The translations under genes were made by a program, and so were the position numbers. DNA of 63,954 nucleotides from IMG/VR virus record IMGVR_UViG_3300004154_000014, positions 1 through 63,954 of that record; one strand, 5' to 3'. Positions 1-63,954 of this stretch are shown here, in pieces. The notes beneath the pieces were generated by a model. It saw only the letters and a list, made by a program, of their open reading frames with translations. It did not search any database and was not told the origin of the DNA. The stretch is from a virus. How positions within the stretch are numbered: the stretch's first letter is position 1; each line of letters begins with the position of its first letter.

Positions 1-1
1 G

Positions 2-574
2 CCGACCGGCACCATCAGCCTGAGCCTGGCCAACAACGCCTCCAACGGCATCGAGCCGAGTTTCGCCCACAGCTACCTGCGCAACGTCATCAAGGACGGC
101 AAGAAGTCCAAGGAGCAGGTCGAGGTGATGAGCTACGAGCTGCTCGCCTACCGCACCCTGGTCAATCCGGACGCCAGCCTGGAAGACCTGCCGGCGAGCT
201 TCGTCTCCAGCGACACCATCCCGGCCAAGGCCCATGTGCTGATCCAGGCTGCCGCCCAGAAGTGGATCGACTCGTCGATCTCCAAGACGGTCAATGTGCC
301 CACGGATTACCCCTTCGAGGATTTCCAGGACCTGTACCTGTTCGCCTACGAGCACAAGCTCAAGGGCTGCACCACCTTCCGCTACAACCCAGAGGCCTTT
401 AGCGGCGTGCTGGTGAAGCAGGCGGACCTGGCCAACACCACCTACGAGTTCGATCTCGAGGACGGCACCACGGTGCGCCTACAGGGCGACGAGAAGGTCC
501 TCTACGACGGTGAGAGCCATGTCGTGGCCAATCTCTTCGACGCAATTAAAGAAGGCTATTACGGCAAGTTCTGA
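2..574 (+). CDS. nrdJ: Class II ribonucleotide reductase large chain, C-terminal part (5' truncated by window)
   Basis: Reduces ribonucleotides to deoxyribonucleotides for phage DNA synthesis; class II enzymes use adenosylcobalamin. The frame is open from the window edge, so the N-terminus is missing and 190 residues remain. Visible are the catalytic-barrel signature PTGTISL and GIEPSF near the start, and the late ISKTVNVP ... LKGCTTFRYNPE stretch typical of B12-dependent reductases. The chain ends without the usual C-terminal TSCPD/zinc-ribbon module, which is encoded by the next gene. That split resembles the nrdJa/nrdJb arrangement of Pseudomonas. Family assignment is confident; class II rather than class I rests on these motifs and on the partner gene. 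Confidence 0.85.
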   Translation, partial: PTGTISLSLANNASNGIEPSFAHSYLRNVIKDGKKSKEQVEVMSYELLAYRTLVNPDASLEDLPASFVSSDTIPAKAHVLIQAAAQKWIDSSISKTVNVPTDYPFEDFQDLYLFAYEHKLKGCTTFRYNPEAFSGVLVKQADLANTTYEFDLEDGTTVRLQGDEKVLYDGESHVVANLFDAIKEGYYGKF

Positions 575-619
575 CCCCTTCCCACGCCCTGGCCAAGCCA
601 GGGCAACAAGGACCCTTCC

Positions 620-1333
620 ATGAAAGAAATCAGCAGCAAAATCGTCGGCTTGCGCGTGGCCTCCAACGAAGCCAGAAAGGAAATCTTTCCGTCCATGGTC
701 CCCGACCACGATCCCCTCACCAGCCGCATCGACCGGCGTCCCGACGGTGCCCTGGAAGCGGTGGCCGAGAAGATCGACTACCACACCCAGGAAGGCCGCA
801 AACGGGTCTACCTGGTGGTGAGCTTCATGCCGGTCGAGGGCTGGCTGGATGGCGCTCCCGTGAGCCTGGAGCGCCCCGTGGAGTTCTTCGTGCCCGGAGG
901 CCTCTCCAGCGAGCACCAGTGGGTCACCGCGACCATGCGCAGCCTCTCCCTGGCTGCTCGTGCCGGCTTCGTTGCCAAGGCCCTCCAGGACCTTCGCAAG
1001 GTGGTCTGGGACAAGGGGCCGGTGCGTCTGGGCGTCAATGCCCATGGCAAGCCCCTGTACCACAACAGCGAGGTTGCCGCGATCGCCTGGAGCCTCCAGC
1101 AGATCCTGATTCGTCGCGGATTCCTCAGCGAGGACGGCAGCCCTCGGCAAGCCAGGGAAATCATCTTCTCGGCACTCTACCCCGAGCAGGGGACAGTAGA
1201 AGGAGCGACCCCCACGCCACCTCCGGTGGCTGCGGGTAGCGTGGTGGAAACCTGTCCCGAATGCCGGGGCGACATGGTGTTGATGGACGGTTGCGCCACC
1301 TGCATCGACTGTGGTCACAGCAAGTGCGGTTGA
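620..1333 (+). CDS. NrdJb-like partner of class II ribonucleotide reductase (TSCPD plus zinc ribbon)
   Basis: 237 residues, 45 bases downstream of the reductase gene, with an AAGGA-type ribosome site. The last 30 residues carry a four-cysteine-rich ribbon (CPEC, then GCATCIDCGHSKC). In one-piece class II reductases this forms the redox-active C-terminal tail that re-reduces the active-site cysteines. The body (residues about 60-170) fits the TSCPD domain normally fused upstream of that ribbon. I infer that it works with the preceding gene as the second half of a split enzyme, as NrdJa/NrdJb do in Pseudomonas. The domain reading is from motif memory, not a search. Confidence 0.75.
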   Translation: MKEISSKIVGLRVASNEARKEIFPSMVPDHDPLTSRIDRRPDGALEAVAEKIDYHTQEGRKRVYLVVSFMPVEGWLDGAPVSLERPVEFFVPGGLSSEHQWVTATMRSLSLAARAGFVAKALQDLRKVVWDKGPVRLGVNAHGKPLYHNSEVAAIAWSLQQILIRRGFLSEDGSPRQAREIIFSALYPEQGTVEGATPTPPPVAAGSVVETCPECRGDMVLMDGCATCIDCGHSKCG

Positions 1334-1690
1334 ACCCCCTTTGACTCCCCCCTCCCTTCACAGGCCGAGCAGTGCGCGAGGGCGCGCAGCGACCCGAGCA
1401 AGCACGGCGCCGAGGCCTGTGAAGGGAGGTAGAAGTAATACCTCCCTCTATTACCTCTTCATTCCTTTCCTCCCGGTCCCTGCCCAAATCCCCTTCCTGT
1501 CCTTTGCCGGTGCTCGCTTCGCTGCGCGCCGGCAGGACCGGGGATTTGGGCAGGGACCGGGGAACCCCTCTTTTCCCTCTGTCCCGCAAAGCGAGGGCAG
1601 GGGAAAAGTTCGCCGTCGAGAAAGCGAAGACGGGGAAGCAGGGGTTCCCCCTTTATATATGGGACGTACTGGAAGTTATAAAGGACTGCC
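1334..1690 (+). other. Gene-free array of large stem-loops
   Basis: No credible gene. Four inverted repeats follow each other: 1351-1366 with 1414-1429 (16 bp, perfect), 1423-1431 with 1439-1447 (9 bp, loop 7), 1472-1493 with 1540-1561 (22 bp, perfect, with a smaller inner hairpin), and 1559-1569 with 1640-1650 (11 bp, enclosing a longer imperfect stem). An AT-rich block (CTTTATATATGGG) follows directly at 1651-1663, before the next gene. Possible roles are terminator plus promoter, RNA-stability element, or recognition structures for the phage polymerases. The sequence alone does not decide. Confidence 0.7.
1651..1663 (+). promoter_or_regulatory. Candidate middle promoter (AT-rich TTTATATA block)
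   Basis: A short AT-rich tract in otherwise GC-rich DNA, placed 28 bases before the gene at 1691 and just after the stem-loop array. N4 RNAPII middle promoters are AT-rich around the start site, so this is a plausible site for the RNAP1/RNAP2 enzyme. This is inference from position and composition only. Confidence 0.3.
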
Positions 1691-2134
1691 ATGCTTATTC
1701 CAATTGATCATACAAAAATCGTTACTCCCGATTACCCCATCGACAGCATGCCGACCCTCTCGGCACGCCTGGGCAAAGCCGGCTGCGCACGCATTCGCCA
1801 AGCCCAAACCCCGGCAAGACCGGAGAGAAAACACGGCAAGCGGATCGTCAATCGTCACCTGGCTTCCATGCAGGCGGTTACCCCGCATGCCAGCGGCCCC
1901 ATCGACGACATCCTGGCCGGCATCGCCCGACTGGACTGGGGAAGCGACAAGCCCCTCAGCACCGGAATTCTCTATGCACTCCTGCAGTGCCTGGAGACCT
2001 TCACGACCCCTGTCGTGATGGAGATGCTCGCTACGCAGGAACGGCGAGCGCAGAAGTACATCAAGGCCCTGGAGCTGTGCCTGACCGCCCTGGACCGGCA
2101 GTGGGCGCCGCAAGCAAATGCAGGGAGTCGCTGA
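1691..2134 (+). CDS. Hypothetical protein, 147 aa
   Basis: Not recognised. The start ATG follows AAGGA by seven bases. The N-terminal 60 residues are basic (several Arg/Lys, an ERKHGKR run near residue 45). The C-terminal half is predicted helical (residues about 70-135) and contains an ETFTTPVVMEMLATQERRAQ stretch. It is the first gene after the stem-loop array and may head the transcription unit that includes the nuclease and primase genes. No function is claimed. Confidence 0.6.
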   Translation: MLIPIDHTKIVTPDYPIDSMPTLSARLGKAGCARIRQAQTPARPERKHGKRIVNRHLASMQAVTPHASGPIDDILAGIARLDWGSDKPLSTGILYALLQCLETFTTPVVMEMLATQERRAQKYIKALELCLTALDRQWAPQANAGSR

Positions 2135-2185
2135 CCCCCCACATAGAATCCTTCGCCGTCATCCCTCATCCGTAGTAAGGCAGTC

Positions 2186-2605
2186 ATGAACCAGAAACCT
2201 GTACCCACCTGTCATGCCACCCACCGCCATCTGCGTACCGGCGGCCACCCTCTCAACCCTTCGGATGCGATCGCAGCATCCCCGGTGCTGACCGACGCAG
2301 AGTTGGACGCCTACCTGTTGAGGACCGGGTCCTCCGGACCCTCCGACGACGATGCCGAGCTGGAGAAGCAGGCAGTCCCGTACAGCCACTACTTCAAGAA
2401 CGTCCAGGGGCTGGTAGTGATCGACGTGTATCGCGTCATCGAGCTTTGGCAGGTCCCTGCCGGCCCTCTCGACCATGCCTTGAAGAAGATCCTCAACCTC
2501 GGCCAGCGCGGCGGCAAAGACGCCATCCAGGACATCACCGAAGCCCGTGATTCCCTCAATCGCTGGCTGGAGATGCGCAGCGAAGACGCGGCCCTCGGCC
2601 GATAA
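2186..2605 (+). CDS. Conserved phage protein with a KKIL-x-GQRGGKD motif
   Basis: 139 residues. The C-terminal half (about 65-130) has the pattern HYFKNV, IDVYRV, LDHALKKIL, GQRGGKD, DITEARDSLNRWLEM. I recognise this pattern from small phage proteins of unknown function encoded near replication genes. The N-terminal 60 residues look disordered and acidic. It sits between an unknown gene and the PD-(D/E)XK nuclease gene. A role in DNA metabolism is a guess from position. Confidence 0.6.
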   Translation: MNQKPVPTCHATHRHLRTGGHPLNPSDAIAASPVLTDAELDAYLLRTGSSGPSDDDAELEKQAVPYSHYFKNVQGLVVIDVYRVIELWQVPAGPLDHALKKILNLGQRGGKDAIQDITEARDSLNRWLEMRSEDAALGR

Positions 2606-2608
2606 CCC

Positions 2609-2628
2609 ACCCTCCCTGCGGGGAGGGT
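2609..2628 (+). terminator. Stem-loop, 8-bp stem, TGCG loop
   Basis: Perfect stem ACCCTCCC/GGGAGGGT with a four-base loop, just after the stop at 2605. There is no downstream T-run, so it may be a processing or attenuator hairpin rather than a full terminator. A near-identical design (8-bp stem, TGCG loop) occurs at 7808-7827. Confidence 0.4.
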
Positions 2629-2649
2629 AACCTCCCCAAGGACCCTCCC

Positions 2650-3624
2650 ATGCTCTACACCAACCAGACCAAGATCCCGCTCTCCATGGCCGTGTTCCTG
2701 GCCACCGACTACTACGACTACCAGCCCGGGGCGATGAGCGCGACCAGCCTGCTCAAGCCCCTGCGCCAGCTCCTGCTGGCCGAGCGGGTGCCTCCGGCCC
2801 AGCGGGTGGTCGACATCGCCGAGCTGGCCAAGTCGCGGATGGGCACCGCCTACCACGACGCCATCGAGAAGGCCTGGAAAAGCAACTACGTCCAGGCCAT
2901 GAAGCGGCTCGGCTACAAGGACGCGATCATCGATCGCATCCGCATTAATCCCGAACCAGGGACCCTACGCCCGGGCGACATCCCGGTCTACATGGAAGAG
3001 CGGATGTTTCGGGAGATCGACGGCCAGGTCATCAGCGGCAAGCCCGACTTCATCGGCAACGGCCGTCTCGAGGACTACAAGTCCACCTCCGTCTACTCCT
3101 GGCTTCATGGCCGCAACGACTGGAAGTACCGGATGCAGGGCAGCATCTACCGCTGGCTTGATCCGAAGAAGATCACCGAGGAGGTGATGGCCATCCAGTT
3201 CCTGTTCACCGACTGGCAGAAATCCTCCGCCAAGGCCGATCCGCAGTACCCGCAGAACCTCACCCAGCACAAGGAGTACCCGCTGTTCTCCCTGGAGGAA
3301 ACCGAGGAATTCATCCGCACCCAGGTTTACCGCTATCAGCACTTCAAGAACGTCCCGGAAGCCAGCCTGCCCCTGTGTACGAACGAAGACCTGTGGCGCA
3401 AGCCCACGGTCTGGAAGTTCTACGGCAAGCCCGATGCCAAGCGGGCCACCAAGGTCTTCGAGGACAAGGCCAAGGCCTACAGCCATTGCGCCAAAGAGGG
3501 CAAGGGCGTCGGCGTCGTCAAGGAAGTTCCCGGGGAAGTGGCCGCCTGCCTGTACTGCTCGGGCTTCGATCTCTGCACCCAGAAAGACGCCCTGATCAGG
3601 TCGGGCGAACTCAAACTTGCCTAG
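2650..3624 (+). CDS. PD-(D/E)XK superfamily nuclease
   Basis: 324 residues, ATG after AAGGACCC. The nuclease core is visible: D133 in GKPDFIG and D142-x-K144 in LEDYKSTSVYSW, the metal-binding and catalytic residues of the Cas4/RecB-like nuclease fold. Three C-terminal cysteines (CLYCSGFDLC, about 298-307) recall the Fe-S ligands of Cas4-like exonucleases, although the first Cas4 cysteine is not obvious. It lies ten bases before the primase gene. N4 relatives have a nuclease of this type in their replication block (gp43 region), so it likely processes phage DNA during replication or recombination. Confidence 0.75.
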   Translation: MLYTNQTKIPLSMAVFLATDYYDYQPGAMSATSLLKPLRQLLLAERVPPAQRVVDIAELAKSRMGTAYHDAIEKAWKSNYVQAMKRLGYKDAIIDRIRINPEPGTLRPGDIPVYMEERMFREIDGQVISGKPDFIGNGRLEDYKSTSVYSWLHGRNDWKYRMQGSIYRWLDPKKITEEVMAIQFLFTDWQKSSAKADPQYPQNLTQHKEYPLFSLEETEEFIRTQVYRYQHFKNVPEASLPLCTNEDLWRKPTVWKFYGKPDAKRATKVFEDKAKAYSHCAKEGKGVGVVKEVPGEVAACLYCSGFDLCTQKDALIRSGELKLA

Positions 3625-3633
3625 GAGGCTATC

Positions 3634-5784
3634 GTGATTCCTGTCCAATCGATGCAACACCATCCGCTCAGCGAGCAGCTGGTGCAGGTCCTGGTCGACC
3701 GTACCCAGAACCAGAACCCGTTGTTCTTCCGGGTTCTGGTCGGCTACTACTTCTCGGTGGTGGCCAGCCACATGCGCTGCCAGATCAACACCCCCGACCG
3801 CGGCCTGATCCCGGTCAACATGTTCGCCATCAACCTGATGCCCTCCGGCGCCGGCAAGGGCCACTCGACTGGGATCATGGAGGACGAGGTCGTCCACCTG
3901 TTCCGCCAGACCTTCATGGAGGTCACCTTCCCGACCCTGGCCAACGACAACATACCGACCTTGGCGGTCAAGCGCGCCACCCGCAAGTCGACCGACCCGG
4001 ACGACGAACTCAAGCTGGTCACCAAGGAGTTCAACCAAACCGGCGAGATGGTCTTCGGCTTCGACTCCGGCACCGCACCGGCGGTCAAGCAACTGCGTCA
4101 CAAGTGCCTGATGGCCAACGCCGGCTGCGTCAACCTGCAGATGGACGAGATCGGCTCCAACCTGATGGCCAACACCGAGGTGCTCAATGCCTTCCTCGAG
4201 CTGTTCGACAAGGGAATGATCAAGTCCAAGTTGACCAAGAACACCTCGGAGAACACCCGGGTGGAGGAGATCAAGGGCGCCACCCCGACCAACATGATGC
4301 TCTACGGCACCCCGGTGAAACTGCTCAACGGCAGCAAGACCGAGGAGGAGCTGATGTCCTTCCTGGACACCGGCTACGCCCGCCGCTGCTTCTTCGGTTA
4401 CTCCCTGGTTTCCCATCGCCGGCAGGACCTGACTCCCCAGGAGGTCTTCGACCTGATGACCAACCCGTCCACCAACCTGTTCCTCGAGCAGTTGGCGGAC
4501 AAGCTGGAACGGCTGGCCAACATCATCAACGTGCGCAAGAAACTGGTGATGGCCAAGGACACTTCGCTGCTGTTGATCGAGTACAAGCTCGACTGCGAGA
4601 AGCGTGCCGAGGCCCTGGCCGACCACGAGGAATCCAGGAAGGCCGAGATCAGCCACCGCTACTTCAAGGCGCTCAAGTTGGCCGGGGCCTATGCCTTCGT
4701 CGACGAGTCGCCAGAGCTGACCCAGGATCACCTGCTGGCGGCGATCAAGCTCGCCGAGGAATCCGGAGAAGCCTTCGACATGCTGCTCACCAGGGACCGT
4801 CCCTACGTCAAGCTGGCCAAGTACATCGCCAGCGTGAACCGGGAAGTGACCCAGGCCGACCTGGTCGAGGATCTGCCCTTCTACCGGGGCAGCGCCAGCG
4901 CCCGCTCCGACCTCATGCAGCTGGCGATCAGCTGGGGCTACCGCAACAACATCATCGTCAAGAAGTCCTTCCAGGACGGCATCGAGTTCCTGCGCGGCGA
5001 GAGCCTCAAGGAGACCGATCTGAAAGAGATCATCCTGGCGTTCAGCGACGACATGACCACCGGCTACCGCAACGAGCTAGCCCCCTTCGACAAGCTCCAC
5101 CAGATGACCCAGGTCAACGGCCTGCACTGGGTCACCCACCATCTCAAGGACGGCTATCGCAACGAGGAGAGTGCGGCGCCTGGCTTCAATCTGATCGTCA
5201 TCGACGTGGACGGCACCTGCAACCTGAGCACGGCCAAGTTGGTGCTCAAGGATTACAAGGCGCTGTACTACACCACCAAGCGCCATACCGAGAAGGAGAA
5301 CCGCTTCCGGATCATCTTGCCCACCAGCCATGTGCTCAAGCTCGATGCCAAGGATTACAAAGAGTTCATGAACAACATCTACCAGTGGCTGCCGTTCCCG
5401 GTCGACGACCAGACCGATCAACGCGCTCGCAAGTGGCTGACCCATCCGGGCCACTACGAGTACACCGAGGGCCAGACGATCGACGTGCTGCCGCTCATCC
5501 CGAAAACCGACAAGAACGAACAGCGCAAGGCTCAGCTGGATTCCCAGCAGGCCATGGACGCCCTCGAGCGCTGGGTGATCAACAACACCGGCGACGGCAA
5601 CCGCAACAACATGCTGCTGCGCTTCGCAATGATCCTCGTCGATGCCGGCTTCGACTTCGAGTCCACTCGCCTGAAGGTGATGGCCCTGAACGACAAGCTG
5701 CCCGACAAGCTCGACGAGGCCGAGATCCTCGGCTCGATCATGATCACCGTCGGCAAGGCCCTGGCCAAACGTGCCGCGCCTTAA
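3634..5784 (+). CDS. Primase-helicase-like replication protein (N4 gp44-like)
   Basis: 716 residues from a GTG start preceded by AGGAGG. The N-terminal half has a P-loop (PSGAGKG, K75) as in DUF3987-type helicase domains. The C-terminal third has an archaeo-eukaryotic primase-like block: the acidic pair in IVIDVDGT (D524, D526) followed by HTEKENRFRIILP, matching the catalytic DxD and basic motif of that fold. Together these suggest priming of phage replication. The neighbours (nuclease, RecA-like ATPase, SSB) form the same block as in N4. The primase assignment rests on motifs and synteny. Confidence 0.7.
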   Translation: MIPVQSMQHHPLSEQLVQVLVDRTQNQNPLFFRVLVGYYFSVVASHMRCQINTPDRGLIPVNMFAINLMPSGAGKGHSTGIMEDEVVHLFRQTFMEVTFPTLANDNIPTLAVKRATRKSTDPDDELKLVTKEFNQTGEMVFGFDSGTAPAVKQLRHKCLMANAGCVNLQMDEIGSNLMANTEVLNAFLELFDKGMIKSKLTKNTSENTRVEEIKGATPTNMMLYGTPVKLLNGSKTEEELMSFLDTGYARRCFFGYSLVSHRRQDLTPQEVFDLMTNPSTNLFLEQLADKLERLANIINVRKKLVMAKDTSLLLIEYKLDCEKRAEALADHEESRKAEISHRYFKALKLAGAYAFVDESPELTQDHLLAAIKLAEESGEAFDMLLTRDRPYVKLAKYIASVNREVTQADLVEDLPFYRGSASARSDLMQLAISWGYRNNIIVKKSFQDGIEFLRGESLKETDLKEIILAFSDDMTTGYRNELAPFDKLHQMTQVNGLHWVTHHLKDGYRNEESAAPGFNLIVIDVDGTCNLSTAKLVLKDYKALYYTTKRHTEKENRFRIILPTSHVLKLDAKDYKEFMNNIYQWLPFPVDDQTDQRARKWLTHPGHYEYTEGQTIDVLPLIPKTDKNEQRKAQLDSQQAMDALERWVINNTGDGNRNNMLLRFAMILVDAGFDFESTRLKVMALNDKLPDKLDEAEILGSIMITVGKALAKRAAP

Positions 5785-5796
5785 AGACCTATGGGG

Positions 5797-5811
5797 GGTG
5801 GCTCCGCCACC
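5797..5811 (+). promoter_or_regulatory. Hairpin with TCC loop (candidate vRNAP promoter)
   Basis: GGTGGC and GCCACC form a perfect 6-bp stem around the three-base loop TCC. N4 vRNAP promoters are small hairpins with a three-base loop that reads TNC on the non-template strand (TCC in P2). The site is 53 bases before the next start codon. It could instead be a weak terminator for the primase gene, since pyrimidine-rich DNA follows. Confidence 0.35.
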
Positions 5812-5863
5812 TCTCGCCCTTTCCAAGAAACTCTTCAAGCAGGCTTTCACAGGAGGTGCCGAG

Positions 5864-6310
5864 ATGGACACTGATGTCCATATCTACAGCGAGTACCGGA
5901 TGGGCGATGAGTGGCACGCCCATGCCGCCCATACCTTCAAAAAGGATGTCGACTCCGAATGGCCCGAAGTGAGTTTGAATCCCTTCGAGCCATTCACCGA
6001 CAGGGACTATTACCTATTCGGCCTGCTCGCCGGCGTGAAAAAGCACACCTCTGTAGCTACCCCAGCCAAAGGCTTCCCCGAGGACACCAGCGAGGAGGTA
6101 CGCGAGGTCTATGAGAGCTGGGGCAACGATGCCCATACCCCGAGCTACATGACCCTCCAGGAGCTAAAGCAGAAGGCCGTGGAGCTGCTCCTGCTGCCCG
6201 ACACCGGCGAGCGCGAGCATCTGCTTGCCAAGCTGACAATCGGCATCGACAGCTTCGGCCCCGACGCCGTCCCGGAAGACCATCGCCTGGTCTACTGGTT
6301 TGATAATTGA
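5864..6310 (+). CDS. Hypothetical protein, 148 aa
   Basis: The start at 5864 is chosen because AGGAGG precedes it by seven bases; the upstream in-frame extension lacks such a site. The protein opens MDTDVHIYSE and is acidic, with several Trp/Tyr residues. This opening is shared by small phage proteins that I know only as hypothetical. It is followed after eight bases by the RecA-like ATPase gene and is probably co-transcribed with it. Confidence 0.65.
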   Translation: MDTDVHIYSEYRMGDEWHAHAAHTFKKDVDSEWPEVSLNPFEPFTDRDYYLFGLLAGVKKHTSVATPAKGFPEDTSEEVREVYESWGNDAHTPSYMTLQELKQKAVELLLLPDTGEREHLLAKLTIGIDSFGPDAVPEDHRLVYWFDN

Positions 6311-6318
6311 GGAATCCC

Positions 6319-7056
6319 ATGACCGCCGTCAATGACCACCTGATCCTCCTTGGCGGCAAGTCCGCCGGAGGCAAGTCCGCCTCGCTGCGCAACTTGCGCA
6401 ATCCCGAACGAGTGCTTTACCTAAACTGCGAGTCGGGCAAGAAACTTCCCTTCCAGGCCAAGTTCAAGCAGATCACCATCACCAATCCCGAACAAGTATA
6501 TGAGGCCTTCACCTTTACCTCACCGGGCAATCCCGGTCACGACAAGTACGACGTGATCATCATCGATACCCTGACCTACTTGCTGGACATGTACGAGTCG
6601 ATCTTCGTGTTCAACTCGGTCAATACCCAGAAGGCCTGGGGAGACTTCGCGCAATACTTCAAGAACTTGATGCAGCAGTTTGTTGCCAAGTCCGACAAGA
6701 AAGTTGTATTCCTCGCCCATACCCTGGGTGACTACAACGAAAACGAGATGCAGATGGAAACCAAGGTACCGGTGAAAGGCGCCTTGAAGAACAACGGCAT
6801 CGAGTCGTACTTCTCGATTGTGATCAGTGCGAAAAAGATGCCGGTTACCCGGCTGCAAGACTACAGTTCGTCGCTGCTCACCATTACGCCGGAGGAAGAG
6901 GCGCTGGGTTTCAAACATGTCTTCCAGACGAAGTTGACCAAAGACACTGTCGGCGAGCGCCTGCGTGGCCCAATGGGGCTGTTTGCGACCCAGGAAACAT
7001 TTACGGACAACGACCTCCAGTTGATTCTCGATCGACTGGACACTTACTACGCTTGA
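6319..7056 (+). CDS. RecA-like P-loop ATPase
   Basis: 245 residues. Walker A is GGKSAGGKSAS (K19) and Walker B is VIIIDT (D83), the compact RecA/Sak4-like layout of phage recombination or single-strand-annealing ATPases. ATG at 6319 follows GAGGAATCC. The gene is placed directly upstream of the SSB-type gene, with a 13-base gap. Phage Sak4-type ATPases commonly pair with SSB proteins, so a recombination or replication-restart role is likely. Base composition here is less GC-rich than in the flanks. Confidence 0.7.
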   Translation: MTAVNDHLILLGGKSAGGKSASLRNLRNPERVLYLNCESGKKLPFQAKFKQITITNPEQVYEAFTFTSPGNPGHDKYDVIIIDTLTYLLDMYESIFVFNSVNTQKAWGDFAQYFKNLMQQFVAKSDKKVVFLAHTLGDYNENEMQMETKVPVKGALKNNGIESYFSIVISAKKMPVTRLQDYSSSLLTITPEEEALGFKHVFQTKLTKDTVGERLRGPMGLFATQETFTDNDLQLILDRLDTYYA

Positions 7057-7069
7057 TGAGGAAAGAGTT

Positions 7070-7798
7070 ATGTCTCTGCTGAATGCACTCAACCACGAAG
7101 ACAAAGGTATCCAGGGCGAAGAGGATCGCCTGGGTGGAGGCCGCGTCTGGGACTCCGGTATCTACCCGGTCAAGGTCAGCCTGGCTTACCTGCAGAAATC
7201 CGCCGGCGGTGCCCTGGGCCTGTTCCTGGTCTTCAAGAACGCCGAGAACAAGGAACTCAAGGCTACCCTGTGGATGACCTCCGGCAACGAGAAGGGCTGC
7301 AAGCCCTACTTTGAGAAGGACGGCGAGAAGAAGTACCTGCCTGGCTTCATCCAGGCCAAGGCACTGGCGCTGCTGACCTGCGGGCGCGAGATCGCCCAGC
7401 TCGGTACCGAGATGAAGATGGTGAAAATCTACAACTACGATGCCAAGACCGAAGTGCCGACCCAGGTCGAGGTGGTCACCGAGCTGCTCGACAAGGAGAT
7501 CCTCGCCGGCGTGGTCAAGCAGGTGGTCGACAAGAACGTGAAGAACGGCAACGGTCAGTACGTCGCCTCCGGGGAAACCCGCGAGGAGAACGAGATCGAC
7601 AAGTTCTTCCGCGCCCGCGACCGCATGACCGTCACCGAGATCATGGGCAAGGCCGAGACCGCCGCCTTCGCCGACACCTGGGAAAAGCGCTGGAAGGGTG
7701 AAGTCAACAACCGTGCCCGCGGCGCCTCCGGCACTGCCGGTGCTCCAGGTGCCAAGACTGCAGCTTCTCCTGCGGTCGCCTCCGGCCTGTTCGCCTGA
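7070..7798 (+). CDS. Single-stranded DNA-binding protein (N4 gp45-like)
   Basis: 242 residues, preceded by GGAAAGAG. Length, position after the ATPase and overall layout fit the N4-type SSB: a beta-rich core in residues about 25-130 and a low-complexity Ala/Gly linker ending in GLFA. In N4 the SSB serves replication and recombination and also activates late transcription by the host polymerase. The flexible tail with a short hydrophobic tip resembles protein-recruiting SSB tails, though it is not the acidic DDDIPF of bacterial SSB. The assignment depends partly on synteny. Confidence 0.65.
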   Translation: MSLLNALNHEDKGIQGEEDRLGGGRVWDSGIYPVKVSLAYLQKSAGGALGLFLVFKNAENKELKATLWMTSGNEKGCKPYFEKDGEKKYLPGFIQAKALALLTCGREIAQLGTEMKMVKIYNYDAKTEVPTQVEVVTELLDKEILAGVVKQVVDKNVKNGNGQYVASGETREENEIDKFFRARDRMTVTEIMGKAETAAFADTWEKRWKGEVNNRARGASGTAGAPGAKTAASPAVASGLFA

Positions 7799-7807
7799 TC
7801 CCCTCCC

Positions 7808-7827
7808 AGAGGCCCTGCGGGGCCTCT
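7808..7827 (+). terminator. Stem-loop after SSB gene
   Basis: Perfect 8-bp stem AGAGGCCC/GGGCCTCT with TGCG loop, ten bases after the SSB stop. The following DNA is pyrimidine-rich but lacks a T-run, so termination is uncertain. It has the same loop and stem length as the hairpin at 2609. Confidence 0.4.
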
Positions 7828-7856
7828 ACCTCCCCCGAAATTGGAATACCGCTACC

Positions 7857-8264
7857 ATGACCGACCCGATCGTCAAGACCGAACAGGATGCCGAACAAGC
7901 CATCCAGGCTGCCGGCGCCACTCAAGGCCCTCGCATTACCCCCGAGCACATCGATGCCCTGATGGATCGCGTCAGTGTCGCCGTGCTGTACGTGGAAGGT
8001 ACCCGCCTGTTCCAGGCCATGGCCTTCCTCGACAACGATTACTTCCTGGCTTCGGGATTCAGCGCCTGTGTCTCACCGGAGAACTTCCGCCCCGAACTGG
8101 GCGAGGAATTCGCTGTGCGCAACGCCACCCGCAATGCCCGCGAGAAGCTCTGGGAGCTGGAGTCCTATGGGCTCTGGCAGAAGCTCCAGGCCGAGAAGCA
8201 AGCGGCTGCCACTGCAGCTCCAGAACCGGTCGAAGGCGACGGCATCGCCCCGATCGTGGAGTAG
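7857..8264 (+). CDS. N4 gp49 / Sf6 gp66 family protein
   Basis: 135 residues from ATG 7857. The central block runs RITPEHIDALM, then SGFSACVSPENFRPELGEEFA, then LWELESYGL. This matches the small conserved family named after N4 gp49 and Sf6 gene 66, in which a helical start is followed by a beta-hairpin and a conserved C/F/E pattern. The molecular function is unknown in all phages. In N4 it also lies just before the vRNAP gene. The last 20 residues are an acidic, Ala/Pro-rich tail. Confidence 0.75.
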   Translation: MTDPIVKTEQDAEQAIQAAGATQGPRITPEHIDALMDRVSVAVLYVEGTRLFQAMAFLDNDYFLASGFSACVSPENFRPELGEEFAVRNATRNAREKLWELESYGLWQKLQAEKQAAATAAPEPVEGDGIAPIVE

Positions 8265-8266
8265 CC

Positions 8267-8863
8267 ATGGCGACCCTGCGCGTCGTCGGTATGGACCCCA
8301 GCATGACCAACTGGGGCCTGGCTGCTGCCACTCTCGACCTGGACGGACTGCAGTTGCACAACCCGCGCCTGCAGGTGGTCCAGCCAGTGAAGCCAAAAGG
8401 CAAACAGTCACGGGTCAACAGCATCGACCTCGAAGTAGCACGCCAGCTGTTCAAGGTGGTCTATCCGGCCATCCTGGACGCCCAGGCGATCTTCGTCGAG
8501 GTTCCGGTTGGCAGCCAGTCGGCTGCATCGATGAAGTCCTACGGGATGTGCGTGGGCCTACTGGGCGCCCTCCGGGCGCTCGGCGTGCCGTTCTTCGAAG
8601 TGACTGCCAGCGAGGTCAAGCTCGCCGGCACACGCGACAAGAACGCCAGCAAGAAGGCGATGATCGCCTCGGCGCTCCAGAGCTACCCCCAGGCCAACTG
8701 GCCTACCTACAAGAAGAACGGTGCAACCCTGGTCTCGGAAACCAATGCCGAGCACATGGCCGACGCCCTCTTCGCCATCCATGCCGGCACCCAGTTGCCG
8801 GCCTTTCAACAGTACCTGGCCATCCTCAACGGCCCTATTCAACTCAAGGAAACTGCTGCATGA
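8267..8863 (+). CDS. RuvC-like Holliday-junction resolvase
   Basis: 198 residues. It begins with an RNase H-fold strand ending VVGMDPSMTNWG, where D9 is the expected first catalytic aspartate. EVPVGSQSA (about residues 85-93) supplies the second acidic residue, and ETNAEHMADALFAIHA near the C-terminus carries the terminal D/H pair. This is the RuvC-type resolvase layout. It likely resolves branched replication intermediates before packaging. It starts two bases after the preceding stop and overlaps the next gene (ATGA), so the three genes are translationally coupled. Confidence 0.75.
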   Translation: MATLRVVGMDPSMTNWGLAAATLDLDGLQLHNPRLQVVQPVKPKGKQSRVNSIDLEVARQLFKVVYPAILDAQAIFVEVPVGSQSAASMKSYGMCVGLLGALRALGVPFFEVTASEVKLAGTRDKNASKKAMIASALQSYPQANWPTYKKNGATLVSETNAEHMADALFAIHAGTQLPAFQQYLAILNGPIQLKETAA

Positions 8864-9300
8864 AAATCCAACTGAACCAAGACGAAATCGAAGTCGCCGT
8901 CCGCAACTATGTGAGCGAGATGGGCATCAACATTGTCGGCAAGGCGGTCGAAGTGAACTTCACTTCCGGCCGCGGCGAGCGTGGTCTGACCGCCGATCTG
9001 GACATCGTCGAGTTGCCGGCCGCCACTGTTGGCGTCCCCTTCGTCAAGGCTACTGCCGGCGAAACCACCGGCAAAGCCGCCACTAACGTGGTGGCACTGA
9101 CCGGCAAGGGCGAGACCAAGGCTGTCGTAGCTGCCGAAACGGTCAATCCGTTCGTGGCCGAAGCCGCCGTGGCGACGGTCGCCGAGGAACAACCCCATGT
9201 CGCCGAAGAAGCCCCTGTCCTTGAGGACCCGAAGGAACCCGACGAGCCTGTGGTCGAAGAAGGTGCCGAGCCGGCCGACACCGTCAACCTGTTCGCCTAA
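8860..9300 (+). CDS. Hypothetical acidic-tailed protein ending NLFA
   Basis: 146 residues, start ATG overlapping the resolvase stop. The first 50 residues look folded (INIVGKAVEVNFTSGRGERG). The rest is a low-complexity, increasingly acidic Ala/Val/Glu tail that ends VNLFA. The SSB-type protein at 7070 ends SGLFA, so both may present the same C-terminal recruiting motif. Function unknown; binding a common replication partner is inference. Confidence 0.6.
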   Translation: MKIQLNQDEIEVAVRNYVSEMGINIVGKAVEVNFTSGRGERGLTADLDIVELPAATVGVPFVKATAGETTGKAATNVVALTGKGETKAVVAAETVNPFVAEAAVATVAEEQPHVAEEAPVLEDPKEPDEPVVEEGAEPADTVNLFA

Positions 9301-9303
9301 GCC

Positions 9304-9492
9304 ATGAAGGAATGGCTGACCCTCGCCGGTCAGGTGCTGCTGGCAGCACTGATCGTCGCAGTAGCCATCGGGGTGGGCTTCGTGCTCACCCTTTTTTCTT
9401 CCGTGATCACCTTCCTGGCTATCGGACTGTGCGCCCTCGGCGGGCTAGTATTACTGGCCCGGGAATGGCGTGACCACCTAACGCGGAAATAG
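9304..9492 (+). CDS. Small membrane protein, 62 aa
   Basis: Two hydrophobic segments (about residues 7-28 and 30-52) with a basic C-terminal end REWRDHLTRK, predicting two membrane spans. It starts three bases after the preceding stop, so it belongs to the same transcript. Not recognised. A holin-like or envelope-modulating role is possible but unsupported. Confidence 0.55.
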   Translation: MKEWLTLAGQVLLAALIVAVAIGVGFVLTLFSSVITFLAIGLCALGGLVLLAREWRDHLTRK

Positions 9493-9561
9493 CGTCAGGT
9501 TCCAAGGAGGGCCTAGGTCTCACCGGGCTCTCCCCTCAACTACTTGCTCCTGAAAACTACA

Positions 9562-10164
9562 ATGAACGAGCCATCCGAAACACCGAAACAACAGGAGTTG
9601 TTGGAAGCGCAGACCCAGTGGTTTCACGTCTTCAAGGCGATGATCGAGCAGGGTGACGTGGCCAAGATGGGGCCGCATGCCTTCACGGTCTATGTCGTGA
9701 TCAAGGCCCATACCAATTTCTCGACTGGCCATGCCTTCCCCGGGATTGACGTAATCGCCGAGAAATCCGGGGTCTCCGTCGCGCAGGTAAAGCGCGAACT
9801 GAAAACCCTGGAAGCAGCCGGCTACATCACCAAGGAAAAGCGTGGGCGGTCCAACCATTACATCTTGCGCGAGAAGATCAACGTCACCGACGCACATGGC
9901 CGCCCGCAAGCCGTAGCCACCTGGGACTACCTGCCCAGCAGTGTCCAGCATGCCGTGGCCGACCTGAAAAACGTGCTGGTGTCCGGTGACCTGGCCGGCG
10001 CCAAGGTCGTGCATATCGAGCGCTTGCAGGTGAACGTCACCCACCTGCATGACAACGCGATGAACTTCAACGTGCAGGAGTTCACGGCGGATCTGGAGAA
10101 GCTGCCCAAAGCCATGCGGGACAAGCTGCTGGCCAACTGGAAAAGCCAGCAGGATGACGAGTGA
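9562..10164 (+). CDS. Winged-helix replication-initiator-like protein
   Basis: 200 residues from ATG 9562; an earlier in-frame start at 9544 is possible. Residues about 35-100 form a helix-turn-helix_36 type winged helix (GPHAFTVYVVIKAH, AEKSGVSVAQVKRELKTLEAAGYI, then a basic wing KEKRGRSNHY). Such domains occur in plasmid and prophage replication initiators and in phage regulators. The next 186 bases contain two DnaA boxes and inverted repeats, which favours a Rep or origin-binding role. The alternative is a transcription regulator acting at the late/early boundary. It is convergent with the vRNAP gene. Confidence 0.55.
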   Translation: MNEPSETPKQQELLEAQTQWFHVFKAMIEQGDVAKMGPHAFTVYVVIKAHTNFSTGHAFPGIDVIAEKSGVSVAQVKRELKTLEAAGYITKEKRGRSNHYILREKINVTDAHGRPQAVATWDYLPSSVQHAVADLKNVLVSGDLAGAKVVHIERLQVNVTHLHDNAMNFNVQEFTADLEKLPKAMRDKLLANWKSQQDDE

Positions 10165-10350
10165 GCAGACCGTCAGAGTTATACACAGCTCAGTGTGATA
10201 CGTATCAGCCTGAGACTTGTCGAACCTGAATAGGTCTCACCCTGACACCAATACTCCCCGAATAGGTGTCAGGGTGAGCCCCTAAAAAGAAAGATGTAAA
10301 AGCTTAAAAAGATCGCAGCGGAGCCCTCCGGCCCCGCCACGTTATCCACA
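10165..10350. other. Origin-like intergenic region
   Basis: It lies between the convergent Rep-like and vRNAP genes. It holds two perfect DnaA-box matches, TTATACACA at 10179-10187 and TTATCCACA at 10342-10350. It also has a 14-bp perfect inverted repeat (10236-10249 with 10265-10278), a repeated GAATAGGT inside it, and an A-rich stretch around 10282-10310. Rep gene, DnaA boxes, repeats and AT-rich DNA are the usual parts of a plasmid-type origin. The inverted repeat could also be a bidirectional terminator for the convergent transcripts. Confidence 0.5.
10236..10278. repeat. 14-bp inverted repeat with 15-base spacer
   Basis: CTCACCCTGACACC is followed, 15 bases on, by its exact reverse complement. 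It could act as a Rep-binding site or as a hairpin terminator between the convergent genes. No clear T-run follows on either strand. Confidence 0.7.
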
Positions 10351-13300
10351 TCACTCGCTGAACAGACCCATCCCCACTTTCAGTGTGACCAGCTCGTCGA
10401 GCGACTCCGGGTATTTCAGGACGCTCCCGTTGAGCGGATTGCCGAACTGGTTGAACACATGCCCGTCCATCACCGACTGCATGCTGCTGAAATACCCTTC
10501 CAGGGTTCCCAGCATCAGCGCCTTGGCCGGGTTCTCGCGGAACATCCGCAGCAGCACCTTCTGAATCCGGATGTAGTATTTGGTGAACATCAGGATGCCC
10601 TTGTCGTTCAGGTACTGGATTACCCGATGGCTCGGGATGTCGTAGTTGATGAACGCATCGGAGACCGTCTCCACGGCCTGCTCATGGGCCATCGGCTGGT
10701 TGCTGCGCCCGACCAGGTGCTGGTAGAGCGTGTAGCGGGCCATGAAGTCCGACAGCTGGGTGCCCTGTCCGAGCAGTCGGTAGAGCGGCGTGTCGTGGGC
10801 GACGTAGAGCGTCTTGCCCAAATCCTTGACGAAGCCAGGCAGGTTGCGGGTCTTCTTCTCCAGGTAGGCCAGCGCCTGTCCCCGGTAGCTGTAGGGATCG
10901 TCCTCCACCGAGACATCCTCGACGATCGACGGCAGCAGGCCTTCCTCGATCAGCTTGCCGACCGGATTGCGCGCCAGCGCATCGCGCAGCTCCACTACCC
11001 GCTGACGCAGCTCGTCCACCCCGCCCACCAGGTAGCCGGCATCGAGCATGCTCTGCAGCTTGACCAACTCGTGGGTATCGCGCCGGTAAGCCAGCGCCCC
11101 CTGCAAGGCGATCCGGTGGTGCTTGAGCACGTCCGCCGGCGACACCCCTTCCCACAGCAGCTGCGTCAAGTTCGACTGCATGTTGCCCAGCAAGGTCAGG
11201 CCCGACTTCACCACGATGATGTCCTTGGCTTCCCCCACCAGCGTCTCGACGATGCCTTCCCCCTGGCGAATCCTTACCGCCGCCTTCTCCCCGAATACCG
11301 CCTCCCCAAACATCACCACCAGATTTTCCCAAGTCGAGCGCAGCTCCGGGTCCTTGTCGAAGGCACTCGACAGGCTCGGCTTGCGGTACCCGAACACCAG
11401 GTCCAGCAGATCGCTGCGCACCAGCATCAGGTCTTCGCCCCACACTGCCCGGATCTTCTCCTTGGTCTGCTGAGGCAGCATGATCCAGGCCTCCCTGGCT
11501 TCGCTGTCGGGGCTGGTCGGGCTGACCTCCACATAGGCTTCCGGACGCTCGGCATATTCCTTGAGGTACTGCTCATGCAGAGCCTCCACCGTGCGATCGT
11601 TCTGCTCGCGCCCGCTCTCCTTGTCGAACAGGTTGCCGGCCATCACCCCGAGCACCTGGTCCATGGTGTCGGTGCGCTCGAGCAGTCGATCCTTGTTCTC
11701 CTCGCTCATCATGTAGCGGTAGTTGACCACCTGCCCCTGGGCATTCACGACCGGCAGCATTCGCCGCTGGGTCGACTTACCCGGATGGTAGGCCTCGCTA
11801 GCGGCGAACAACGCCGCGATCTCCTGCGCACGCTGGCGTGCCACTCGACCGTTGAGGCGAGTGCGGTACTTGCTCGGCTGCTCGGTAAGAAACGAGTTGA
11901 CCCCGCTGTGCAGCTCCCGCCCCCGGGTCTTGTCACCGGTGAAGGAAATCACCCCCGACTGGTAGGCCTGGGTACCGCCGTGCTTGAGCACATGCACATA
12001 CCGCAGGGCCTGGTCGGGATCGGCCGGGTCGACATGCACCGGATGCTCCAGGCGCACGTACCCGGACGCCACCAGCTGGTCAGCCACCTGCCCACCAGCC
12101 ACTTGCAGGTCGGTGTTGGGATTGAAGATTTCCGGTACGAAGCCCTGCAGGCGCAGCGCCTCGCTGCCACCGAACAAGCGCTGGGCCGACTGCTTCTGCA
12201 GCTCGCGGTGAGTCAGCAGGGTCAGCAGCGCACCGTTCTCGTTACCTCGTGCCAGCTCGCTGTTGAGCACCTGCCCGGCCATGGCCCGGTAGGCCATGTC
12301 GGTGTAGGACAGCGCCAGCAGGGCCTGCAGGCTGTCTAGCGCCGGTACCGCCAGCTCGACCTCGGCCTGAGACAGCTTGCCGGCCCGGGGCGTCCCGGCC
12401 AGGCTGGCGATGTTCAGGGTGTTGCTCATCACATGCGGCCCGACCACCAGCCCGGTGGCCTTGTAGTAGGCCAGGTCCTTCACCTGCCGAATGTAGTAGC
12501 GCCCCATCTGCCCGAGCTTGCGCACCCGTGCGATGTGCTCGGCGAGGGTCTTCTCGAGTTCCTGCGGATCGTTGATCAGCCGGGCGATGCCCTCGATCCC
12601 GTAACCGTCCAGCAGCGCCTGCAGATCGGTACGCAGCAGCACCTTGCTGAGCGCCGTCTTGTGCTCGCGGGTGAGGTCCTCGCCCTCGTTGGCATAGCTC
12701 TCGGCGATCAGCTTGCTCACATCGCCGATGATCCCCTTGCGCTGCTGCTCGAGCTGCTTGGTCACCCGCGACAGGGTGTAGGCATACTGCGTCGCCTCGC
12801 TAGCACCCCTGGTTTCGTTGACCAGTCCGGCCACCACGCCCAGGCGTCCCGGGAAGTGGGCATCGCGCAGCCGCTGCAAGCCGTCCATCAGGTAGTTCAG
12901 TCGCGCCGGCGCCGCTGCCCCCGGCAGCTTACCCATCACCCGGATGATGCCCTGGCTGGATTCGCGGAAGAACTTGGTCTTGCCGAGGGTCTCCAGATGG
13001 CTGCGCACTTCCTTGCTGGCACTTTCCAGCAGGCTGTCGAAGCGATCGGCCAGGGTCCCCTGGCTGCGCTGCATCAGGGCGTAGCGGCGCTTGGCCTCGA
13101 TGTCCACCAGCTGGTCGACCAGGTTGCCCAGGCGAATGTCCTGGCGCTCGCCGGCCGAGACGTTGGCCAGCTTGTTGCCGAGCCCATCGAGCAGATCCTC
13201 GAACAGGCTGCGCAGCTTCTCGAACCAGCCCATCGCCGCCCAGTCGCGTACCGCCACCTCGGCCGTCAGCTGGCCCATCTTCGCTTGCAAGGGCTCGTAG

Positions 13301-16300
13301 ACCAGCCCCAGGGCGACGAACCGGGCCAGGTAATCCGACCGTCCCTTGCTGCCCGCCGAGGCCTTGAAGACGAAGTCCCACTGCCCCTGCGCCGTCTGCT
13401 TGGCCACCGGCGAAGCCAGGAACCAATCGCCTGCGTAGAAGTCCTCTGGCTTGACCTGCTGGCGCGCTTCACGAAACAGCTCCTGCAGGCGGCGGTAGGC
13501 CACGCTCGATACCCCGTTCTCCTGCTCCAGGGCCGCCTTCACGGTAGCCTCGACCTGCTCCAGTACATAGGCCTCGGCTTCGCTGAACGGCAGGCCGGAA
13601 GCCAGGGAAGCACTGGCGAACGGCAGCTGCCCGGTGTACAGGGTCTTGAGGTAGACATCGGTCGGGGTCAGCGCCTGGTTCTGCTGACGCTGGACCTTGA
13701 AGCTACCGAACGGTCCATGCAGCTCGGTGACAATGCCATCGAGCAGGCCAAGCAGTCGCTCGCGGCGCGTCCCGTTCAGAACGGTCTGGCCGTACTGCTC
13801 GAGCGCTTCGAAGATTTCCACCGTGCCCAGCTCCAGCGCCGCCGTAGCAGCCTGGGCCGAAGGGCTGGCCATTGCCAGGGTGCGTACCCCGACCGCCGGC
13901 CGCAGCGAGGCCTCCTTGTAAAGTCCGGAGACGTTCTTGACCAACAGGGCCATCCCGGTCTTGTGAACCTTCTGCGGCGACAGCCCGCTGCCGGCGAAGA
14001 GCAGATCGATCAGCGTGCGGATGAAGGCGTTCACCCCGGTGATCAGCGAGTTCTTCGCCGTCGACTGGTTGAGGGTGATCCGCTTGAGCACCTGCTCCTG
14101 GAAGTCCTGGTTGGTCATCCCCCAGGCGACCAGCTCGTCGACATTGGCCACCGCCGGCCCGAACTGGTTGCCCAGTCCCTGCTCGTTCACGTAGGCCGCA
14201 GCCTTGCGGCGGATCTCCTCGAGGTTGCGTACCAGCTCCCAGACCTGGGGAGAACTGCCGTCCTGGCCCCGTTGGATCACTCCGGCGATCGAGGCGTGGA
14301 CCAGTTCGTGGAGCAGCAGCTCGGCGTTGATCCCGGCATGACGGAACTGTGCACCCTTGACGAAGATTTGCCCTTGGCCGTTGCGCACCTCGTACCAGCC
14401 GCGGAACCCGGTCACGCCCTGGGACGCGCTGACCGTCGGATCGGTGGCCGGTGTCACGTAACGTACCGTCAGGTTGCGGTCGATCACCTTGGCCACTGCC
14501 TTGAGCAATTCGGCATTGGCACCGGTCAGCCGGCCCTTGAGCAGACCCATGACCCGACCCACCGGCATCTCCGGCTGGGCAGCGAGCGCCTGCTCGAGTT
14601 CTGCATCGACCTCGAACAACGGCGTGCCCAGCTCGCCCCAGTGATTGACAGCCTCCCTGGCTTGCTCGGTTACTGCCTGCAGCACGTAGGCCGCTTCCCG
14701 GGGCGCCAGCACTTCGTTGGCTGCCGTCTCCAGCGCCTGGTTGTGCTCGAGCATCTGCTGCTGAACCTCGACCACCCGGGCCTGGACCTCGGTCAGGACA
14801 TTCGGTGCCCGAGCAGCTGCCGCCACTGCAGTCACCTGCGGCACGCTGGCCGGCGCCTGTATCGGGACCGCCTGGTCTTCCTGTAGCTCGGTCGAGGCCT
14901 CTACTGGCCTACCTGGCAGCAGGGCATCCAGCTCGGCAGCCTGCAGGCGCATCGATTCCCGCACCTGGGGCGACAGCTCGGCCTGCAGACGGCGGGCCTC
15001 CTGGCGCTGCTCTTCGGTGACCTCGTAGGCACCCCCTTCGAACGCATACTGGTCGACGATCGCCAGGTTGGCGGCGTTGTCCAGCTTGGCCCATTGGGCG
15101 TCGTAGGCCATCCGAGTCACCCGTTGCAGGACGAACTCCGCCGGCCCAAGGCCGCTGTTGACATACTCCTCCACCACTTCCTTGCCCATCCGGGTCATCA
15201 CTGACTGCAGGGCTGCGGCCATCGACTCGCGCAAGCCAGGAGAGTTATCCCGGGCCAGCAGATCGAGGGCACCCACGATGCTGCGCTCCCAGACCTCCTG
15301 GATTTCCAGCGGACCCGAGTAGCCGATCAGACGGTCGTAGAGGCTGGCGTTGTAGGCCCGCGCCATCTCCTGCATGCGCCCCACCCCGGTACCGCCGGCA
15401 TCATGCAGGTTGAGCACGTCCATCTTGCCGTAGACCCCCACCGCCGTAGCGCTGTCCAGCGAGTGGGTATCGAGGATCATCGGCGACACGCCGGGACTCT
15501 CATCGCCCCGGGCAATCCCCGAGAAGCGGCCAGTGGAGAATGCCGAAGGCTTGCCATCCATTCCGGTCAGCGCCAGCTCGCGGCCAAACTTGGTCTCGAT
15601 GCTGTAGGCCAGATCGTCGGTCAGGCTGGTGCCCCGCTTGGTCAGGTACAGCCCCGACGCCAGGTTGTCCGAAGCACGCGACATCGCAGTGTGCAGGACC
15701 GGCGCCAGCTTGCTGAGCTGGTTGCGGATGTCCTGGTCCTGCTGGCGAGTGATGTCGTGGATCGGCGTCGGCTGCTTGTCCCGGATCACCGTCTCGATAC
15801 CCTTCCTGGCTTTGTCGCGGTAGTGCCGGTAGGCCCCGTCGAACAGCCCGAAGGCTGCCTGGGCCGTCTGGTTGAACACATGCCGGCGCTCGATGAACAC
15901 CGCGAAGTTGCCCCGCAGGGTATCGGCGACGCTCACCCCGACGGTATTGACGAAGACATTGCGCAAGGCTGCGACCTGCTGGGGCGACAGGCTGAACTCC
16001 ATCGCCTGTTCCAGGGTCATCGCCGTGTCGAGCTTGGCCGACTTGTGCTTGGCCTGGGCCAGCAGCAGATTGACGGTCTCCAGCAATGGCCGGAGCTTGG
16101 TCGGGTCTCCCCCGTTGGCCAGCTTCTCCAGGTTCACGTAGAACTTGTCGACGAACTCGTCGGCCATGTTGCTGATCGCGTTGTCGATCCCCGACCCGAA
16201 GACCATCGCCGTCAGCGGGGTCTTGATCATCTTGCGGCCATCCGAGGTGACCTTGCCGTCGCTGTCGTTGTAGGGCTTGCCGGTCAGCCGGTAGATCCCC

Positions 16301-19300
16301 TCGAGCATGCTGCGCAGGTTGGGGCTCTGCTCCACCATCCGTTGCAGGCCTTCATTGACCTTGGCGATCGTGGCCTCGTAGAGATCGAGGTTGCCGCCCT
16401 GTCCCCGCCAGAGGTTGTAATTGCGGGTACCGTCGGTCAGCGAGTAGAAGCCACCCCGGTTGAGGGTCTGGAAGCTCGCCGCCCCCATGGCGAACAGGCT
16501 GAGCATCGGCCCGTTGGTAACCCCGTCGACCTCGCCCATCATCTGCACGGTGAAGGTCTTCTGCCCGGTGGCCTTGGCCTGGGCATAGTGGACCAGCCCG
16601 ACCAGTGCATCGAAGCTGTGGAAGTTCTCTCCCCCCTTGGCCACGGCCAGGCGAATCCGGTCCTGCTCGGCAGAGGTCAGCTCGCCTTCCCCGTACAGAC
16701 CCTTGCGCAGCGCCGAGACACCGGCGCGGATCACCGGATCGGCCAGCAGGCCCTGGAGCTTTTCCAGCGACTCAAGGTTGGCCATCTTGTCGGTCTTGAT
16801 CCCCAGACCCTCGGCCACCTGTAGCTTGAAGCCCTCCATCGAGGCCTCGTCGTCTACCGTGATCTCGGTCTCCCAGTCCTTCATGTAGAGCATGTGCCGA
16901 TGTACCTTGCTCGTCTGCGGATTGACCAGGTTGGTCTTGAACCCTACCCGCTGCGGCTTCCAGACGCTGGTCTCGAAGTACATGCCGAACCCGATGTCGT
17001 CCTCGCTGTCGCTGGTCAGCTGGTGCACGAAGTCGTCGAAGTTCTCGATCTGGCGCAGCAGGTCGTCGTTCTTGGCGATCGTCGAGGCGCGATGCTCCTT
17101 GTGCAGCTGCTTGCCATCGACACCTACCCCGCCAGCCAGCTCCAGAAGAGTCTGCCGGTCAAGCTTCTGCCAGAGCTTCCAGTTGTCCTGGCGGACGAAG
17201 AAGGGCGTGGACTGGACCTTCTCCAGGGCCATCGCCAGTTCCTGGGGCACCTCCTGGTTGGTCCGCTTGGCGAACTGCTGGGTGAAGGGAATCGGCTCGA
17301 AGCTCGGCTCGATCATCCCGTCCTCGGTGCCGAACAGCTTGCCCAGCACACCCTGGGTACCGACGCTGCTCTTGTAGATCGAGGTGGCCAGCTTGCTGGC
17401 TTCCCTGGTTCCCGGCTCGCGGGCGATGCGCAGGAAGTACACCCGACGCTTGCCGACCTCTTCCCACTCCTTGGCCGGGCGCTGGGCCTGGGCTTCCTTG
17501 GTCAGCGTGAAACGGTCCAGGGTGGCCTGGGATACCTCGCTGCGCTGGACCAGCTTCTGCTGCACCAGCAGGGCCATCACCTGGGCACCCAGCGCCTGCT
17601 CCAGACGGGACTGCTCGTTGACGAAGGCATTGGCCTTGGGTTGCAGACCGAGCGCTTCCATCACCCGCTGGCCGAACGAGAGCACGGCGAGCTTCTCCCG
17701 GCTGCCGACATGCCCCAGAGCAGCAACCATCGCCGGGGTGACGTAGGCATCGTCGTCACGCCCAAGGATGGCGTTGATCTCGTCGGCAGTGTTGGATGGC
17801 TTGCTGGCGTTCTCGGCGACCCAGCTGAATGCCGCATAGCTGATCGCCGTGGCCAGGTTCTCGTCGATCAAACCGTTCTCGTCGAGGAAATCCTGAATCG
17901 GGTCCTTGTAGTTGTGCTCGCGCTGGTTCGCCGGGCGCTGGAACAGGTTGGCCTGGATCTCCTGGCGCCAGTCGCCGGCCAGCTCGCGGAACTTGCCGAT
18001 CACCCCCAGCTGCTTGTCGTCGGGCGCAAAACCGAGGAAGTCCTCGAGGATGGCCCGACCTTCGCGCAGGGCACCGAGGAAATCGCCCACCGAAGCCAGG
18101 GGACGCAAGGTGGCGGCGTTGGCCCTGCCGGCCCGCTGCTCGAACTGCTGGGCGGTACGGTTGCCAGTGCGATAGTCCAGTCCGCTGTCCCGCTGGAACA
18201 GGGAGAGAGTTCCTTTCCTGGTTTCCGCCGGAGCGTCTCCTACCGGCTGCTCCTCCACAGGCGTAGATTCGACCGGAGACTGGTCCAGTACAGCAGCCAT
18301 CTCGCCAGGCACTGCCTCGGGTACCAGCGGCGCAGGGGCTTCTGCGACAGGGGCTTGAACGGATTGCTCAACGGCCGGAGTTGCTACCGGCACCGGCTCA
18401 ATCCCGGCGGCCGGTGCTTGTGTCGCCGGGATCTCCTGGGCGGGAACAGCACCGGCCGCCGGGACAGGCTGGTCCGGTACCGAAGCTGCCGCCGGCGCGA
18501 ACACCACATCGAAGCCGGCCTGCAACTCACGACTGGCTGCCCGCAACGCTTGTGCCTCGGCAACGATCCCGTCGACCAGTGGTCCGCTGCGGGCGCCGAT
18601 CTCCAGTCCCCCGTTGGCACGCAGCTCTTCCCGGCTCAGGGTCAGAGGCGCGATCTCCCACTGGCCGTTGCCGGCCGAGGTCATTTGCAGGCTTTCCCCG
18701 GAACTGCGTGCCTGCCGATAGGCCTGCACCGCCTGGCGGGCCTTGACCGAATGGACCTGGGCGAAAGTGCGCAGACCATCGATCTGAGTGCGTGCTGCTG
18801 CCGGGTCGCCGGACGAGACCGCCTGACGGAAGCCAGACCGGTAATCGGAAATCCCTAGGTAGCCCTGCTTGCGGTTACCCAGCAGCACATCCTGGTTCAC
18901 TCCCTGCAGACCCTTGGCCTGGTTCTCCGCCTGTCGGCTGGACGAGAGCATCCGCAGGTACTGGCGCTGGGGCGTGCTCAGGCCATTGGTTTCGTTGTCG
19001 GCCAGCTCGCTGAGCTGGGTATCGCTGAATGCTCCCGGGCTGCGCATTGCCAGAGTGATGACCTGGTCAGTAGCTTGCTGGCGTGCCTCCGGGGCCACCT
19101 CGCCTTCCGGTGCACTGACCTGCTGCAGCAGCCCATCCATCTGCTCGGAGGAAGGACGCACCAAGGCTTCCATCCGGGCGCGCTGCTCGCGGGCGACGCT
19201 CAGGCTCTTGTCCAGGGCAGCGACTTCCTTGCGCTGCTTGGTGGCATCGCCGGCAGTCTTCCGGTGATCGTCCAGGGTTGCCTTGACCAGGTCGATCGAC

Positions 19301-20901
19301 TCGGTCAGATCCGCCCGGGTCTGCTGGTCCTGCGGATCGGTGTTGGCCAGCATCTCCTGCAAGCCGGTCAACTGAGCCTGACTGGCCTTGACTTCCTCGT
19401 CGCTGAGGGTGCTGTCGAGGACCTTCTGCAGCTGACCGCGTCTGGCTTCCAGATTTCCGATTACGGCGTCTGCCTGCGCCAGGTTGTCGGCTTGCTTGAG
19501 CGGATCGTCCTTGCCGTCACGGGTCGCCTTGAACAACTCGCCCATCGACTGCAGGGCAGTCTTCTGCGCCGTGGTCACTCCCGATTCCTCGGTAGTACGG
19601 ATGCCGATCTTCTCGCCCTGGCGAGCGGCTTCGGATACCGCCTGGGCACCGCTGGTCATCGCCCCGCCGACCAGCCCGCCGATCGCTGCCCCCTGGTAGA
19701 TGTCCATCGCGGTGGCCGGCTTGTTGGTGGCCACGCCTTCGGCATAGGTCTGGAAGCCCTCGGTGGCTGCCTCACTGCCCGTACCCTTGATGGTGGCACC
19801 GACACCGCGGCCTGCCGAAGCCAGCAAGGTATCGGCACCGGCCTTGGTACCCGCCTTGCCAAACATCCCAAGGATCGAGGCATCGCCGACCAGCTCGGCA
19901 GCCCCGGCAGCCAGCGCATGCCCGGCCATCGAGTAGAGCTGATCCTCCGGTGGCAGCGCGCCATCGTTCTGCTTGGCGTAGTTCTCGATCCCCTGGCTGA
20001 AGGTGTCCAGGGCGTAGCTGCCGTTCATCGCAGTCATCGCCAGCTTGCCGGTGGCGCTCACCGCCAGCTGGGGAATGTTCTCGGTCAGGTAGCTGCGCAC
20101 CCCGTCCGGATTGTTGATCCCGGCCTTGATCGCATTGACCATCAGATCGGCTGCTGCCGGCACACCCTCGCGCAGGCCCTGAACCACTTCGCCGTCGCTG
20201 AGCTTGTCCCAGGCCTTGCCCAGGGTCTTGAGGTTTTCCTTGCTGCCCCCGGCAGCCAGATCGCTGGTCAGGTTGTTGCGCGATTCGTTCCAGACCAAAC
20301 CAGAGAGGTCGAAGAAGTTGCGCACCTTGCCCGAGGCTTCGCGCAGGGTCCGGGCATTGTCGAGGACCTCGCGGTTGTTGGTGCCGAGGTTCTGCGGCTG
20401 ATCGAGCAGGGTCTTGTCCTGCGCGGCCTGGGCATTCTCCGCGGCCCGCACGGCATCCATCTGTGGATCGGCGATCGGAGTAATGCCGTGACCGGTGTCC
20501 ATCGGCTGACCGAAGCCCTGCTGCTCGCGGGACCAAGCCTGACGTGCCGCCTCTGGGGTGTTGAATTCCTGGATTGCCGCGACCGCTTCCAGAGGCGCAG
20601 CCACCCCCCAGCCGGCCAGTCGGCTCAGGCCATTGAGCAACTCGGCCGATGCATTGACCGCCGTGCCGGCATAGCCTTCGGGATCGATACCGAAGTCCTG
20701 AACCACCTGACCGAGCAGAGAATCGTTAAGGTTGCGCTGATATTGCGCCTGGGTTGCCTGGAGGGCCTGCACTTTGCGCTGCTGCGCCTCGGCGACCTTC
20801 TGACGTTTGGAAGCGAACTCCCCCCGAGAGGGAGGAGCATAAGGATTGTCCTGATTCGACAGTGCAGCGAAATAGGCGTCTACATCAAATTGATCGGCCA
20901 T
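10351..20901 (-). CDS. Virion RNA polymerase (vRNAP), N4 gp50-like
   Basis: 3,516 residues, the size of N4 gp50 (about 3,500). It is packaged in the capsid and injected with the DNA to transcribe early genes from hairpin promoters. The central third carries T7-type polymerase motifs. Motif A is GEVDGVTNGP with D1459. Motif B is GRKMIKTPLTAMVFGSG with R1556 and K1560. Motif C is LNLHDAGG with D1834. Their spacing resembles the N4 mini-vRNAP (D559, R666/K670, D951). The N-terminal (about 1-950) and C-terminal (about 2,050-3,516) regions are long, helix-rich and linked by Pro/Ala-rich stretches, as expected for injection and packaging domains. It is the last gene of the leftward late block. Long plus-strand open frames opposite it are shadows. 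Confidence 0.95.
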   Translation of the reverse strand: MADQFDVDAYFAALSNQDNPYAPPSRGEFASKRQKVAEAQQRKVQALQATQAQYQRNLNDSLLGQVVQDFGIDPEGYAGTAVNASAELLNGLSRLAGWGVAAPLEAVAAIQEFNTPEAARQAWSREQQGFGQPMDTGHGITPIADPQMDAVRAAENAQAAQDKTLLDQPQNLGTNNREVLDNARTLREASGKVRNFFDLSGLVWNESRNNLTSDLAAGGSKENLKTLGKAWDKLSDGEVVQGLREGVPAAADLMVNAIKAGINNPDGVRSYLTENIPQLAVSATGKLAMTAMNGSYALDTFSQGIENYAKQNDGALPPEDQLYSMAGHALAAGAAELVGDASILGMFGKAGTKAGADTLLASAGRGVGATIKGTGSEAATEGFQTYAEGVATNKPATAMDIYQGAAIGGLVGGAMTSGAQAVSEAARQGEKIGIRTTEESGVTTAQKTALQSMGELFKATRDGKDDPLKQADNLAQADAVIGNLEARRGQLQKVLDSTLSDEEVKASQAQLTGLQEMLANTDPQDQQTRADLTESIDLVKATLDDHRKTAGDATKQRKEVAALDKSLSVAREQRARMEALVRPSSEQMDGLLQQVSAPEGEVAPEARQQATDQVITLAMRSPGAFSDTQLSELADNETNGLSTPQRQYLRMLSSSRQAENQAKGLQGVNQDVLLGNRKQGYLGISDYRSGFRQAVSSGDPAAARTQIDGLRTFAQVHSVKARQAVQAYRQARSSGESLQMTSAGNGQWEIAPLTLSREELRANGGLEIGARSGPLVDGIVAEAQALRAASRELQAGFDVVFAPAAASVPDQPVPAAGAVPAQEIPATQAPAAGIEPVPVATPAVEQSVQAPVAEAPAPLVPEAVPGEMAAVLDQSPVESTPVEEQPVGDAPAETRKGTLSLFQRDSGLDYRTGNRTAQQFEQRAGRANAATLRPLASVGDFLGALREGRAILEDFLGFAPDDKQLGVIGKFRELAGDWRQEIQANLFQRPANQREHNYKDPIQDFLDENGLIDENLATAISYAAFSWVAENASKPSNTADEINAILGRDDDAYVTPAMVAALGHVGSREKLAVLSFGQRVMEALGLQPKANAFVNEQSRLEQALGAQVMALLVQQKLVQRSEVSQATLDRFTLTKEAQAQRPAKEWEEVGKRRVYFLRIAREPGTREASKLATSIYKSSVGTQGVLGKLFGTEDGMIEPSFEPIPFTQQFAKRTNQEVPQELAMALEKVQSTPFFVRQDNWKLWQKLDRQTLLELAGGVGVDGKQLHKEHRASTIAKNDDLLRQIENFDDFVHQLTSDSEDDIGFGMYFETSVWKPQRVGFKTNLVNPQTSKVHRHMLYMKDWETEITVDDEASMEGFKLQVAEGLGIKTDKMANLESLEKLQGLLADPVIRAGVSALRKGLYGEGELTSAEQDRIRLAVAKGGENFHSFDALVGLVHYAQAKATGQKTFTVQMMGEVDGVTNGPMLSLFAMGAASFQTLNRGGFYSLTDGTRNYNLWRGQGGNLDLYEATIAKVNEGLQRMVEQSPNLRSMLEGIYRLTGKPYNDSDGKVTSDGRKMIKTPLTAMVFGSGIDNAISNMADEFVDKFYVNLEKLANGGDPTKLRPLLETVNLLLAQAKHKSAKLDTAMTLEQAMEFSLSPQQVAALRNVFVNTVGVSVADTLRGNFAVFIERRHVFNQTAQAAFGLFDGAYRHYRDKARKGIETVIRDKQPTPIHDITRQQDQDIRNQLSKLAPVLHTAMSRASDNLASGLYLTKRGTSLTDDLAYSIETKFGRELALTGMDGKPSAFSTGRFSGIARGDESPGVSPMILDTHSLDSATAVGVYGKMDVLNLHDAGGTGVGRMQEMARAYNASLYDRLIGYSGPLEIQEVWERSIVGALDLLARDNSPGLRESMAAALQSVMTRMGKEVVEEYVNSGLGPAEFVLQRVTRMAYDAQWAKLDNAANLAIVDQYAFEGGAYEVTEEQRQEARRLQAELSPQVRESMRLQAAELDALLPGRPVEASTELQEDQAVPIQAPASVPQVTAVAAAARAPNVLTEVQARVVEVQQQMLEHNQALETAANEVLAPREAAYVLQAVTEQAREAVNHWGELGTPLFEVDAELEQALAAQPEMPVGRVMGLLKGRLTGANAELLKAVAKVIDRNLTVRYVTPATDPTVSASQGVTGFRGWYEVRNGQGQIFVKGAQFRHAGINAELLLHELVHASIAGVIQRGQDGSSPQVWELVRNLEEIRRKAAAYVNEQGLGNQFGPAVANVDELVAWGMTNQDFQEQVLKRITLNQSTAKNSLITGVNAFIRTLIDLLFAGSGLSPQKVHKTGMALLVKNVSGLYKEASLRPAVGVRTLAMASPSAQAATAALELGTVEIFEALEQYGQTVLNGTRRERLLGLLDGIVTELHGPFGSFKVQRQQNQALTPTDVYLKTLYTGQLPFASASLASGLPFSEAEAYVLEQVEATVKAALEQENGVSSVAYRRLQELFREARQQVKPEDFYAGDWFLASPVAKQTAQGQWDFVFKASAGSKGRSDYLARFVALGLVYEPLQAKMGQLTAEVAVRDWAAMGWFEKLRSLFEDLLDGLGNKLANVSAGERQDIRLGNLVDQLVDIEAKRRYALMQRSQGTLADRFDSLLESASKEVRSHLETLGKTKFFRESSQGIIRVMGKLPGAAAPARLNYLMDGLQRLRDAHFPGRLGVVAGLVNETRGASEATQYAYTLSRVTKQLEQQRKGIIGDVSKLIAESYANEGEDLTREHKTALSKVLLRTDLQALLDGYGIEGIARLINDPQELEKTLAEHIARVRKLGQMGRYYIRQVKDLAYYKATGLVVGPHVMSNTLNIASLAGTPRAGKLSQAEVELAVPALDSLQALLALSYTDMAYRAMAGQVLNSELARGNENGALLTLLTHRELQKQSAQRLFGGSEALRLQGFVPEIFNPNTDLQVAGGQVADQLVASGYVRLEHPVHVDPADPDQALRYVHVLKHGGTQAYQSGVISFTGDKTRGRELHSGVNSFLTEQPSKYRTRLNGRVARQRAQEIAALFAASEAYHPGKSTQRRMLPVVNAQGQVVNYRYMMSEENKDRLLERTDTMDQVLGVMAGNLFDKESGREQNDRTVEALHEQYLKEYAERPEAYVEVSPTSPDSEAREAWIMLPQQTKEKIRAVWGEDLMLVRSDLLDLVFGYRKPSLSSAFDKDPELRSTWENLVVMFGEAVFGEKAAVRIRQGEGIVETLVGEAKDIIVVKSGLTLLGNMQSNLTQLLWEGVSPADVLKHHRIALQGALAYRRDTHELVKLQSMLDAGYLVGGVDELRQRVVELRDALARNPVGKLIEEGLLPSIVEDVSVEDDPYSYRGQALAYLEKKTRNLPGFVKDLGKTLYVAHDTPLYRLLGQGTQLSDFMARYTLYQHLVGRSNQPMAHEQAVETVSDAFINYDIPSHRVIQYLNDKGILMFTKYYIRIQKVLLRMFRENPAKALMLGTLEGYFSSMQSVMDGHVFNQFGNPLNGSVLKYPESLDELVTLKVGMGLFSE

Positions 20902-20933
20902 CTCTAAGTCCTGGATAAAGATGGCCGCTAGTG

Positions 20934-22529
20934 TCAGTTATTCAACAGGGAATTCAAAAATTCGCGTTCAGAATTGCGAATACCGTTCTCCTGATTAAAG
21001 CGAGTTCCGATGGAACGGGTATTGCCGATATGGGTACTCGTCTCACTGCGGATCTGTTGTTGGTGAACATTGAAGGCATTGATCCCTTCCTGGTACTTCG
21101 AGAGGAAGTTGGGATCTTGCTTGACCAACTGTTCGGCCAACTTTGTGAAGTCCGCACCGACACCACTGTAATTGTCCTTGACCTGGTTGAGAATCAACTG
21201 AGCCATCCCCGGCGTTACGGTGATATGTTCGCTACTGCCATCCTTCTGCTTGATCTCGATCCCCGTATTGAGCGCATTCATCACGCTCTTGACCAGGTCT
21301 TCCCGTTCGCCACTGTTGAGCCCCACCGGATCGAACTTGCTCGAGTCGCCGATGAAGCTGGTCAGGTCGGCTGCCGTGGCATAGGGATCGAAGGCCTTGT
21401 CCGCCGCATACGGGTTGCCTTCCTTGAGGCGCTGGTACTCGCGGTCGATCGAGGCCACCGCACTTTCGTAGCGGGTGTTCTCCGGCGTCAAGGTCTTGTC
21501 CAGGCGGGCCTTGTCCTCCGGGGTGTAGCGGATACCCTGACCCACCAGTCCGGCCACCTGCTGCCCGGCCTGAACCATGGTCGAGACCGGCAGGTGCGGG
21601 ATGGTCGCCAGCTGGCGCTGCAGGGTATCCAGCACCGAGGTACTCGAGGGAGGCGGTGCAACCCCGGCGGCCTTGAGCGCCTGACCGAAGGCCTGGGTCT
21701 GGGCGATGGTCATGTTCTGGCGGTCCACCGTGCCGTTGATCATCGGCATGCCCATCTCGGTGCCGAGCTTGTTGATGGTGTCCCAGGTCGCCTGATCGGC
21801 GTTGAGCTGGGTCGCCACAGTGCTCTGCAACAGCTGGGTGGCCGCATCCTCGGCCTGGTTGCGCTCCTTCTGCCGCCCGCGCTCGTACTGGTTCCAGGCC
21901 AGCCCTTCCCGGCCGATCTGCATCTGCAGGCTGTGGCTGGCGCCGGCCCGGGCATTGGCCTGCTCAGCGCGCGATTCCCCGGCGGCCTTGTAGCGGCGGT
22001 CGAGCTGGTTGCCCTCGATGGCGTAGATGTCACCCAGCACCGCGGCATTGTTCATCAGGTCGGCGGAACTGGCCTGCTGCCGGGCACCCTGCACGTCACC
22101 TCCTCTGGCTTGGGTAAGGACGCTGTCGATGAACTCCCGTTCGTTGCGGGTGCGCTGGGCATCCTGGAAGCGCGCCGTCTGGTCGAGCTGCTGCTGCAGG
22201 GCCGAGACCCGGACATCGCCGGCGCCCCGCACCGCCTTCGCATCGATATTGCCTCCCAGCTGACTGCGCAGCTGGGTCAGTGCTCCGCCGGCGCCCATAG
22301 CCTGTTGTAGCTGGGCTGGATCGGTGTACCCGCTGACCGCATCCAGGTAGGTGTTGGTGTTGTTCTCCCCCTGGATCTGCCAGTTGGTATCGGCCAGCGT
22401 GCGCTGGTTCTCGATAGCCTTGCCGAGTGCCCCGAAGCCAGAATTGAAACTCTGTTGGGCACCGGCGAGGAGGGCTGCCGGGTTCAATCCGGCGGACCCG
22501 ACGTTCCGCCAGGTGATAGGTTCGGCCAT
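20934..22529 (-). CDS. Internal virion protein candidate, 531 aa
   Basis: It is 32 bases upstream of vRNAP in the late block, where N4 encodes proteins co-packaged or injected with vRNAP (gp51-gp53 region). The composition is Gln/Asn/Ala-rich and largely helical, with no membrane segment. The N-terminus (ITWRNVGSAGLNPAALLAGAQQS) recalls N-terminal repeats of podovirus internal core proteins. No enzymatic motif is visible. Function is inferred from position and composition. Confidence 0.65.
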   Translation of the reverse strand: MAEPITWRNVGSAGLNPAALLAGAQQSFNSGFGALGKAIENQRTLADTNWQIQGENNTNTYLDAVSGYTDPAQLQQAMGAGGALTQLRSQLGGNIDAKAVRGAGDVRVSALQQQLDQTARFQDAQRTRNEREFIDSVLTQARGGDVQGARQQASSADLMNNAAVLGDIYAIEGNQLDRRYKAAGESRAEQANARAGASHSLQMQIGREGLAWNQYERGRQKERNQAEDAATQLLQSTVATQLNADQATWDTINKLGTEMGMPMINGTVDRQNMTIAQTQAFGQALKAAGVAPPPSSTSVLDTLQRQLATIPHLPVSTMVQAGQQVAGLVGQGIRYTPEDKARLDKTLTPENTRYESAVASIDREYQRLKEGNPYAADKAFDPYATAADLTSFIGDSSKFDPVGLNSGEREDLVKSVMNALNTGIEIKQKDGSSEHITVTPGMAQLILNQVKDNYSGVGADFTKLAEQLVKQDPNFLSKYQEGINAFNVHQQQIRSETSTHIGNTRSIGTRFNQENGIRNSEREFLNSLLNN

Positions 22530-22532
22530 GGT

Positions 22533-23051
22533 TTAGACCCCGTTTTGCTTCATGTACTCGGACACCGACTGATAGGCCCCCGGATTGCTCGCTACGCGAG
22601 CCCGCTGGCGATCTTCCAGGGCGGTGTTGACGGTCTGGCGCTGGGTGTTGAAGTTCAGGTTGAACTGGCGCTGCTGCTCGTCGAAGGACTGCTTGGCCAG
22701 CTGGTACTGCTGGTAGCCCATGAAGGCTCCACCGATTCCCTGCGCCGCACCCAGGGCCAGGTTGCCCCAGCCGTTGACCTGCATGCGGGTAGTCGGATCG
22801 CGGTAGCCCACCAGCTGGTCGAGGAAACTCGGTTGCCAGCCGGCCCCGGCGCCTGCCACCGCAGCAGCCCCTGCTTGCTGACCGTTGGATGCCAGGGCAT
22901 TGCCCCAGACACTTCCGCCGATATTGAGCGGAGAGGCTGCCGCTTCCACCGGGGAATAACTTCCCGGCGCCACGCCATTATTATTTCCGCCCGCATTGAA
23001 CCAACTCCCGACATTGGAAGTTAGGTTCGGAATGAAATCAGACAATGCCAT
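22533..23051 (-). CDS. Internal virion protein candidate, 172 aa
   Basis: ATG 23051 chosen for the MALSDFIPN start, which overlaps the end of the upstream gene. The first 80 residues are Gly/Ala/Asn-rich. A hydrophobic glycine stretch (about 85-110) is followed by a Gln-rich amphipathic helix (QLAKQSFDEQQRQFNLNFN). This is the layout of short podovirus internal or ejection proteins. It sits three bases from the next late gene, so is co-translated with it. Not recognised by family name. Confidence 0.6.
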   Translation of the reverse strand: MALSDFIPNLTSNVGSWFNAGGNNNGVAPGSYSPVEAAASPLNIGGSVWGNALASNGQQAGAAAVAGAGAGWQPSFLDQLVGYRDPTTRMQVNGWGNLALGAAQGIGGAFMGYQQYQLAKQSFDEQQRQFNLNFNTQRQTVNTALEDRQRARVASNPGAYQSVSEYMKQNGV

Positions 23052-25347
23052 TGAAGTGTTCCCCCAGCGTGTCGTTGATACTGGGCAGTTGCAACTGCAA
23101 GTCGTAATACTCCGACATTGCGGCAATACCCAGGGAGCCTATGTTACCTGCGTGGACCGTCCGCAAATAAAAATTCGCCGGTGTTTCATTAAGCAAGGTC
23201 ATCGGCTGCAAGTTGACCATCTCCAGCGGATCAATAGTGATTCCGGTATCGAGCAACTTGCGGGTTTCGTCGAGCAGATCCTGTTGTTCCAGGGCGTAGT
23301 CCTGGAAGTCCATCATGTCGTCCTGCAGCCCGGTAAGGTCTTCTTGGTAGGCCTGCGCCGAAGCCCGGGTCAATCCGTTGGAGGCCTGCAAGAGATTCTG
23401 CGCCCAGGTCGCGCTGTTGGGCATGTCGCTACCGAAGTAGACCGCCGCCGCCACCACCGCGGCGATGGCCCCGACCACCAGCGCTACGTCGCCTCCCACC
23501 GCTTCGGTGAACAGTTTGAGGCCGTACTGGATGACGATTGACATCACCAACCGGGTAAGGATCGCCGCCGCCAGGGCGGAGGCCGTCATCGAAGCCAGGG
23601 CAGTCCAGATCGCCGAGGCCCCACCCATCGAGACCACCGTGACCACGATCGCCACCACGATCACCACGGCCTTGAACCAGCCGCTCTGGTACCACTTCAC
23701 CTTGATGGTGATCCGGGTATTGAAGACGTAGTGCATCGAGCGGGCATACAGCTCCTCCCGGTCGATCAGCTGGACGGTGTCGATCAGCGCCCGGTCGATC
23801 GGAATCAGCAGGCAGTCGTCCCCGGTCTTGCCGGTGTAGGTGTGCTTGCCGTAGATGTGGTAGCGCAGTCGCGGATCGTAGACCACGATCTCGTCGTAGT
23901 AGAGCGCGTTGATCTGCCGGCGGTACCAGTGGTGATCGGTGTTGACGGTGGTCGGAACCACCACGGTAGAGCCATCCGACTTGCGCTTGATGTAGCTGCT
24001 GGTGACGTACTTGCTGCCGGTGCCGCTGGAGTGCGAGCCCACTGCTCCGATGCTGCCGGCGATCCGTCGCTTGCCGATTCCCCGGTAGCTCAGGGTGAAC
24101 TTGAAGGCCTGGTCCTGGAAGACGATCGCCTGACCTGCCCGCGAGGTGTAGGCGTCGTAGGCACCGGTTGCTCCGACCAGGTCCACCGGCTGGGCCGAGT
24201 TGAAATAGAGCAGGTCGAAGTGGTCGAACAGGTAGCTTCGCTCCACCTCGCTGGTAGCGTTGGCCGGTACCGCAAAGACCATGATCGCCTGTTCGATGTC
24301 GTTGATGTCGGGGTTCTCATGGATCGCATCGACGGTCGCCTGGAAGTCCATGTCGAGCTTGCGCAGCATCTCCTTGGAGGTCTTGTAGAGGTCGGTGTTG
24401 CGCACCGCCGTGCGGCCCATGTTCTCGTCGTCGAGCCGGAAGTAGACGAAGGGGAAGTAGCGCCCCAGCTCGGCGTAACTGGTGTTGCGGATGTTGTCGA
24501 CCGCCGGATAGGTGCCGGCCCCGTCGAGGTAGGTCCAGAACCCGGTATGCCAGACCGCCACCTCGGGCGTCATGCCCACCGCCGGGGTGATCACTTCCTT
24601 CCAGCGGTAGCGCACCTGGTAGTAGTCAGCGTCCTCATCGAAACCAGAGATAGGAATCTGCAGGGTGGCAGACCGCGCGGCTGCCCCCGGCGCGGTCTGC
24701 CAGACGTAGCGCACTTCCACGTAGTCCTCGGTGCCGTCCTCGTCGACCTGCCAGGGCGTGAAGCTGCGGTACTCCCCCAGGGCACCGCCGACCTGGGCCG
24801 GGCGCTGGGGCGTATAGCCGGCCCGGGGCGAGGTGCCCCACTGGTCCAGTTCCCCCGGATCGGCCTCGTCGATGGTTGCCTGCGAGTACACCGCGATCAT
24901 GTCGTCGAGGTAGACCGGACTGCCCACACTGGCAGAGAGCACCGTCAGCTCGTTGCTGTCGGCCACGTAGCCGTAGCTCTCGACCAGGGCCTGCCAGGCG
25001 ACGTGCAGGGAATTGATCCCGGCGAACTGGAAATAGTCGGTGGTGACGGTGTGGCCGATCAGCAGTTCGATGGTTTGCTCGACGATGTCCTGGCCTTCCA
25101 GGCTGGTGGTCAGCGTGCTGTACGGCAAGCCCAGGGGATAGTGATCCTCGGCATAGTCGTAGAACCGCTCGGCCTTGAACGCCATCGAGGCCACCAGATC
25201 CTCAAGCAGGTAGGCGGAAATATCGCCGTCCTGCATGATCGCCTTGATCACCCCGGTCTTGCTCGACTGGGGCAGCTGGTCGTCCTCGATGATCCGCATG
25301 ACCTCGGTGTGGACGACGGTCTTCTTCTTGCTGCCGAACAGGCCCAT
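23038..25347 (-). CDS. Large late virion protein with membrane segments, 769 aa
   Basis: Start at 25347 chosen because GGGGGAGA sits just upstream; an earlier ATG five codons before lacks a site. Residues about 1-560 are soluble, with many aromatic and acidic residues. Residues about 565-655 hold two to three strongly hydrophobic segments rich in Val/Ala/Ile, and a helical tail follows. Late position between capsid genes and vRNAP plus membrane segments suggests an ejected protein that helps DNA or vRNAP cross the envelope. N4-like phages encode a protein of this size here. Function is inferred. Confidence 0.65.
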   Translation of the reverse strand: MGLFGSKKKTVVHTEVMRIIEDDQLPQSSKTGVIKAIMQDGDISAYLLEDLVASMAFKAERFYDYAEDHYPLGLPYSTLTTSLEGQDIVEQTIELLIGHTVTTDYFQFAGINSLHVAWQALVESYGYVADSNELTVLSASVGSPVYLDDMIAVYSQATIDEADPGELDQWGTSPRAGYTPQRPAQVGGALGEYRSFTPWQVDEDGTEDYVEVRYVWQTAPGAAARSATLQIPISGFDEDADYYQVRYRWKEVITPAVGMTPEVAVWHTGFWTYLDGAGTYPAVDNIRNTSYAELGRYFPFVYFRLDDENMGRTAVRNTDLYKTSKEMLRKLDMDFQATVDAIHENPDINDIEQAIMVFAVPANATSEVERSYLFDHFDLLYFNSAQPVDLVGATGAYDAYTSRAGQAIVFQDQAFKFTLSYRGIGKRRIAGSIGAVGSHSSGTGSKYVTSSYIKRKSDGSTVVVPTTVNTDHHWYRRQINALYYDEIVVYDPRLRYHIYGKHTYTGKTGDDCLLIPIDRALIDTVQLIDREELYARSMHYVFNTRITIKVKWYQSGWFKAVVIVVAIVVTVVSMGGASAIWTALASMTASALAAAILTRLVMSIVIQYGLKLFTEAVGGDVALVVGAIAAVVAAAVYFGSDMPNSATWAQNLLQASNGLTRASAQAYQEDLTGLQDDMMDFQDYALEQQDLLDETRKLLDTGITIDPLEMVNLQPMTLLNETPANFYLRTVHAGNIGSLGIAAMSEYYDLQLQLPSINDTLGEHFNGIV

Positions 25348-25363
25348 GAAATCTCCCCCCATG

Positions 25364-25388
25364 AAAAAAGGGGAGCCAGGCTCCCCTT
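25364..25388 (-). terminator. Intrinsic terminator (minus strand)
   Basis: A 9-bp stem AAGGGGAGC/GCTCCCCTT with a three-base loop is followed on the minus strand by a run of T. It lies between the gene at 25406-26323 and the 769-residue gene and would limit read-through into the downstream late genes. Confidence 0.8.
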
Positions 25389-25405
25389 GTTCGTTGCTAC
25401 CTGGC

Positions 25406-26323
25406 TTAGAGGCCGACGCTGCTCAGCAGCCCGTTGATCGCCTGGCCGATCGTCGCATCGTCGAGCTTGTTGGTGCTGTCGGCCACGGTAGCGCTGTCGG
25501 TGGTGCGCCGGACGTTCCAGGTATCGACCAGGAGCTTGACCGCCTTGTGGGTGGCGTCCTGGCCGAAGCCGGTGATCTGCGCCTGATAGAGCCCTTTCTG
25601 GCGCCCGATGACCGAGTTCTCGTCGACCCCCATCTCGACCGTCTGGGCCTTCTCGGTGGTCTTCTTCTGCTCGATCAGCGCCGTCTCCGACACCGTGCGC
25701 AGCTTCTGCTCCATGGTCAGGTCGTACTCGGCGCGCAGCTTGCACTCCTGGGCGATCAGCACGGTGTTCTCGGTGACCGCATTGGTGGTCTGCTGTTGTG
25801 CCAGGAGCTTTTGCTGATTGACCAGGTTGGTATCGGCGGTGAGCTTGGTCTGCTGGAGCAGCATGGTCGCGTTTTCAGTGACCAGGTTGGTGGTCTGCTG
25901 CTCGGTCTGCAGCTTCTCGCTCTGCAGGTTGAGCAGCTGCTGATTGACCAGCGCGATGTCCACCGAGAGCTTGTCCTGCTGCAGGAGCATGGTCGCATTC
26001 TCGGTCAGCGCATTCAGTCGCTGTTGCTCGAGCAGATCGGTCTGGGCCTGGATCTGCAGGATCTGTGCAGTCTGGGCTTCGATCTGCTTTTGCAGCAGCT
26101 GGGCTTCGAGGTCGGTCTTCTGCTGGTTGAGCAGGAACTGCAGGGAGATGCTGAGCACCTGGTTTAAGCCACCCAGGTACACGTCGGCATACTCCGGACC
26201 CTTGATGCGACCACGCCCGAACTCCTCGTCAAGGTGGGCACGGGCCGCCCGCATCAGGGTATCGAAGACACCATTGCCACCAGTGGCCGCCTGGGTGAGG
26301 TCGGAGATCGTGATCGCAGTCAT
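25406..26323 (-). CDS. Gln-rich coiled-coil virion protein (N4 gp54-like position)
   Basis: 305 residues. Residues about 75-225 are one long Gln/Leu/Thr coiled coil built from imperfect repeats: TENATMLLQQ followed by KL, D and LVNQQ recurs twice, and a third degenerate copy begins TENTVLIAQE. Flanking regions are short and globular. This fits an internal or connector structural protein of the late block. In N4 the genes between the ejection proteins and the capsid gene (gp54, gp55) are structural. No catalytic motif seen. Confidence 0.65.
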   Translation of the reverse strand: MTAITISDLTQAATGGNGVFDTLMRAARAHLDEEFGRGRIKGPEYADVYLGGLNQVLSISLQFLLNQQKTDLEAQLLQKQIEAQTAQILQIQAQTDLLEQQRLNALTENATMLLQQDKLSVDIALVNQQLLNLQSEKLQTEQQTTNLVTENATMLLQQTKLTADTNLVNQQKLLAQQQTTNAVTENTVLIAQECKLRAEYDLTMEQKLRTVSETALIEQKKTTEKAQTVEMGVDENSVIGRQKGLYQAQITGFGQDATHKAVKLLVDTWNVRRTTDSATVADSTNKLDDATIGQAINGLLSSVGL

Positions 26324-26327
26324 GGGC

Positions 26328-26912
26328 TTACTCGCCTACCCCGCCGGCCAGGGCCTGCTGGCGGGCCAGCTCGGCGATTTCCTTCTCGGTCAGCGGCGGC
26401 AGGACCTCGATGGCGAACTCGCGGATCAGCTTGCCGCGGCGGGTCTTGAGGCCGTTGTTCGGGCCGCCGCGAAGGATCTCGGTGTAGAACACCTGGCACA
26501 TCCGATCGCGCAGCTGCTCGTAGATGATGTGTGGGACGTGGTACGGCGCACCGTCGAACGGTACGTATTTCTTGAAGGTGCCCACGGCGGCGTTGGACGC
26601 AGTGATCACCTCGCCCGGCCACTCACGCTTGGCGGGGTTCATGCAGGTCAGGCTGATGCGTACCAGGCGAGCCGCTTCGTCTTTCCGGCGCCGGCGAGCA
26701 CGCTCGGGACTCTCGGCGAATTCGACCACCTTGACCTCCTGACTTTCGTCGGGATCAGCCTGGTTGGTCAGGCGGGCATTGAGCTTCTCGCGCAGCTTCT
26801 CCACCCCGATGGAGGGATGAAAGCTGATACCCATCAGGGTGGCACGTTCTTTGAGGACGGTAAGCTCGTCGGGCATTTCCAGTTCAAGCTCATCAACAGG
26901 GGTATCGGTCAT
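26328..26912 (-). CDS. Late structural protein candidate, 194 aa (N4 gp55-like position)
   Basis: The acidic N-terminal 25 residues are followed by a SAP/HeH-like helix pair (residues about 20-50, FHPSIGVEKLREKLNARL), a very basic stretch (ERARRRRKDEAARL, about 71-84), and a compact C-terminal domain. The SAP-like and basic parts suggest nucleic-acid contact. It lies next to the capsid gene and four bases from the coiled-coil gene. I infer a minor virion or assembly role. Confidence 0.6.
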   Translation of the reverse strand: MTDTPVDELELEMPDELTVLKERATLMGISFHPSIGVEKLREKLNARLTNQADPDESQEVKVVEFAESPERARRRRKDEAARLVRISLTCMNPAKREWPGEVITASNAAVGTFKKYVPFDGAPYHVPHIIYEQLRDRMCQVFYTEILRGGPNNGLKTRRGKLIREFAIEVLPPLTEKEIAELARQQALAGGVGE

Positions 26913-26932
26913 GGCACTGCTCCTGAATCAAG

Positions 26933-26961
26933 AAAAAGGGAGGGGTGGTAACCACCCCTCC
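26933..26961 (-). terminator. Intrinsic terminator after capsid gene (minus strand)
   Basis: A perfect 10-bp stem GGAGGGGTGG/CCACCCCTCC with loop TAA, followed on the minus strand by CTTTTTC. It sits directly after the capsid gene stop and would set a high capsid-to-downstream ratio. Confidence 0.85.
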
Positions 26962-26971
26962 GCTTAGAGGG

Positions 26972-28372
26972 TTACAGCTTGGCAGCGGTCTTGATCAGGC
27001 CGATGCGCTCAGGACGCAGGGCCATGAACCCGTAGTACCACTTGATCGACATGAAGCCGGTCTCGCCGTAGGGATCGGTACGATCCGCCACGCCCTCGCC
27101 GGGCTTCTTGTTGTAGATGGTGAACTTCACGCTCTTGCCGTCGGTCTGGAAACCGATGGTGGTGAAGGACGCATCGCCAACCACCAGCATCGGGAACACG
27201 TCGTAGCGGCTGTTGGTCTCGTAGTGGGTGGCGGTGCCCGAGGCGTCGCCGCCGGCACCAGACCACTTGAGCATCTCCGGCACGATCACGATGCGGAACT
27301 TGTCGATCGCACCTTCTTCGCCGGTCAGGACGTTGCCCGCAGAGGCGTACTGCTGGACCGGGATGAACGCCGGATTGCCGTGCAGGTCGACCATCTCCTT
27401 GAGGGTCGGCAGCAGCTCGGAGCCACAGTAGAGCACCCGGCAGGACGGGACGGTCTTGGTGTCGACCATGCGCGAGCCGGTGATCACCGTGGTGTGCTTG
27501 GGCGTGCGGTTGTTGTCCAGGTCGATGCCCAGGCGCATCAGGTCGCCGTAGGTGACCACATCGGTAGCATCGATGGTGGCGTTGGTGGTGGCGTTGCCCG
27601 CGTAGCGGATGACCCCAGCTGCGTTGATCAGGTCGATCTGCAGCATGTCCTCGGTCAGCTCGTTGGCACCGTTCAGCATCTCGCGGTTGACGTGCATCAT
27701 CAGTTCCGCGTCGCTGTCGAAGTCCAGGGACTCCTGGGTGTACTCGCTGAAAAAGCCCATCTTCTCGAAGGTGCCTTCCAGCTCCAGGCGCTTGTAGCCG
27801 ACACGGTTGACACGGCCACCGGTCTCGGACAGCAGTGGCAGCTTGCCGGTGATGGTGCCGATGTCCTTGGACGAGCCGTAGAGGTAGCCCGAAGCTTGAA
27901 GGGAATGGGAACCCAGGAAGGAAGCCAGGGCGGTATTGGCCTGGGCCTGGGTGCCACCATCGACGATGCTCTGGCTGAGGGTCACGGTCCACGGAGTGAC
28001 CGAGCCGGTCTTCACCGCCACGCCAGACTTGATGGCGTTGGCCGCAGCAGCTGCAGCAGTGGCGTCGGCCTCGACCGCATAGGTCCAGACCAGCTTCGGA
28101 AACACCACCGAATACTTGGTGTTGTCGATGGTCACGCCGGCGGCATCGATGCCCTGGTCGTTGATGTTGCGATCATCGAGCAGCGGCATGTAGTGGTAGC
28201 GCTTGATCTTCTTGCCCATGTTCTTGGGCATCGCAGTGGTATCGGCCAGCTGGCTGAAATACTGCTCTTTTTTCAGCTCGATCAGCGCCTGCTTCTGCCA
28301 GTAGAACTCGACCTGCTGAACGCCAATGGACGATTGCGTGCCGCCGGCGGGATCGTTGTATTGCATACCCAT
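26972..28372 (-). CDS. Major capsid protein, N4 gp56 family
   Basis: 466 residues forming the icosahedral shell. The N-terminus ([42 protein letters not shown]) and the central [18 protein letters not shown] stretch are characteristic of the N4-gp56 capsid family. Its position between scaffold-like and gp55-like genes and the strong terminator after it agree. It is somewhat longer than N4 gp56 (about 400 residues), the extra length probably being an Ala-rich insertion near residues 90-140. Confidence 0.9.
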
Positions 28373-28384
28373 GAGAGATACCTA

Positions 28385-29566
28385 TCAGAATCGTGGTTGT
28401 GCGAGCTTGCTGAACTCTTCGTCACTGAGGCTGAGCGGGTTGAAATCCGCTTTCTTGCCTGCCGACGCCGGAGCCGTCTTGGTCGGACTGGCTGCCCGCT
28501 TCATGTCCTTCACCTGTTTGGGATCGGGCTTGTTCGTAGTTGGCGACTCGGTCTTCTTCACCGGCGGAGTTTGTTGCCCCTGGGCGCCCAGGTGGGCAAA
28601 TCCACCACGTTGATGAATCGCGTCCCCCACTTGCTGATAAGCTTCCAGATCCGACAAACCAACTAGCCGGCCCAGCATACGTTCCCGTTCAACCGTACCA
28701 CTCACCAGGTCATATATGCCGCTTTGCATGTGGCTATTGATGACGCGAAGCACGTTCGGATTGTCGGTGACCAACTGCTTACTTTTCCGGTCCCATTCTT
28801 TGCCGACCACGTTCAACATGCGCTGGTAGTGCTCGGAGTCCGAGATGTCCTGCAGTACCGAGTCCAGTGCAAGTTCACGATCGTCGACCGAATACTGGGT
28901 TGCCTGGTATTCGCCGGCTTTCTCATCCATATCCAGCGGATCAACTCCGCTGTCTTTCACGAGTTTCGCAACCGCCGCTGGGTTCTTCTTATCCAGGTCG
29001 ATCAAGAAACTCAGCTTGTTCTCGTCGAGGAGTCCATTATTTTCCAGGAGTTTCAGGACCTTCAAATTTGGTTTGATGGCCTGCATTTTCTTCTGGTAGT
29101 TAGCCCCCATCTGCATGAGAGCAATAACATCATCAGGAGACTCCAGTCGAATCTCCTTACCGTTGGCCTTGAAGGGTGCGAAGATTCGTTCGTAGGCTGC
29201 CTTGTAATCCGGGTCGGCAACCGGAGTCTGGAGCCCTTCATCAGCCGGCTTGTCGGCAGTGGCGGCAGGCGCAGCGGGGAGTTTTTCGGTACCTTGCGGG
29301 AGGGCCTTGCCAGCGGCTTCGACCCCTTCGGTTTCGCTGCCATCCCCTTGATTCCCCTCATCTTCGCCAGGAGGGTTTTCTTCCTCTTCCTCACCCGTAA
29401 CCACCCCACCGTCACCGGCATCGCCGGCGACGACTGCGTCGTCTTGGGCGCCGGTTACCGGTGGGGTGGTTACGGGCGGAGTGGTCTCTTCTTCAACTTC
29501 CAGCAGTTGTGCCGGGTCGAAGTTCAGAAGTTCCTCATCGCTCATTTCCAGTACGGAGCGGGCCAT
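28385..29566 (-). CDS. Scaffold-like capsid assembly protein (N4 gp57-like position)
   Basis: 393 residues immediately upstream of the capsid gene. Residues about 20-120 are low-complexity, extremely acidic (EEEEENPPGEDEG) with Pro/Thr and Gly/Ala. Residues 140-330 are helical with charged repeats, and the C-terminal 60 residues are basic and end SLSDEEFSKLAQPRF. Acidic disordered N-terminus, helical middle and basic C-terminus are typical of podovirus scaffolding proteins. Its start codon overlaps the stop of the upstream 109-residue gene (TAATG). Confidence 0.65.
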   Translation of the reverse strand: MARSVLEMSDEELLNFDPAQLLEVEEETTPPVTTPPVTGAQDDAVVAGDAGDGGVVTGEEEEENPPGEDEGNQGDGSETEGVEAAGKALPQGTEKLPAAPAATADKPADEGLQTPVADPDYKAAYERIFAPFKANGKEIRLESPDDVIALMQMGANYQKKMQAIKPNLKVLKLLENNGLLDENKLSFLIDLDKKNPAAVAKLVKDSGVDPLDMDEKAGEYQATQYSVDDRELALDSVLQDISDSEHYQRMLNVVGKEWDRKSKQLVTDNPNVLRVINSHMQSGIYDLVSGTVERERMLGRLVGLSDLEAYQQVGDAIHQRGGFAHLGAQGQQTPPVKKTESPTTNKPDPKQVKDMKRAASPTKTAPASAGKKADFNPLSLSDEEFSKLAQPRF

Positions 29567-29895
29567 TATTCAGCGCCCTCTTCCGAGTAATTTTCCGCCT
29601 CGTCGTAATCTTCCAGGGCCTTCTCGCCGAGCATGGCGAAGTGGTTGATCACGCCGAAGTAACTGTTCAGGTTGCCGATCGCATCGATCTGCAGAATGAT
29701 GCTTGCCTGCTTCTCGGGAGTTTGCATCGACTCGTGCGCTTTGAGATGGACAAGGCGCACCGGTTCATCGCGCAGGTAACCCTTGACAACAATCCGCTGG
29801 AAGTCGGGGTTCTGCTTCAAGCGCTCCAGAGCGCGAGCATTCTCCACATATTCGCGGGCTTGTTCTTTGCTGATTTCGTGATTGGGCAGGCTCAT
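29566..29895 (-). CDS. Small late protein, 109 aa
   Basis: Start at 29895 is preceded by AAGGAAC. The protein is helical and acidic at its end (EDYDEAENYSEEGAE). It is coupled to the scaffold-like gene by overlap and lies between it and the portal gene. N4-like phages have a small gene (gp58 position) here. Role unknown; perhaps head assembly. Confidence 0.6.
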   Translation of the reverse strand: MSLPNHEISKEQAREYVENARALERLKQNPDFQRIVVKGYLRDEPVRLVHLKAHESMQTPEKQASIILQIDAIGNLNSYFGVINHFAMLGEKALEDYDEAENYSEEGAE

Positions 29896-29961
29896 GGAAG
29901 TTCCTTGGTTCAACGAATGGCGCGACCCTAATACAGAACTAGGGCCGCATGCACATTTTTC

Positions 29962-32118
29962 TTACTTGCCTGCCGGCTTGGCTTTGATCTGCTCTTTCTT
30001 GTGCTCGTTGTCCAACACTTTAAGTTGCGCTTGCGACCTGGCTTGCTCGCCTTGTTTCTGCAAGTCGCGCTCCTGTTTCACCCCACTTTCCTGTTCCACG
30101 AAGTCCAAGTTCTTCTGGTCGGTATCGGCGTCGAGATTCTCTTTCTTGGCACTTGCCAGCGGAATGTTGGCACGGTCGAGTTCGGCCCGGGCGATATAGG
30201 CCTGGGTCTGCGCCTGCTCTTTGGCCAACTGTGCTTCCTTGAGTGCCATCTCCAGTTCCATCAGCCGTTGCTGAGTGGGGTCGGGTTGAGGCTGGAATTC
30301 CAGGATACGGTGGGCCAGATCCGGCATCTTCCTGAGCTTGGCGATCTCGGCCAGAACCATCCGGGTGAATTCCCCGTCCATGTTGTTGCCAGTGGTCTGC
30401 AGCATGAACGCCAGTTGCTCGGCCTTGTTGTTGTCTTCCTCGGCCGTGGAGATCGACAGCACCAGGTCGAAGTTGCCCGGCAGGTCGTCGCGGCGCACGG
30501 TGACGAACTGCTCTTCGGTGATTCGGACCACTTCCTCTTCGCTGAGGAATACCGCGTTCATCGCCAGGATCTTGCGGCCAATCTCTACCACCCCTTCGGA
30601 GAGCCGGCGCAGCAGGCCCAGCTCGCGCTTGCTGGCCGCATCCAGAGCGCCGCGGATACCGGCGGCGACATCCCCAAGCGACTGGCTGCCCAGGCCCTGA
30701 CTGAATGCCTTGACCCCGGTGATCGCCTCGGCCTCCATGTTCTGCTGCATCAACACGAACTGGGCCGACTGGGGGATCTCCGGGTAGGTGAACATGTGGA
30801 AGACTTCCTGGGGTGCCACCCCTGGGTTGAATTCGAAGTCCTCACCATTGACGAACTTGCGGCGGTTGTTGGCGTCCAGGGCATCCTTGCGCATACCGAC
30901 CTGACCGTTGGCCGCCCGGCCGAGGATGTCGATCATCCCGCGGGTGACCGCGCCGGCGATCTTCTGATTGTCCTCGAGGAGTGCACCGTCCGGTTCGCCA
31001 TGGGTGTTGCGACGAACCGGCAGGTATTGCTTGATCACGAAGGGCAGGGCTTTATCCGGAAAGGGATTCTCTTCCATTCGGATACAGATGCTGCCTACCC
31101 ATGCGGCGACGATTGGCTTAACCAGACCAGTACCATCAATATCCCAATATCCCCAATACTCATAAACAATAAATTTCTTGCGAGCCTGGTCAGAGAAGTT
31201 GAAGGTCTGAGTACCAGTGTTCGTAGCATGGTCGGGCTCTCCCAGGATGGAGTTGTTGTCGATCTGAATCTTCTCGAGATTCTTGTAGCGACCGTCCGCT
31301 TTGAGGATCGACAGCGACGACTCGTAACGATGGATGATGAACCCGGCCTTGCTGAGGTCCCACTTGCAGGTCGGATCGATGATCACGTTACGGCTGTCGC
31401 AGACCTCGACGGTTGGCTGATTGAGGAGAGTACGGGTTTTGGCCCGCTTCTCCCAACCGGTGATCACCGGGCGATGAGGGGTCCCGGAGGCCACCGACAT
31501 CTTCAAGGCCGACTGCCATTCCTCACTGGTTTCAGACTGATACCGCCCCGGATCGCTCGCCTGCAGCTGCTGCAGTTCGGCGAGGGTCTGGGCTGCCATC
31601 GGATCTGGGACGAACTCGACGTTGGGCTCCTCGGCGAGGTACTCCTCTTCCCGATTGTCCCAGCCCACTTTGACGATCACCGTACCCTCATCCACCGCGG
31701 TACGCACGTACTCGTCGATGAAGGCCACCTTGCCGAGCTTGGTGTTGAATTGGTTGTTGAGCAGCAGTTGGTTCTGCTCCGCCCGGGCCTTGTCGTCCCA
31801 GGTCACCGGCTTGACCTTGAACAGATCCGGGGTGCTCAGGAAGGGTTCGGTCAATGCCGGATAGCGCCACTCGGCCTGTTTGCGAATCAGCTTTGGAACG
31901 ACCCCCGAATGACCGGGCGCCGGTTTGACAGCTGCCTTACCGGTGCCATTGAAGTTGTCCATCCACTCGTTGATCTTGCGCACCTGAACTTCGTGGTGCT
32001 GGCGCGAGTCCTCATAGTCCTGTTTCAAGTTGTTCAAGGTGGGTTCGTTCTTCCACCCGGTCATCTTCACAGGTTCGATTTCCAACCTATTTTCCAGTTT
32101 AAAATTGGCCAATTCCAT
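29962..32118 (-). CDS. Portal protein, N4 gp59-like
   Basis: 718 residues, near the size of N4 gp59 (763). It forms the dodecameric vertex for DNA packaging and tail attachment. The N-terminal part contains a segment rich in aromatic and basic residues (KQAEWRYPALTEPF). The centre has KAFSQGLGSQSLGDVAAGIRG, a stretch typical of N4-type portals. The last 120 residues are a long Gln/Lys/Glu helix, as in P22-like portal barrels. GTG at 32121 is an alternative start. Confidence 0.85.
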   Translation of the reverse strand: MELANFKLENRLEIEPVKMTGWKNEPTLNNLKQDYEDSRQHHEVQVRKINEWMDNFNGTGKAAVKPAPGHSGVVPKLIRKQAEWRYPALTEPFLSTPDLFKVKPVTWDDKARAEQNQLLLNNQFNTKLGKVAFIDEYVRTAVDEGTVIVKVGWDNREEEYLAEEPNVEFVPDPMAAQTLAELQQLQASDPGRYQSETSEEWQSALKMSVASGTPHRPVITGWEKRAKTRTLLNQPTVEVCDSRNVIIDPTCKWDLSKAGFIIHRYESSLSILKADGRYKNLEKIQIDNNSILGEPDHATNTGTQTFNFSDQARKKFIVYEYWGYWDIDGTGLVKPIVAAWVGSICIRMEENPFPDKALPFVIKQYLPVRRNTHGEPDGALLEDNQKIAGAVTRGMIDILGRAANGQVGMRKDALDANNRRKFVNGEDFEFNPGVAPQEVFHMFTYPEIPQSAQFVLMQQNMEAEAITGVKAFSQGLGSQSLGDVAAGIRGALDAASKRELGLLRRLSEGVVEIGRKILAMNAVFLSEEEVVRITEEQFVTVRRDDLPGNFDLVLSISTAEEDNNKAEQLAFMLQTTGNNMDGEFTRMVLAEIAKLRKMPDLAHRILEFQPQPDPTQQRLMELEMALKEAQLAKEQAQTQAYIARAELDRANIPLASAKKENLDADTDQKNLDFVEQESGVKQERDLQKQGEQARSQAQLKVLDNEHKKEQIKAKPAGK

Positions 32119-32121
32119 CAC

Positions 32122-32166
32122 CCGCGGCTGATTAATGCCGCAATACTACTGACCCTTGGAGAGTTC
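32122..32166. promoter_or_regulatory. Short divergent intergenic region with small inverted repeat
   Basis: 45 bases separate the leftward portal gene from the rightward dut gene. They include GCGGC and GCCGC flanking an 8-base AT-rich centre. Both transcripts must be controlled from here or from further upstream, so this may be an operator or promoter. Confidence 0.35.
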
Positions 32167-32589
32167 ATGAAAATCCAGAAACTACGCGATATTCGCCTGC
32201 CAGAAAGAGCCACCCAATACTCTGGCGGCTACGACATCTACATGCCCGAAGACGGCACTATCGGTGGGATGTTCGGCCCTGCGAAAGTGGGGCTGGGATT
32301 TGCCACCGCTATTCCACCTGGCTTCGTCGCCCTGCTGTTGCCGCGTTCCGGTTGCGGTTCCAAGTTCGGTGTGGAGTTGCAGAACACCTGCGGCGTCATC
32401 GATGCCGACTACCGCGGGGAATGGTTTGCCACCTTGCGCACCAAGAACGGCGAAAAGTTCAGCTGGGAAAAAGGTGAGCGTGTATTGCAGATGATCCTGG
32501 TCCCGGTGATTACTCCAGATTTGGAAGTGGTCGACTCGTTGGATGAAACTTCCCGTGGCGCCGGAGGACTGGGCAGCACCGGGCGTTAA
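32167..32589 (+). CDS. dut: dUTP diphosphatase (dUTPase)
   Basis: Hydrolyses dUTP to dUMP, keeping uracil out of phage DNA and feeding dTMP synthesis. 140 residues, the usual trimeric dUTPase length, preceded by TTGGAGAG. All five family motifs are visible: SGGYDIYM, PRSGCGSK, GVIDADYRGE, GERVLQMI, and a C-terminal GLGSTGR arm that closes over the substrate. It is transcribed against the late genes around it, together with the next gene. Confidence 0.92.
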   Translation: MKIQKLRDIRLPERATQYSGGYDIYMPEDGTIGGMFGPAKVGLGFATAIPPGFVALLLPRSGCGSKFGVELQNTCGVIDADYRGEWFATLRTKNGEKFSWEKGERVLQMILVPVITPDLEVVDSLDETSRGAGGLGSTGR

Positions 32590-32608
32590 TTCCTATCGAG
32601 GGTAATCC

Positions 32609-33037
32609 ATGATCCAGCAGTACATCGGCAGCAAACTTATCCAGGCCCAGGCCATGAACCGTCAGACCTATAACGACTACCGAAACTGGCAACTTCCCGA
32701 CGATGAGAACGGTAGTGACGAAGGCTACCTGGTCGAGTACCTGGATGGTGGCAAACCCAATCACCCGGAGCATGTTGGCTACATCAGCTGGTCCCCAAAG
32801 GAGCAGTTCGACAAGGCCTATATGCTGGTTGGCAAGATTGATCACCTACCACCATTCCATCAGCGTCTGATCGCCGAGAAAACCCAGTTGGATGACAAGA
32901 TCATCAAACTGAGCGCCTTCCTGGGTACCACTGCCTTCTACGCACTGAGTGCCCAAGCAGCCGAGTTGCTTCATACCCAGCTGCACTGGATGGAAAGGTA
33001 TTCTGACACCCTTGGGCAACGCATTGCCCAACTGTAA
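32609..33037 (+). CDS. Tad1/Acb2-like protein (candidate anti-Thoeris/anti-CBASS sponge)
   Basis: 142 residues. Residues 1-75 form a beta-rich domain with the conserved pattern KLIQAQAMNRQTYNDYRNWQ, DEGYLVEYLDGG, GYISWSPKEQFDKAY. Residues about 80-142 form a two-helix hairpin (HQRLIAEKTQLDDKIIKLSAFL, then AAELLHTQLHWMERYSDTLGQRI), which I recognise as the Acb2/Tad1 hairpin domain. Known Tad1 and Acb2 proteins bind and sequester cyclic nucleotide or gcADPR immune signals. Many hairpin-domain phage proteins are untested, so sponge activity is inference. It lies 19 bases after dut and is probably co-expressed with it. Confidence 0.65.
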   Translation: MIQQYIGSKLIQAQAMNRQTYNDYRNWQLPDDENGSDEGYLVEYLDGGKPNHPEHVGYISWSPKEQFDKAYMLVGKIDHLPPFHQRLIAEKTQLDDKIIKLSAFLGTTAFYALSAQAAELLHTQLHWMERYSDTLGQRIAQL

Positions 33038-33042
33038 AACGA

Positions 33043-33062
33043 CAGCCCCAGGGATGGGGCCA
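33043..33062. terminator. Hairpin between convergent genes
   Basis: GCCCCA and TGGGGC form a 6-bp stem between the Tad1-like gene and the leftward lipoprotein gene. No T-run is evident, so it is a weak candidate for a shared terminator. Confidence 0.35.
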
Positions 33063-33067
33063 TTACA

Positions 33068-33511
33068 TCAATAGGTGTTGCACAGGGTTTGACCAGCTAC
33101 CCGGTTGCAGTAGGTCTGCCTGGGCCGATTATTGATCATGTTCTGCAGGGATTCCTGCTGGTCCTGGGCATTTTGATTATGGGTATCGATCTGACGGGTG
33201 CGCTCGGATACCCACATGGCGAACTTGTTGCAGGCTTCACGGCTGACTGTCGGGAAGTTTTGTTCGGTTACCTGCAGTTGTGTGGTCATTCGGCTCAGAT
33301 CATACCGATATGCATTGAGATCCGACTTGATATAAGCGACCCCCAATGAGGCGCTCTCGGGGCTGGTGTAACCCAGTGTCCCGCATTTGGTACCACCCAC
33401 TATTTCTTGTGCTGCTACGGCATAGCCGGCATCAGGTAACTCGGGACGGGGTGTGGAAGCGCAGCCCACCAGCAGTAGCGTGCTGCACAATCCCAGCGAT
33501 TTCAACGTCAT
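33068..33511 (-). CDS. Phage lipoprotein, 147 aa
   Basis: Start at 33511 chosen for its GGAAAGAG site and because it gives a classic lipoprotein signal: MTLKSLGLCST, then LLLVGC with the lipid-modified cysteine at about residue 18. The mature part has four further cysteines (KCGTLGY, EACNKF, TYCNRV, TLCNTY), suggesting disulfides in the periplasm. Phage lipoproteins in this setting often block superinfection or act as Rz1-like spanins, but the length and cysteines argue against Rz1. It lies within the late block beside the gp67-like gene. Confidence 0.7.
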   Translation of the reverse strand: MTLKSLGLCSTLLLVGCASTPRPELPDAGYAVAAQEIVGGTKCGTLGYTSPESASLGVAYIKSDLNAYRYDLSRMTTQLQVTEQNFPTVSREACNKFAMWVSERTRQIDTHNQNAQDQQESLQNMINNRPRQTYCNRVAGQTLCNTY

Positions 33512-33573
33512 TGCGCTCTTTCCATGAGGGGAGGCGGTCATGGTAGCCAAGCCCTCCCCTCCACCACAACGCC

Positions 33574-34287
33574 TTACACCCAACCGTTGCGGTACAGGCG
33601 GTAGTTCTCGAGGCCTTCCCGCAGTTCGTTACCCTGGCTTTCCAGGCGCTGACAGGAGGCCTCGAACAGGGCCATGTAGTTGTTCCCCTCATGGAAATCG
33701 TCGGTGATCCCGCCCGGGTTGTGTAGGCGCCAGGCCACGTAGAACAGTAGGGCCTCCAGGTGGGTCCACGGCAGCTCCACCTCCACGTTCGCCGGATTCC
33801 AGCCCAGGCCCCCATGCATGATTCGCGGCGCCGCTGCCCGGTAGAACACCTCCACGTAGTCCCCCTTGACCTCGGCCGGCACGATCACCGTCTGCATCGT
33901 CAGCGCGTGCAAGCTGCCGGTGAAGCTCTGGTGGCCAAGCTCCAGCTCGCAACCATCCTCCCGGTAGACCCGCTCGATCTTGAGCAGGCGGTCGTCGGTG
34001 AAGGGCTCGGCGCTGTCGTCCAGGTACTGCACCGCCTCGCTCGAAGAGGTATTGGACTGGGCGAAACGCTCGGCCAACAGGTAGCTCTCCTGTCCTTCCT
34101 GCCGCACCACCCGGACGCTTCCCAGGCGCAGCAGGAAGCGTTTGTGCAGCTCGAGCACCCCGAGGTTCACCGAGTTGAGCACCTTGACCTGCAAGGCGCC
34201 GGTGAGGCCCAGGGTTTCATTGCCCCCGGCGGCCATCTGCCACAGCTCGCCGTGGGTCAGTTGGTTGAAGATTTCTTGCAGTTTCAT
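33574..34287 (-). CDS. N4 gp67-like structural protein (head-tail connector candidate)
   Basis: 237 residues directly downstream of terminase (6-base gap), as N4 gp67 is beside gp68. It is mostly beta-rich in the middle (residues 40-150), with a helical end carrying LPWTHLEALLFYVAWRLHNPGG and NNYMALFEASCQRLE. That pattern is typical of podovirus adaptor or connector proteins that bind the portal. Assigned by synteny and general features. Confidence 0.65.
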   Translation of the reverse strand: MKLQEIFNQLTHGELWQMAAGGNETLGLTGALQVKVLNSVNLGVLELHKRFLLRLGSVRVVRQEGQESYLLAERFAQSNTSSSEAVQYLDDSAEPFTDDRLLKIERVYREDGCELELGHQSFTGSLHALTMQTVIVPAEVKGDYVEVFYRAAAPRIMHGGLGWNPANVEVELPWTHLEALLFYVAWRLHNPGGITDDFHEGNNYMALFEASCQRLESQGNELREGLENYRLYRNGWV

Positions 34288-34293
34288 GGGACC

Positions 34294-35916
34294 TCACACG
34301 ATATAGGAAGACATTCGGCTTGATTCTTGCATTCCAGTGTCCATCTCCCAAATCCCCGAATTGTCCTTGGACATTTCCAGATCCTGGGTCGGGCGCCAGC
34401 TCTTGAGCGCCGAGAGCATCGAGATACTGTCAATAAAGTCATCATGCTTGCTCTTGAAGCCAGCTGGGGAAGCCAGGGAGAGTTCGCTGTACATCTCCAG
34501 CATCACCGGCAGTTCCTTGAACTCGATCGGGAAGAACACCTTGTGCAGCTTGAACTGTGGGACCATGGTCTGGAACCGCACCAGCTTGTTGGTGTTGGGC
34601 CTGATCCCCGGCATGGCTCCGTTGTTGTCCGAGGCCAGGTTGAAGAAGATGTTGCGGTTCATCATCTCGTTCTGAATCCAGCGCACGAATCCCCCCTGCT
34701 GTCCGCTCACCTCGATCCCCACCTCCAGGGGTCGGTAGGTCGAAACCAGACGGAACAGATCGTCGATGGTCACATCCATCAGTTGGCGCTTGCAGATCCC
34801 GTCCACCCAGAACCAGTCCCCGTTCGCACTGTAGGCCCAGACACTGATCACGCAGAAGTCAGCCGATTGCTTCTCGCTGGTGGCGAAGTCGGTGGTGATG
34901 TACCAGTTGAAGAAGCCCTTGTTCCTGACCACATTGCCATGGCGGTACCAGCCAATCTCATGGTCCTGGATCAACCGATCCTCGGCGGACATGATCCGCA
35001 GCATCAGCTCCTGGTTGAAGGTGTCGACCTTGCCAGCCTTCACTGACTGGTCGTACTTTAGCTTCACGTAGTCGTAGTTGAAGCGGTCGTCCCAGGCTCC
35101 CTTGAATTCCTCCCGCGTGCAGGGGAAGCGCTCGCACACCGGATAGACGTTGACCTTCCAGGCTCCCGACTCGATCGCCTTGTACAGCGGGTCCCTGGCA
35201 TTGAACGGGGTTCCCGACCAAATGATCTTGTTGCGCTTGGGGTGCAGGGCGTAGTCGATCGCCTTGTAGACCGTGGCCTCGATGCTGGCGATCACCGTTT
35301 CCGAACGGGCATCCTCGTCCGAGAGCAGGTCGTCGAGCACTGCCAGCTGGGGTCGCTTGCCCATCTCCTTGGAACCCCGTACCCCGGTCTTGGCCCCGTA
35401 GCCCTTGACGATGAACACGTTGCCATCCCGGTTGCGGAACTCCCAGCGGATGTCGGTGAAGCGGATTTCCGGGATGTAATGCCTGAGAAAATCGCTATTT
35501 TCCCAGCGAAATTCCAGGTTTTTCCGCATGTTTTTCACGCCGTTTTCGATCGAATCTGACACGTAAAGGGCCAGATCCACCTTGCCGAAACCAGGCAGCA
35601 CACCGTAGACACCCAGGTAGAGAAACAGGTATTCCCCCAGCAGGGTGGTCTTGGCAGCCCCCCGGAACACCATGTTGGCGATCCGTGGCGTATCCCCAGC
35701 CACCTGGTCCAGCATCCGGTAGTGGAGTACCGGAGTCTTGTTCTCTTCCCCGGCCTCCCCGTTCACCAGCTTGATGAAGGCCACGAATTCCAGGGCGAAG
35801 TCACTGGGGATGTATCCCGGGTCATCCCCGTAGAACGCTTCGTTCAGCCAATCCTCAACGGACTTCGCAGCCAGCACATCCGCCACTGCCGAAGCCAGAG
35901 GGGAAAGAGTGGGCAT
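34294..35916 (-). CDS. Terminase large subunit, N4 gp68-like
   Basis: Packages DNA into the prohead: an N-terminal ATPase motor and a C-terminal nuclease. 540 residues. A Walker A-like FRGAAKTTLL lies at about 84-93, Walker B is QLAVLDDLLSDED, and the RNase H-fold nuclease starts TTDFATSEKQSADFCVI with further acidic residues in KHDDFIDSISML. The start codon overlaps the stop of the upstream gp69-like gene (ATGA), so the pair is coupled. Confidence 0.92.
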   Translation of the reverse strand: MPTLSPLASAVADVLAAKSVEDWLNEAFYGDDPGYIPSDFALEFVAFIKLVNGEAGEENKTPVLHYRMLDQVAGDTPRIANMVFRGAAKTTLLGEYLFLYLGVYGVLPGFGKVDLALYVSDSIENGVKNMRKNLEFRWENSDFLRHYIPEIRFTDIRWEFRNRDGNVFIVKGYGAKTGVRGSKEMGKRPQLAVLDDLLSDEDARSETVIASIEATVYKAIDYALHPKRNKIIWSGTPFNARDPLYKAIESGAWKVNVYPVCERFPCTREEFKGAWDDRFNYDYVKLKYDQSVKAGKVDTFNQELMLRIMSAEDRLIQDHEIGWYRHGNVVRNKGFFNWYITTDFATSEKQSADFCVISVWAYSANGDWFWVDGICKRQLMDVTIDDLFRLVSTYRPLEVGIEVSGQQGGFVRWIQNEMMNRNIFFNLASDNNGAMPGIRPNTNKLVRFQTMVPQFKLHKVFFPIEFKELPVMLEMYSELSLASPAGFKSKHDDFIDSISMLSALKSWRPTQDLEMSKDNSGIWEMDTGMQESSRMSSYIV

Positions 35917-36605
35917 CACGGCTGGGGCTCCTGGTCGATCACCAGACGCTGCCCGGCTACCTCCTTGGCATCCAGCGCCCCGGCTGCCAGCATCTGCTTC
36001 TGCTGGGCCACCAGATCCATCACTGCCGCTCGCAGGTTGCCGATCGCCCCGTCGTCCTTCACCCCGATGTCCAGTTGCACCTTGCTGGTTTCCGGCATCT
36101 TCAAGTGGGTGAGCAGGGAGTTGGCCGCATCGGTCCTGACCTTCTCGCTCTGGGCCGTCAGCATCAGGTCGGCCTGCACATTGAGTGCCTTCTGGTAGAG
36201 GTCCTGGTTTAACACGTAGTGCGGCGTCAGGGTCTGCTCGAAAATCTGCATCACCAACTTCGACTTGTTGTAGGCGGTGATGTAACTGGCGATGTCCTTG
36301 CTCGCTACCCCACGCATGACGAATGACTGGTAGCGATCGGGGAAGGTCTTGATATACGCATCGGTGTTGGTGCAGCCCATCAACTTGTGGCTGACATACT
36401 TCACCGCATTGATGTAGTCGGGCATCCGGAACTTGCCGTTCTGCATCACCGAGGTGTAGCCAAGCAGATTGTCCCGGTAGTTCTCGAACATGTCCGGATC
36501 ACTGAGCAAGTCGGTGATCTGTTTGATCAGGTCGGGATTGATGGACTTCTTGAGGGAAGGCGGCAGCACTTCCTTGAACTGCTCGATGGTCATGGAAATG
36601 GACAT
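35916..36605 (-). CDS. N4 gp69-like protein, possible small terminase partner
   Basis: 229 residues, first gene of the leftward late block and overlapping terminase. Its position matches N4 gp69. It is helical and moderately charged. The last 60 residues include a conserved-looking KVQLDIGVKDDGAIGNLRAAVMDLV and a Gln-rich helix. In N4 relatives this gene pairs with the large terminase, and a small-subunit or DNA-recognition role is plausible but not shown by motifs. Confidence 0.6.
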   Translation of the reverse strand: MSISMTIEQFKEVLPPSLKKSINPDLIKQITDLLSDPDMFENYRDNLLGYTSVMQNGKFRMPDYINAVKYVSHKLMGCTNTDAYIKTFPDRYQSFVMRGVASKDIASYITAYNKSKLVMQIFEQTLTPHYVLNQDLYQKALNVQADLMLTAQSEKVRTDAANSLLTHLKMPETSKVQLDIGVKDDGAIGNLRAAVMDLVAQQKQMLAAGALDAKEVAGQRLVIDQEPQP

Positions 36606-36962
36606 GGGATACCTCGCTCCACTGGATAGCGGAATGGTACGAGGCTGCAAAAGCAAACCAGAAATCAGGATTAAGGAGTGAAGGGGTAGGGGAAATTTTC
36701 TGCAGAATTTTTTGGAGGGAAGTTGGGGAAACGAAGAGGGAAGAAGCGAGAGTAGTGGGAATGAAGTCGGAGGGTCTGGTGATTTTTTATTTTTGGAGAC
36801 GAATGCTGGACTGGGCCTGGAAGCGTAAAAGCAAAACCACCCCCCCCCCTATCTCCACTTAGTTACCCTCCACGTACCCACTCCCCTGCCAAGTACCACG
36901 CTGCGCTCAAGCGACGGAGGTGTGACGACGCCTTCATCATCCCTTACTCTGGAGTATTCCCC
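36606..36962. other. Gene-free region between late and early blocks; candidate genome terminus
   Basis: 357 bases without a plausible gene. The plus strand from about 36660 to 36800 is markedly purine-rich with T tracts. A run of ten C lies at 36840-36849. The shared early element CGCTGCGCTCA occurs at 36899-36909. In N4-like phages the direct terminal repeat and early promoters lie between the end of the terminase/gp69 side and the first early genes, so a circularised assembly would place the termini here. Inference from gene order. Confidence 0.45.
36899..36909 (+). promoter_or_regulatory. Early upstream element, copy A (CGCTGCGCTCA)
   Basis: An exact 11-base element 53 bases before the start codon at 36963. 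The same element recurs at a similar distance before three other early genes (37348, 38204, 38857). Conserved spacing suggests a promoter or leader signal for the injected vRNAP. Confidence 0.5.
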
Positions 36963-37205
36963 ATGTTCAACATGCTCGCTCAACTGTGGTCCATGCTTGC
37001 CATTGCATTCGGTGCAGGTCAGAAGGGCGCCAATGCTCTCGACAACGTCATGACCCTTGCCGAAGAGGCCAGTCAGAATCTCCTTATCGAATCCCGCATG
37101 GAGCGCAAGGCCAAGCTTAACAAGCTGCAGACCAAACTCGGTATCAGTGCCGAGGATATGGCTGCCATGTCCCAGATACGCAAGCCCGAAGAAGAAGACG
37201 CCTAA
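36963..37205 (+). CDS. Early small protein, 80 aa, amphipathic helices
   Basis: ATG preceded by TGGAGTA. Residues 1-25 are hydrophobic (one possible membrane helix, MLAQLWSMLAIAFGAG), followed by a charged helix with an Arg/Lys-rich centre and an acidic end (KPEEEDA). First gene of the rightward early block. Not recognised. Such early small proteins often target host functions. Confidence 0.6.
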   Translation: MFNMLAQLWSMLAIAFGAGQKGANALDNVMTLAEEASQNLLIESRMERKAKLNKLQTKLGISAEDMAAMSQIRKPEEEDA

Positions 37206-37210
37206 GTAAC

Positions 37211-37244
37211 TACTCCCTGACTACGGTCGGGGAGTAACCCTTTT
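37211..37244 (+). terminator. Intrinsic terminator
   Basis: An 11-bp stem (TACTCCCTGAC with GTCGGGGAGTA, one G-T pair), loop TACG, followed by ACCCTTTT. It starts six bases after the stop of the early gene at 36963. Confidence 0.75.
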
Positions 37245-37347
37245 ACACAACACCACACAACACACCGGAGACAGACAGATCCAAGGAAGTAGCACCCACT
37301 TCCCTCCTATATCCCATCACGCTTATTCCCCTCGAGTAGCCTGCACA

Positions 37348-37358
37348 CGCTGCGCTCA
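37348..37358 (+). promoter_or_regulatory. Early upstream element, copy B (CGCTGCGCTCA)
   Basis: An exact copy 50 bases before the start codon at 37409. A perfect 11-bp hairpin (37359-37387) follows immediately, so element and hairpin may act together. Confidence 0.5.
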
Positions 37359-37387
37359 GGGACTGGAGTCATGTGAACTCCAGTCCC
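37359..37387 (+). promoter_or_regulatory. Perfect 11-bp hairpin in early leader
   Basis: GGGACTGGAGT and its reverse complement around a 7-base loop, abutting early element B and ending 21 bases before the start codon at 37409. There is no T-run, so it is more likely a leader-RNA structure or promoter part than a terminator. Confidence 0.6.
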
Positions 37388-37408
37388 TTACAGTAGAGGA
37401 GAAGAGCG

Positions 37409-37627
37409 ATGAGCAAGTGCCACTTGAGTGTCCAGATCCAGCCTGTGGAGTTCACCAGCAAGAAGACACGAGTGCCGGTGAAGTTATACAAGGCGAGCTT
37501 CTATAGAGAAGAAGAAGATGGGGGATTGAGTAGCGGAGTATATATCCGAGACCAATTCCTAACTTCTTCCGAAATTCACTCCTTCACCACTTCCCTCATT
37601 CGAGATGGCATCCACATCCGATACTGA
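37409..37627 (+). CDS. Early small protein, 72 aa
   Basis: Preceded by GAGGAGAAGAG. Predicted beta-rich, starting MSKCHLSVQIQPVEFTSKKTR, with alternating basic and hydrophobic residues. Base composition is more AT-rich toward the 3' end than in the replication genes. Not recognised. Confidence 0.6.
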   Translation: MSKCHLSVQIQPVEFTSKKTRVPVKLYKASFYREEEDGGLSSGVYIRDQFLTSSEIHSFTTSLIRDGIHIRY

Positions 37628-37673
37628 CCCGATACCCAATCGCCTCACCCCGATATACTCCGATCCCATGGGG

Positions 37674-37688
37674 GCCTACTCCGTAGGC
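37674..37688 (+). promoter_or_regulatory. Hairpin with TCC loop (candidate vRNAP promoter)
   Basis: GCCTAC and GTAGGC form a perfect 6-bp stem around TCC. The non-template TCC loop and C-G closing pair match the design of N4 vRNAP promoter P2. It lies in an early intergenic region 31 bases before the start codon at 37719, where an early promoter is expected. Confidence 0.5.
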
Positions 37689-37718
37689 TCCTTCGCCTAG
37701 TTCCCCAGAGAAGTCTCC

Positions 37719-37877
37719 ATGACGACCTCGCCCCAACCCTTTCCCAAGTGGATCTACTTCACAATCTCGGCTGCTGGTGTGTTGCTCCACCATGGCCTGA
37801 TCTGGCCAGAGGACCTCCCGATGCTCAAGCGCCAGCTCGAACACGGCCAGATCCTCGAGACAGGAATCCTCCACTGA
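37719..37877 (+). CDS. Early very small protein, 52 aa
   Basis: ATG 37719 preceded by AGAGAAG. It encodes MTTSPQPFPKWIYFTISAAG and a further 32 residues, with one hydrophobic stretch (residues 10-26) that may span the membrane. Its TGA overlaps the ATG of the next gene (TGATG), a translational-coupling arrangement that supports both. Not recognised. Confidence 0.55.
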   Translation: MTTSPQPFPKWIYFTISAAGVLLHHGLIWPEDLPMLKRQLEHGQILETGILH

Positions 37878-38146
37878 TGGACGCCTACCACAACAGCCAC
37901 GTCTTGCGGTACCGCTACAACCTGATGCGAATGGACCTGCTACTGGGCGATAAGGATGCAGCCCTATTGCACTTCCTCTACATCAAGCGTGAGGCCTACG
38001 CGATCATCCGAGCCCTCGATGAATCTGCAGAATCAACCATGATCAAAATCCTCAAACATGAGTTCCCTGTGGGTATCAATACCTGGGAGGAGTTCTGCCT
38101 CCATCACCTGCCCTACAAGACCCACACCACCAAGCTCTTCTCCTGA
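37877..38146 (+). CDS. Early small protein, 89 aa
   Basis: Coupled to the preceding gene by the TGATG overlap. Predicted all-helical: NLMRMDLLLGDKDAALLHFL, then KREAYAIIRALDESAESTMI, then a Trp-containing turn. It might bind protein partners. Not recognised. Confidence 0.6.
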   Translation: MDAYHNSHVLRYRYNLMRMDLLLGDKDAALLHFLYIKREAYAIIRALDESAESTMIKILKHEFPVGINTWEEFCLHHLPYKTHTTKLFS

Positions 38147-38203
38147 CCCCCATCGCTGGCCCCAATCCCTTGCCATTCATACCCTCTGGGCACTGGCTTC
38201 TCT

Positions 38204-38214
38204 CGCTGCGCTCA
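38204..38214 (+). promoter_or_regulatory. Early upstream element, copy C (CGCTGCGCTCA)
   Basis: An exact copy 54 bases before the start codon at 38269, preceded by CT instead of the A of copies A and B. Confidence 0.5.
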
Positions 38215-38268
38215 AGGGGTGGATGGGCGAAGACCCTCCATTCACATCCCTTACCTAGGAGAAACACC

Positions 38269-38553
38269 ATGGCTTTCCTCAAAGATAACGAAACCACTGG
38301 CAGCAACGGTTCCAACAGCAAGAAAGAAGACTGGCAGGCCGATGCCTTCCTGAACTTCTACCTGCCCGACCGCTCGGGTGAGCGACGCAAGATCGGCTCC
38401 ATTCCGTTGAAGAAATCCCGCCAGACTGACAAGCAGCTGATCGACCGTCTCAGCGCCGATCCCTCGCTGTCCCAAAAGCTCCTCGAACGCATGGTCTGCG
38501 AGTACAACTCCGCGGAGCTGGACGAGACCAAGAAGCTGGACTTGGACTTCTAA
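38269..38553 (+). CDS. Early small protein, 94 aa
   Basis: ATG 38269 with TAGGAGAAA upstream. The first 20 residues are Gly/Ser/Asn-rich. The middle reads DAFLNFYLPDRSGERRKIGSI, which I have seen in small uncharacterised phage proteins, and the C-terminus is helical and acidic. Single-gene unit bounded by the early element upstream and a terminator downstream. Confidence 0.65.
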   Translation: MAFLKDNETTGSNGSNSKKEDWQADAFLNFYLPDRSGERRKIGSIPLKKSRQTDKQLIDRLSADPSLSQKLLERMVCEYNSAELDETKKLDLDF

Positions 38554-38560
38554 CTCACAT

Positions 38561-38591
38561 GGGCAGGCCTTCAGGTCTGCCCGTCCTTTTC
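38561..38591 (+). terminator. Intrinsic terminator
   Basis: A 10-bp stem GGGCAGGCCT/AGGTCTGCCC with one G-T pair and a minimal loop, followed by GTCCTTTT, eight bases after the stop at 38553. The RNA loop would open by one or two pairs. Confidence 0.6.
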
Positions 38592-38603
38592 ATGGAGCAC
38601 CCC

Positions 38604-38798
38604 ATGGATACCTACACCCTCACCTACTTCACCGCAGACGGTAAGCCTGCCGAGTACCAGGTCCAGGCCTACAGCGCCAGCTATGCCGTCATCCTGACTG
38701 GCCAGTGGATCATGAACCACCACAACACCATTCACCGCCCGGCCCTCTATGGCCCCAAGGGCGAGGAGATCATGCCTGCCGGCGAAATCTGGTTCTGA
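38604..38798 (+). CDS. Early small protein, 64 aa
   Basis: Start ATG 38604 chosen because GGAG lies seven bases upstream; an alternative ATG at 38592 adds four residues. MDTYTLTYFTADGKPAEYQVQ suggests a small alpha-beta fold. It is followed at once by a strong terminator. Not recognised. Confidence 0.6.
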   Translation: MDTYTLTYFTADGKPAEYQVQAYSASYAVILTGQWIMNHHNTIHRPALYGPKGEEIMPAGEIWF

Positions 38799-38802
38799 TT
38801 TC

Positions 38803-38835
38803 TCGATCACCCTTCGGGGTGGTCGACCCTTTTTT
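38803..38835 (+). terminator. Intrinsic terminator, TTCG loop
   Basis: A 10-bp stem TCGATCACCC/GGGTGGTCGA around TTCG, followed by CCCTTTTTT, five bases after the preceding stop. Confidence 0.9.
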
Positions 38836-38856
38836 CCTTCCCCCGACAGACAGGCT

Positions 38857-38867
38857 CGCTGCGCTCA
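38857..38867 (+). promoter_or_regulatory. Early upstream element, copy D (CGCTGCGCTCA)
   Basis: An exact copy 45 bases before the start codon at 38913, just after a terminator, so a promoter is needed at this point. Confidence 0.55.
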
Positions 38868-38912
38868 TGGTGTGGCGTGCGCTCGTGCATGCCTGAAACC
38901 AGGAGACAGACA

Positions 38913-39656
38913 ATGGCCATCCTCAACAAGCACCACGGCAGCATCCCGGCAGATGCCATCTACATCGGCCGTGGCAGCAAGTGGGGCAATCCCCATGTGA
39001 TAGGCCAGCATGGCAACCGCGACGAAGTCTGTGATGCCTACGAGCGTGACCTACAGGCCAAGATCCGGGCCGGATCGATTCCACTCAAAGACCTCGCTGC
39101 CCTCCATGGCAAGGACCTGGTGTGCTTCTGCATGCCACAACGCTGCCATGGGGAAAGCCTGGTCAAGGCTGCCCGCTGGGCATATGACCAACTGCAAGCC
39201 AAGGAGTTACCCGTGACAGAACCTACCCCTGCATCCCGTCCCGAGTTCAAGCTGATCGTGGCCGGCGGTCGGGACTTCGACAAGTACCAGCGCCTGGTAG
39301 ACGAAGTCACTCGCCTGGCTGAGAACGAGCTGAAAGCCTTCGATGTAAGCATCGTCTCCGGCATGGCCAAGGGTGCCGACCGCCTGGCCTACCACTTCGC
39401 CAAGAGCAATGGCATCAAGGTCTACGAGATGCCCGCCGACTGGGATACCCATGGCAAGCGAGCTGGCTTCCTGCGCAACGAAGCCATGGCAGCCATGGCC
39501 GATGGTCTGCTGGCCTTCTGGGACGGTCAGTCCCGTGGCACCGCCCACATGATCGAGACCATGAAGGCCCTCAAGAAATCCACCCGGGTGGTTCGCTACG
39601 ACACCCCGCCGGCGGTGAAGGCCGGACTGTTCATCCCCAACGAAACTAAGGAGTGA
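38913..39656 (+). CDS. DUF4326-SLOG (DUF2493) fusion protein
   Basis: 247 residues from ATG 38913 after AGGAGACAG. The N-terminal domain (1-95) shows YIGRGSKWGNP and LVCFCMPQRCHG, the DUF4326 signature. The C-terminal domain (112-240) has LIVAGGRDFDKYQRL and SGMAKGADRLA, the nucleotide-binding Rossmann motif of the YspA/DUF2493 SLOG family. SLOG domains bind or process nucleotide-derived ligands. The fusion suggests that both halves act on the same metabolite, perhaps in salvage or immune-signal interference. The precise substrate is unknown. It lies just upstream of the early RNA polymerase genes. Confidence 0.8.
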   Translation: MAILNKHHGSIPADAIYIGRGSKWGNPHVIGQHGNRDEVCDAYERDLQAKIRAGSIPLKDLAALHGKDLVCFCMPQRCHGESLVKAARWAYDQLQAKELPVTEPTPASRPEFKLIVAGGRDFDKYQRLVDEVTRLAENELKAFDVSIVSGMAKGADRLAYHFAKSNGIKVYEMPADWDTHGKRAGFLRNEAMAAMADGLLAFWDGQSRGTAHMIETMKALKKSTRVVRYDTPPAVKAGLFIPNETKE

Positions 39657-39659
39657 ACC

Positions 39660-40628
39660 ATGCAACTGACCATGCTGCCCCGTGATCTGCAACGGGCCAA
39701 CGAGTACCGCTTCAACCGCCATGCCGTGGACCGCTACATCGAGATGGAGCTGCGCGCCGAGCCTGCGATCATGGAACGCCATGGCAAGGCCGTAGGGCTC
39801 GTTGAAGCGTGGTTGGCTACCGACCACTACCCCAGCAAGAACGAACGCCTCCTACCCCTGCTGCAGCTCGATACAGAGGCATTGGTGATGGACATCCTCA
39901 TCGCCTCGGCCTACTGCCAGATCCCCGAGACCCTGGTCTGTGTCAGCGCCAAGATCGCCAGCCGGCTTGGATTCTCGGACAAACCCACTGGGGTAAAGAC
40001 CGCTGCTGAGCTTTTGGCACTGGTCTGCGAGGTGGATCTGTACGACATCTTCAAGGTGTCCAAGTACGGCACCACCCTGGTCAAGAGCAAGCTCGGCTTC
40101 TCCGACCAGCTGATGACCTACATCGCCAACTGCCGCTACCTGCCACCCATGGTCTGTGAGCCCAACGAGGTGACCAGCAACATGGACAGCGCCCACCTCA
40201 CCGTGGGTAAGTCCAGCCTGATCTGCGGCAAGGGTAACCACCATGAAGGCAACATCTGCCTGGACATCATCAACCTGCAAAACCAGGTGCCCTTCCGCCT
40301 GTCCCTGGAAATGCTCTGCACCATGGACGAGCAGAAGCCCAGCAAGTTGGAGATCGAGGATCTCACCGACTTCGACAGCCCCGAGGCCAATGAGCTGCGC
40401 GAGCGTCTCGAGCAGTGGGAGCTGTTCCGTAACGAGAGCTACGAGCTTTACAAGCTGATGGCCCTGCAGCGCAACCGCTTCTTCCTGACCCACAAGGTCG
40501 ACAAGCGTGGACGCCTGTATCCGCAGGGCTACCACATCACCTACCAAGGCACTGCCTTCAAAAAAGCCATCGTCGAGCTGTATGACGAAGAAGTGGTGGA
40601 AGGCGTGCCCGATCACCTGCGTACCTGA
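39660..40628 (+). CDS. Early RNA polymerase subunit 1 (N4 RNAP1-like)
   Basis: N4 phages transcribe middle genes with a heterodimeric T7-type polymerase (RNAPII) whose two subunits together make one polymerase. This 322-residue protein corresponds to the N-terminal and palm-entry part. KVDKRGRLYPQGYHI near the C-terminus (R283-G-R285) is the T7 DxxGR motif that contacts the template-RNA hybrid. It starts three bases after the preceding stop and precedes RNAP2. N4 RNAP1 is about 270 residues, so this one is slightly longer. Confidence 0.88.
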   Translation: MQLTMLPRDLQRANEYRFNRHAVDRYIEMELRAEPAIMERHGKAVGLVEAWLATDHYPSKNERLLPLLQLDTEALVMDILIASAYCQIPETLVCVSAKIASRLGFSDKPTGVKTAAELLALVCEVDLYDIFKVSKYGTTLVKSKLGFSDQLMTYIANCRYLPPMVCEPNEVTSNMDSAHLTVGKSSLICGKGNHHEGNICLDIINLQNQVPFRLSLEMLCTMDEQKPSKLEIEDLTDFDSPEANELRERLEQWELFRNESYELYKLMALQRNRFFLTHKVDKRGRLYPQGYHITYQGTAFKKAIVELYDEEVVEGVPDHLRT

Positions 40629-40714
40629 TCCAACCTCCGCTGTAACCAAAACCAGAAAACTACAAGGCCCATCCGGGGCCTCTCTGGACCTGCGCCCATT
40701 TCTAGGAGAATCTC

Positions 40715-41971
40715 ATGGAAACCTTCACCGGATTCGAGTACCTGCTGATCGATGCCTGCAACACCTTCGGCAACGACAAGTGGCTGTTCCGTGATCGGAT
40801 TCAGTGGACCCTGGACCACCTGGATCAACTCGAGGACATGGTCCCGCAAGCCGAGACCAAGCCCTTGTTCCTCAAGGCCGTGCAGGCCATTCGCAAGGCT
40901 CAGACCGGGCAACCCTCCGGTCACCTGGTGGCCTTCGATGCCTGCTGTTCTGGCTTGCAGATCATGTCGGCCCTAACCGGCTGCGTGAACGGCGCCAGCG
41001 CGACCGGCCTGATCGATCCCGATCGCCGAGCCGATGCCTACACCGAGGGTACCGACCGCATGGGCGAGATCCTCGGCGGGACCATCGTGATGGACCGGGG
41101 ACCGGTGAAGAAGGCGGTGATGACTGCTTTCTACGGCTCGAAGAAGACGCCCCGCGATCTGTTCGGGTCGGACACCCCCGAGCTGAGTGCGTTCTATCAG
41201 ATGCTCAAGGAAATGGCCCCGGGCGCCACCGACCTGCTGGAAGTGCTGCGCGACAGCTGGAAATCCGATGCCCTGGTGCATGAGTGGACGCTGCCCGACG
41301 GCTTACATGCTCGCGTCAAGGTGATGGTCACCAAGCAGGTGCCCATCGAGGTGGACGAACTCGATCACCTGACCTTCGAATACCAGTTCGACGAGAACGA
41401 GCCGGTGAAGCGTGGAGTCGCCAACATCGCCAACGTGGTCCACTCCATCGATGCCTACCTGCTGCGCTCGCTGCTCAGGCGCTGCAACTACGACCACTCC
41501 CAGGCCTACTTTGCCTTGAAGTGCATGGAAGCCGAGAAGCTCTCGCGCCACCTGGGGCTAAGCCAGGAGATCGAACTCGACGAGTTCTGGTACCCGGAGT
41601 GGCACACCCTGTGCAAATCCTGGCAGCGCAACGGCATGGCCGATGTGGCGATCCTGCCCTACATCAACCGCGACACCGTGACTGGCATGAAGGATGCCCA
41701 TTTGAGCGCCCTGCTCAAGGTGGTCAACCAGATGCTGACCTACAAGCCCTTTCCGGTGGTGACCATCCACGACAGCTTCGCGGCCCACCCCAACAACGTG
41801 AACTGGGTGCGCCACTGGTACAAGGAACTGCTCGCCGAGCTGGCCGAGAGTCGGATCATCGACGACATCCTCAGTCAGCTCTACGGCTTCTCTGGAACCT
41901 TTTCGCGCAAGTGTGAAGACCTGTCGAGGCTGGCCGAGAAGATCCGCGCCAGCAACTACGCACTCTCCTGA
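40715..41971 (+). CDS. Early RNA polymerase subunit 2 (N4 RNAP2-like)
   Basis: 418 residues carrying the catalytic palm and fingers: motif A VAFDACCSGLQ (D75), motif B MDRGPVKKAVMTAFYG (R128, K132, Y140), and motif C VTIHDSFAAH (D353). With RNAP1 it makes the RNAPII that reads AT-rich middle promoters; in N4 it also needs a phage single-strand-binding cofactor. Good AGGAGA site. The 86-base gap after RNAP1 holds a small stem (AGGCCC/GGGCCT). Confidence 0.92.
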   Translation: METFTGFEYLLIDACNTFGNDKWLFRDRIQWTLDHLDQLEDMVPQAETKPLFLKAVQAIRKAQTGQPSGHLVAFDACCSGLQIMSALTGCVNGASATGLIDPDRRADAYTEGTDRMGEILGGTIVMDRGPVKKAVMTAFYGSKKTPRDLFGSDTPELSAFYQMLKEMAPGATDLLEVLRDSWKSDALVHEWTLPDGLHARVKVMVTKQVPIEVDELDHLTFEYQFDENEPVKRGVANIANVVHSIDAYLLRSLLRRCNYDHSQAYFALKCMEAEKLSRHLGLSQEIELDEFWYPEWHTLCKSWQRNGMADVAILPYINRDTVTGMKDAHLSALLKVVNQMLTYKPFPVVTIHDSFAAHPNNVNWVRHWYKELLAELAESRIIDDILSQLYGFSGTFSRKCEDLSRLAEKIRASNYALS

Positions 41972-41980
41972 GTAGAGGGG

Positions 41981-42043
41981 GCGGCCTTCCGGCCGCTCCT
42001 TCCCTGCCCCACCTGCGGACCCTTCGGGGTCTGCCCCTTTTTT
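41981..42043 (+). terminator. Tandem hairpins with terminator after RNAP2
   Basis: The first hairpin is GCGGCC/GGCCGC with loop TTCC (41981-41996). The second, at 42015-42034, is an 8-bp stem with one G-T pair and a TTCG loop, followed by six T (42038-42043), a standard intrinsic terminator ending the RNAP operon. Confidence 0.88.
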
Positions 42044-42057
42044 CAAGCCAGGAGACA

Positions 42058-42114
42058 GTCTCGAGACTTCTCGAAAGACTTCTCCGGAAAGGGGTACCGA
42101 TATTCTAGGTACCC
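42058..42114 (+). promoter_or_regulatory. Palindromes upstream of HTH gene (operator candidates)
   Basis: GTCTCGAGAC at 42058-42067 is a perfect 10-base palindrome. GGGTACC and GGTACCC at 42092-42114 flank a 9-base AT-rich centre. They lie between a terminator and the HTH gene at 42157, where an autoregulatory operator or middle promoter would be expected. Confidence 0.45.
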
Positions 42115-42156
42115 GAAAAACTGCTCATTCGACGATATACAGCCGAGGCCCTATCT

Positions 42157-42462
42157 ATGTCCCAACGCAAACTCAGCGATGCCCAGAAAGGGCAGATCGC
42201 CTATGCCTTCATCAACAAGCTGCTTGACCGCAGTGAATTGGCCGAGAAATACCAAGTCAGCCGGCGCACCATCGATCGTGTCCTCCTGGAGAAGGAGGCC
42301 GTGGAAGCCTGCGTGCGCCCCACCGAACAGGATCGAGAGTTCCTCAAGATCCTCAAGAGCCACGTCATCACCCCGGGGCAGCTGGAGTTCCTGCTGCGCA
42401 AGAACAAGGTCAAGATCAACACCAAGAGGCAGGCCGACTATGGCTACAAAGCAACCACATGA
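42157..42462 (+). CDS. Small helix-turn-helix protein, 101 aa
   Basis: Residues about 8-45 (LSDAQKGQIAYAF, RSELAEKYQVSRRTIDRVLLE) form a clear helix-turn-helix of the sigma70-region-4 or transposase-like type. The rest is helical and basic (RKNKVKINTKRQ). A DNA-binding regulator of middle transcription is likely, and the palindromes immediately upstream could be its target. Its 3' end overlaps the next small gene. Confidence 0.7.
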   Translation: MSQRKLSDAQKGQIAYAFINKLLDRSELAEKYQVSRRTIDRVLLEKEAVEACVRPTEQDREFLKILKSHVITPGQLEFLLRKNKVKINTKRQADYGYKATT

Positions 42463-42637
42463 GGCCGTAGTGCCTCAGACCCTATGGCCCACCCTGGGCA
42501 GCCTGAACGAAGCGGTGGAGCACATCGTCGGTTTACTGCCTCTGGTTTCCCGCAACGACCTGGTCGCTGCCCTGGGTACTTACCACAACACCCTGCTGCA
42601 TGTTCAGCACCAGCAGAGACAGTCTCATGGTCATTGA
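42440..42637 (+). CDS. Small overlapping protein, 65 aa
   Basis: ATG 42440 lies within the end of the HTH gene. The protein is helical with a conserved-looking SLNEAVEHIVGLLPLVSRNDLV and a His/Gln-rich end. Its 3' end overlaps the following gene by 11 bases, so three short genes are chained. Not recognised. Supported mainly by its neat overlaps. Confidence 0.5.
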   Translation: MATKQPHEAVVPQTLWPTLGSLNEAVEHIVGLLPLVSRNDLVAALGTYHNTLLHVQHQQRQSHGH

Positions 42638-42812
42638 CCTCGACGAGCGCCAGCTGGCCTGTGTGCTGGCAGGCCTCCGCCTGCTCCAACGTAGCCCCTC
42701 AAATGAACTGCCCAGGGACATAGCCTACATTGCCAGTGGCGAGGACGAGTTCGAAGTTCTTAACGAGGATGAGATCGACGAGCTGTGTTTCTTCATTAAC
42801 TACACCGAGTAA
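42627..42812 (+). CDS. Small acidic protein, 61 aa
   Basis: ATG 42627 chosen after AGAGACAG; an upstream start at 42600 is possible. MVIDLDERQLACVLAGLRLL is followed by a strongly acidic C-terminal half (SGEDEFEVLNEDEIDELC). It may be a DNA-mimic-like inhibitor or simply a small regulator. No family recognised. Confidence 0.55.
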   Translation: MVIDLDERQLACVLAGLRLLQRSPSNELPRDIAYIASGEDEFEVLNEDEIDELCFFINYTE

Positions 42813-42817
42813 GTAAT

Positions 42818-43018
42818 ATGGATGCTTTTGTTCTCTCTAGCTGTGTACTTTGTGCCTCCGCTTTTGCTGGTTATGTCGTAGGTGGGTCTGTGGGTAAAGA
42901 CGCACTAGCCAAAGGCTGTGTCGAACAAAGCGAAATGACTGTACGGAAAACCGTTTATTTCTGTAGGCCACTGGCTTATTCGGTAAATGGTGTCCGCTTC
43001 AACTTTAAAGAGCAGTAA
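42818..43018 (+). CDS. Small membrane or exported protein, 66 aa
   Basis: The N-terminal hydrophobic segment (residues 4-25, with two cysteines) could be a membrane anchor or uncleaved signal. The remaining 40 residues are polar with two more cysteines. Codon use is more AT-rich than in neighbours. Not recognised. Confidence 0.5.
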   Translation: MDAFVLSSCVLCASAFAGYVVGGSVGKDALAKGCVEQSEMTVRKTVYFCRPLAYSVNGVRFNFKEQ

Positions 43019-43046
43019 GTTCATTTTGAATATCTAGGAAACTTTC

Positions 43047-45053
43047 ATGCCCAACTTCAAACAATTTGCTGAACAAGTTCATGCTCGCTTTGTCGAGATG
43101 TCCCAGCATGAACTCTTCACCGTCGAGATGGACCGCGACGAACTCTTCACCGTATACCTGAATGCCTTTCCGGTAGGTACCAACGAAGTGTTCCGCGAGC
43201 GCACCGAACATGATTGTTCGTGCTGCAAACAGTTCATCCGTAACTTGGGCCATGTCGTCGCCATTGTCGACGGCATTATCCAGACTGTCTGGGATGTGGA
43301 GTTGGATACCAACTATCCCTACAACGTGGTGACTTCTGTTCTGAGCAACTATGTGAAGAACAAAACAATCGCTGGACTGTTCCGCACCAAGGAACGCCAG
43401 TATGGACAAGAGGTCAACTACGAGCAGACGGCCCAGGGTGTGCTCACCTGGCACCACTTCCATGGCCGGGTCAGCGATAAGCATTTCTTCCACTCTCCGG
43501 AACAAGCCAAGGGCGAGTGGGCCGGACGTGTCCAGGTGCTTCGCCGCGGCCTGGAAGAACTGGCGCCCAGTGCCTTCGAAACGGTCATCGAGCTGATCGA
43601 GGCCAAAACCCTGTACCGCGGGGAAGAATTCCTCGCCACCCTCAAAGACTTCCAAGCCGTGCAGGCAAACTATCGGAAGCTGGACAACCAGCAACGCGAG
43701 AGTTTCGTCTGGGTACATGGCGGCCCGTCTCGGATCGCTGGCCTGCGTAATTCAGCAATCGGTACCCTTCTTCAGGATCTTTCCACCGGCGTGGAACTGG
43801 AACGTGCTGTGCGCTCCTTCGAGAGCAAGGTGGCGCCGACCAACTACAAGCGCCCGACTGCACTGATCACTCCGCGGATGATCCAGGACGCGATGAAGAC
43901 CATCGACCAGCTGGGCCTGGAGCCATCCCTGACTCGTCGGCATGCAACCCTCCATGACCTCTCGGTGAACAACGTCCTCTGGGTCGACCGCGAGGTGCGA
44001 AACCAGATGAAAGACAGTCTCACCACCCTGCTGATGAAGACCGCGGTGATGCCCAAGCTCAGCCAGCAGCCGGATAGGGAGGTGGGCATCGACACCTTCA
44101 TGAAAGAGATAGTGCCCAACGCCCGGGAGCTGTCGCTCTACGTGACCAACCGGCACCTGGCGAACTTCGTCAGCCTGACCGCGCCCCAGGAAGACAACGT
44201 GAAACCGCTGTTCAAGTGGGACAACCCCTTCGCCTGGAGCTACGACGGCAACGTCACCGATGCGATCAAGGAGCGCGTCAAGAAAGCCGGTGGCAACACC
44301 GATGCCCATCTGCGCATCAGCCTGGCCTGGTTCAACACCGACGACCTGGACCTGCACGTCGTCGATCCGCAGGGCACCGAAATCTACTTCCTCAACAAGC
44401 GATCACGCTACGGCACGCTCGACGTGGACATGAACGCAGGCTACGGCACCACGCGCGAGCCGGTGGAGAACGTGGTCTTCAGCAGCAACCTGCCCGACGG
44501 CGAGTACAAGGTTTTCGTCCACCAGTACAACCGCCGTGAAACTGCGGATGTCGGCTTCACTCTTGAAGTCGAGCACCTGGGCAAGATCAAGCAGCTGAGC
44601 TATCCGCTGGCAGTCGACCGGAAGGCAGCGATCCAGGCCGTTACTCTGGTCCTGTACAAAGGGAAGATCGCCCATCTCACCCACCACTATGCAATGACCG
44701 GCCAAGGGATTTCCCAGGAGAAATGGGGAATCAAGACCGAGGACTATGTCCGCGTGTCGACCCTGATGCACAGCCCCAACCACTGGGACGGCGAGCAGAC
44801 CGGCAACAAGCACTGGTTCTTCATGCTCGAAGGCTGCCGCAATCCCGACCCGGTGCGCGGATTCTCCAACGAGTTCCTGCGCGCCGCCCTCGACAAGCAC
44901 CGCAAGGTCTTCGAGGTACTGGCCAACAAGACCCTCTGCCAACCAGCCGACCAGCAGCTGAGCGGCCTGGGTTTCTCGTCCACCCGCGGCGATACCGTCA
45001 AGGTCCGTGCCCGGATCGGCAGCTTCATCCACACCTACAACATCGCCTTCTAA
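43047..45053 (+). CDS. Large conserved protein with YfaP-like beta domain, 668 aa
   Basis: Residues 1-330 are helical with a CSCCKQF cysteine cluster near 57. Residues about 415-530 contain LRISLAWFNTDDLDLHVVDPQGTEIYF and NLPDGEYKVFVHQYNRRE, which match the YfaP/DUF2135 beta-sandwich. Position fits N4 gp22, just before small gp23-like, MoxR ATPase (gp24) and VWA (gp25) genes. MoxR-VWA systems often have a large dedicated client or scaffold gene, which I infer here. Many phages carry homologues of unknown function. Confidence 0.65.
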   Translation: MPNFKQFAEQVHARFVEMSQHELFTVEMDRDELFTVYLNAFPVGTNEVFRERTEHDCSCCKQFIRNLGHVVAIVDGIIQTVWDVELDTNYPYNVVTSVLSNYVKNKTIAGLFRTKERQYGQEVNYEQTAQGVLTWHHFHGRVSDKHFFHSPEQAKGEWAGRVQVLRRGLEELAPSAFETVIELIEAKTLYRGEEFLATLKDFQAVQANYRKLDNQQRESFVWVHGGPSRIAGLRNSAIGTLLQDLSTGVELERAVRSFESKVAPTNYKRPTALITPRMIQDAMKTIDQLGLEPSLTRRHATLHDLSVNNVLWVDREVRNQMKDSLTTLLMKTAVMPKLSQQPDREVGIDTFMKEIVPNARELSLYVTNRHLANFVSLTAPQEDNVKPLFKWDNPFAWSYDGNVTDAIKERVKKAGGNTDAHLRISLAWFNTDDLDLHVVDPQGTEIYFLNKRSRYGTLDVDMNAGYGTTREPVENVVFSSNLPDGEYKVFVHQYNRRETADVGFTLEVEHLGKIKQLSYPLAVDRKAAIQAVTLVLYKGKIAHLTHHYAMTGQGISQEKWGIKTEDYVRVSTLMHSPNHWDGEQTGNKHWFFMLEGCRNPDPVRGFSNEFLRAALDKHRKVFEVLANKTLCQPADQQLSGLGFSSTRGDTVKVRARIGSFIHTYNIAF

Positions 45054-45069
45054 GCCAAGGAAAAACCTC

Positions 45070-45471
45070 ATGAATATCTTTGAACAAGCCAGCCGGCAGA
45101 AGCTCCGTTTCGAGACCCATCGCGGCATTCTCTCCGTCGAGGACCTCTGGGACCTCAAGCTGCAATCCCGTGATGGTTTCGATCTAGACACCCTGGCCAG
45201 GAAGACCAACCACCAGCTGCGTGAGCTGACCGAAGAAAGCTTTGTCGAGACCAGCGTCAATCCGGCCAAGGTCACTCTGGAACTGAAGCTTGAGATCCTC
45301 AAGCACATCATCCAGGTCAAGCTCGAAGAGCGCGATGCCAAGACCAAGGCCGCCGAACGGGCCGTGGAGCGCCAGCGTCTGCTGGAAGCCCTCGAGCAGA
45401 AGAAGGGTGAGGAACTCAACGCCCTCTCCGCCGAGGAAATCCAGAAGCGAATCCTCGCGCTCAACAACTGA
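45070..45471 (+). CDS. Conserved helical protein, 133 aa (N4 gp23-like position)
   Basis: ATG 45070 after AAGGAAAAA. The first 50 residues include NIFEQASRQKLRFETHRGILSVEDLWDLKL, a motif common to proteins encoded beside MoxR-type ATPases in large phages. The C-terminal 60 residues are a charged coiled coil. Likely an accessory subunit of the MoxR/VWA module; exact role unknown. Confidence 0.65.
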   Translation: MNIFEQASRQKLRFETHRGILSVEDLWDLKLQSRDGFDLDTLARKTNHQLRELTEESFVETSVNPAKVTLELKLEILKHIIQVKLEERDAKTKAAERAVERQRLLEALEQKKGEELNALSAEEIQKRILALNN

Positions 45472-45478
45472 TCCATCC

Positions 45479-45507
45479 GGGGAGACGTGGCCTCCCCTCT
45501 TTTTTTA
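45479..45507 (+). terminator. Intrinsic terminator
   Basis: GGGGAG/CTCCCC stem with a 7-base loop, followed by TCTTTTTTT. It lies between the gp23-like and MoxR genes, so the MoxR gene must receive attenuated read-through or have its own promoter. Confidence 0.8.
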
Positions 45508-45517
45508 GGAGATTCCC

Positions 45518-46546
45518 ATGGCCGAACTCAACGCCGTATCCCTCAAGCAAGCCAAATCCCAAGTCGTCCTCGCTCTCAAAGCCGGCCTGGTGCCGATGCT
45601 CTGGGGCTCGCCGGCGATTGGCAAGTCCTCGTTGATCCACCAGATCGCCAAGGAATTCGGCCTCAAGGTCATCGACCTGCGCCTCTCTCAGTGTGAGCCG
45701 ACCGACCTGCTGGGCTTTCCGAGCATCGTCGGCGGACGCTCCAGCTACGTCCCCATGGACACCTTCCCGCTCGAAGGTGACGAAGTGCCCAAGGGCTACC
45801 GGGGCTGGCTGCTGCTGCTCGATGAGCTGCCCTCGGCCAGTCGTGCCGTTCAGGCCGCCAGCTACAAGCTGATCCTCGATCGCATGGTGGGCACCCACAA
45901 GCTCCATTCCAAGGTCTCGATCGCTGCCGCCGGCAACCTGCTGACCGACAACGCCATCGTCGAGGAAATGAGCACCGCGCTGCAGAGCCGGATGGTCCAC
46001 TACGTCATCAAGATCAATCCCAAGGACTGGCTGGAATGGGCCGTGGAGAAAGGCATCGATCACCGCATCGTGTCCTACATCAACTACCGCCCAGACATGC
46101 TCTACACCTTCGACCCGGACCACACCGACAAGACCTACGGCTCGCCGAGAACCTGGGAATTCATCGACAGGATCGGCCTGGCCAACAAGGGCGAAATCAG
46201 CCGGGAGATCCTGCCAACCCTCGGCGGAGCGATCTCCTTCGGTCTGGCCAACGAGTTCCTGGTGTTCTGCGACATCTACACCAACCTGGTGAAGGTCGAG
46301 GAGATCATCCACGCGCCGGATACCGCCCGGGTACCCACCCAGCCGAACATCCTGTTCGCCCTGACCGGGATGCTCAGCTACCACATGAGCGTCGAGAACG
46401 CCGAGGTGCTGATGAAGTACATCGCTCGCCTGCCCATCGAGTTCCAGATCATCACCCTGCGCCAGGGCATCCTGCGCGACAGCGGGGTGAAGGGCTTGAA
46501 GCCCGTGCAGGAATGGGTTGCCACCAACGCCAGCGCAATGTTCTGA
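45518..46546 (+). CDS. MoxR-family AAA+ ATPase (N4 gp24-like)
   Basis: 342 residues. Walker A is GSPAIGKSS (K36), Walker B is LLLLDELPSA (D102-E103), and an AAA+ sensor region around VSIAAAGNLLTDNA follows. MoxR ATPases remodel or insert metal cofactors into partner proteins with VWA domains, and such a partner is encoded at 47536. The N4 counterparts gp24/gp25 are conserved across the group. AGGAGATTC precedes the ATG. Confidence 0.88.
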   Translation: MAELNAVSLKQAKSQVVLALKAGLVPMLWGSPAIGKSSLIHQIAKEFGLKVIDLRLSQCEPTDLLGFPSIVGGRSSYVPMDTFPLEGDEVPKGYRGWLLLLDELPSASRAVQAASYKLILDRMVGTHKLHSKVSIAAAGNLLTDNAIVEEMSTALQSRMVHYVIKINPKDWLEWAVEKGIDHRIVSYINYRPDMLYTFDPDHTDKTYGSPRTWEFIDRIGLANKGEISREILPTLGGAISFGLANEFLVFCDIYTNLVKVEEIIHAPDTARVPTQPNILFALTGMLSYHMSVENAEVLMKYIARLPIEFQIITLRQGILRDSGVKGLKPVQEWVATNASAMF

Positions 46547-46554
46547 GGTGAACC

Positions 46555-47031
46555 ATGGGAGATCGCGTAGGCGTTACCCTGACCATTCTGGCTTGCCACC
46601 AGGCACAAGCCGAATCCTTGATGACAAATGATGGCGAAGTGGAGGGTTGGTATCCCTCTGAAGAAGATGGTGAAGCGCTGCTGGTCTACACCTTCACCGA
46701 GGTCAACTACGGCGAGCTGATTTGTTGTACAGCCTTCCGTAAAGCTGGCATTCCCTACCATACCGAGTGGGATGCCGGTGGTGGATTCCAGGCCGGTAAG
46801 GAATTCTCCCGTTACACCAAAAACGGTGAGAATCGCAAGAACGTAGTCGATGCTGACACCCTCAACCCCACTCTGGAGTCTCTCGAGAAGATCCTTGTCA
46901 ACCCAGAGCCCCTGGAGAATCTGCGTAGATACCTGACTGGATTCCGTGCGCTCTATCGTCCGCTCCCCTGGGCAAACCAGGAGGAGTACGCCAAGCGTTT
47001 TCTGGCCCTGCAGCTGATCGACCCTTCGTGA
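46555..47031 (+). CDS. Hypothetical protein, 158 aa
   Basis: It lies between the ATPase gene and a zinc-ribbon gene, eight bases after the former. Residues 30-100 look alpha-beta (EGEALLVYTFTEVNY is not contiguous, but the ALLVYTFTEVNYGEL strand-rich stretch is), and the C-terminus is helical. Its stop overlaps the GTG of the next gene (GTGA). Not recognised. The operon context suggests a small accessory of the MoxR/VWA block. Confidence 0.6.
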   Translation: MGDRVGVTLTILACHQAQAESLMTNDGEVEGWYPSEEDGEALLVYTFTEVNYGELICCTAFRKAGIPYHTEWDAGGGFQAGKEFSRYTKNGENRKNVVDADTLNPTLESLEKILVNPEPLENLRRYLTGFRALYRPLPWANQEEYAKRFLALQLIDPS

Positions 47032-47324
47032 GATACCACTGCCGGTGCCGCCAGTGCGGTACCCGGCAGGTCCTGTCCCGTCCCCCTGACACCTATCGAT
47101 CCGTTCCCCGCTGCCGCTCCTGTGGCGAGCGGAAGCTGCGCCTGGATCGCTGGATGAACGAACGCGATACCCCGGCCATGACCTGCCGCTGCGACGGCTA
47201 CCACCATCCCCACCGACGTGGCTCGCTGCGCTGCAACTACCAACCCGATGGCGAGTGGAAAACCCATGAGCAATTTCAGGCCCTCTGGCTTCAAGACGAG
47301 GAGCCCTGCTACGAGTTCGAATAG
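47028..47324 (+). CDS. Small zinc-ribbon protein, 98 aa
   Basis: GTG start overlapping the previous stop. At least seven cysteines are arranged as CRCRQCG, CRSCGE and CRCDGYHHPH, giving one or two zinc ribbons of the rubredoxin-like or DNA-binding type. Rich in Arg. Could bind nucleic acid or serve as a small metal protein. Not recognised by name. Confidence 0.6.
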   Translation: MRYHCRCRQCGTRQVLSRPPDTYRSVPRCRSCGERKLRLDRWMNERDTPAMTCRCDGYHHPHRRGSLRCNYQPDGEWKTHEQFQALWLQDEEPCYEFE

Positions 47325-47335
47325 GAATATCACGA

Positions 47336-47539
47336 GTGAAACACCCCATACCTCCCGAGGCGGTACAGGGTGCGTCCCGCACCCGCTATGGCAGTCCGGC
47401 CTCGCTCTACGGGCGAGTGACCATCGCCGGACACACCTTCCTCTACCACCGACGCACCGACGTGCTGGTGCGCCTGGACCTCTACAACGCCTATGTGAAA
47501 GCCCTGAAAGAAACCAGAGGGCTAGGGAGTATTCAATGA
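47336..47539 (+). CDS. Small protein, 67 aa
   Basis: GTG start with a weak AGGAAT site. The pattern YGSPASLYGRVTIAGHTFLYHRR suggests a small beta-barrel, then a basic helix. It overlaps the next start (ATG 47536), which supports it as a coupled gene. Not recognised. Confidence 0.5.
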   Translation: MKHPIPPEAVQGASRTRYGSPASLYGRVTIAGHTFLYHRRTDVLVRLDLYNAYVKALKETRGLGSIQ

Positions 47540-48717
47540 TCGATCATGATCTGCTCGAGCAAGCCGGCAAGGCACTGGCCAAGGCCAAGATCGCCCTGAT
47601 GGCCCGGCCCCAATGCACCTTCATCACCACCATCGTCCTGTCGATGCACCACGTCTGGGACGAGACGATCCCCACCGCCTGCACCAATGGCCTGGAGATC
47701 CGTTTCAATCCGGCGTTCTTCCTGAGCCAGAGTCCGGAGATCCGGGCCTCGATCCTTGCCCACGAAGGCTGGCACCCGGCCCTGCAGCACTGTGGCCCCG
47801 ACCGCATGGCCAACCGCGATCCGGAAATCTGGAACTACGCGGCCGACTACGTGGCGAACCTGCTGCTCAAGCAGGACAACTTCGCCATTGGTGCCGGCTG
47901 GCTGCTCGACGACAAGTACGAGGGCTGGGGTACCGAGCAGGTCTACAAGGACCTGATCGCCAATCCCCCACCACCCTCCAAGGGAGGTAATGGCAGTTCC
48001 AGCGGCAGCGGCGGACTGGGCAGGGACATCGTGACCACCCCGCCGGATTCCTCATCCCCTCAAAATGGCGAGACCCTGCCGCCCAGCCAGCAGATCCACA
48101 ACATGATCATGCGGGCCAACATGATGGCGCAGATGGCCGGGGACAACCCGGGCAAGATTCCCCAGGAAATCCAGATTTACCTGGAGAGCTTCCTCAAGCC
48201 CAAGCTGCCCTACGGCACGCTGTTGCGCCGCTACGTCAACGGCTTCGCCAAGGTCGACCACAGCTGGCGCAAACCCAATCGGCGGTTCTTCCCCGAGTAC
48301 CACCTGCCGACCCTGCACAGCGAGCACCTGGAATCCTTCGCCGCGGCGATCGACGTGTCCAGCTCGGTGCGCGATGCCCAGTTCCAGCAACTGGTTTCCG
48401 AAGTGAAAAGCGCCCTGGTGGTGGTCAAGCCCCAGCAGATGACCCTGTTGCAGTTCAACACCCAGATCACCCGGGAGAACAAGCTGCGCACCCTCAACGA
48501 GCTGCGCCAGGTGAAGTTCATCGGCCGCGGTGGTACCGACGTGTGCCCGGTCCTGGAATGGGCCAAGACCCACAAGCCCAAGCTGTTGCTGATTTTCAGC
48601 GATGGCTACTTCGGCTTGCCCAGCGATCTGGACCCCGGCATGCCAGTGCTCTGGGTCATCTACAACAACCCCAAGTTCACGGCCCCCTTCGGCCGCGTCA
48701 TCCATTTCAACCTGTGA
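47536..48717 (+). CDS. Metallopeptidase-like/VWA protein (DUF2201 type; N4 gp25-like)
   Basis: 393 residues. The N-terminal domain includes SILAHEGWHPALQH, where H76-E77-x2-H80 is a zincin HExxH motif. The middle (about 150-190) is a low-complexity Gly/Ser/Pro linker. The C-terminal domain has a VWA-type metal site (IDVSSSV, D273) and later FIGRGGTDVCPVLEW. This is the DUF2201 architecture that partners with MoxR ATPases. It may be remodelled by the ATPase to act on a host or virion target. Start set by overlap with the preceding gene. Confidence 0.8.
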   Translation: MIDHDLLEQAGKALAKAKIALMARPQCTFITTIVLSMHHVWDETIPTACTNGLEIRFNPAFFLSQSPEIRASILAHEGWHPALQHCGPDRMANRDPEIWNYAADYVANLLLKQDNFAIGAGWLLDDKYEGWGTEQVYKDLIANPPPPSKGGNGSSSGSGGLGRDIVTTPPDSSSPQNGETLPPSQQIHNMIMRANMMAQMAGDNPGKIPQEIQIYLESFLKPKLPYGTLLRRYVNGFAKVDHSWRKPNRRFFPEYHLPTLHSEHLESFAAAIDVSSSVRDAQFQQLVSEVKSALVVVKPQQMTLLQFNTQITRENKLRTLNELRQVKFIGRGGTDVCPVLEWAKTHKPKLLLIFSDGYFGLPSDLDPGMPVLWVIYNNPKFTAPFGRVIHFNL

Positions 48718-48724
48718 GGCTTGT

Positions 48725-49981
48725 ATGACCATATTGCTCGAGGATCTCAACGAAGGTCAGCGAGCAGGCTACGACGCCGTCGTGCAGTGGATGCTCGATC
48801 CCGGCTCGCCGATCTTCGTGATCAGCGGCGGTGCCGGGACCGGCAAATCCACCCTGATGCGTGCCCTGCTCGACAACCTCCCCACCGTCAACCAGACGAT
48901 CAAGTTGATCGACCCAACCCACAAACCCCTCGACACCGTTCTGACCGCCACCACCCATCCGGCTGCCGACAACCTGGCAGCGATCGCTGGACAGGGGGTA
49001 AGAACCATCCAGTCCCTGCTGGGTCTTCGTCCCCAGCGCGACTACGCCACCGGCGAAACGTACCTGGCAGTCAGGCAAGGTGCCGAGTTGCAGTACGACC
49101 GATTGATCGTCCTCGACGAGGGCAGCTTCGTCGACACCTTCCTGCTACGCCACATGATGCAGCGCACCGAGCGTTGCAAGTTTCTGGTGCTCGGCGATCC
49201 CTTCCAGCTGACCCCACCCAAGTCCACCGGCTGCCCGCTGTTCGAGCGCAATTATCCCGGTATCGAGTTGACCGAGATCATGCGCCAAGCTGCTGACAAT
49301 CCACTGATGCAGGTCTCAATGATGTTCCGCGAGACCGTGCGTACTGGGCAGTTCTTCAAGATCGTGCCCGACGGACAGGCGATCTGCCGGCTGAGCGACG
49401 ACGAGTTCAAGCAGGCGATCATCGACGAGTTCACCGATCCGGGCTGGACCTCGACGCGCTCGAAGATCCTCACTTACACCAACAACCGCTCGATCATGTA
49501 CAACGCCTTCATTCAGGAACAGCTGAGCGGCGTGCAGCAGTTCAGTCCCGGCGACTATGCGGTGGTCAACTCCTTCGTGCAGGGCCACGGTTTCGTCCTC
49601 AACAACAACGAGACCGTGCTGATCCAGGCAATCGAGCCGGCCACCGAACTGGCTACCCCTGGCTTCAAGGTGATGGTCGTCGCCGGCAGCAAGACCCTCG
49701 AGCTGTTCATGCCGGCCTCCCCCAAGCTCTATGAGAAAGCCCTGCGCGAAGCCCGTGCCCAGGACGCCTGGAATGCCGTGCAGAACATCGAGCGCAGCTG
49801 GGTCGACCTGCGGGCGGCCTATTCCTCGACGATCAACAAAAGCCAGGGCCGGACCTTCGACCGGGTCTACATCGACCTTAGCGACATCGGCACCTGCCGC
49901 CACAAGATCACCCTGGCCCGCCTGCTTTACGTGGCATTCAGCCGAGCGCGCTACCAGGTCTTCCTGCGCGGAGACATCTGA
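48725..49981 (+). CDS. Dda-like SF1 DNA helicase (N4 gp37-like)
   Basis: 418 residues. Helicase motifs in order: Walker A GGAGTGKST (K41), motif II VLDEGSF (D131-E132), motif III GDPFQLTPP, motif V INKSQGRTFDRVYIDL, and motif VI YVAFSRARYQV. These place it with RecD2/Dda 5'-3' helicases that drive replication forks and displace bound proteins. ATG 48725 follows the VWA gene by seven bases; a longer upstream frame is not supported by a ribosome site. Confidence 0.9.
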   Translation: MTILLEDLNEGQRAGYDAVVQWMLDPGSPIFVISGGAGTGKSTLMRALLDNLPTVNQTIKLIDPTHKPLDTVLTATTHPAADNLAAIAGQGVRTIQSLLGLRPQRDYATGETYLAVRQGAELQYDRLIVLDEGSFVDTFLLRHMMQRTERCKFLVLGDPFQLTPPKSTGCPLFERNYPGIELTEIMRQAADNPLMQVSMMFRETVRTGQFFKIVPDGQAICRLSDDEFKQAIIDEFTDPGWTSTRSKILTYTNNRSIMYNAFIQEQLSGVQQFSPGDYAVVNSFVQGHGFVLNNNETVLIQAIEPATELATPGFKVMVVAGSKTLELFMPASPKLYEKALREARAQDAWNAVQNIERSWVDLRAAYSSTINKSQGRTFDRVYIDLSDIGTCRHKITLARLLYVAFSRARYQVFLRGDI

Positions 49982-49990
49982 GGACACCCC

Positions 49991-50413
49991 ATGAACACGC
50001 TCACTCCCTTCTGCAACAAGTGCCAGGGCTTTTCCGAGAAAACCAGTGGTGCCGTGATCTACCCTCATCGAGAGGACCTGCACCACAAACTCTTCTACCG
50101 CTGTCCGACCTGCGGGGACTACGTCGGCGGGCACGAGAAGACCGGCAAGCCCTACGGGACCCTTGCCGACGCCGAACTGCGTCAACTCCGAATGGAAGCC
50201 CACACCCTTTTCGACCCTCTCTGGGAAGGGGAGCTGTGGCGTGCCCAGGCCTTCGGCAGCGGCAAGACCAGCAAGAACAAGATCCGCAAGAGCTACTACG
50301 AGAAATTGGCCGAGGCCATGCGCCTGGCTATCGACGACTGCCATATCGCGCTCTTCGACAAGGACCAATGCCGCCAAGCGATCGCATTGTGCCAATCGGG
50401 AGCGCTGACCTAA
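49991..50413 (+). CDS. DUF3268-type zinc-finger protein, 140 aa
   Basis: The start FCNKCQGF and RCPTCGDYVGGHEKTGKPYGTL (residues about 8-60) match the small phage DUF3268 zinc-finger domain. The C-terminal half has the usual helical FGSGKTSKNKIRKSYYEKLAEAMRL stretch. Two CxxC pairs bind zinc. Often found near recombination or replication genes, and here between helicase and polymerase. Function unknown; nucleic-acid binding likely. Confidence 0.75.
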   Translation: MNTLTPFCNKCQGFSEKTSGAVIYPHREDLHHKLFYRCPTCGDYVGGHEKTGKPYGTLADAELRQLRMEAHTLFDPLWEGELWRAQAFGSGKTSKNKIRKSYYEKLAEAMRLAIDDCHIALFDKDQCRQAIALCQSGALT

Positions 50414-50427
50414 ACCAGGAAACAACC

Positions 50428-50955
50428 ATGCCCACTCCCGCTCCGGTCCACGATCCAAAGATCAAACAACAACTAAAGGACGCCCTCTACGAGCTGCTCT
50501 ACCAACCGGTGCAGCGGCGCTTCAAGGAGCGTCTGGATGCAATCATCCGGCACAACGTCCAGCTGCTCTCCTCGCCCTTCGAGGCTTTCACCTACAAGGG
50601 GGAGGTCTACAAGATCGATCCCCAGGCGCGGGTACCCCTGCATCTGGATCGGCTGGACTCGAGCCTGCGTCCGATCATGGACAGCTACCTGGCGGAAGTG
50701 GAGAAGCTCAACCGTGAAGAACTTCCCTTCGCGGTGGGTTACATCACCAAAGTCCTCAACGCCTCGAACGACCTCCACGACTACATCAAGCTGCTCCCCG
50801 AATCGTTGCATCCAGTCATCCAGCAGGCCATCGACCGATGCCCCTGCCGGACGGAACACCTGGGCGCCGACGAAGTGAAGCAGTTTCAGGCGGACAATGA
50901 TCGGGAGCTGCAGATCCTCAAGCAGCGCCTGCTCCACAACCTCCTGTTGCCGTGA
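50428..50955 (+). CDS. Hypothetical helical protein, 175 aa
   Basis: ATG 50428 after CCAGGAAAC. It is all-helical, with the pattern RFKERLDAIIRHNVQLL and LHPVIQQAIDRCPCRTEHL, a positively charged first third and an acidic last third. It lies between the zinc-finger and DNA polymerase genes. Not recognised. Confidence 0.65.
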   Translation: MPTPAPVHDPKIKQQLKDALYELLYQPVQRRFKERLDAIIRHNVQLLSSPFEAFTYKGEVYKIDPQARVPLHLDRLDSSLRPIMDSYLAEVEKLNREELPFAVGYITKVLNASNDLHDYIKLLPESLHPVIQQAIDRCPCRTEHLGADEVKQFQADNDRELQILKQRLLHNLLLP

Positions 50956-50974
50956 GGTCTCATCAGGAGCTTCC

Positions 50975-53056
50975 ATGCGTCATCTGTCCTTCAAGGAATC
51001 GGCTACCTACCCGGTCGCCCTGCTGCTCAAACCCAACGCCTTCCTCCAGTCCGAAATCCTCCGCCACTACGGCGAACCCCTGGCAGCCGCCGGCATACCC
51101 CTCGACGATCTGATCGCCATGACCCTGGACAACCCGTCCGAGGGCAAGCTGACCGTGAAGTTCGCCAAGGAGTATGCCGACAAGCTGCTCCAGGCCCTCG
51201 ATACTGTGGACACCCGGCTGCTCTATTGCACCGACGCTACCTACTTCAAGGTGCTCACCAAGCAGACCAAGGCCGAGCCCCACCTGGGCTATGCCCTGCC
51301 CTGTGCCCTGCCTGGCTTCGAACACATGCAGGTGGTACTGGGCATCGGCTACCCGAGCCTGTTCTACAACCCGGCGCTGTCAGCTAAGCTCGACCTCTCG
51401 CTCAAGGCCTTGGTTGGGCAGTACGCTGGCAACTACCGACCACCGGGAGAGGGCATCATCCACCACGCCGAGTACCCCGCGAGCGTGGTGGAGATCAAGG
51501 CGGCACTGGACAAGCTGCACCAGTACCCCTACCTGGCAGCCGACATCGAGGCATTCAGCCTCAACCATTGGCTGGCTGGGATCGGCTCGATATGTTTTAC
51601 GTGGAACACTCATGAAGGCCTGGCCTTTCTGATCGACTACGTACCCCTCGCCGAGCCGGTTTGGGACAACCCCAAGAAGCAAACCACCGGGCAATTCGGC
51701 CAGCAAGTCTTCAACCCCGAAGTGCGTGCCCTGTTGCGTGAATTCTTCGAGACCTACCGGGGCACCTTGCGCTGGCACCGGGCAAGCTTCGACCTCAAGG
51801 TACTGATCTACCAGCTGTGGATGTCCTCGATCGACGATACCGCCGGGCTGCTACGGGGCCTGGAGGTGATGACCCGACACTTCGACGACACCCTGGTGAT
51901 CACCTACCTGGCCACCAACAGTTGTGCTGGCAACGAACTGGGCCTGAAAGCCAATGCCCACGAGTTCGCCGGCAACTGGGCCAACGAGGAGATCAAGGAC
52001 ATCCGGCGGATCAAGCCAGGTGAGCTACTGCAGTACAACCTGGTCGACGGCTTGTCCACCAACTACGTCTTCGACAAGCACTACCCGACCCTGGTCGCCG
52101 ACCAGCAGGAGGAGCTTTACCAGGGCTTCATGAAAGACAGCTTGCGGGTGCTGATCCAGACCATGCTGACCGGGATGCCGGTCAAGCCGGCGCGGGTCCA
52201 GGAGGTCAAGGAGATCCTCGAGACCAAGCGTGACGAGCTGTTCGACAGCATCGTCGCCAACCCCCTGGTCAAGGCGCTCAATCTGGTGTTCCAGAAGAAA
52301 GCCCAGGAGGCCGCCAACGCCAAGCTGAAGGTCAAGCAACACCCACTGGAACATTTCAGCGGCGTGATCTTCAACCCGGGCAGTCCGCAACAGGTTCAGT
52401 ACCTGCTCTACGAGCAGATGGGCCTGCCGGTGCTCGACAAGACCGACAGCGGGCAGCCGTCCACCGGCGGCGATACCCTGGCCAAGCTGATCCACCACAC
52501 CGAGGTGCCAGCCTACAAGGCGGTGATCCAGGCCCTGATCGACCTCTCCGGGGTGGTCAAGATCCTCTCTTCATTCATCCCGGCGCTGGAAGGTGCGGTG
52601 CCGATCCCGGGCACCGAGTACGCCCTGCTGTTCGGTAACTTCAACCTCGGCGGTGCGGTCTCCGGCCGGCTTTCCTCCTCGGACCCCAACCTGCAGAACC
52701 TGCCGGCCAAAGGCCTCTGGGGCAAGCTGATCAAGTCCTGCTTCATCGCTGCCCCGGGCTGGCTGTTCGCCGGATCAGACTTTGCCAGCCTTGAGGACCG
52801 CATCAACGCCCTGTTGACCAAGGACAGAAACAAACTGCGTGTGTACACGGATGGGTTCGACGGCCATTGCCTGCGAGCCTTTGCTTATTTTCCTAGTGAG
52901 TTGCCTGGGATAACCCAGGCCCAAGAAACTGATCGCTGTTTCCGGATCACGATAAAGGGCCAAACTTTTCTATGTAAAAGTGGGGACTTTATTATAACCT
53001 CAGCGGGAGAGCACATTCCAGTAGAGCAGTTTTATGATTCCTATCAAAGAGTATGA
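50975..53056 (+). CDS. DNA polymerase, family A, N-terminal part (gene split)
   Basis: 693 residues carrying the 3'-5' exonuclease (ADIEAF, D190 and E192; HRASFDLK) and the first half of the polymerase domain: SGRLSSSDPNLQN, then motif A GSDFASLEDRI with D602, then DGHCLRAFAYF. It stops before the O-helix, in a stretch (CFRITIKG to YDSYQRV) that I cannot assign with certainty to the polymerase. The rest of the polymerase lies beyond an HNH endonuclease gene. DNA becomes less GC-rich from about 52830, as if a segment around the split was replaced. Start ATG 50975 follows CAGGAG. Its N4 counterpart is gp39. Confidence 0.88.
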   Translation: MRHLSFKESATYPVALLLKPNAFLQSEILRHYGEPLAAAGIPLDDLIAMTLDNPSEGKLTVKFAKEYADKLLQALDTVDTRLLYCTDATYFKVLTKQTKAEPHLGYALPCALPGFEHMQVVLGIGYPSLFYNPALSAKLDLSLKALVGQYAGNYRPPGEGIIHHAEYPASVVEIKAALDKLHQYPYLAADIEAFSLNHWLAGIGSICFTWNTHEGLAFLIDYVPLAEPVWDNPKKQTTGQFGQQVFNPEVRALLREFFETYRGTLRWHRASFDLKVLIYQLWMSSIDDTAGLLRGLEVMTRHFDDTLVITYLATNSCAGNELGLKANAHEFAGNWANEEIKDIRRIKPGELLQYNLVDGLSTNYVFDKHYPTLVADQQEELYQGFMKDSLRVLIQTMLTGMPVKPARVQEVKEILETKRDELFDSIVANPLVKALNLVFQKKAQEAANAKLKVKQHPLEHFSGVIFNPGSPQQVQYLLYEQMGLPVLDKTDSGQPSTGGDTLAKLIHHTEVPAYKAVIQALIDLSGVVKILSSFIPALEGAVPIPGTEYALLFGNFNLGGAVSGRLSSSDPNLQNLPAKGLWGKLIKSCFIAAPGWLFAGSDFASLEDRINALLTKDRNKLRVYTDGFDGHCLRAFAYFPSELPGITQAQETDRCFRITIKGQTFLCKSGDFIITSAGEHIPVEQFYDSYQRV

Positions 53057-53747
53057 AGTGCAATACACCATTGCTGAAAATGGTGATGTCACCCGTAGGG
53101 AAACAGGGCGGATACTCCGCCCTAGTCTCAATAAGCAAACAGGTTATCTGTATGTTGGGTTGTGGAAGCACAACATTGGTAAGACGTTTGCTGTACATCG
53201 GCTGGTTGCTGAGCATTACATTTCCAATCCAGCAAACAAACCTTTCGTCAATCACAAAGACAGTATAAGAACCAATCCGCACAAGGATAATCTGGAATGG
53301 TGTACTCAAGGGGAAAATATACTCCACGGGTATGCCCAAGGATTCATGAGCCAGGAGAATCGCCGGAATTTCAAAGACTTCGAGTTGGATCTGCTTCTTC
53401 AATCCGTCCTTGCTGGAGAGACTATGACAACTCTCGCATCGGCTGCTGACGTGGGCTTAGGGCGACTGACGATCAACTTGCGTAAATATGCGGATACTGC
53501 TGGATTACTTGAAAAATTTCTGGAGGAGTTGTACCGACAAAAGTGTGAAAGGAACGCGCAGGCCAACGTGAATAAACGCAGACCTATTCTGCAGTGGACA
53601 ATCCAAGGCACTCTAGTATCGGAGCATGAAAGTGCAACAGCTGCTGCTAGAACTCTGGGGCGTTCTTCTGCAGGTTCTATATTCAATGCCCTTAATCCCG
53701 GTAAGACTCAGCAGAAGGCTTTTGGTTACTTATGGACATTCAAGTAA
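53034..53747 (+). CDS. HNH homing endonuclease inserted in the DNA polymerase gene
   Basis: 237 residues overlapping the end of the polymerase N-part by 23 bases. Residues 1-55 resemble a NUMOD4-type domain. The HNH core is HRLVAEHYI, VNHKDSIRTNPHKDNLEW (N73-H74, N86). Residues about 180-237 look like a NUMOD1 DNA-binding repeat ending FGYLWTFK. Such enzymes cut homologous alleles lacking the insertion and so spread by homing; I-HmuI of phage SPO1 is a known case in a DNA polymerase gene. AT-rich codon use contrasts sharply with neighbours and marks it as acquired. Confidence 0.88.
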   Translation: MIPIKEYEVQYTIAENGDVTRRETGRILRPSLNKQTGYLYVGLWKHNIGKTFAVHRLVAEHYISNPANKPFVNHKDSIRTNPHKDNLEWCTQGENILHGYAQGFMSQENRRNFKDFELDLLLQSVLAGETMTTLASAADVGLGRLTINLRKYADTAGLLEKFLEELYRQKCERNAQANVNKRRPILQWTIQGTLVSEHESATAAARTLGRSSAGSIFNALNPGKTQQKAFGYLWTFK

Positions 53748-53860
53748 ACGGTGACTTCTCAATAGAAGAAGTCACCACAGATATATTCAACGTCTTTCAA
53801 ATTAACCGGATTAAAAAGGAGTATGGGGCTCTTCGAGATGAATCGAAGAGCCCCACTTGA
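53732..53860 (+). CDS. DNA polymerase internal fragment encoding O-helix start (ends at TGA)
   Basis: A 42-codon frame from ATG 53732 to TGA 53858-53860. Its last 21 residues, FQINRIKKEYGALRDESKSP plus Thr, match the family A segment just before the conserved TFLLTYGG, including the O-helix Arg and Lys (R-x3-K). It is in the same frame as the polymerase N-part but not as the C-part. It is therefore genuine polymerase sequence cut off by a stop at the exact point where the other frame continues. Whether translation starts at this ATG is unknown. Confidence 0.6.
   Translation: MDIQVNGDFSIEEVTTDIFNVFQINRIKKEYGALRDESKSPT
53825..53854 (+). promoter_or_regulatory. Perfect 12-bp hairpin before the polymerase frame break
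   Basis: GGGGCTCTTCGA and its reverse complement flank a 6-base loop. The hairpin ends one base before the ACT codon that precedes the in-frame TGA. It also encodes conserved polymerase residues, so its perfection is notable. It could be a recoding signal, part of a self-splicing RNA, or coincidence. Confidence 0.65.
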
Positions 53861-54537
53861 CTTTCCTCCTTACCTACGGAGGTTCCTGGCGCGGCTTGAT
53901 GGCCAACCTCGGCTGGCCCAAAGAGAAAGCCCTGCGTATTGAGGCCAACTACCACGCGCTGTACGTCGAGTCCGACGAGTGGGTGAAAGCCAAGATCGAC
54001 GAAGCCGCCCGGCTGGGTTACGCCACCTCGGCCTTTGGACTGCGCATCCGGGCACCCTTGTTGACCCAGACCCTGCGGGGGAGGGCCAAGTGTCCCCATG
54101 AGGCGGAAGCCGAAGCCAGGACGCTTGGAAATGCCATCAGTGGCCAGTCCTATGGCCTGCTGACCAACCGGGCCGCCAACGCCTTCATGGCCAAGGTCTG
54201 GGCCTCGCCCTACCGGTTGGACATCCTCCCCGTGGCGTTCATCCACGATGCGATCTACCTGCTGATCCGCAGCCGTCCGGAGATCGTCGAGTGGGTTAAC
54301 CGCGAGCTGATCACCGAGATGCGATGGCAGGAGCTGCCGGAGATCACCCATGACCAGGTCAAGCTGGGCGCCGAACTGGACTTGTTCTATCCCAGCTGGG
54401 CCTACCCGGTCACCCTGCCCAACGGTGCCGATGCCGCCACCATTCTCGAACGCTGCCAGGCCCACCGGGACGAGCTGCACGAGAAGGGTGTTTTGCCTGC
54501 TTTACCCACGAAGAAAACCCCCATGTCTACCCCCTGA
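53857..54537 (+). CDS. DNA polymerase, family A, C-terminal part
   Basis: 226 residues covering the second half of the polymerase domain: TFLLTYGGSW (end of O-helix), FGLRIRAPLL, and motif C VAFIHDAIYLL with the catalytic Asp at codon 54247. The TTG that opens the frame is probably not a real start. The first conserved residues (TFLL) begin at 53860, right after the frame break, so this part must be joined to the upstream fragment by recoding or splicing, or be inactive. GC-rich codon use returns here, as in the N-part. Confidence 0.8.
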   Translation: MTFLLTYGGSWRGLMANLGWPKEKALRIEANYHALYVESDEWVKAKIDEAARLGYATSAFGLRIRAPLLTQTLRGRAKCPHEAEAEARTLGNAISGQSYGLLTNRAANAFMAKVWASPYRLDILPVAFIHDAIYLLIRSRPEIVEWVNRELITEMRWQELPEITHDQVKLGAELDLFYPSWAYPVTLPNGADAATILERCQAHRDELHEKGVLPALPTKKTPMSTP

Positions 54538-54582
54538 CTGGCGTCCTGTATGGACGCAGAAATACCCTCAAGGAACCCCGCC

Positions 54583-54918
54583 ATGAAAGAAGTTTCCGCC
54601 CTGCGTGCTGTCTCCGTTTTGCTGATCGCTGCGGCTGCCGTCGCCATCAGCGCCCAACGGGCCAAGGCTGCCGACACCCTGCCGATCCGCAACGCCCAGA
54701 TCGTCGACACCGCCCATGAAAGCTGGCTGGTGGCGACTCTGGTCAACACCACCCAGACCATACTCGATCACCCGGCCGTCACCTTCACGGTCGATGGCCA
54801 GCAGGTAGTGGTCGCCGGCCCGACGCTGGAAAGCGGTCAGGCCTGGCGCATCCGCCACCGCCTCGAAAAGAAACCCCAGGCGCTGACCGGCGCCTATGCC
54901 ACCTACGAAATCCGGTGA
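54583..54918 (+). CDS. Secreted small protein, 111 aa
   Basis: The signal peptide is clear: MKEVSALRAVSVLLIAAAAV with a cleavage site after AKA (about residue 29). The mature 82 residues are beta-rich (LPIRNAQIVDTAHESWLVATLV), like a small immunoglobulin-type domain that would sit in the periplasm. AAGGAACCCC precedes ATG 54583. First of several exported proteins in the accessory region. Function unknown. Confidence 0.65.
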   Translation: MKEVSALRAVSVLLIAAAAVAISAQRAKAADTLPIRNAQIVDTAHESWLVATLVNTTQTILDHPAVTFTVDGQQVVVAGPTLESGQAWRIRHRLEKKPQALTGAYATYEIR

Positions 54919-54999
54919 GGAACCACTATATGCAAGGTCACCACACCAAGGCTCGGCTTCGCCTGCGAGGCGTTCCGCTCAAACCAGGGGAAAAAATCG

Positions 55000-55317
55000 A
55001 TGGGTCCTGATGATCTGCTGGGCTACCTAAGCCCGCAGCAGATCCGCCAGCTGCTCGATGCCGGCGCCGTGAAGCTGCTCTACACCGTCTGCGAAAACCC
55101 TAAGCACCTGGGCGACATCTCAGTCATGCACTGGTTTGACCGGAACGACATCGAGATCGCCCACCAGACCGCCCTAAACAATCCGATTTTCTACCGCCGC
55201 TCCTGGGGCGGATGGGTGGATAATCGACCGGGCTATCGACGGTCCTACCGCTGGAACCTGTTCGTCGACAGCCCGGAAGAGCTATCGGATGCGGCGATCT
55301 CCTACCGCGTTGTCTGA
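55000..55317 (+). CDS. Hypothetical protein, 105 aa
   Basis: MGPDDLLGYLSPQQIRQLLDAGAVKLLY at the start suggests helices, followed by a Trp/Arg-rich region (FYRRSWGGWVDNRPGYRRSYRW). AGGGGAAAAAA precedes the ATG. Not recognised. The 81 bases upstream contain a GC-rich imperfect stem around 54945-54980. Confidence 0.6.
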   Translation: MGPDDLLGYLSPQQIRQLLDAGAVKLLYTVCENPKHLGDISVMHWFDRNDIEIAHQTALNNPIFYRRSWGGWVDNRPGYRRSYRWNLFVDSPEELSDAAISYRVV

Positions 55318-55393
55318 ACCAAGCTGGACACCACCGCCCAGCCGTCCATAGACTGCTAAAGACCCGCGACTACTTACAGGAGAGGGCCACTCG

Positions 55394-55651
55394 ATGACCT
55401 CTGAGAACTCTGAACTCGACCACGACCACATCGTCGCTCAAATAGCGAAACTCATGGCCGAAACCGGCAAGCTGAACTCCGAGAATGAAAAGCTCCGCGA
55501 GGAGTCGCGCAAGCTGAACGCCGAGCACGAGAAGCTGCAGGCAGAAGCCCTGAAAATAACCAGAGAAACCTTCTGGTATCCGATGGCCATCGCCAGCGCG
55601 CTGGTCGGATCTGTGGCCGGGATCACCCTCGCCTTGAGCAAGCTGATATGA
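55394..55651 (+). CDS. Coiled-coil membrane protein, 85 aa
   Basis: Residues 10-55 form a coiled coil with repeated KLNSENEKLREE-like heptads. Residues 60-83 form one hydrophobic segment (MAIASALVGSVAGITLALS). This is the layout of small phage proteins that tether to the inner membrane, and it resembles hemolysin-XhlA-like lysis or exclusion proteins. AGGAGAGG precedes the ATG. It overlaps the next gene by four bases. Confidence 0.65.
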   Translation: MTSENSELDHDHIVAQIAKLMAETGKLNSENEKLREESRKLNAEHEKLQAEALKITRETFWYPMAIASALVGSVAGITLALSKLI

Positions 55652-55890
55652 CCGAAGACGTGCGTTCCGCCCAGATCCACCAGGCGTATGACGCGCTGGA
55701 AGATGAGCTGCCGGGCTATCTGGTCACCATGCTCAAGCTGTTCTGCCTGCGGGAGCTGATGGGTGACTCGATGCACCAGGAGCTTGAGGCGCTGATCAAG
55801 GGCCTCGACGAAGACGGAGAACTGGAGGAGGGGGTTGCCGATAGCGCCCTGCTCCTCATCGAGGGCCTTCCGCTCCCTACCACCCCCTGA
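55648..55890 (+). CDS. Small acidic protein, 80 aa
   Basis: ATGA overlap with the coiled-coil membrane gene implies translational coupling and a shared task. All-helical and acidic (AYDALEDELPGYLVTMLK, GLDEDGELEEGVADSALLL). Not recognised. Confidence 0.55.
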   Translation: MTEDVRSAQIHQAYDALEDELPGYLVTMLKLFCLRELMGDSMHQELEALIKGLDEDGELEEGVADSALLLIEGLPLPTTP

Positions 55891-55903
55891 CCCCGAGGAC
55901 CCT

Positions 55904-56140
55904 ATGCAAGCCTTCAAAATTGTCGCCAATACCGAAGTTCCGGAAGCGGTCGGCGAGACCGTCAACCTGAACACCTATCTGCAGGGGTCGAGCTACTTCA
56001 GCGCGATCCTTCACAATGACGAGGTGCCCGGTCGGCTCGCCGGGGCTAAAGCCCACCTGCAGGAACACTTCGGGGCCTGGTGCCAGGCACGGATCACCCT
56101 ATCGGCGGTGGAGTGCGAGATCGAGCCGAGCGATCCCTGA
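55904..56140 (+). CDS. Small protein, 78 aa
   Basis: ATG 55904 after CGAGGACCC. Residues 1-78 appear alpha-beta. Not recognised. It is the last gene before a strong terminator, closing the unit that starts near 55394. Confidence 0.55.
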   Translation: MQAFKIVANTEVPEAVGETVNLNTYLQGSSYFSAILHNDEVPGRLAGAKAHLQEHFGAWCQARITLSAVECEIEPSDP

Positions 56141-56169
56141 CGTCCGTCCCATTACACCTGCTGTACCGG

Positions 56170-56194
56170 AACCCGCCCGCGTGGCGGGTTTTTT
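56170..56194 (+). terminator. Intrinsic terminator
   Basis: AACCCGCC/GGCGGGTT stem with a 5-base loop, running into TTTTTT. Confidence 0.9.
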
Positions 56195-56308
56195 CTGACC
56201 GCTTGACGGCTTTCCATCAAATAATGCCTGGTTAGCGCCAACTTTCTGAATTTGTCCGACTGGGCATATCCTCCCCCTAACTTACCGATTTACCCAAAGG
56301 AGAACTGC

Positions 56309-57205
56309 GTGAAATCGAAACTTGCAATCGGCTTTTTCGTTGCCGGCATGACAGGCGCCGGCCTTGCACTGGCCGCCCCCGATACCCGGGATATGGTCAA
56401 GTCCATCCAGACCCAGGGCTGGTTCAAGACCTGCCCGGGCATCATGGCCAGCCTGAGCGCCATGCCGGAACCGTCCGACCATGCCAGTGATACCTGGCGT
56501 GACTTCGTGCTGCTGCGCGCCGGCTGCCTGACTGAGGAACACCGGGAAGTCGAGGCGATCGCCTTCGTTAAGTCCCGGATGGCAGCCACTGGCCGGCGCG
56601 ATGCGAACCTGCTGAACTTCCTCGGAATCAGCCAACTGCGTGCCGGCAAGGACCAGGAGGCCATCGCCAGCTTCGAGGAAGCCCTGCAATACGGTGTCCA
56701 CGACCTCACCAAGAAGGCGATCTACAGCAAGATGGCCGGGGCCTACACTAAGATCGCCAGCCAAACCGGTAGCCGCGACCCTGAGCTGATGGCCAAAGCC
56801 GAGCAATATGGCCAACTCGCCGTCGACCACAACACCGGTCGTGGCGATCCGAGCATTTCCGCCCAGCTAGCGACCATTAAGGCACTGCGCGAGGACTATG
56901 CCGGGGCGATCCGCCTGTTCGACGATGCCCTGGCCCGCAACACCGCCTACCCCCACTGGAAATCGGAGAACATGCGCAAGGTCATGCAGGCCGAGTTCAC
57001 CATGGGTAAAGGTCAAGCGCTGTACAACCAGGGCGCCAAGACCCAAGGAGCTGCGCTGATGGCCCAGGCTGTCGAGATCGCTCCGACCGACAACCTCAAG
57101 ACCGTGATGAGCGCTTTGCGCGAAGTCACCCTCAACCCAGTCCCGGCCGGGCAACTGCCCGAGATCCTTTTGGTACCCTCTGTTCCTCTCGATGAAGACG
57201 TATAA
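56309..57205 (+). CDS. Exported TPR-like protein, 298 aa
   Basis: GTG start after AAAGGAGAA. Signal peptide MKSKLAIGFFVAGMTGAGLA with predicted cleavage after ALAA. The mature protein is all-helical with TPR-like units: LLNFLGISQLRAGKDQEAIA, FEEALQYG, LKEDYAG-like LREDYAGAIRLFDDALARN. So it is a periplasmic solenoid for protein contacts. An exported TPR protein is unusual for a podovirus; it might alter the envelope of a carrier cell or exclude other phages. That role is inference. Confidence 0.7.
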   Translation: MKSKLAIGFFVAGMTGAGLALAAPDTRDMVKSIQTQGWFKTCPGIMASLSAMPEPSDHASDTWRDFVLLRAGCLTEEHREVEAIAFVKSRMAATGRRDANLLNFLGISQLRAGKDQEAIASFEEALQYGVHDLTKKAIYSKMAGAYTKIASQTGSRDPELMAKAEQYGQLAVDHNTGRGDPSISAQLATIKALREDYAGAIRLFDDALARNTAYPHWKSENMRKVMQAEFTMGKGQALYNQGAKTQGAALMAQAVEIAPTDNLKTVMSALREVTLNPVPAGQLPEILLVPSVPLDEDV

Positions 57206-57215
57206 GGAAAGCTCT

Positions 57216-57380
57216 ATGAAAAAATTGTTCGCTGCCTCCTTGCTGCTGACCGGTCTACTGGTCAGCACCATGAGCATGGCCGGCTACCAGTCGGCGATGA
57301 TCCAACGGTGCGATGCAGTGGGTCACTGCTACGTGGTCAATGAACCCTGGGATACCAACCCGCCGCCCTGCTGGATCTGA
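57216..57380 (+). CDS. Very small exported protein, 54 aa
   Basis: ATG 57216 after AAGGAAAG. MKKLFAASLLLTGLLVSTMSM followed by AG gives a textbook signal peptide. The mature part is only about 32 residues with three cysteines (RCDAVGHCYV, PPCWI). It follows the TPR-like gene by ten bases and shares its transcript. Possibly a periplasmic peptide with a disulfide. Not recognised. Confidence 0.65.
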   Translation: MKKLFAASLLLTGLLVSTMSMAGYQSAMIQRCDAVGHCYVVNEPWDTNPPPCWI

Positions 57381-57398
57381 TTTAAAGGATGGTCCACC

Positions 57399-57425
57399 AA
57401 GCCCGCTTGCGCGGGCTTTTTTTTT
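57399..57425 (+). terminator. Intrinsic terminator
   Basis: AAGCCCGC/GCGGGCTT stem with TTGC loop and a long T-run. It ends the unit of two exported proteins. Confidence 0.92.
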
Positions 57426-57439
57426 GCCTGGAGAAATAT

Positions 57440-57859
57440 ATGTGCAAGATCACCACCGCCATGCTGGTCGTCAGCCTGGGCAAGATCGCGTATCACCGGA
57501 TGGACACCGGCCAGATCAACTTCCCCGAGGATCTGGGCATCCCCCTCGATCGCTTCCTCGGTGGCTGCCTGATCGCTGCAGAAGCTGCTGGCGACCTGCT
57601 CGACCAGGTGGTCGACTAGGACAGCTACCATGCCCTGCCCGAGACCGGCTGTTTCAGCTACGACCTCCTCAAGGTCGGTGTGCTCGATGAGTCCCATCCA
57701 GAAAGCTGGTCAGCCCACACAGACCTGGCCACCTACCTGAGCCTACACCTGTCACCAACCGACTGGTACTCGCTGGCCGAGAACCATCGAGTACCGCAGG
57801 GACTCTGTCATCACACCACGGCCTGGCTGTGTGCCCGCGGCATCCCCTTGAAACCATAG
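57440..57859 (+). pseudogene. Gene with in-frame amber codon at 57617
   Basis: ATG 57440 after TGGAGAAAT starts a 59-residue protein (MCKITTAMLVVSLGKIAYHR onward) ending at TAG 57617-57619. The same frame continues for 79 more codons to TAG 57857, with normal codon use and composition (DSYHALPETGCFSYDLLK, then LSLHLSPTDWYSLAENHRV). So a roughly 139-residue protein is interrupted by one amber codon. This may be a recent nonsense mutation, suppressed read-through or a sequencing error. No family recognised. Confidence 0.6.
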
Positions 57860-58165
57860 AAGATAATCGAGAAGGTTTAACCATGAATTAATTGAACATG
57901 AACCATGATTCACCAGTACACGAACCATGATCTAGTGAGCCATGACTCTCATGGAATCGTGATTCAGTAGATCATGATCATGTGATTACTGGTTTCATGG
58001 TTCATGTAACAATTGTTCATAGATCAGTAGTTCATGGTTCATGTTTCACGGATTGGCATTCCCTTAAACACGAATTCATGAGCCGGTGAGTCATGGTTAG
58101 GGGTTCAATAACTATGAGTTCATGAGGTAGCATCTCATGGTTCATGATCTCGTACAGGACCACAC
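57860..58165 (+). repeat. Partition-site-like repeat array upstream of parA
   Basis: 306 bases without a gene, filled with CATG-containing repeats. The exact 11-mer CATGAACCATG occurs at 57897-57907, and its reverse complement occurs at 57996-58006, 58033-58043 and 58136-58146. Many partial copies (ACCATGA, GTTCATG, GAGCCATGA) lie between. It runs right up to the parA start. In type Ib partition loci the centromere lies upstream of parA as an array of short repeats bound by the ribbon-helix-helix partner, which also represses the operon. Confidence 0.8.
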
Positions 58166-58810
58166 ATGATCACAATCATCGGGAGCAACAAGGGCGGGGC
58201 AGGGAAGACCACCACGGCCACCAACATCGCTGTTTGGCTAGCCAAACAGGGAAAAGAGGTATGCCTGGTCGATGCTGATCCGCAGCGATCCGCCTGCCAG
58301 TGGTACGCGGAACGTGAGGATGCTGGAATTGAGCCAGCAATCATCCTGATCGAGCGCCGGGACAATATCTCCAGTGCCCTCAAGTCACTCGGCGAAAAAT
58401 ATGCCCACGTCATCGTCGACGTGGCGGGCCGGAATAGCCGTGAGCTGATCACCGGCGCTGCTGCTGCAGATCTGGTCATCGCCCCGCATCAGGCCAGTCA
58501 GTTTGATCTCAACACCATGGCCGAGCTACAGGAGCAGATCATTCGAGTCCGAGACCTTAACCCTGATCTGCGGGTCCTGGCTTACCACACCATGGCCAGC
58601 ACCAACCCTTCCGTTCGTGAAACTGAGCGGAAGGAGTTCCTGACCTTCATAGCCGAGATCCCCGAGATCGAGGTGATCAATGCGGTCGGCTACTACCGCA
58701 AGGTCTATCGGGATGTGATCGTCACAGGGCGGTCGGTCATCGAGTCCGACAACCCAAGCGCCGTCGCTGAAATCGAAGCTCTTTGCCAGGAAGTATTCCC
58801 CCATGGTTAA
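58166..58810 (+). CDS. parA: ParA-type partition ATPase (type Ib)
   Basis: 214 residues, the short ParF/type Ib size with no N-terminal HTH. The deviant Walker A motif NKGGAGKTTT has both signature lysines (K9, K14). A second motif VDADPQ (D36) and the VDVAGRNSRELITGA block follow. Such ATPases form dynamic patterns on the nucleoid and position DNA bound by the partner protein. The gene overlaps its partner by eight bases. It has no evident own ribosome site except AGGAC, fitting autoregulation from the repeat array. Partition genes are normal on plasmids and phage-plasmids, not on N4-type phages. Confidence 0.9.
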   Translation: MITIIGSNKGGAGKTTTATNIAVWLAKQGKEVCLVDADPQRSACQWYAEREDAGIEPAIILIERRDNISSALKSLGEKYAHVIVDVAGRNSRELITGAAAADLVIAPHQASQFDLNTMAELQEQIIRVRDLNPDLRVLAYHTMASTNPSVRETERKEFLTFIAEIPEIEVINAVGYYRKVYRDVIVTGRSVIESDNPSAVAEIEALCQEVFPHG

Positions 58811-59147
58811 ACCACTCAGCGCTCGCGCAAACGCAAAACCTACCCTGGACCAGGACAAGCTGGAGAAGCTGACTACCGAGCTGGTCGACCGGCCTTTCGG
58901 CGGAGAGGTAAGCCAGAAGGAAAATTCCCTGGTCCTCGAGGTCAAGTCCGAGGCCTCGGCTCCAGAACAAAAGACGGAGAAGCCGGCACGGGTCAAGCGC
59001 CGATCGATCACCATCAGCCTTCCCGAATCGCAGATCGTTGCGCTGGAATATGCGGCTGTAGAGAACAAATATGCCGCCGGCAATGAGCCGTCCACCGTCA
59101 GCGCCATCATTTCGAAAGCATTGACCGACGCTGGCTACAAACCATGA
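58803..59147 (+). CDS. ParB/ParG-like centromere-binding protein (ribbon-helix-helix)
   Basis: 114 residues overlapping parA. The N-terminal 60 residues are flexible and charged. Residues 65-112 (KRRSITISLPESQIVALEYA, then STVSAIISKALTDAGY) give the strand and two helices of a ribbon-helix-helix dimer. This is the architecture of ParG-type partners of short ParA proteins: the tail stimulates the ATPase and the fold binds the repeats. Its stop codon lies inside a further exact repeat copy (59143-59153). Family named by architecture and operon position. Confidence 0.75.
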   Translation: MVKPLSARANAKPTLDQDKLEKLTTELVDRPFGGEVSQKENSLVLEVKSEASAPEQKTEKPARVKRRSITISLPESQIVALEYAAVENKYAAGNEPSTVSAIISKALTDAGYKP

Positions 59148-59153
59148 ACCATG
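59143..59153 (+). repeat. Fifth exact CATGAACCATG copy, downstream of parB-like gene
   Basis: It spans the stop codon of the ribbon-helix-helix gene, in the same orientation as the copy at 57897. So the partition operon is bracketed by copies of its presumed binding site. Confidence 0.8.
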
Positions 59154-59224
59154 AATTACGGTATCGTGATCTACCAGAACAGGAACCATTAGAGTTTTTC
59201 TAGTACACCTGGCCGTACCGCCCG

Positions 59225-59248
59225 AGCCCGCCCCGCGCGGGCTTTTTT
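59225..59248 (+). terminator. Intrinsic terminator of the partition operon
   Basis: AGCCCGC/GCGGGCT stem with a 5-base loop and TTTTTT. Confidence 0.9.
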
Positions 59249-59295
59249 GCGCCCCGCGGCGTCTCCCCTGGGATAACGCCGGCTTATCAATTCTT

Positions 59296-59354
59296 AGCGC
59301 CAGCTATGAGCTGGCGCTTTGCTATCTGTATTTCGTACTGTGGTACGTACCACA
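59296..59354. promoter_or_regulatory. Hairpin and 16-bp palindrome (operator candidates)
   Basis: A perfect 10-bp hairpin with loop ATG lies at 59296-59318. A perfect 16-base palindrome (TGTGGTACGTACCACA) lies at 59339-59354. They are in the 261-base gap between the partition terminator and the next gene, so they probably control the following unit. The palindrome has the form of a dimeric repressor site. Confidence 0.5.
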
Positions 59355-59408
59355 TACCAATTACATACCGAATCGTCCCTGACTTATATCAAGTGGAGAA
59401 CCCTAGCC

Positions 59409-59873
59409 ATGGGCTACACCCATTATTACGACCAGCAGCGCACCGTCCCGCCCGAGCAATGGACGCTGATCTGCGACGGCTTTCGTCAGCTACTGGTCTT
59501 CTCGCTGCTGGAAGGCAAAACCCTGCCCATCCAACGCGAGCTGGACAATCCTTCCCCCGCGGAAATCGATGAAGAGATAATCGCCTTCAACGGGATCGGC
59601 AATGATGGGCATGAAACCATGGTGCTGCGACGCCAGCTCGTAGCGTTTGCCGGGAACGCCGGCCCCCCCTCTATCCATAACTTCCAGTGCTGCAAGACCA
59701 ACCGCAAACCCTACGACCTGGCAGTCACCGCCCTGCTGGTGATCGCCGACTACTATTCCCCGTGCAGCTGGGAAATTTCCAGCGACGGTGGATCGGAGGG
59801 CTTCAACGAGGCTCTTGCCATGGTCCTGGGAATGCTCCCCAATGTTCACAACCCCCACAGGATTAGCACATGA
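59409..59873 (+). CDS. Conserved phage protein opening MGYTHYYDQ, 154 aa
   Basis: ATG 59409; an in-frame extension upstream lacks a good site. The opening GYTHYY and the later HETMVLRRQ, FQCCKTNRKPYDLAVTALL and ISSDGGSEGFNEA are features of a small phage family of unknown function that I recognise only as hypothetical. GGAGAACCC precedes the start. It overlaps the next gene by four bases. Confidence 0.65.
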   Translation: MGYTHYYDQQRTVPPEQWTLICDGFRQLLVFSLLEGKTLPIQRELDNPSPAEIDEEIIAFNGIGNDGHETMVLRRQLVAFAGNAGPPSIHNFQCCKTNRKPYDLAVTALLVIADYYSPCSWEISSDGGSEGFNEALAMVLGMLPNVHNPHRIST

Positions 59874-60088
59874 ACCTGGTTTGCTCAGTCAAGGAAGACG
59901 ACAACCTCTTCTCACTGGATGAATTCCGCGAAGGTTGTCTCAATGGATTATTCATCGACGACGACGGCACTGGCTATTACAGCAATGGCGTAGAATACCA
60001 AACCGAACAGTCGGCCCAGCCCGGCTCGATCTGTCGCGGTGAACATGCCCCCACCTGGGCCACCCATGTGGTCTGGTTCAACAACTGA
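59870..60088 (+). CDS. Small acidic protein, 72 aa
   Basis: ATGA overlap with the previous gene. Acidic (VKEDDNLFSLDEF, FIDDDGTGYY), with two cysteines and Trp residues near the end. Not recognised. Coupled expression suggests a joint function with the MGYTHYY protein. Confidence 0.6.
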   Translation: MNLVCSVKEDDNLFSLDEFREGCLNGLFIDDDGTGYYSNGVEYQTEQSAQPGSICRGEHAPTWATHVVWFNN

Positions 60089-60141
60089 TACTTCCTGCAC
60101 CCAGCAGACAGGTGTTGCAGGAATTCTTCAAGGAACTTCCG

Positions 60142-60312
60142 ATGACTGCCCTGCAGCGCCTGGCTCTCAACGAGTTGATCAATGCCATCAAGTTGGCCTC
60201 GATCAGCCATGCCTGGAATTTTATGCCCGAAGAACGCCAGCATGAACTTCTCAGGCTTCTTCCGGTGATTCAGACCGAACTCGACAAACCCGAAGAAACT
60301 GTCGAAAGTTGA
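60142..60312 (+). CDS. Small helical protein, 56 aa
   Basis: ATG 60142 after AAGGAACTT; a TTG at 60112 could add ten residues. LQRLALNELINAIKLASISH and RQHELLRLLPVIQTELDK form two amphipathic helices. Not recognised. Confidence 0.5.
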   Translation: MTALQRLALNELINAIKLASISHAWNFMPEERQHELLRLLPVIQTELDKPEETVES

Positions 60313-60347
60313 CACTTGCCTGTTTAACTGCTTGTCCTCTTCTTATA

Positions 60348-60380
60348 CACTTCGCGGCGACTACCATAAACCGCGAGGTG
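60348..60380 (+). promoter_or_regulatory. Stem-loop before the gene at 60387
   Basis: CACTTCGCGG pairs with CCGCGAGGTG (10 bp, one G-T) around a 13-base loop. The ribosome-site purines (GAGGTG) are inside the stem, so the structure could limit translation of the next gene. Confidence 0.4.
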
Positions 60381-60386
60381 TTTGTT

Positions 60387-60590
60387 ATGGCGCTCCCCTA
60401 TATCACCGACAACGTAATCGTAGGCAATGGCGAAGTTGTAGCACGACCGACCCAGCAAGGCCTCTGTTACATCCTGCCGGGTAAGGGAGAAACGTATGAT
60501 CGGCAGGAAGCCGTTGCCCATGCTACCCAACTCGATCAACTGATCAGCCGTAACTTGCACAAGTACAACCGCAGACTTTTTCGTCGTTGA
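60387..60590 (+). CDS. Small protein, 67 aa
   Basis: ATG 60387. Predicted beta-hairpins (YITDNVIVGNGEVVARPTQQ) followed by a basic helix ending HKYNRRLFRR. The basic tail could contact nucleic acid. Not recognised. Confidence 0.55.
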   Translation: MALPYITDNVIVGNGEVVARPTQQGLCYILPGKGETYDRQEAVAHATQLDQLISRNLHKYNRRLFRR

Positions 60591-60641
60591 ACCGGCAGTT
60601 CCCTACAATGGGTCATCTGCCAACTACGAAGGAGTCTCCCC

Positions 60642-60959
60642 ATGCCCTGGGGTAACAATCCGGATTTTCTCAGCCTACTTGGCGCCTTCCTCATCAGTTT
60701 GATTTCCGGCTTCATTTCGATTGCCCAGCGAATTGCCCGTGGGTATCAGGCGAATATTCTCTGGGTCGCCTCGGAGTTTCTCGCTGCAATTCTCTGCGGT
60801 TATTTGATGTGGGATGTTTATCCGATCGTCGCCCCCACGCTGCCCAATTGGGCCACCTTGCCGGTCATGGTGGCCCTGGCTTCCCATGTTGGTGGTCGCT
60901 CGTTCCAGGTGCTTGAGCTGGCTATTCTCAAGCGGTATCGTACCGATACATCTGTTTAA
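60642..60959 (+). CDS. Holin-like membrane protein, 105 aa
   Basis: Three hydrophobic segments: about residues 9-27, 40-58 and 68-84, with a cytoplasmic charged loop RIARGY. The third ends ALASHVGGRSFQVLE, a feature I associate with LydA-like holins. AAGGAGTCTCC precedes the start. No endolysin is seen next to it, so a lysis role is likely but not proven. Confidence 0.65.
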   Translation: MPWGNNPDFLSLLGAFLISLISGFISIAQRIARGYQANILWVASEFLAAILCGYLMWDVYPIVAPTLPNWATLPVMVALASHVGGRSFQVLELAILKRYRTDTSV

Positions 60960-60979
60960 TCCGTTGTTTCTTCCTAGAT

Positions 60980-61014
60980 CCGCCTGTCCCTCGTGGCCAG
61001 GCGGTTTTTTTTTT
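60980..61014 (+). terminator. Intrinsic terminator
   Basis: CCGCCTG/CAGGCGG stem with a loop of about 11 bases and a run of ten T. Confidence 0.9.
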
Positions 61015-61030
61015 GCCCGAGGAAATTCCC

Positions 61031-61282
61031 ATGATGCTGACTCCCCGGCAGGTCGAGTGCTGCCTGTGTTTCCGCGAGCGTGCCCTGCGCTGTGCTGCCA
61101 GCCAGGACGAGCTGCACCGTGCCTTCTACTTCGCCCTCGACGACATCGACCAGGCCTACCGCCTGGGTGCTATCAGCGCCCTCGAGCGCCACACCTACAC
61201 CTTCCACCTGAGCCGGCTCAACCGTGCCCGCCGGGCTGCCTTCGACCCCTGTTCCACCCCCCAGGAGAAAACCCCATGCTGA
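61031..61282 (+). CDS. Small helical protein, 83 aa
   Basis: Start chosen at 61031 (MMLTPRQVECC); GAGGAAATT lies upstream. Helical, Arg/Ala-rich, with two adjacent cysteines (ECCLCF). Overlaps the next gene by seven bases. Not recognised. Confidence 0.6.
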   Translation: MMLTPRQVECCLCFRERALRCAASQDELHRAFYFALDDIDQAYRLGAISALERHTYTFHLSRLNRARRAAFDPCSTPQEKTPC

Positions 61283-61653
61283 AAGCCCTGCTGTCCCTCT
61301 TCAAGCGCAAGAAACCCACACCCGCTGCTAAGCCCCAGGCCACCCCCAGCGGACGCCGTGAGCCCCGGCTGGGTACTACTCGCGTAGGCCACCAGCGCAA
61401 GGACCAGGCACCGGTCTTCGACGATCCCTTCACCAACCCAGCCCATCAGCTGAATCCCCAGAGTCTGGCGCTCCAGGCTCACACCCTCAACGCCCTGACC
61501 GACGATGAGCCGGCACGCCGCAGTCACTCCCCCGCTCCTTGCCACGGCAGCGTTTACGGTGGAGGCAGCTACGGCAGCTCTGATTCGAGTAGCAGTTCAT
61601 CCTCCAGCGACAGTGGTTCCAGCTGCTCGGGCGGAAGTTCGAGCTGCGACTGA
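61276..61653 (+). CDS. Serine-rich-tailed protein, 125 aa
   Basis: ATG 61276 after AGGAGAAAA. A hydrophobic-basic start (MLKALLSLFKRKKPTPAAKP), a basic middle, and a C-terminal 35 residues made almost only of Ser, Gly and Asp with two Cys. This resembles small phage proteins with a repeated Ser tail that I know only as uncharacterised. The tail will be disordered. It lies just upstream of the alginate lyase gene. Confidence 0.55.
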   Translation: MLKALLSLFKRKKPTPAAKPQATPSGRREPRLGTTRVGHQRKDQAPVFDDPFTNPAHQLNPQSLALQAHTLNALTDDEPARRSHSPAPCHGSVYGGGSYGSSDSSSSSSSSDSGSSCSGGSSSCD

Positions 61654-61689
61654 CCTATTTCACCTTCCACCTCTAAACCAGGAATCACC

Positions 61690-62385
61690 ATGCCCCTCAA
61701 TAGCCTGATCGAGCTGCACAAGTTCAACTTCACCGGTAGCGAAGTCGATACCGACGGCTTCGCCAAGACCCATTGGAATCCGAAGGTTCTGCCCAACGGC
61801 AACCTGGAGGAAACCCCCGAAGGCACCCTGGAACTCTGGGCGCCGACCAAGGGCGCCACCACCCCGGGCTCGAAGAAGACCCGCTCGGAATTCCGTGAAG
61901 TCCAGGAAGGTGTCGAGGACGAATTCAACTGGCAGATTGGCCAGTTCGACCAGTTCCTCAAGGTCACCCTGTTGATCGAGAAGGTCACCCCCGGCGGGCG
62001 GGTGTGTATCGGCCAGGTGCATGTCATCGACAACGACCGTCCACCGATCAAGATCGTGGTGGATGCCAACACCCGCAAGCTGCGGCTGATGTACCGCACC
62101 ACCTTCAATCAGCCGACCGATGTCGGCGAGACCCTGCTGGCCAACCTCGACCTGAGCAAAGCGATCGCCTACTCGCTGCACGTCACCCCTGGCGGAACGG
62201 TCTCGGTCAGCGTCTCCAACAATGGCGTCAGCGCCACCCTTGCCAAGCAGCTCGATGGCAGCTGGGCTTACCGCTGGCTATACTTCAAGGCCGGGATCTA
62301 CAACCAGGACGAGGCCACCGCCGATACCCTGGAAGAGTACGGCACCCATGCCTACCTGACCCGCCTGCTGATTACCCGCACCTGA
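61690..62385 (+). CDS. Alginate lyase, polysaccharide lyase family 7
   Basis: 231 residues, one PL7 jelly-roll domain. All three family signatures are present: R65-SEF-R69, Q109-V-H111, and Y198-FKAGIYNQ at 198-206. H111 and Y204 are the expected catalytic acid/base residues and R65/Q109 bind the uronate. It cleaves alginate by beta-elimination. There is no signal peptide or virion-anchoring domain, so it would be released at lysis, or attached by an unseen partner. CAGGAATC precedes the start. It would help phage spread through alginate-coated cells, which points to an alginate-producing host. Confidence 0.85.
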   Translation: MPLNSLIELHKFNFTGSEVDTDGFAKTHWNPKVLPNGNLEETPEGTLELWAPTKGATTPGSKKTRSEFREVQEGVEDEFNWQIGQFDQFLKVTLLIEKVTPGGRVCIGQVHVIDNDRPPIKIVVDANTRKLRLMYRTTFNQPTDVGETLLANLDLSKAIAYSLHVTPGGTVSVSVSNNGVSATLAKQLDGSWAYRWLYFKAGIYNQDEATADTLEEYGTHAYLTRLLITRT

Positions 62386-62392
62386 CCTCCAA

Positions 62393-62411
62393 GGGCCGGG
62401 GTTGCCGGCCC
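62393..62411 (+). terminator. Hairpin after alginate lyase gene
   Basis: GGGCCGG/CCGGCCC stem with a 5-base loop, eight bases after the stop. No T-run follows, so termination is uncertain. Confidence 0.45.
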
Positions 62412-62494
62412 CCATCCCTTATGTTCGCACCTGTATATTGTCTGGCTGCCGGCCCGCGCCGGCGGTGCGGCACCCTTTTGCATGGAGAAACGAT

Positions 62495-63649
62495 ATGACC
62501 AACGAAACGACAGCGCCGGCGCAGAGCCTGCACGACCAGATAATGCGCCTGCCGACTGACGCGACCAAGTTTTTCGGAGACATCGAAGAACTGCTCGCCT
62601 ACAAGGCGGGCCACCGTGACGCCTGCCACGCAGCCGCTGAGCTTGCCGCGGGGTATGAGGCTGACGCCCGGCAGGCCGCCCCGGTGGCCGTGCCTGATGA
62701 TCTGCGCGCCAAGGCGGAAAATTTCGTAGCCAGGATGCGCAAAGGCGCGGAGGGCGACCGGGCGGCAGAAAGAGAACTCGAAGGCGAAGACGCTGATGAG
62801 GCGCAGGCTTGTGCGGTTCAGGCGTACATACAAGAGGCTGCCGCTTCCATGGTCGAGCAGTTGCTCGCCGCCGCGCCGACCCCGCCCGCTGGTCCGTGGG
62901 AATTCCCATGCACCCCGCCAGCGCCGGAGACAGACGAATCCATTGCGGCTGACTGTTACGAGAGCATCGCCGACGTACTCAACACTGAGCCAGGCTGGTC
63001 GGTACTGGAGCATGTCGAGTGGATGAAGGAGCTTCTTGGGCAGGCTAGCGAGTACCTGCACGACGTACCGGAAAGCTCAGTCGGTGGCAGCGATGTAGCG
63101 GTTGAGTTGTGTCAACGAATGCGCCTTTGCCTGGCCGGTAAGGCGCCAGGATACTTGGCAGCTATCGCCCCTCCAGCGCCGACCCCGCCAGGGCAGCCGG
63201 CCGCCCCCGTGGACGTGCCGGATGAGCGTGAAGCGTTCGAGCAGTGGGTCGATAGCTACGGATGGCCGATCCAGCGGAGGTCCGATGGTGACACCCGATA
63301 TTATGAGGACCCGACCACCCAACTGGGCTGGGAGGCGTGGAAAGCCCGCGCCCTACTCGCCGCAGCGCCGACCCCGCCCGAGCATACCAAGGTGCAGAAG
63401 TGCGGCTGCACGATGCGCGAGAAACTAGTCGGCGACGGCTGCCACGTCTGCAATCCTGGGCGTGCTGCGGATTTACAAGCCGAGCAGCCCGAATGCGGAT
63501 GCTGCGGGAAGACAGGTCCGTGCGATCTGGACTGCGATGCTGTCGAGAGTGTGCCGCGGGAGCTGCTGTTCAGGATCACTCGAAATGGCGGAGTCGATAC
63601 CCTGCTGGCTATAGATGAACTGCGCGACCTGCTTGGGGGTGGCGCATGA
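62495..63649 (+). CDS. Ea22/Ead-like accessory protein, 384 aa
   Basis: ATG 62495 after GGAGAAACG. A mosaic of short domains separated by Ala/Pro linkers (AAAPTPPAG, APPAPTPPGQPA, AAAPTPPEH). The unit EAFEQWVDSYGWP ... TQLGWEAWKARA is the one shared by Ea22-like proteins of temperate Pseudomonas and Burkholderia phages. The C-terminal part has two cysteine clusters (KCGCTMREK ... GCHVC and CGCCGKTGPCDLDC) that could bind zinc. This gene type is typical of temperate phages and is presumably acquired. Function unknown. Confidence 0.7.
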   Translation: MTNETTAPAQSLHDQIMRLPTDATKFFGDIEELLAYKAGHRDACHAAAELAAGYEADARQAAPVAVPDDLRAKAENFVARMRKGAEGDRAAERELEGEDADEAQACAVQAYIQEAAASMVEQLLAAAPTPPAGPWEFPCTPPAPETDESIAADCYESIADVLNTEPGWSVLEHVEWMKELLGQASEYLHDVPESSVGGSDVAVELCQRMRLCLAGKAPGYLAAIAPPAPTPPGQPAAPVDVPDEREAFEQWVDSYGWPIQRRSDGDTRYYEDPTTQLGWEAWKARALLAAAPTPPEHTKVQKCGCTMREKLVGDGCHVCNPGRAADLQAEQPECGCCGKTGPCDLDCDAVESVPRELLFRITRNGGVDTLLAIDELRDLLGGGA

Positions 63650-63954
63650 GCGAGGCAGTGAAGCGGTTCATATGGCGTGCGCCAATCTATGAGGCGTCTA
63701 CCGAGATGACCGACCTTTATCCTGATGGCATTCAATATGTCCTCGCCACCGACCACGACCGCATCGTCGCGGAGCTGCACGCTCAAATAGAGCGGGAGGT
63801 GAGTGCGACGAACGCAGAGTGCAATGACTGGGCACGAGAGCACGTAATGCGCATGCAGGTGATGGATGAACGCGATGCCCTGCGCGCCGAGGTCGAGCGG
63901 CTGCGGAAGGATGCGGAGCGGTATCGGTGGCTGCGCGATCATGGGGCAACTGCG
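63646..63954 (+). CDS. Coiled-coil phage protein, 3' truncated by window
   Basis: It overlaps the previous gene (ATGA at 63646) and remains open to the window end, with 103 codons visible. RFIWRAPIYEASTEM is followed by LHAQIEREVSATN and a heptad-rich DERDALRAEVERLRKDAERYRWLRDHG. That last stretch is common at the end of accessory proteins in temperate Pseudomonas phages. Function unknown. Confidence 0.65.
   Translation, partial: MSEAVKRFIWRAPIYEASTEMTDLYPDGIQYVLATDHDRIVAELHAQIEREVSATNAECNDWAREHVMRMQVMDERDALRAEVERLRKDAERYRWLRDHGATA

Follow-up and report, generated by a model that had tools for sequence, protein, structure and literature searches.

In a virus record of 63,954 nucleotides (IMG/VR IMGVR_UViG_3300004154_000014, analysed whole and here called the window), a short gene next to a dUTPase gene encodes a 142-aa protein, which an earlier note had read as a member of the Acb2/Tad1 hairpin family that sequesters immune-signal nucleotides. 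What kind of protein is this, and does the company it keeps among phage genes point to a part in countering host immune signalling?

The locus and its two-domain protein

The open reading frame runs on the + strand from an ATG at 32609 to a stop codon ending at 33037, with a GAGGG ribosome-site-like stretch directly 5′ of the start, and is as small and intact as the earlier note had described. Because relatives were found by tblastn in 62 viral contigs (the best sharing 62% identity across residues 1-140), and because the product matches Pfam family PF21825 and PHROG 872, we regard it as more than a chance reading frame. Its start lies 19 bp downstream of the stop codon of dut (32167-32589, +), a co-directional gene identified by Pfam as a dUTPase (E 1.7e-21) and by the NCBIfam dut model above its cut-off. 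The pairing with dut that had been pointed out previously is correct as a matter of position; other genes follow dut in related phages.

Together the two genes form a + strand island among − strand genes for the major capsid protein, portal, p237 and terminase. The portal gene (29962-32121, −), which matches the annotated portal of phage Pa2 at 51%, lies on one side; on the other lie the gene for p237 (33574-34287, −), a virion-structural-type protein of 237 aa, and that for the terminase large subunit (34294-35919, −). Because the terminase shares 67% identity with Litunavirus terminases, and counterparts of the portal, capsid and p237 are found in Litunavirus Pa2, we assign the source record, on sequence grounds, to an N4-like phage (Schitoviridae-type) or a fragment of one. 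A putative small lipoprotein-like ORF (33068-33535, −), with a signal-peptide-like start carrying a cysteine, is located between the gene of interest and that for p237; it had no Pfam match and, the window itself aside, no homologue in the syntenic loci compared. A scan for promoters and terminators returned signals at chance level only.

The protein divides into two parts. Its C-terminal residues 81-140 (32849-33028, +) match PF21825 with 59.8 bits (E 2.4e-16; curated cut-off 24.8), a family described in Pfam as crAss001_48 related protein, in an entry that names no function. The preceding domain, here ND (residues 1-75; 32609-32833, +), matches PHROG 872 over residues 2-74 (E 7.7e-28), a group of unknown function, and aligns with 108 other ND domains. 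No Pfam model matched ND (residues 1-74), NCBIfam gave nothing for the protein, and neither the Tad2-like family PF11195 nor the Acb4 family PF13876 matched it.

An AlphaFold2 model built from 40 related rows (pLDDT 95.9) agrees with the N-terminal beta domain and C-terminal two-helix hairpin of the earlier description. It places a small mixed beta domain at about residues 1-75 (strands 3-6, 10-15, 39-44, 58-63 and 72-75; short helices 18-24 and 64-70) before a long antiparallel two-helix hairpin at residues 82-140 (helices 82-104 and 115-140). Predicted alone from 109 rows, ND reached a pLDDT of 96.1. ND is the most conserved part, with 25 residues invariant among 51 aligned proteins. In the hairpin, R86, E90, K91, L94, D95, L101, Q124, M128 and L135 (window-protein numbering) are invariant across 55 proteins; by our reading of the alignment, the T4 hairpin protein DenB.1 replaces K91 and D95 and keeps R86, E90, Q124 and R138. 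Conserved polar residues on both helices would fit a surface for binding or for assembly.

Comparison with solved structures gave no significant relatives, whether by sequence (best E 0.86, unrelated), by a 40-row profile (best E 0.3, no match) or with the whole model against the PDB in Foldseek (nothing at E ≤ 0.001; SPO1 Tad2 at a non-significant E 1.5). ND alone found nothing below E 3.7, and its best VIA-align hit, to chromodomains at Z 2.8, is too weak for use. Among the matches listed, the PDB look-alikes of the hairpin (Foldseek and VIA-align, monomer model) are generic helical hairpins only. In a library of viral models, the hairpin matched the 63-aa crAss001 protein with a TM-score of 0.98 on the target, in line with its PF21825 membership; other matches there include a Tad2-like protein and an RyR-domain protein of Yersinia phage TG1. 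The crAss001 protein and T4 DenB.1 consist of the hairpin alone, whereas here the hairpin follows ND.

The Acb2/Tad1 hairpin family

A small helical hairpin behind a small beta domain recalls the Acb2/Tad1 family, which Pfam unites as PF24729, and the two share a functional neighbourhood: ND is fused to a real Tad1 in three loci (L097, L127 and L136). Sequence profiles nevertheless speak strongly against membership. PF24729 did not match the protein up to E 1 and, run against all frames of the record, gave nothing up to E 10, despite recovering its positive controls, T4 Vs.4 (70 bits) and PaP2 p26 (65 bits), the second of which is the protein in PDB entry 8h2j. The strong match is instead to another family, PF21825. 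T4 carries both kinds of hairpin, Vs.4 (PF24729) and DenB.1 (PF21825).

The comparison with Tad1 and Acb2 that had been proposed, run here profile against profile (64 hairpin, 68 Acb2 and 73 Tad1 sequences), found no similarity: probabilities were 2.9/2.7 for the hairpin with Acb2 and 0.4/0.4 with the Tad1 hairpin, against 21/46 for Acb2 with Tad1 and 100 for two halves of the hairpin set. This test has modest sensitivity, with even Acb2 and Tad1 scoring below 50, but it still sets the hairpin apart from that pair. PF24729 chains are also absent among the matches listed in both PDB searches, which excludes nothing. On the profiles we reject membership in the Acb2/Tad1 family, a reading we consider very improbable. 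The earlier note had therefore described the protein correctly under the wrong family name; the functional class that it guessed, a sponge, is plausible on the newly gathered evidence, drawing support from the partner domains of ND and hairpin and from exchange within one genomic slot.

Partners of ND and of the hairpin

We took a census of the C-terminal partners of ND with a search on ND only, which favours no C-terminal domain, covering the best 80 of at least 546 loci, all near relatives. ND-Tad2 proteins make up 66 of them (57, plus 6 duplicates and 3 scored as two Tad2 segments) and ND-hairpin proteins 9; ND-Tad2-hairpin, ND-PF13876 and ND-PF13876-Tad2 occur once each, one locus lacks a scored partner (L576) and one is cut by a contig end. 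Tad2 thus totals 68, PF21825 10 and PF13876 2. Run against 398 genomes, the ND profile matched the source genome only and so yielded no further census.

Pfam assignments give the same set of partners. Among 51 of 62 viral ND proteins scanned (duplicates, near-duplicates and one truncated ORF omitted), the Tad2-like family PF11195 was found in 36, PF21825 in 12 and PF13876 in 2; among 79 of 80 proteins from bacterial genome contigs (one of 38 aa omitted), the counts were 47, 17 and 10, with PF24729 in 2, just under its cut-off. At E ≤ 1e-3, these 130 proteins matched no further Pfam family. Solved chains agree with two of the partner assignments: the Tad1 part of an ND-Tad1 protein (L127) matches PDB entries 8kbb (E 2.4e-34), 7uav and 8smd (both E 1e-15), and for the Tad2 part of L054 the match to solved Tad2 chains has E 1e-28. 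The ND-Tad1 link comprises three genome-contig proteins, and ND was seen in none of 80 viral Tad1 loci. In the T4-like Yersinia phage TG1, ND (profile E 1.2e-11) is followed by an RyR domain (Pfam E 3.9e-10; L313, 1159-1803), a fusion found in one protein only.

ND is accordingly a conserved anchor common to Tad2, Acb4, Tad1 and RyR proteins. The SPO1 Acb4 has been placed in PF13876, and all eight Acb4 homologues tested bound 3′3′-cGAMP (PMC11722364); phage RyR proteins have been reported as degraders of ADP-ribose signals (PMC13232231). Every ND partner identified in this analysis whose role is established deals with immune nucleotides; PF21825 is the sole common partner without such a role. 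Among the open-licence papers searched, none described a function for PF21825 or DenB.1.

Several proteins met along the way are worth recording. The TG1 fusion is a candidate enzyme of two domains acting on ADP-ribose signals. Some proteins (L143, L135, L054 and L039) stack several domains in a single chain, as ND-Acb4-Tad2 or ND-Tad2-hairpin, and are apparently multi-signal sponges. Pfam names PF13876 after N4 gp49 and Sf6 gene 66, yet N4 gp49 (L301, 2983-3465) consists of ND and a Tad2-like domain and has no match to the family named 'N4 Gp49'. In Pseudomonas phage HHBS51_1 (L317, 811-1193), the ND region is split over several tiny annotated ORFs and the ND gene looks decayed; the adjoining gene has an Acb2-like start. 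Coordinates had suggested an ND-Acb2 fusion there, which we rejected, as the parts are annotated as separate ORFs and ND looks broken.

Seen from the hairpin, the same partners recur. Among 63 hairpin ORFs, no other scored domain is present in 41; ND-hairpin proteins number 13, PF13876-hairpin proteins 5 and ND-Tad2-hairpin proteins 2, with one ND-hairpin-PF13876 and one Tad2-hairpin. In the 55 hairpin proteins scanned (from 65; duplicates and two fragments omitted), Pfam found PF13876 six times and Tad2 twice, and it confirms the double or triple make-up of L039, L054, L079, L135 and L196. The hairpin gene adjoins a separate Acb4-domain or ND-Tad2 gene at 7 of 65 loci; the other 58 lack a separate sponge gene within the DNA retrieved. 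Within the nine ND-hairpin loci, a lone Tad2 is the next gene in two (L561 and L619) and an Acb4-domain gene precedes in one (L566). Across ND loci generally, a separate domain of a sponge-associated kind was found at 31 of 80. For comparison, any ND, Tad2, Tad1, Acb2 or Acb4 domain was present at 1 of 80 dut-centred and 10 of 80 terminase-centred control loci, yardsticks that come mostly from N4-like phages and form an imperfect background.

These counts bear on the possibility that the protein is an accessory factor with another job, such as host takeover, protein-protein inhibition or nucleotide metabolism, its fusions to sponge domains reflecting general shuffling of small domains. Hairpins are indeed also joined to stretches without a Pfam match (L149 and Klebsiella phage LASTA), and the gene adjoins dut. 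We nevertheless think this unlikely, given the narrow choice of partners (four Pfam families in 130 ND proteins, three of them with known sponges), the 31 ND loci with a separate sponge-kind domain against one dut-centred control, and the changing content of the dut-neighbour slot described below.

Hairpins in LASTA (L314, 1345-2220), L149 and L194 are accompanied by a stretch, placed in the middle or at the N-terminus, that follows the pattern 'RKKPVVIEA ... GDWIIxGxKGEHYPCKPDIF'. It has no Pfam match in LASTA or L149 and looks like a further uncharacterised domain shuffled among phages.

T4, crAss001 and many contigs have the hairpin without ND. T4 DenB.1, a 64-aa protein annotated as hypothetical, is a lone PF21825 hairpin (67.3 bits; L306, 944-1138; NC_000866, 167743-167937). 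Because the hairpin is also found alone, it must work without ND.

This weighs on a different division of labour, in which ND would bind the signal and the hairpin would serve as an assembly module, the two being joined since multimers bind better. Two-helix hairpins often oligomerise, those resembling this one in the PDB are generic among the matches listed, and ND, with its 25 invariant residues in 51 proteins, is retained while the C-terminal domain varies. Against this stand the hairpins that lack ND, and the Tad2 and Acb4 domains that act as sponges without it, in published proteins of about 88-97 aa. We judge ND as the signal binder to be distinctly unlikely.

The portal/p237 slot and a proposed role

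The slot between portal and p237 offers a view of what can replace the protein. One relative (L019) has the same gene order as the window, portal, dut, X, p237 and terminase, where X is an ND-Tad2 protein; identities to the window are 73% for ND, 49% for dut and 51% for portal. Such ND-Tad2 proteins, N4 gp49 among them, share ND with the window protein and differ in carrying the Tad2-like PF11195 in place of the hairpin.

Both flanks were in reach at 82 of 163 loci, and dropping 17 that share a p237 start left 65 non-redundant slots. Of these, 54 contain dut but no scored domain, 5 contain neither and 6 contain a scored domain: ND-hairpin in the window, ND-Tad2 in L019, PF13876 in L338 and a lone hairpin in L365, L419 and L446. 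These slot domains were checked with Pfam, and both the L338 PF13876 and the L446 hairpin stand after dut; the window and L365 go without a dut label in this tally, as the dut frames there extend beyond the interval. Acb4 domains (PF13876) thus resemble the hairpin in partnering ND, in being fused to PF21825 and in holding this slot, whereas their reported fold of three beta strands and helices is a different one (PMC11722364). Litunavirus Pa2 has an unrelated 99-aa ORF without a Pfam match as the second gene of its dut slot. The slot by dut is a place of accessory-gene turnover: since its contents vary, adjacency to dut is no evidence of working with that enzyme.

The same comparison bears on a role in the virion or in packaging. 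The gene lies between those for portal and terminase, and a relative encoded by phage pPa_SNUABM_DT01 is likened, in a database note, to a decoration protein. Yet the gene stands after dut on the strand opposite the structural genes, the protein is missing from most related slots, and relatives turn up in unrelated gene neighbourhoods; we find a structural role scarcely credible.

We somewhat favour the reading of the window protein as a modular phage counter-immunity (counter-signalling) protein with the hairpin as its candidate sponge. Functional support comes from the domain make-up, the partners of ND and hairpin, gene adjacency and exchange within one slot, from which we infer ligand binding; fusion and neighbourhood amount to shared context, not shared chemistry. 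ND would be a module that phages repeatedly set before immune-signal sponge domains, and the hairpin would occupy the place that Tad2, Acb4 or Tad1 hold in relatives. Known sponges are all oligomers with pockets between protomers, according to the Acb4 study (PMC11722364). In the most probable mechanism, the hairpin would likewise oligomerise, as standalone hairpins of 63-70 aa would offer little room for a pocket otherwise, and would bind a nucleotide immune signal, a cyclic oligonucleotide or an ADP-ribose derivative, between its protomers. CBASS- or Thoeris-type effectors would thereby stay inactive and the phage be protected, while ND might help assembly or contribute to binding.

A broader proposal, which we hold tentatively and a little short of even, is that PF21825 hairpins, T4 DenB.1 included, are a fifth type of sponge, separate from Acb2, Tad1, Tad2 and Acb4, and that ND is the shared N-terminal adaptor of a toolkit whose sponge domains, differing in ligand range, are swapped, stacked within a single chain or placed in adjoining genes. 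If so, a hairpin family spanning crAss-like phages to T4 would gain a first function, phages would be seen to assemble anti-signalling proteins from interchangeable parts, and ND would serve as bait for further sponge domains. T4 denB.1 and N4 gp49 belong to laboratory phages of E. coli, which makes the prediction directly testable.

N4-like phages also have a second accessory slot: an ND-Tad2 or lone Tad2 gene lies between or beside the genes for p246 and the terminase large subunit in L411, L412, L417, L418, L421, L429, L446 and L449.

What the first reader, a model, noticed from the sequence alone, without database searches (positions are those of the whole stretch)
50975..54537. DNA polymerase gene split by an HNH endonuclease inside the O-helix region
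The exonuclease and motif A part ends at 53056, the HNH gene occupies 53034-53747, and the polymerase resumes with INRIKKEY, LRDESKSP (frame of the N-part) and then TFLLTYGG (another frame). The HNH gene fills the insertion almost completely, leaving little room for a group I ribozyme core. A free-standing homing gene that split the polymerase in two is therefore as likely as an intron.
Basis: partly seen in the sequence, partly recalled or inferred. Interest (0 to 1): 0.8.

Follow-up and report, generated by a model that had tools for sequence, protein, structure and literature searches.

The report
Split phage polymerase with ribosome hop
A selfish DNA-cutting gene has split this virus's DNA polymerase gene in two, and beside it lies a tiny insert that ribosomes must apparently jump over to build the enzyme's active site, an arrangement so far best known from one gene of phage T4 and seen here, by sequence alone, in a dozen related viruses.

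Summary
In this Schitoviridae-like genome the family A DNA polymerase is split into an N-part (50975-53056), an HNH gene (53034-53747) and a C-part (53732-54537). I find no group I intron. The N-part ends in an added tail of about 45 residues; the C-part starts with one of about 23 codons. A stop follows Thr codon 42, and the frame resumes in exact register one hop later (ACT|TGACT|TTC). Eleven further divergent loci carry inserts of 1, 5, 9, 40, 45, 47 or 48 nt at motif B, with synonymous (9 of 12 overall) or near-cognate (3 of 12) take-off and landing codons. Hairpins and Shine-Dalgarno-like boxes at these sites exceed 94 in-frame controls. In 11 of 12 an HNH gene with its catalytic motif ends 85-118 nt before take-off; the one type-2 locus whose HNH lost its catalytic His has no insert. 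Best reading: mobile HNH cassettes that shield their own target with an insert and rely on programmed ribosomal bypassing, like T4 39-mobA-60. Sequence evidence only; no translation was measured.

The parts
50975..53056 (+). DNA polymerase N-part (exonuclease, motif A)
   Evidence: Pfam DNA_pol_A 97.9 bits, PHROG 17 348.8 bits; tblastn to Schitoviridae
52913..53053 (+). N-tail: added C-terminal mini-domain of the N-part, distantly intein (Hint)-like
   Evidence: absent from the uninterrupted polymerases read; shared with other split polymerases; pN below pS; model and matches
53034..53747 (+). HNH endonuclease gene with NUMOD4 motif; overlaps the N-part by 23 nt and the C-part by 16 nt
   Evidence: catalytic motif NHKD..NLEW
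53732..54537 (+). DNA polymerase C-part: ATG 53732 to the stop at 54537, interrupted by the 5-nt insert
   Evidence: 44-72% identity among the C-parts of the 12 insert loci
53732..53800 (+). C-tail: added first 23 codons of the C-part
53816..53821 (+). Shine-Dalgarno-like AAGGAG, 39 nt before the take-off codon
53824..53855 (+). 13-bp perfect hairpin ending on the first base of the take-off codon
53855..53857 (+). proposed take-off codon ACT (Thr, codon 42 of the C-part)
53858..53862 (+). 5-nt insert TGACT: in-frame stop TGA (53858-53860), proposed landing codon ACT (53860-53862); decoding resumes at TTC 53863
53750..53776 (+). second perfect hairpin (10 bp) inside the C-tail coding region, role unknown

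Best explanation
A mobile HNH cassette has split the polymerase gene and carries a ribosome-bypass site. (a) Split [shown by sequence]: N-part with tail, HNH gene and C-part with tail overlap and are probably translationally coupled; two polypeptides replace one polymerase. (b) Protection [inferred]: the HNH enzyme cleaves the highly conserved motif B DNA of unoccupied polymerase genes. The cassette sits upstream of motif B, so its own motif B would stay cleavable; the small insert there makes it resistant. (c) Bypass [signals shown, event inferred]: the ribosome reads the C-part to Thr codon 42 (ACT) with a stop codon in the A site; helped by AAGGAG and the hairpin behind it, peptidyl-tRNA-Thr leaves ACT, lands on the ACT 5 nt on, and decoding resumes at TTC, giving R-DES-K-SPT-F-LLT-Y-G in exact register. 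(d) Reassembly [inferred]: the tails, distant relatives of intein (Hint) parts without conserved splicing residues, dock the two polypeptides. The layout matches T4 39-mobA-60.
For: Same site, order and 5-nt offset in L019 with TAG in place of TGA. 12 distinct insert loci in all, inserts of 1, 5, 9, 40, 45, 47, 48 nt at motif B; take-off and landing codons encode the same amino acid in 9 of 12. Against 94 in-frame controls, 11 insert loci have longer stems (p 3.6e-6) and stronger anti-SD pairing (p 1.5e-7); the longest perfect stem ends -1 to +3 nt from take-off in 9 of 11 and in L410; SD-like box at -39 in 7 of 11 though take-off moves by up to 12 nt in motif B. Three both-sided stem changes among 4 sequences. 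No ATG/GTG/TTG for ORF2 in 10 of 11 nor in L410. ORF2 dN/dS 0.11-0.34 in 7 of 9 pairs, 2 saturated. No second polymerase copy in the 11 records searched. HNH with catalytic motif ends 85-118 nt before take-off in 11 of 12. L242, with HNH motif TYIDG..NLYW, has no insert. The nearest HNH of L247 sits in a group I intron at motif B.
Against: No transcript, protein or cleavage data. All insert loci are metagenome-derived contigs; no cultured phage with this type was found. L270 has a 1-nt insert but no HNH in view and an N-run; in L270 and L245 the longest perfect stem does not end at take-off. Landing codon GCT in 3 of 12 is only near-cognate. 88 of 500 shuffles reach the count of both-sided changes. 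Synonymous conservation is not above the polymerase background (p 0.21; p 0.0014 against the HNH gene). The window alone has a possible TTG start for ORF2. The gp60 N-terminus does not resemble the C-tails (rank 797 among shuffles).
Confidence: 0.78

Rival explanations
1. The 5-nt sites are read by a conventional -1 frameshift on C CCC AC, not by a hop; the product has two extra residues (SPHLTF).
For: The frame change equals -1; window, L019 and L183 have C CCC before AC.
Against: L201 reads T CCC and L247 CTC ACC, so the slippery run is not kept. Two residues would be added between the catalytic Lys and Phe, whose spacing R-xxx-K-xxx-F holds in 90 of 95 loci, the other 5 being frame-broken. 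It cannot explain gaps of 9, 40, 45, 47 and 48 nt.
Confidence: 0.1
2. The polymerase is broken: the inserts are decay or assembly error, or the phage relies on another polymerase.
For: Metagenome contigs; no expression data; L413 shows a clearly damaged relative.
Against: 12 distinct loci 44-72% identical with placed signals; ORF2 under purifying selection; no second polymerase copy found.
Confidence: 0.07
3. ORF2 starts on its own (in the window at TTG 53857, overlapping the TGA stop), so three polypeptides assemble.
For: TTG in frame 6 nt before the resume point; AAGGAG would lie near it if the hairpin is folded.
Against: 10 of 11 other loci (9 with no start besides L270 and the rest; L410) lack any ATG, GTG or TTG between the last stop and the resume point; only the window has one. 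The O-helix would be cut between catalytic Lys and Phe.
Confidence: 0.03
4. The tails are active split-intein halves that ligate the polymerase by trans-splicing.
For: Tail profile hits the Aes123 PolB1 split intein 9hth (E 2.5e-5); four of the six structural matches are inteins; the window, L019 and L201 tails hold CKSGD.
Against: CKSGD occurs in 3 of the 14 tails aligned; the window's C-tail runs into QINRI without Asn before Cys, Ser or Thr; the tails are too short for a full Hint domain.
Confidence: 0.04
5. The interruption is a group I intron carrying an HNH gene.
For: HNH genes in group I introns occur in this family: nACB1, JA-1.
Against: No Rfam group I match in the window nor at gathering level in L019, L183, L201, L245, L247; coding tails under selection; the 1- to 48-nt inserts are too small.
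Confidence: 0.03

Closest known systems
T4 genes 39-mobA-60.1-60 and the 50-nt gene 60 bypass (PMC3014915, PMC5009743, PMC11194080: passages read; T4 record read)
   Same: Phage replication gene split by an HNH gene; bypass early in the downstream gene (T4 codon 46, here mostly 42-47) inside a conserved active-site stretch; stop codon after take-off, matched codons, upstream stem-loop, SD-like box; gp39 C-terminus resembles the N-tails.
   Different: Polymerase instead of topoisomerase; gaps from 1 to 48 nt; SD-like box upstream of the take-off codon instead of before landing; HNH motif intact while T4 mobA is annotated defective; not shown experimentally.
Aeh1 nrdA-a / mobE / nrdA-b and phage 25 gp43A/43B (PMC2988022 passages read)
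   Same: Homing gene in a phage replication gene; pieces are active together. Essential tails on Aeh1 NrdA are recalled, not read.
   Different: No bypass reported in the passages read; I could not find the Aeh1 nrdA sequence to compare tails.
HNH genes in group I introns of phage polymerases (nACB1)
   Same: HNH 52-55% identical to that of L247, located at motif B.
   Different: Intron sequence detectable by Rfam and no tails; the window has the reverse.
Aes123 PolB1 split intein (9hth; PMC11923092 passages read)
   Same: Split element in a phage DNA polymerase; sequence similarity to the N-tails.
   Different: It splices; the tails here lack conserved splicing residues.
Streptomyces phage Hau3 terminase and yeast mitochondrial byp elements (PMC5009743 passages read)
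   Same: Short bypass candidates or cases; Hau3 with an upstream SD-like sequence.
   Different: Unrelated genes; no HNH cassette mentioned in the passages read.

Membership tests
T4 mobA/gene 60-type HNH-bypass cassette | host gene split by an HNH gene, downstream piece in its own gene | tested here: met
[quoted passage not shown]
   window: ACT|TG ACT, TGA, 13-bp stem
T4 mobA/gene 60-type HNH-bypass cassette | protein product joined across the gap | not testable with these tools
   no expression data
T4 mobA/gene 60-type HNH-bypass cassette | endonuclease cuts gapless but not gapped alleles | not testable with these tools
   indirect only: L242, nACB1
T4 mobA/gene 60-type HNH-bypass cassette | nascent-peptide signal | not tested
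   C-tails show no similarity to the gp60 N-terminus
T4 mobA/gene 60-type HNH-bypass cassette | upstream tail homologous to the gp39 C-terminus | tested here: inconclusive
   12.8 bits, above 2000 shuffles, hhalign 3e-5; type-1 profile alone ties the best shuffle; Z 3.2
Group I intron | match to the group I covariance model | tested here: not met
   nACB1 found by the same method
Intein / split intein | Cys or Ser at the intein start and Asn before Cys/Ser/Thr at its end | tested here: not met
Intein / split intein | Hint fold | tested here: inconclusive
   partial matches, Z 2.9-3.7; 9hth E 2.5e-5
HNH homing endonuclease | NUMOD4 and HNH motif with catalytic His and Asn | tested here: met
   NUMOD4 above its cut-off, HNH_3 below its cut-off; PHROG 59 123.7 bits; motif present
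Schitoviridae family A DNA polymerase | Pol A domain and nearest relatives in Schitoviridae | tested here: met
   Pol A match of the C-part piece alone is below its cut-off (26.8 of 34.3 bits)

The most novel reading that the evidence does not exclude
T4 gene 60 is not a lone curiosity. A widespread class of HNH cassettes splits phage replication genes, supplies intein-derived docking tails so that the halves reassemble, and shields its own target with inserts of 1-48 nt that ribosomes skip; the T4 topoisomerase cassette and these Schitoviridae polymerase cassettes share an origin.
Probability: 0.5. Interest if true: 0.95.

Novelty: new variant of a known kind. Interest (0 to 1): 0.86.

Why it matters
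Programmed bypassing on bacterial ribosomes has one well-studied natural example. A natural series of 1-, 5-, 9- and 40-48-nt gaps with their signals, in a replicative polymerase, would make its rules (codon match, stem position, SD distance, gap length) directly testable. It would show how a selfish endonuclease can live beside essential active-site codons, and it warns that phage polymerases annotated as frameshifted, or joined across an 'intron', may be neither.

Tried and rejected
Group I intron in the window: no Rfam match. Active split intein: rejected for lack of conserved splicing residues. Tail as native polymerase sequence: rejected. Tail elsewhere: tblastn gave Schitoviridae type-1 splits and weak unrelated hits; a weak profile hit in L054 (E 0.009) was judged chance because that ORF is not beside an HNH gene. 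The shared FYD at tail ends partly reflects overlap with the HNH start codon. My first idea that every type-2 split carries an insert was corrected by L242, which I had first noted as lacking an HNH; one search showed one. Five of 17 C-parts flagged (L010, L023, L002, L267, L006) were set aside by eye as alignment artefacts. C-tails against the gp60 N-terminus: no support. Aeh1 nrdA was not found in the three stretches fetched. DNA search of plasmids: no match. Cultured phages of this type: none recognised, but only the listed rows of capped searches were seen. Terminator reading of the hairpin: the scan lists it on both strands, with a T-run (CCTTTTT) on the minus side and CTTGACTTTC on the plus side; a role as an antisense terminator is not excluded. 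Structural Z values under 8 may reflect only a common arrangement.

In print: searches listed no paper that I recognised as reporting bypassing in a Schitoviridae polymerase; most subscription papers are not held. The 2011 work on mobA plus the 50-nt gap as a mobile cassette is recalled, not read; PMC5009743 cites its gist. Passages only were read in PMC2988022, PMC3653736, PMC3670811, PMC5009743, PMC11194080, PMC3014915 and PMC11923092; other papers were seen as listings.
Full report
What is there. The window is an IMG/VR virus record of 63,954 bases. Its family A DNA polymerase matches Schitoviridae phages at about 50% for the N-part and up to 58% for the C-part. The N-part ends at 53056, the HNH gene spans 53034-53747 and the C-part starts at ATG 53732. 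Polymerases without an insert read from motif A to motif B in one frame.

Not an intron, as far as Rfam can tell. At gathering threshold nothing is found in the window; a permissive search of 52600-54100 lists three snRNA or snoRNA families at E 1 to 5. The same method finds a group I intron around the HNH of Acinetobacter phage nACB1 (41 and 30.5 bits, under the gathering score of 50; E 1e-7 and 1.4e-4) and one in JA-1. nACB1's N-part breaks off after SKAPTFA, inside motif B.

Tails. The N-part ends in about 45 residues absent from uninterrupted relatives. So do the split polymerases of Pylas, Pollock, PD205, SP5M and AlfredRasser, which are interrupted elsewhere, at KVY|GYDG. I call that type 1 and the window's site, just after ..PDI, type 2. 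Profiles of the two tail groups match (hhalign E 1.1e-5, probability 82%); more tails of both types were aligned; pN is below pS in all 24 tail pairs computed, so the tails look translated. Part of the FYD motif is forced by the overlapping HNH start. The tail model has mean pLDDT 87.8. Of 510 chains compared, the 6 with Z>=2 are four inteins and two entries of T4 gp39 (residues 472-518); Z is at most 3.7. The tail profile's best PDB hit by sequence is the Aes123 PolB1 split intein (E 2.5e-5). gp39 is the piece upstream of mobA in T4; its last 62 residues score 12.8 bits, above all 2000 shuffles, with the full tail profile, 10.5 against 8.2 with type-2 tails, but only tie the best shuffle with type-1 tails. 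The gp60 N-terminus does not match the C-tails. These links are suggestive, not proof.

The second break. Native motif B is R-xxx-K-xxx-F-xxx-Y-G. In the window, R-DES-K-SPT is followed by TGA, and FLLTYGG continues 5 nt later in another frame. L019, found by its HNH (59% identical), has the same site, order and offset with TAG. In the 1.15-kb DNA alignment of the two, the longest identical runs (23 and 16 nt) are the AAGGAG box with the left hairpin arm, and the right arm with the start of the take-off codon.

Survey. I took 95 polymerase C-part loci: the best 80 of 390 relatives in viral contigs and all 15 in genome contigs; a few are duplicates. R-xxx-K-xxx-F is in frame in 90 and frame-broken in 5 (L183, L189, which is L019, L201, L247, L270); L245 has a 9-nt in-frame insert with a stop just after it. 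HNH-led scans added L277-L280 and L410 with its near-identical twin L411. Before L410, 115 distinct C-parts had been seen; 12 lacked an uninterrupted motif B: 11 insert loci and nACB1 (after five false alarms were removed by eye). The 12 distinct insert loci: window 5 nt (ACT to ACT, TGA), L183 5 (ACC to ACT, TGA), L019 5 (ACC to GCT, TAG), L201 5 (ACT to GCT, TAG), L247 5 (ACC to GCT, TAG), L245 9 (CTC to CTT, TAA), L280 40 (ACT to ACA), L278 45 (ACG to ACC, TGA), L410 47 (ACT to ACT, TGA), L277 48 (ACC to ACT, TAG), L279 and L270 1 nt (TTT to TTC). The site is AP-T|F in window, L019, L201 and L183; FAL-T|Y in L247, L277, L278, L280 and L410; FL-L|T in L245; PT-F|A in L279 and L270. Pairing of tRNA-Thr with GCT would need two G-U pairs (recalled decoding rules). 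The four long gaps hold strong hairpins of their own. The C-parts are 44-72% identical, so these are not copies of one error.

Signals. The longest perfect stem ends -1 to +3 nt from the take-off codon in 9 of 11, not in L245 and L270; AAGGA(G) starts at -39 in 7 of 11 although take-off moves by up to 12 nt within motif B. L410, added later, has a 6-bp stem flush with take-off and AGGAG at -38. In the window group 3 of 13 stem pairs change on both sides among 4 sequences; the covariation score is reached by 5 of 500 shuffles, the count of such pairs by 88 of 500. The synonymous-codon test was significant only against the HNH gene.

Not independent starts, not dead genes. ORF2 has no ATG, GTG or TTG between its last stop and the resume point in 10 of 11 loci nor in L410; the window has a TTG. 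ORF2 dN/dS is 0.11-0.34 in 7 of 9 pairs; two pairs were saturated. Each of 11 records searched, 10 insert loci and L242, holds one polymerase in pieces and no second copy; the records may be incomplete, and L270 and L410 were not searched.

Why the insert. In 11 of 12 insert loci an HNH gene with NH.(D/N)..NLEW ends 85-118 nt before take-off. L242, with type-2 tails, has an HNH whose motif reads TYIDG..NLYW, and neither insert nor hairpin; it is one case. Nine type-1 splits whose motif B I read have no insert; there the cassette itself may interrupt the target. The HNH of L247 is nearest to that of nACB1 (52-55%), which sits in an intron inside motif B. So motif B is the likely target and the insert the likely protection. 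L270 (N-run, no HNH in view) does not fit neatly.

Comparison. In T4, genes 39, mobA, 60.1 and 60 are arranged alike; gene 60 takes off at codon 46 (GGA before TAG), with 5' stem-loop, matched codons and an SD-like box (passages in PMC3014915, PMC5009743, PMC11194080). Here take-off is codon 42 in window, L019 and L201, 45 in L183 (GTG start), 38 in L245 and 47 in L247, L277, L280 and L410; L278, L279 and L270 have several possible starts. PMC5009743 already says that the gene 60 insert may have given protection against the homing endonuclease, and names Hau3 and mitochondrial cases. For N4-like phages, PMC3670811 reports HNH genes splitting DNAP in JA1 and suggests an intron. The searches named under Tried and rejected listed no report of bypassing in these polymerases.

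Shown versus inferred. Shown by sequence: split, tails, inserts, signals, selection, HNH association. Inferred: hopping and its efficiency, protection from cleavage, docking by tails, common origin with the T4 cassette.

Noticed in passing
L010 (AlfredRasser) 559-3833 and L001 (Pylas) 2501-5781: Cultured N4-like phages have type-1 split polymerases annotated as one CDS joined across an 'intron'; shared coding tails suggest two separate polypeptides instead.
   Followed up: partly
L007 (Acinetobacter phage nACB1) 2340-3142: HNH gene in a probable group I intron inside motif B of the polymerase, with an HNH related to that of L247.
   Followed up: partly
L183 2188-2472 and 3084-3413: Two HNH genes in one polymerase: besides the type-2 cassette, a second one interrupts the gene near motif A (..NVEDYISAL resumes after it).
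   Followed up: no
L240 and L263 (Acinetobacter sp. A47): Uninterrupted polymerase with extra residues ASTTDTKERVFI at the type-2 site, like a healed scar of an N-tail start.
   Followed up: no
L413 about 800-1875: HNH ORF fused in frame to the polymerase C-part beyond motif B; motif B is missing, so this copy looks deleted or chimeric.
   Followed up: no
L279 and L280, upstream of the HNH gene: A further unrelated gene (..GWNGKxMFIFLVxGS..) lies between the tailed N-part and the HNH gene, so the pieces can drift apart.
   Followed up: no
L017 (Vibrio phage JA-1) 4591-4835: Group I intron match (52.2 bits) just before an HNH gene, away from the polymerase.
   Followed up: no
window 24666-24702 and 37358-37388: Two other long perfect inverted repeats (13 and 12 bp), possibly terminators.
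   Followed up: no

Follow-up and report, generated by a model that had tools for sequence, protein, structure and literature searches.

A 2020 review names coliphage T4 as the only case in which translational bypassing had been observed (PMC7576135); the existence of shorter counterparts has long been presumed, as a 2016 review records (PMC5009743). In T4, the HNH endonuclease gene mobA is inserted in, and splits, a replication gene encoding a topoisomerase, giving the order 39, mobA, 60 (PMC3014915, PMC5009743, PMC11194080). The downstream part, gene 60, carries a stop-containing interruption of 50 nt about 42–46 codons past its start, with the stop immediately after the take-off codon, a stem-loop at the take-off site, and take-off and landing codons that can be paired by one tRNA. 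A GAG that precedes the landing site by 6 nt is proposed to work as a Shine-Dalgarno-like landing aid (PMC3014915). As for the history of this arrangement, the endonuclease is described as having come first and the recoding site as having been kept (PMC5009743, PMC3014915). One possibility reported is that MobA travels with the 50-nt gap as one mobile cassette, which the gap makes resistant to cleavage (PMC5009743).

The locus described here, in the split DNA polymerase gene of an N4-like phage, shares with gene 60 the HNH gene that splits a replication gene, the distance of the stop-containing interruption from the start, the stop directly behind the take-off codon, the stem-loop there, a Shine-Dalgarno-like sequence 6 nt before landing, and take-off and landing codons that one tRNA could pair with. 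A preliminary description of this DNA had drawn the same parallel with gene 60 and mobA, and the HNH-split gene, the stop at the take-off codon and the stem-loop were indeed found. In contrast to gene 60, the gene encodes a DNA polymerase, the gap measures 5 nt so that there is no long gap to slide through, the stop and the landing codon overlap, a KKYK nascent peptide is missing at the same distance, and the site occurs in many lineages rather than one. Two further systems are instructive. In synthetic ‘stop-hops’ in E. coli, matched codons flank a stop and the peptidyl-tRNA re-pairs a few bases on (PMC5009743), as proposed here; the polymerase site, however, is natural, conserved and accompanied by a hairpin, and 8 nt instead of 9 specify one amino acid, whereby the reading frame changes. 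The byp elements of Magnusiomyces capitatus mitochondria are likewise small inserts in essential genes that are skipped, with landing codons that are not always matched (PMC5009743), but these are mitochondrial and described as context-independent, whereas the present case concerns one site in one gene with a hairpin of its own.

A family A DNA polymerase gene split by an HNH endonuclease gene

The window, by which we mean the whole stretch of DNA analysed, is the 63,954-bp virus record IMGVR_UViG_3300004154_000014 from a virus of bacteria. It codes for a 3,516-aa virion RNA polymerase, an RNA polymerase subunit, a Dda-like helicase and a family A DNA polymerase in N4-like order, and the phage is therefore N4-like (Schitoviridae-type). 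As had been claimed beforehand, the DNA polymerase gene is cut by an adjoining HNH gene, which lies between pol-N (50975–53056) and pol-C (53732–54537):

50975–53056, plus strand: pol-N, the N-terminal part of the family A DNA polymerase, 693 aa including a non-native C-terminal tail
52913–53056, plus strand: the pol-N tail, 47 aa, TQAQETDRCFRITIKGQTFLCKSGDFIITSAGEHIPVEQFYDSYQRV followed by a stop; it replaces native sequence and holds the start region of the HNH gene
53034–53747, plus strand: HNH homing endonuclease gene, NUMOD4 and HNH_3 with a C-terminal extension
53732–53860, plus strand: first frame of pol-C (ORF1), 42 codons plus TGA, MDIQVNGDFSIEEVTTDIFNVFQINRIKKEYGALRDESKSPT
53863–54537, plus strand: second frame of pol-C (ORF2), FLLTYGG... 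to the stop, with the remaining O-helix and the palm domain

Pol-N matched DNA_pol_A (E 7.9e-28) and the PHROG DNA polymerase family (E 1.6e-103), and it is 43–54% identical to intact N4-like polymerases. This match extends until ...AYFPSELPGI, where the 47-aa tail begins. The tail is missing from intact relatives, while homologous tails occur in L020, L184, L185, L186 and L189; its predicted structure is mostly beta, at low confidence. The HNH gene shares 23 nt with pol-N and 16 nt with pol-C, and its domains were recognized as NUMOD4 (E 5.5e-7) and HNH_3 (E 6e-4, slightly under the curated cut-off). Pol-C starts at the ATG at 53732, within the HNH gene, and the polymerase sequence is picked up again at QINRIKKEYG. 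ORF2 matched DNA_pol_A at E 3.3e-6, which is under the curated cut-off; it aligns to intact polymerases and has the equivalents of F762 and Y766 as well as the conserved HDA motif.

A low-GC block (about 40–50% versus about 62%) runs from 52830 to 53862, from the last part of pol-N through the HNH gene to the junction in pol-C; a conversion tract would be expected to look like this. Further perfect hairpins were noticed at 53750–53776 (10 bp, just past the HNH stop) and 52903–52920 (7 bp, at the start of the pol-N tail), and visual inspection of L020 revealed weaker stems at the corresponding positions. An intein or split intein was considered since the tail resembled intein block A (CKSGDFI). 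This was rejected: no Hint domain was detected with Pfam, and L185, L189 and phage Pollock have other residues where the tail has Cys. A group I intron covering the HNH region was likewise discarded, as no Rfam match was obtained in the window or L020, whereas the controls L017 and L010 matched RF00028 and the polymerase-gene introns of L010 and nACB1 were recovered.

A five-base interruption in motif B

Pol-C is broken at the following positions:

53855–53857, plus strand: take-off codon ACT (Thr), which is ACT or ACC in all seven lineages described below
53858–53862, plus strand: skipped segment TGACT, a TGA stop plus CT, whose last three bases are the landing codon ACT

Before the break the frame reads ...TCG AAG AGC CCC ACT (53855–53857) TGA (53858–53860), and past it ACT (53860–53862) TTC CTC CTT ACC TAC GGA GGT, the two frames being offset by exactly five bases. 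The joined peptide, ...R-D-E-S-K-S-P-T-F-L-L-T-Y-G-G, aligned without gaps to intact N4-like polymerases, and also to motif B of E. coli Pol I, R754-x3-K758-x3-F762-x3-Y766-G, in Pol I numbering. When an intact relative was aligned to E. coli Pol I, the break fell between F762 and the residue preceding it in the motif R-x3-K-x3-F-x3-YG. The earlier claim of an ACT/TGA/ACT frame break, joining across which restores S-P-T-F-L-L-T-Y-G-G, was thus confirmed, both in the sequence and by alignment to intact polymerases. Simple readthrough of the stop was dismissed, as it does not restore the frame.

Recurrence of the interruption in other N4-like lineages

We searched across 2.9 million viral contigs (IMG/VR) with a degenerate pattern consisting of K-x-P-T, a stop, two bases and F-x-L-T-Y. 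This yielded eight stretches, and all eight were DNA polymerases with the arrangement ORF1, stop, 2 nt, ORF2, and with a hairpin at the same place. In each, ORF1 is short and ends in ...KEYGALRQ.SKAPT or a close variant, and the second ORF is open. The closest relative, L020, came to light among the HNH relatives in IMG/VR. It has the cassette of the window at the same site, with a similar tail and pol-C lead and the same hairpin, and DNA identity with the window peaks at 90% over 53797–53856, the flanks being about 57% identical. The L020 junction reads ACC-TAGCT-TTT, which retains the offset of five and the stop, with TAG replacing TGA. Since L183, L184 and L187 represent one type, the interruption is present in seven independent lineages when the window is included (the window, L020, L183/L184/L187, L185, L186, L188 and L189).

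An ACY take-off codon followed directly by a stop, an interruption of exactly five bases and a covarying hairpin in the same position are common to the seven lineages, as are the ORF1 lead and KEYG(A/S/G)LR..SK(A/S)PT. The stop itself varies: it is TAA in three lineages, TAG in two and TGA in two, and the segments skipped in the relatives are TAACT, TAATT, TAGCT, TAACC, TGACT and TAGCT. In all seven, a 5-nt skip alone restores K-x3-F-x3-Y-G. ORF2 is intact in six of the seven (about 205–225 codons), and in L188 it ends at the contig end or is unfinished. When all five bases were left free, the scan gained two extra matches only, both in unrelated proteins, and every interrupted polymerase found therefore has the stop. 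With the gap left free from 3 to 32 nt (AAG-GC codons only), nothing but 5-nt cases appeared among polymerases. The scans thus show that the interruption is always five bases long and always starts with a stop.

All interrupted cases are metagenomic contigs, and tblastn with three ORF1 peptides and two tails gave no interrupted polymerase from a cultured phage among the matches listed. The exact hairpin sequence, scanned over genome contigs, was encountered at two loci only, from bacterial genomes. At the level of genomic sequence, then, the five-base interruption is not a one-off. A sequencing or assembly indel as the source of the five bases was ruled out by this recurrence, and a co-conversion boundary was excluded because in L020, where the low-GC tract is longer, the five-base offset is unchanged and lies within that tract.

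A covarying hairpin at the take-off codon

53824–53855, plus strand: RNA hairpin of 13 bp (53824–53836 paired with 53843–53855) with a 6-nt loop; its 3′ end is the first base of the take-off codon

This hairpin had been described as a perfect 12-bp stem that ends one base before the take-off codon. It is indeed perfect, but it comprises 13 bp, and the last pair includes the A of the take-off ACT. All other perfect short-loop hairpins in the 64-kb window are shorter. A stem of 9–13 bp is present at the same place in all seven lineages; in every interrupted gene it starts with TGGG and ends with CCCA, its 3′ end lying on the take-off A or one base earlier. None of 12 uninterrupted relatives has the hairpin, stems there being at most 7 bp and at other positions. 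Folding predicted an additional outer helix, RAAAG/CTTTY, around the hairpin.

Conservation of synonymous sites between the window and L020 alone was weakly significant (p 0.04), and a synonymous-codon test across the lineages was therefore used in its place. For covariation, the loop was swapped for a constant spacer so that the arms aligned. The resulting figures are not strict probabilities, as the lineages share ancestry and the per-sequence values are not independent: with amino acids fixed, 0 of 3000 random synonymous recodings of the window made a stem as long, and across the sequences the observed length was reached in 0/3000 to 110/3000 recodings per sequence; in the aligned arms 98.4% of cells are paired, both partners have changed in four of nine pairs, and covariation scores 0.40 versus 0.18 in shuffles (0/500 shuffles), slid controls being lower. 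These sequence comparisons give good support for selection acting on the stop-containing 5-nt interruption together with the hairpin at take-off.

Conceivably, the gene could be a dead polymerase, either a frameshifted remnant of a botched homing event or an assembly error, and the low-GC tract of the window does end close to the junction, as it would at a conversion boundary. That the same length, stop and hairpin are found in seven lineages, with compensatory changes and an intact ORF2, and that no second DNA polymerase was found among the larger window genes scanned, makes this exceedingly improbable. Alternatively, the five bases might be removed from the RNA, as a minimal intron or by hairpin-directed processing. 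While the hairpin abuts the segment and the segment is of constant length, RNA removal leaves unexplained why the segment always starts with a stop codon of changing identity, and it is not backed by any Rfam match in the window, although the group I introns of L010 and L017 were detected; we regard it as extremely unlikely.

Programmed −1 frameshifting was weighed as well. The peptidyl-tRNA-Pro would slip from CCN to the overlapping C-CC before the stop, yielding P-(N/H)-L-(T/A/I)-F. Re-pairing would be possible in six of the seven lineages, in which a C precedes the Pro codon, and in all of them a Leu codon (YTR) would be read across the stop; as the stop-bearing TRR is YTR in the −1 frame, part of the stop conservation could be read otherwise. 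Such a shift would, however, add two residues (N/H-L) to the O-helix and break K758-x3-F762, a hallmark of family A, and it would require neither a stop codon nor exactly 5 nt. The hairpin is 5′ of the slip site instead of 5–8 nt 3′ of it, the −1 frame is open for just 10–16 nt in L184, L188 and the window, and in L186 tRNA-Pro would need to pair with TCC. We therefore consider a −1 shift unlikely. A −1 shift at the AAAAAG 5′ of the hairpin was rejected, since the window has no open −1 frame there, and the counterparts of R754 and K758 would be lost.

Landing codons and the Shine-Dalgarno-like run

The landing triplets of the seven lineages are ACT, ACT, ACT, ACC, GCT, GCT and ATT. Take-off and landing codons are identical in the window and L184 and synonymous ACY codons in L188 and L189, whereas L186, L020 and L185 have GCT or ATT, with which a tRNA-Thr with anticodon GGU can pair only through G-U. 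Outside the window, the combinations include ACT to ACC, ACC to ACT, ACT or ACC to GCT, and ACT to ATT. Once G-U is allowed, every landing triplet can pair with GGU, the pair being needed at codon position 1 or 2 for GCT (two lineages) and ATT (one lineage). The first landing base is A or G because the stop codon forces it, and the two pyrimidines that follow were left unconstrained in the scan pattern. A previous proposal of a stop-hop with a hairpin and an HNH gene gained comparative support from seven lineages, while the matched codons that formed part of it turned out not to be strictly conserved.

53813–53821, plus strand: putative Shine-Dalgarno-like run, AAAAAGGAG, 2 nt 5′ of the hairpin

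If the hairpin loops out, this run would lie 6 nt from the landing codon in the window and 6–8 nt from it across all interrupted sequences, compared with the 6 nt of gene 60. A Shine-Dalgarno-like purine run just 5′ of the hairpin was observed in all interrupted genes, and it is not conserved in intact ones. The KKYK nascent-peptide signal, located in gene 60 about 30 residues before take-off, is absent from ORF1 of every lineage. The only motif resembling it is KKEY, 11–14 residues before take-off in the window, and it is itself variable.

The same elements might serve to produce two more polypeptides, if ribosomes terminated at the stop and reinitiated on ORF2, with the hairpin placing the Shine-Dalgarno-like AAGGAG near the start. 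Such a sequence does precede the hairpin in all cases, and in the window a TTG at 53857–53859 overlaps the stop. The counterpart of this TTG, however, is TTA or CTA in five of the seven lineages and CTG in another, so that a conserved start codon is lacking; in L020 the first ATG comes past the YG motif, and the polymerase would be severed within its catalytic helix. Reinitiation is thus very unlikely.

A candidate five-nucleotide ribosomal bypass

The comparative evidence points to a five-base skip by ribosomes within the sequence for the active-site helix of the polymerase, in the window and at least six other N4-like lineages. The site is probably a programmed 5-nt ribosomal bypass, located in the message that encodes the C-terminal subunit of the split DNA polymerase, and we infer that a fused pol-C product is made by the hop. 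An ancestral mobile cassette would have entered the polymerase gene and split it, bringing along the HNH endonuclease, the pol-N tail, a fresh pol-C start and, 42 codons on from it, the 5-nt interruption with its stop. Ribosomes at codon 42 (ACY) would find the stop in the A site. The hairpin, opened in passage, may re-form behind the decoding site and pull on the mRNA, whereupon the peptidyl-tRNA-Thr would drop the ACY codon and re-pair 5 nt downstream on RYY. Landing could be aided by the AAGGAG, which looping out of the hairpin would bring to 6–8 nt before the landing codon. Translation would then restart at TTY, giving the native K-x-P-T-F-x-L-T-Y-G helix with zero extra residues. The interruption may also have shielded the DNA that carried it from its own HNH enzyme; for T4, Shub and colleagues reportedly described a mobile cassette composed of MobA and the 50-nt gap, with the gap guarding against cleavage.

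On balance, we favour the broader idea of a second natural phage bypass family, in which a 5-nt stop-containing hop occurs as the hairpin loops out, an upstream Shine-Dalgarno-like sequence sets the landing codon, and the site is spread by an HNH cassette and outlasts the endonuclease. If shown, this would be a second natural family of ‘ribosome hopping’, which in phages is known only from T4 gene 60. It would provide many natural, alignable examples with a minimal gap, from which the roles of the stop, hairpin, matched codons and Shine-Dalgarno-like sequence can be separated. It would also hint that homing endonucleases repeatedly bring recoding sites along, and would reveal a catalytic helix that hinges on recoding for its integrity.

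The HNH endonuclease and other split polymerases

An HNH gene splits the same gene in the window, L020, L185, L186 and L189. The HNH proteins of the first four are homologous over their full length (41–59% identity), that of the window being 59, 41 and 44% identical to its same-site counterparts in L020, L185 and L186, respectively. L183, L184 (with the locus on the reverse strand) and L187 have no HNH gene between pol-N and pol-C, and in L188 (reverse strand, 9480–9610) only the C-terminal end of the HNH gene is left; all four have kept the split, the hairpin and the 5-nt interruption. In a tree of ORF2, the intact L008 groups with the interrupted L186, and the interrupted L189 is their sister (support 94/91 and 95/93), which means that the interruption was gained or lost between lineages. 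The best explanation, as far as sequences tell, would be that the 5-nt bypass entered with the HNH cassette, in parallel to T4 mobA and gene 60. In L189 (reverse strand, 652–1182 and 1500–2123), the polymerase gene has, besides the cassette HNH gene, a second one further upstream.

Cultured phages Pollock, SP5M and Pylas and their kin likewise have a related HNH gene that overlaps both polymerase parts, and a similar pol-N tail. Here the insertion lies about 20 residues earlier (KVY|GYDG) and, unlike in the window, motif B is uninterrupted. A related HNH gene also splits the polymerase at KVY|GYDG in L014, L015, L016, L018, L019 and L022–L027, comprising cultured and uncultured N4-like phages, and the pol-N tail of phages split at this site resembles that of the window despite the different insertion sites. 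The pol-N tails may hold the two polymerase pieces together. The viability of Pollock, SP5M and Pylas argues that polymerases of this kind are functional as two pieces. Aeh1 NrdA and gp43 of Aeromonas phage 25 are two-piece enzymes that work (PMC2988022), and in Aeh1 nrdA/mobE and phage 25 gene 43A/43B two polypeptides must reassemble, as would pol-N and pol-C; unlike for the window, no recoding site is mentioned for these genes (PMC2988022).

Ordinary group I introns with HNH genes were also observed in N4-like polymerase genes, at 2852–3689 in L017 and 5685–6477 in L010. The nACB1 intron lies a few bases 3′ of the hop site, and motif B is therefore a repeated homing target.
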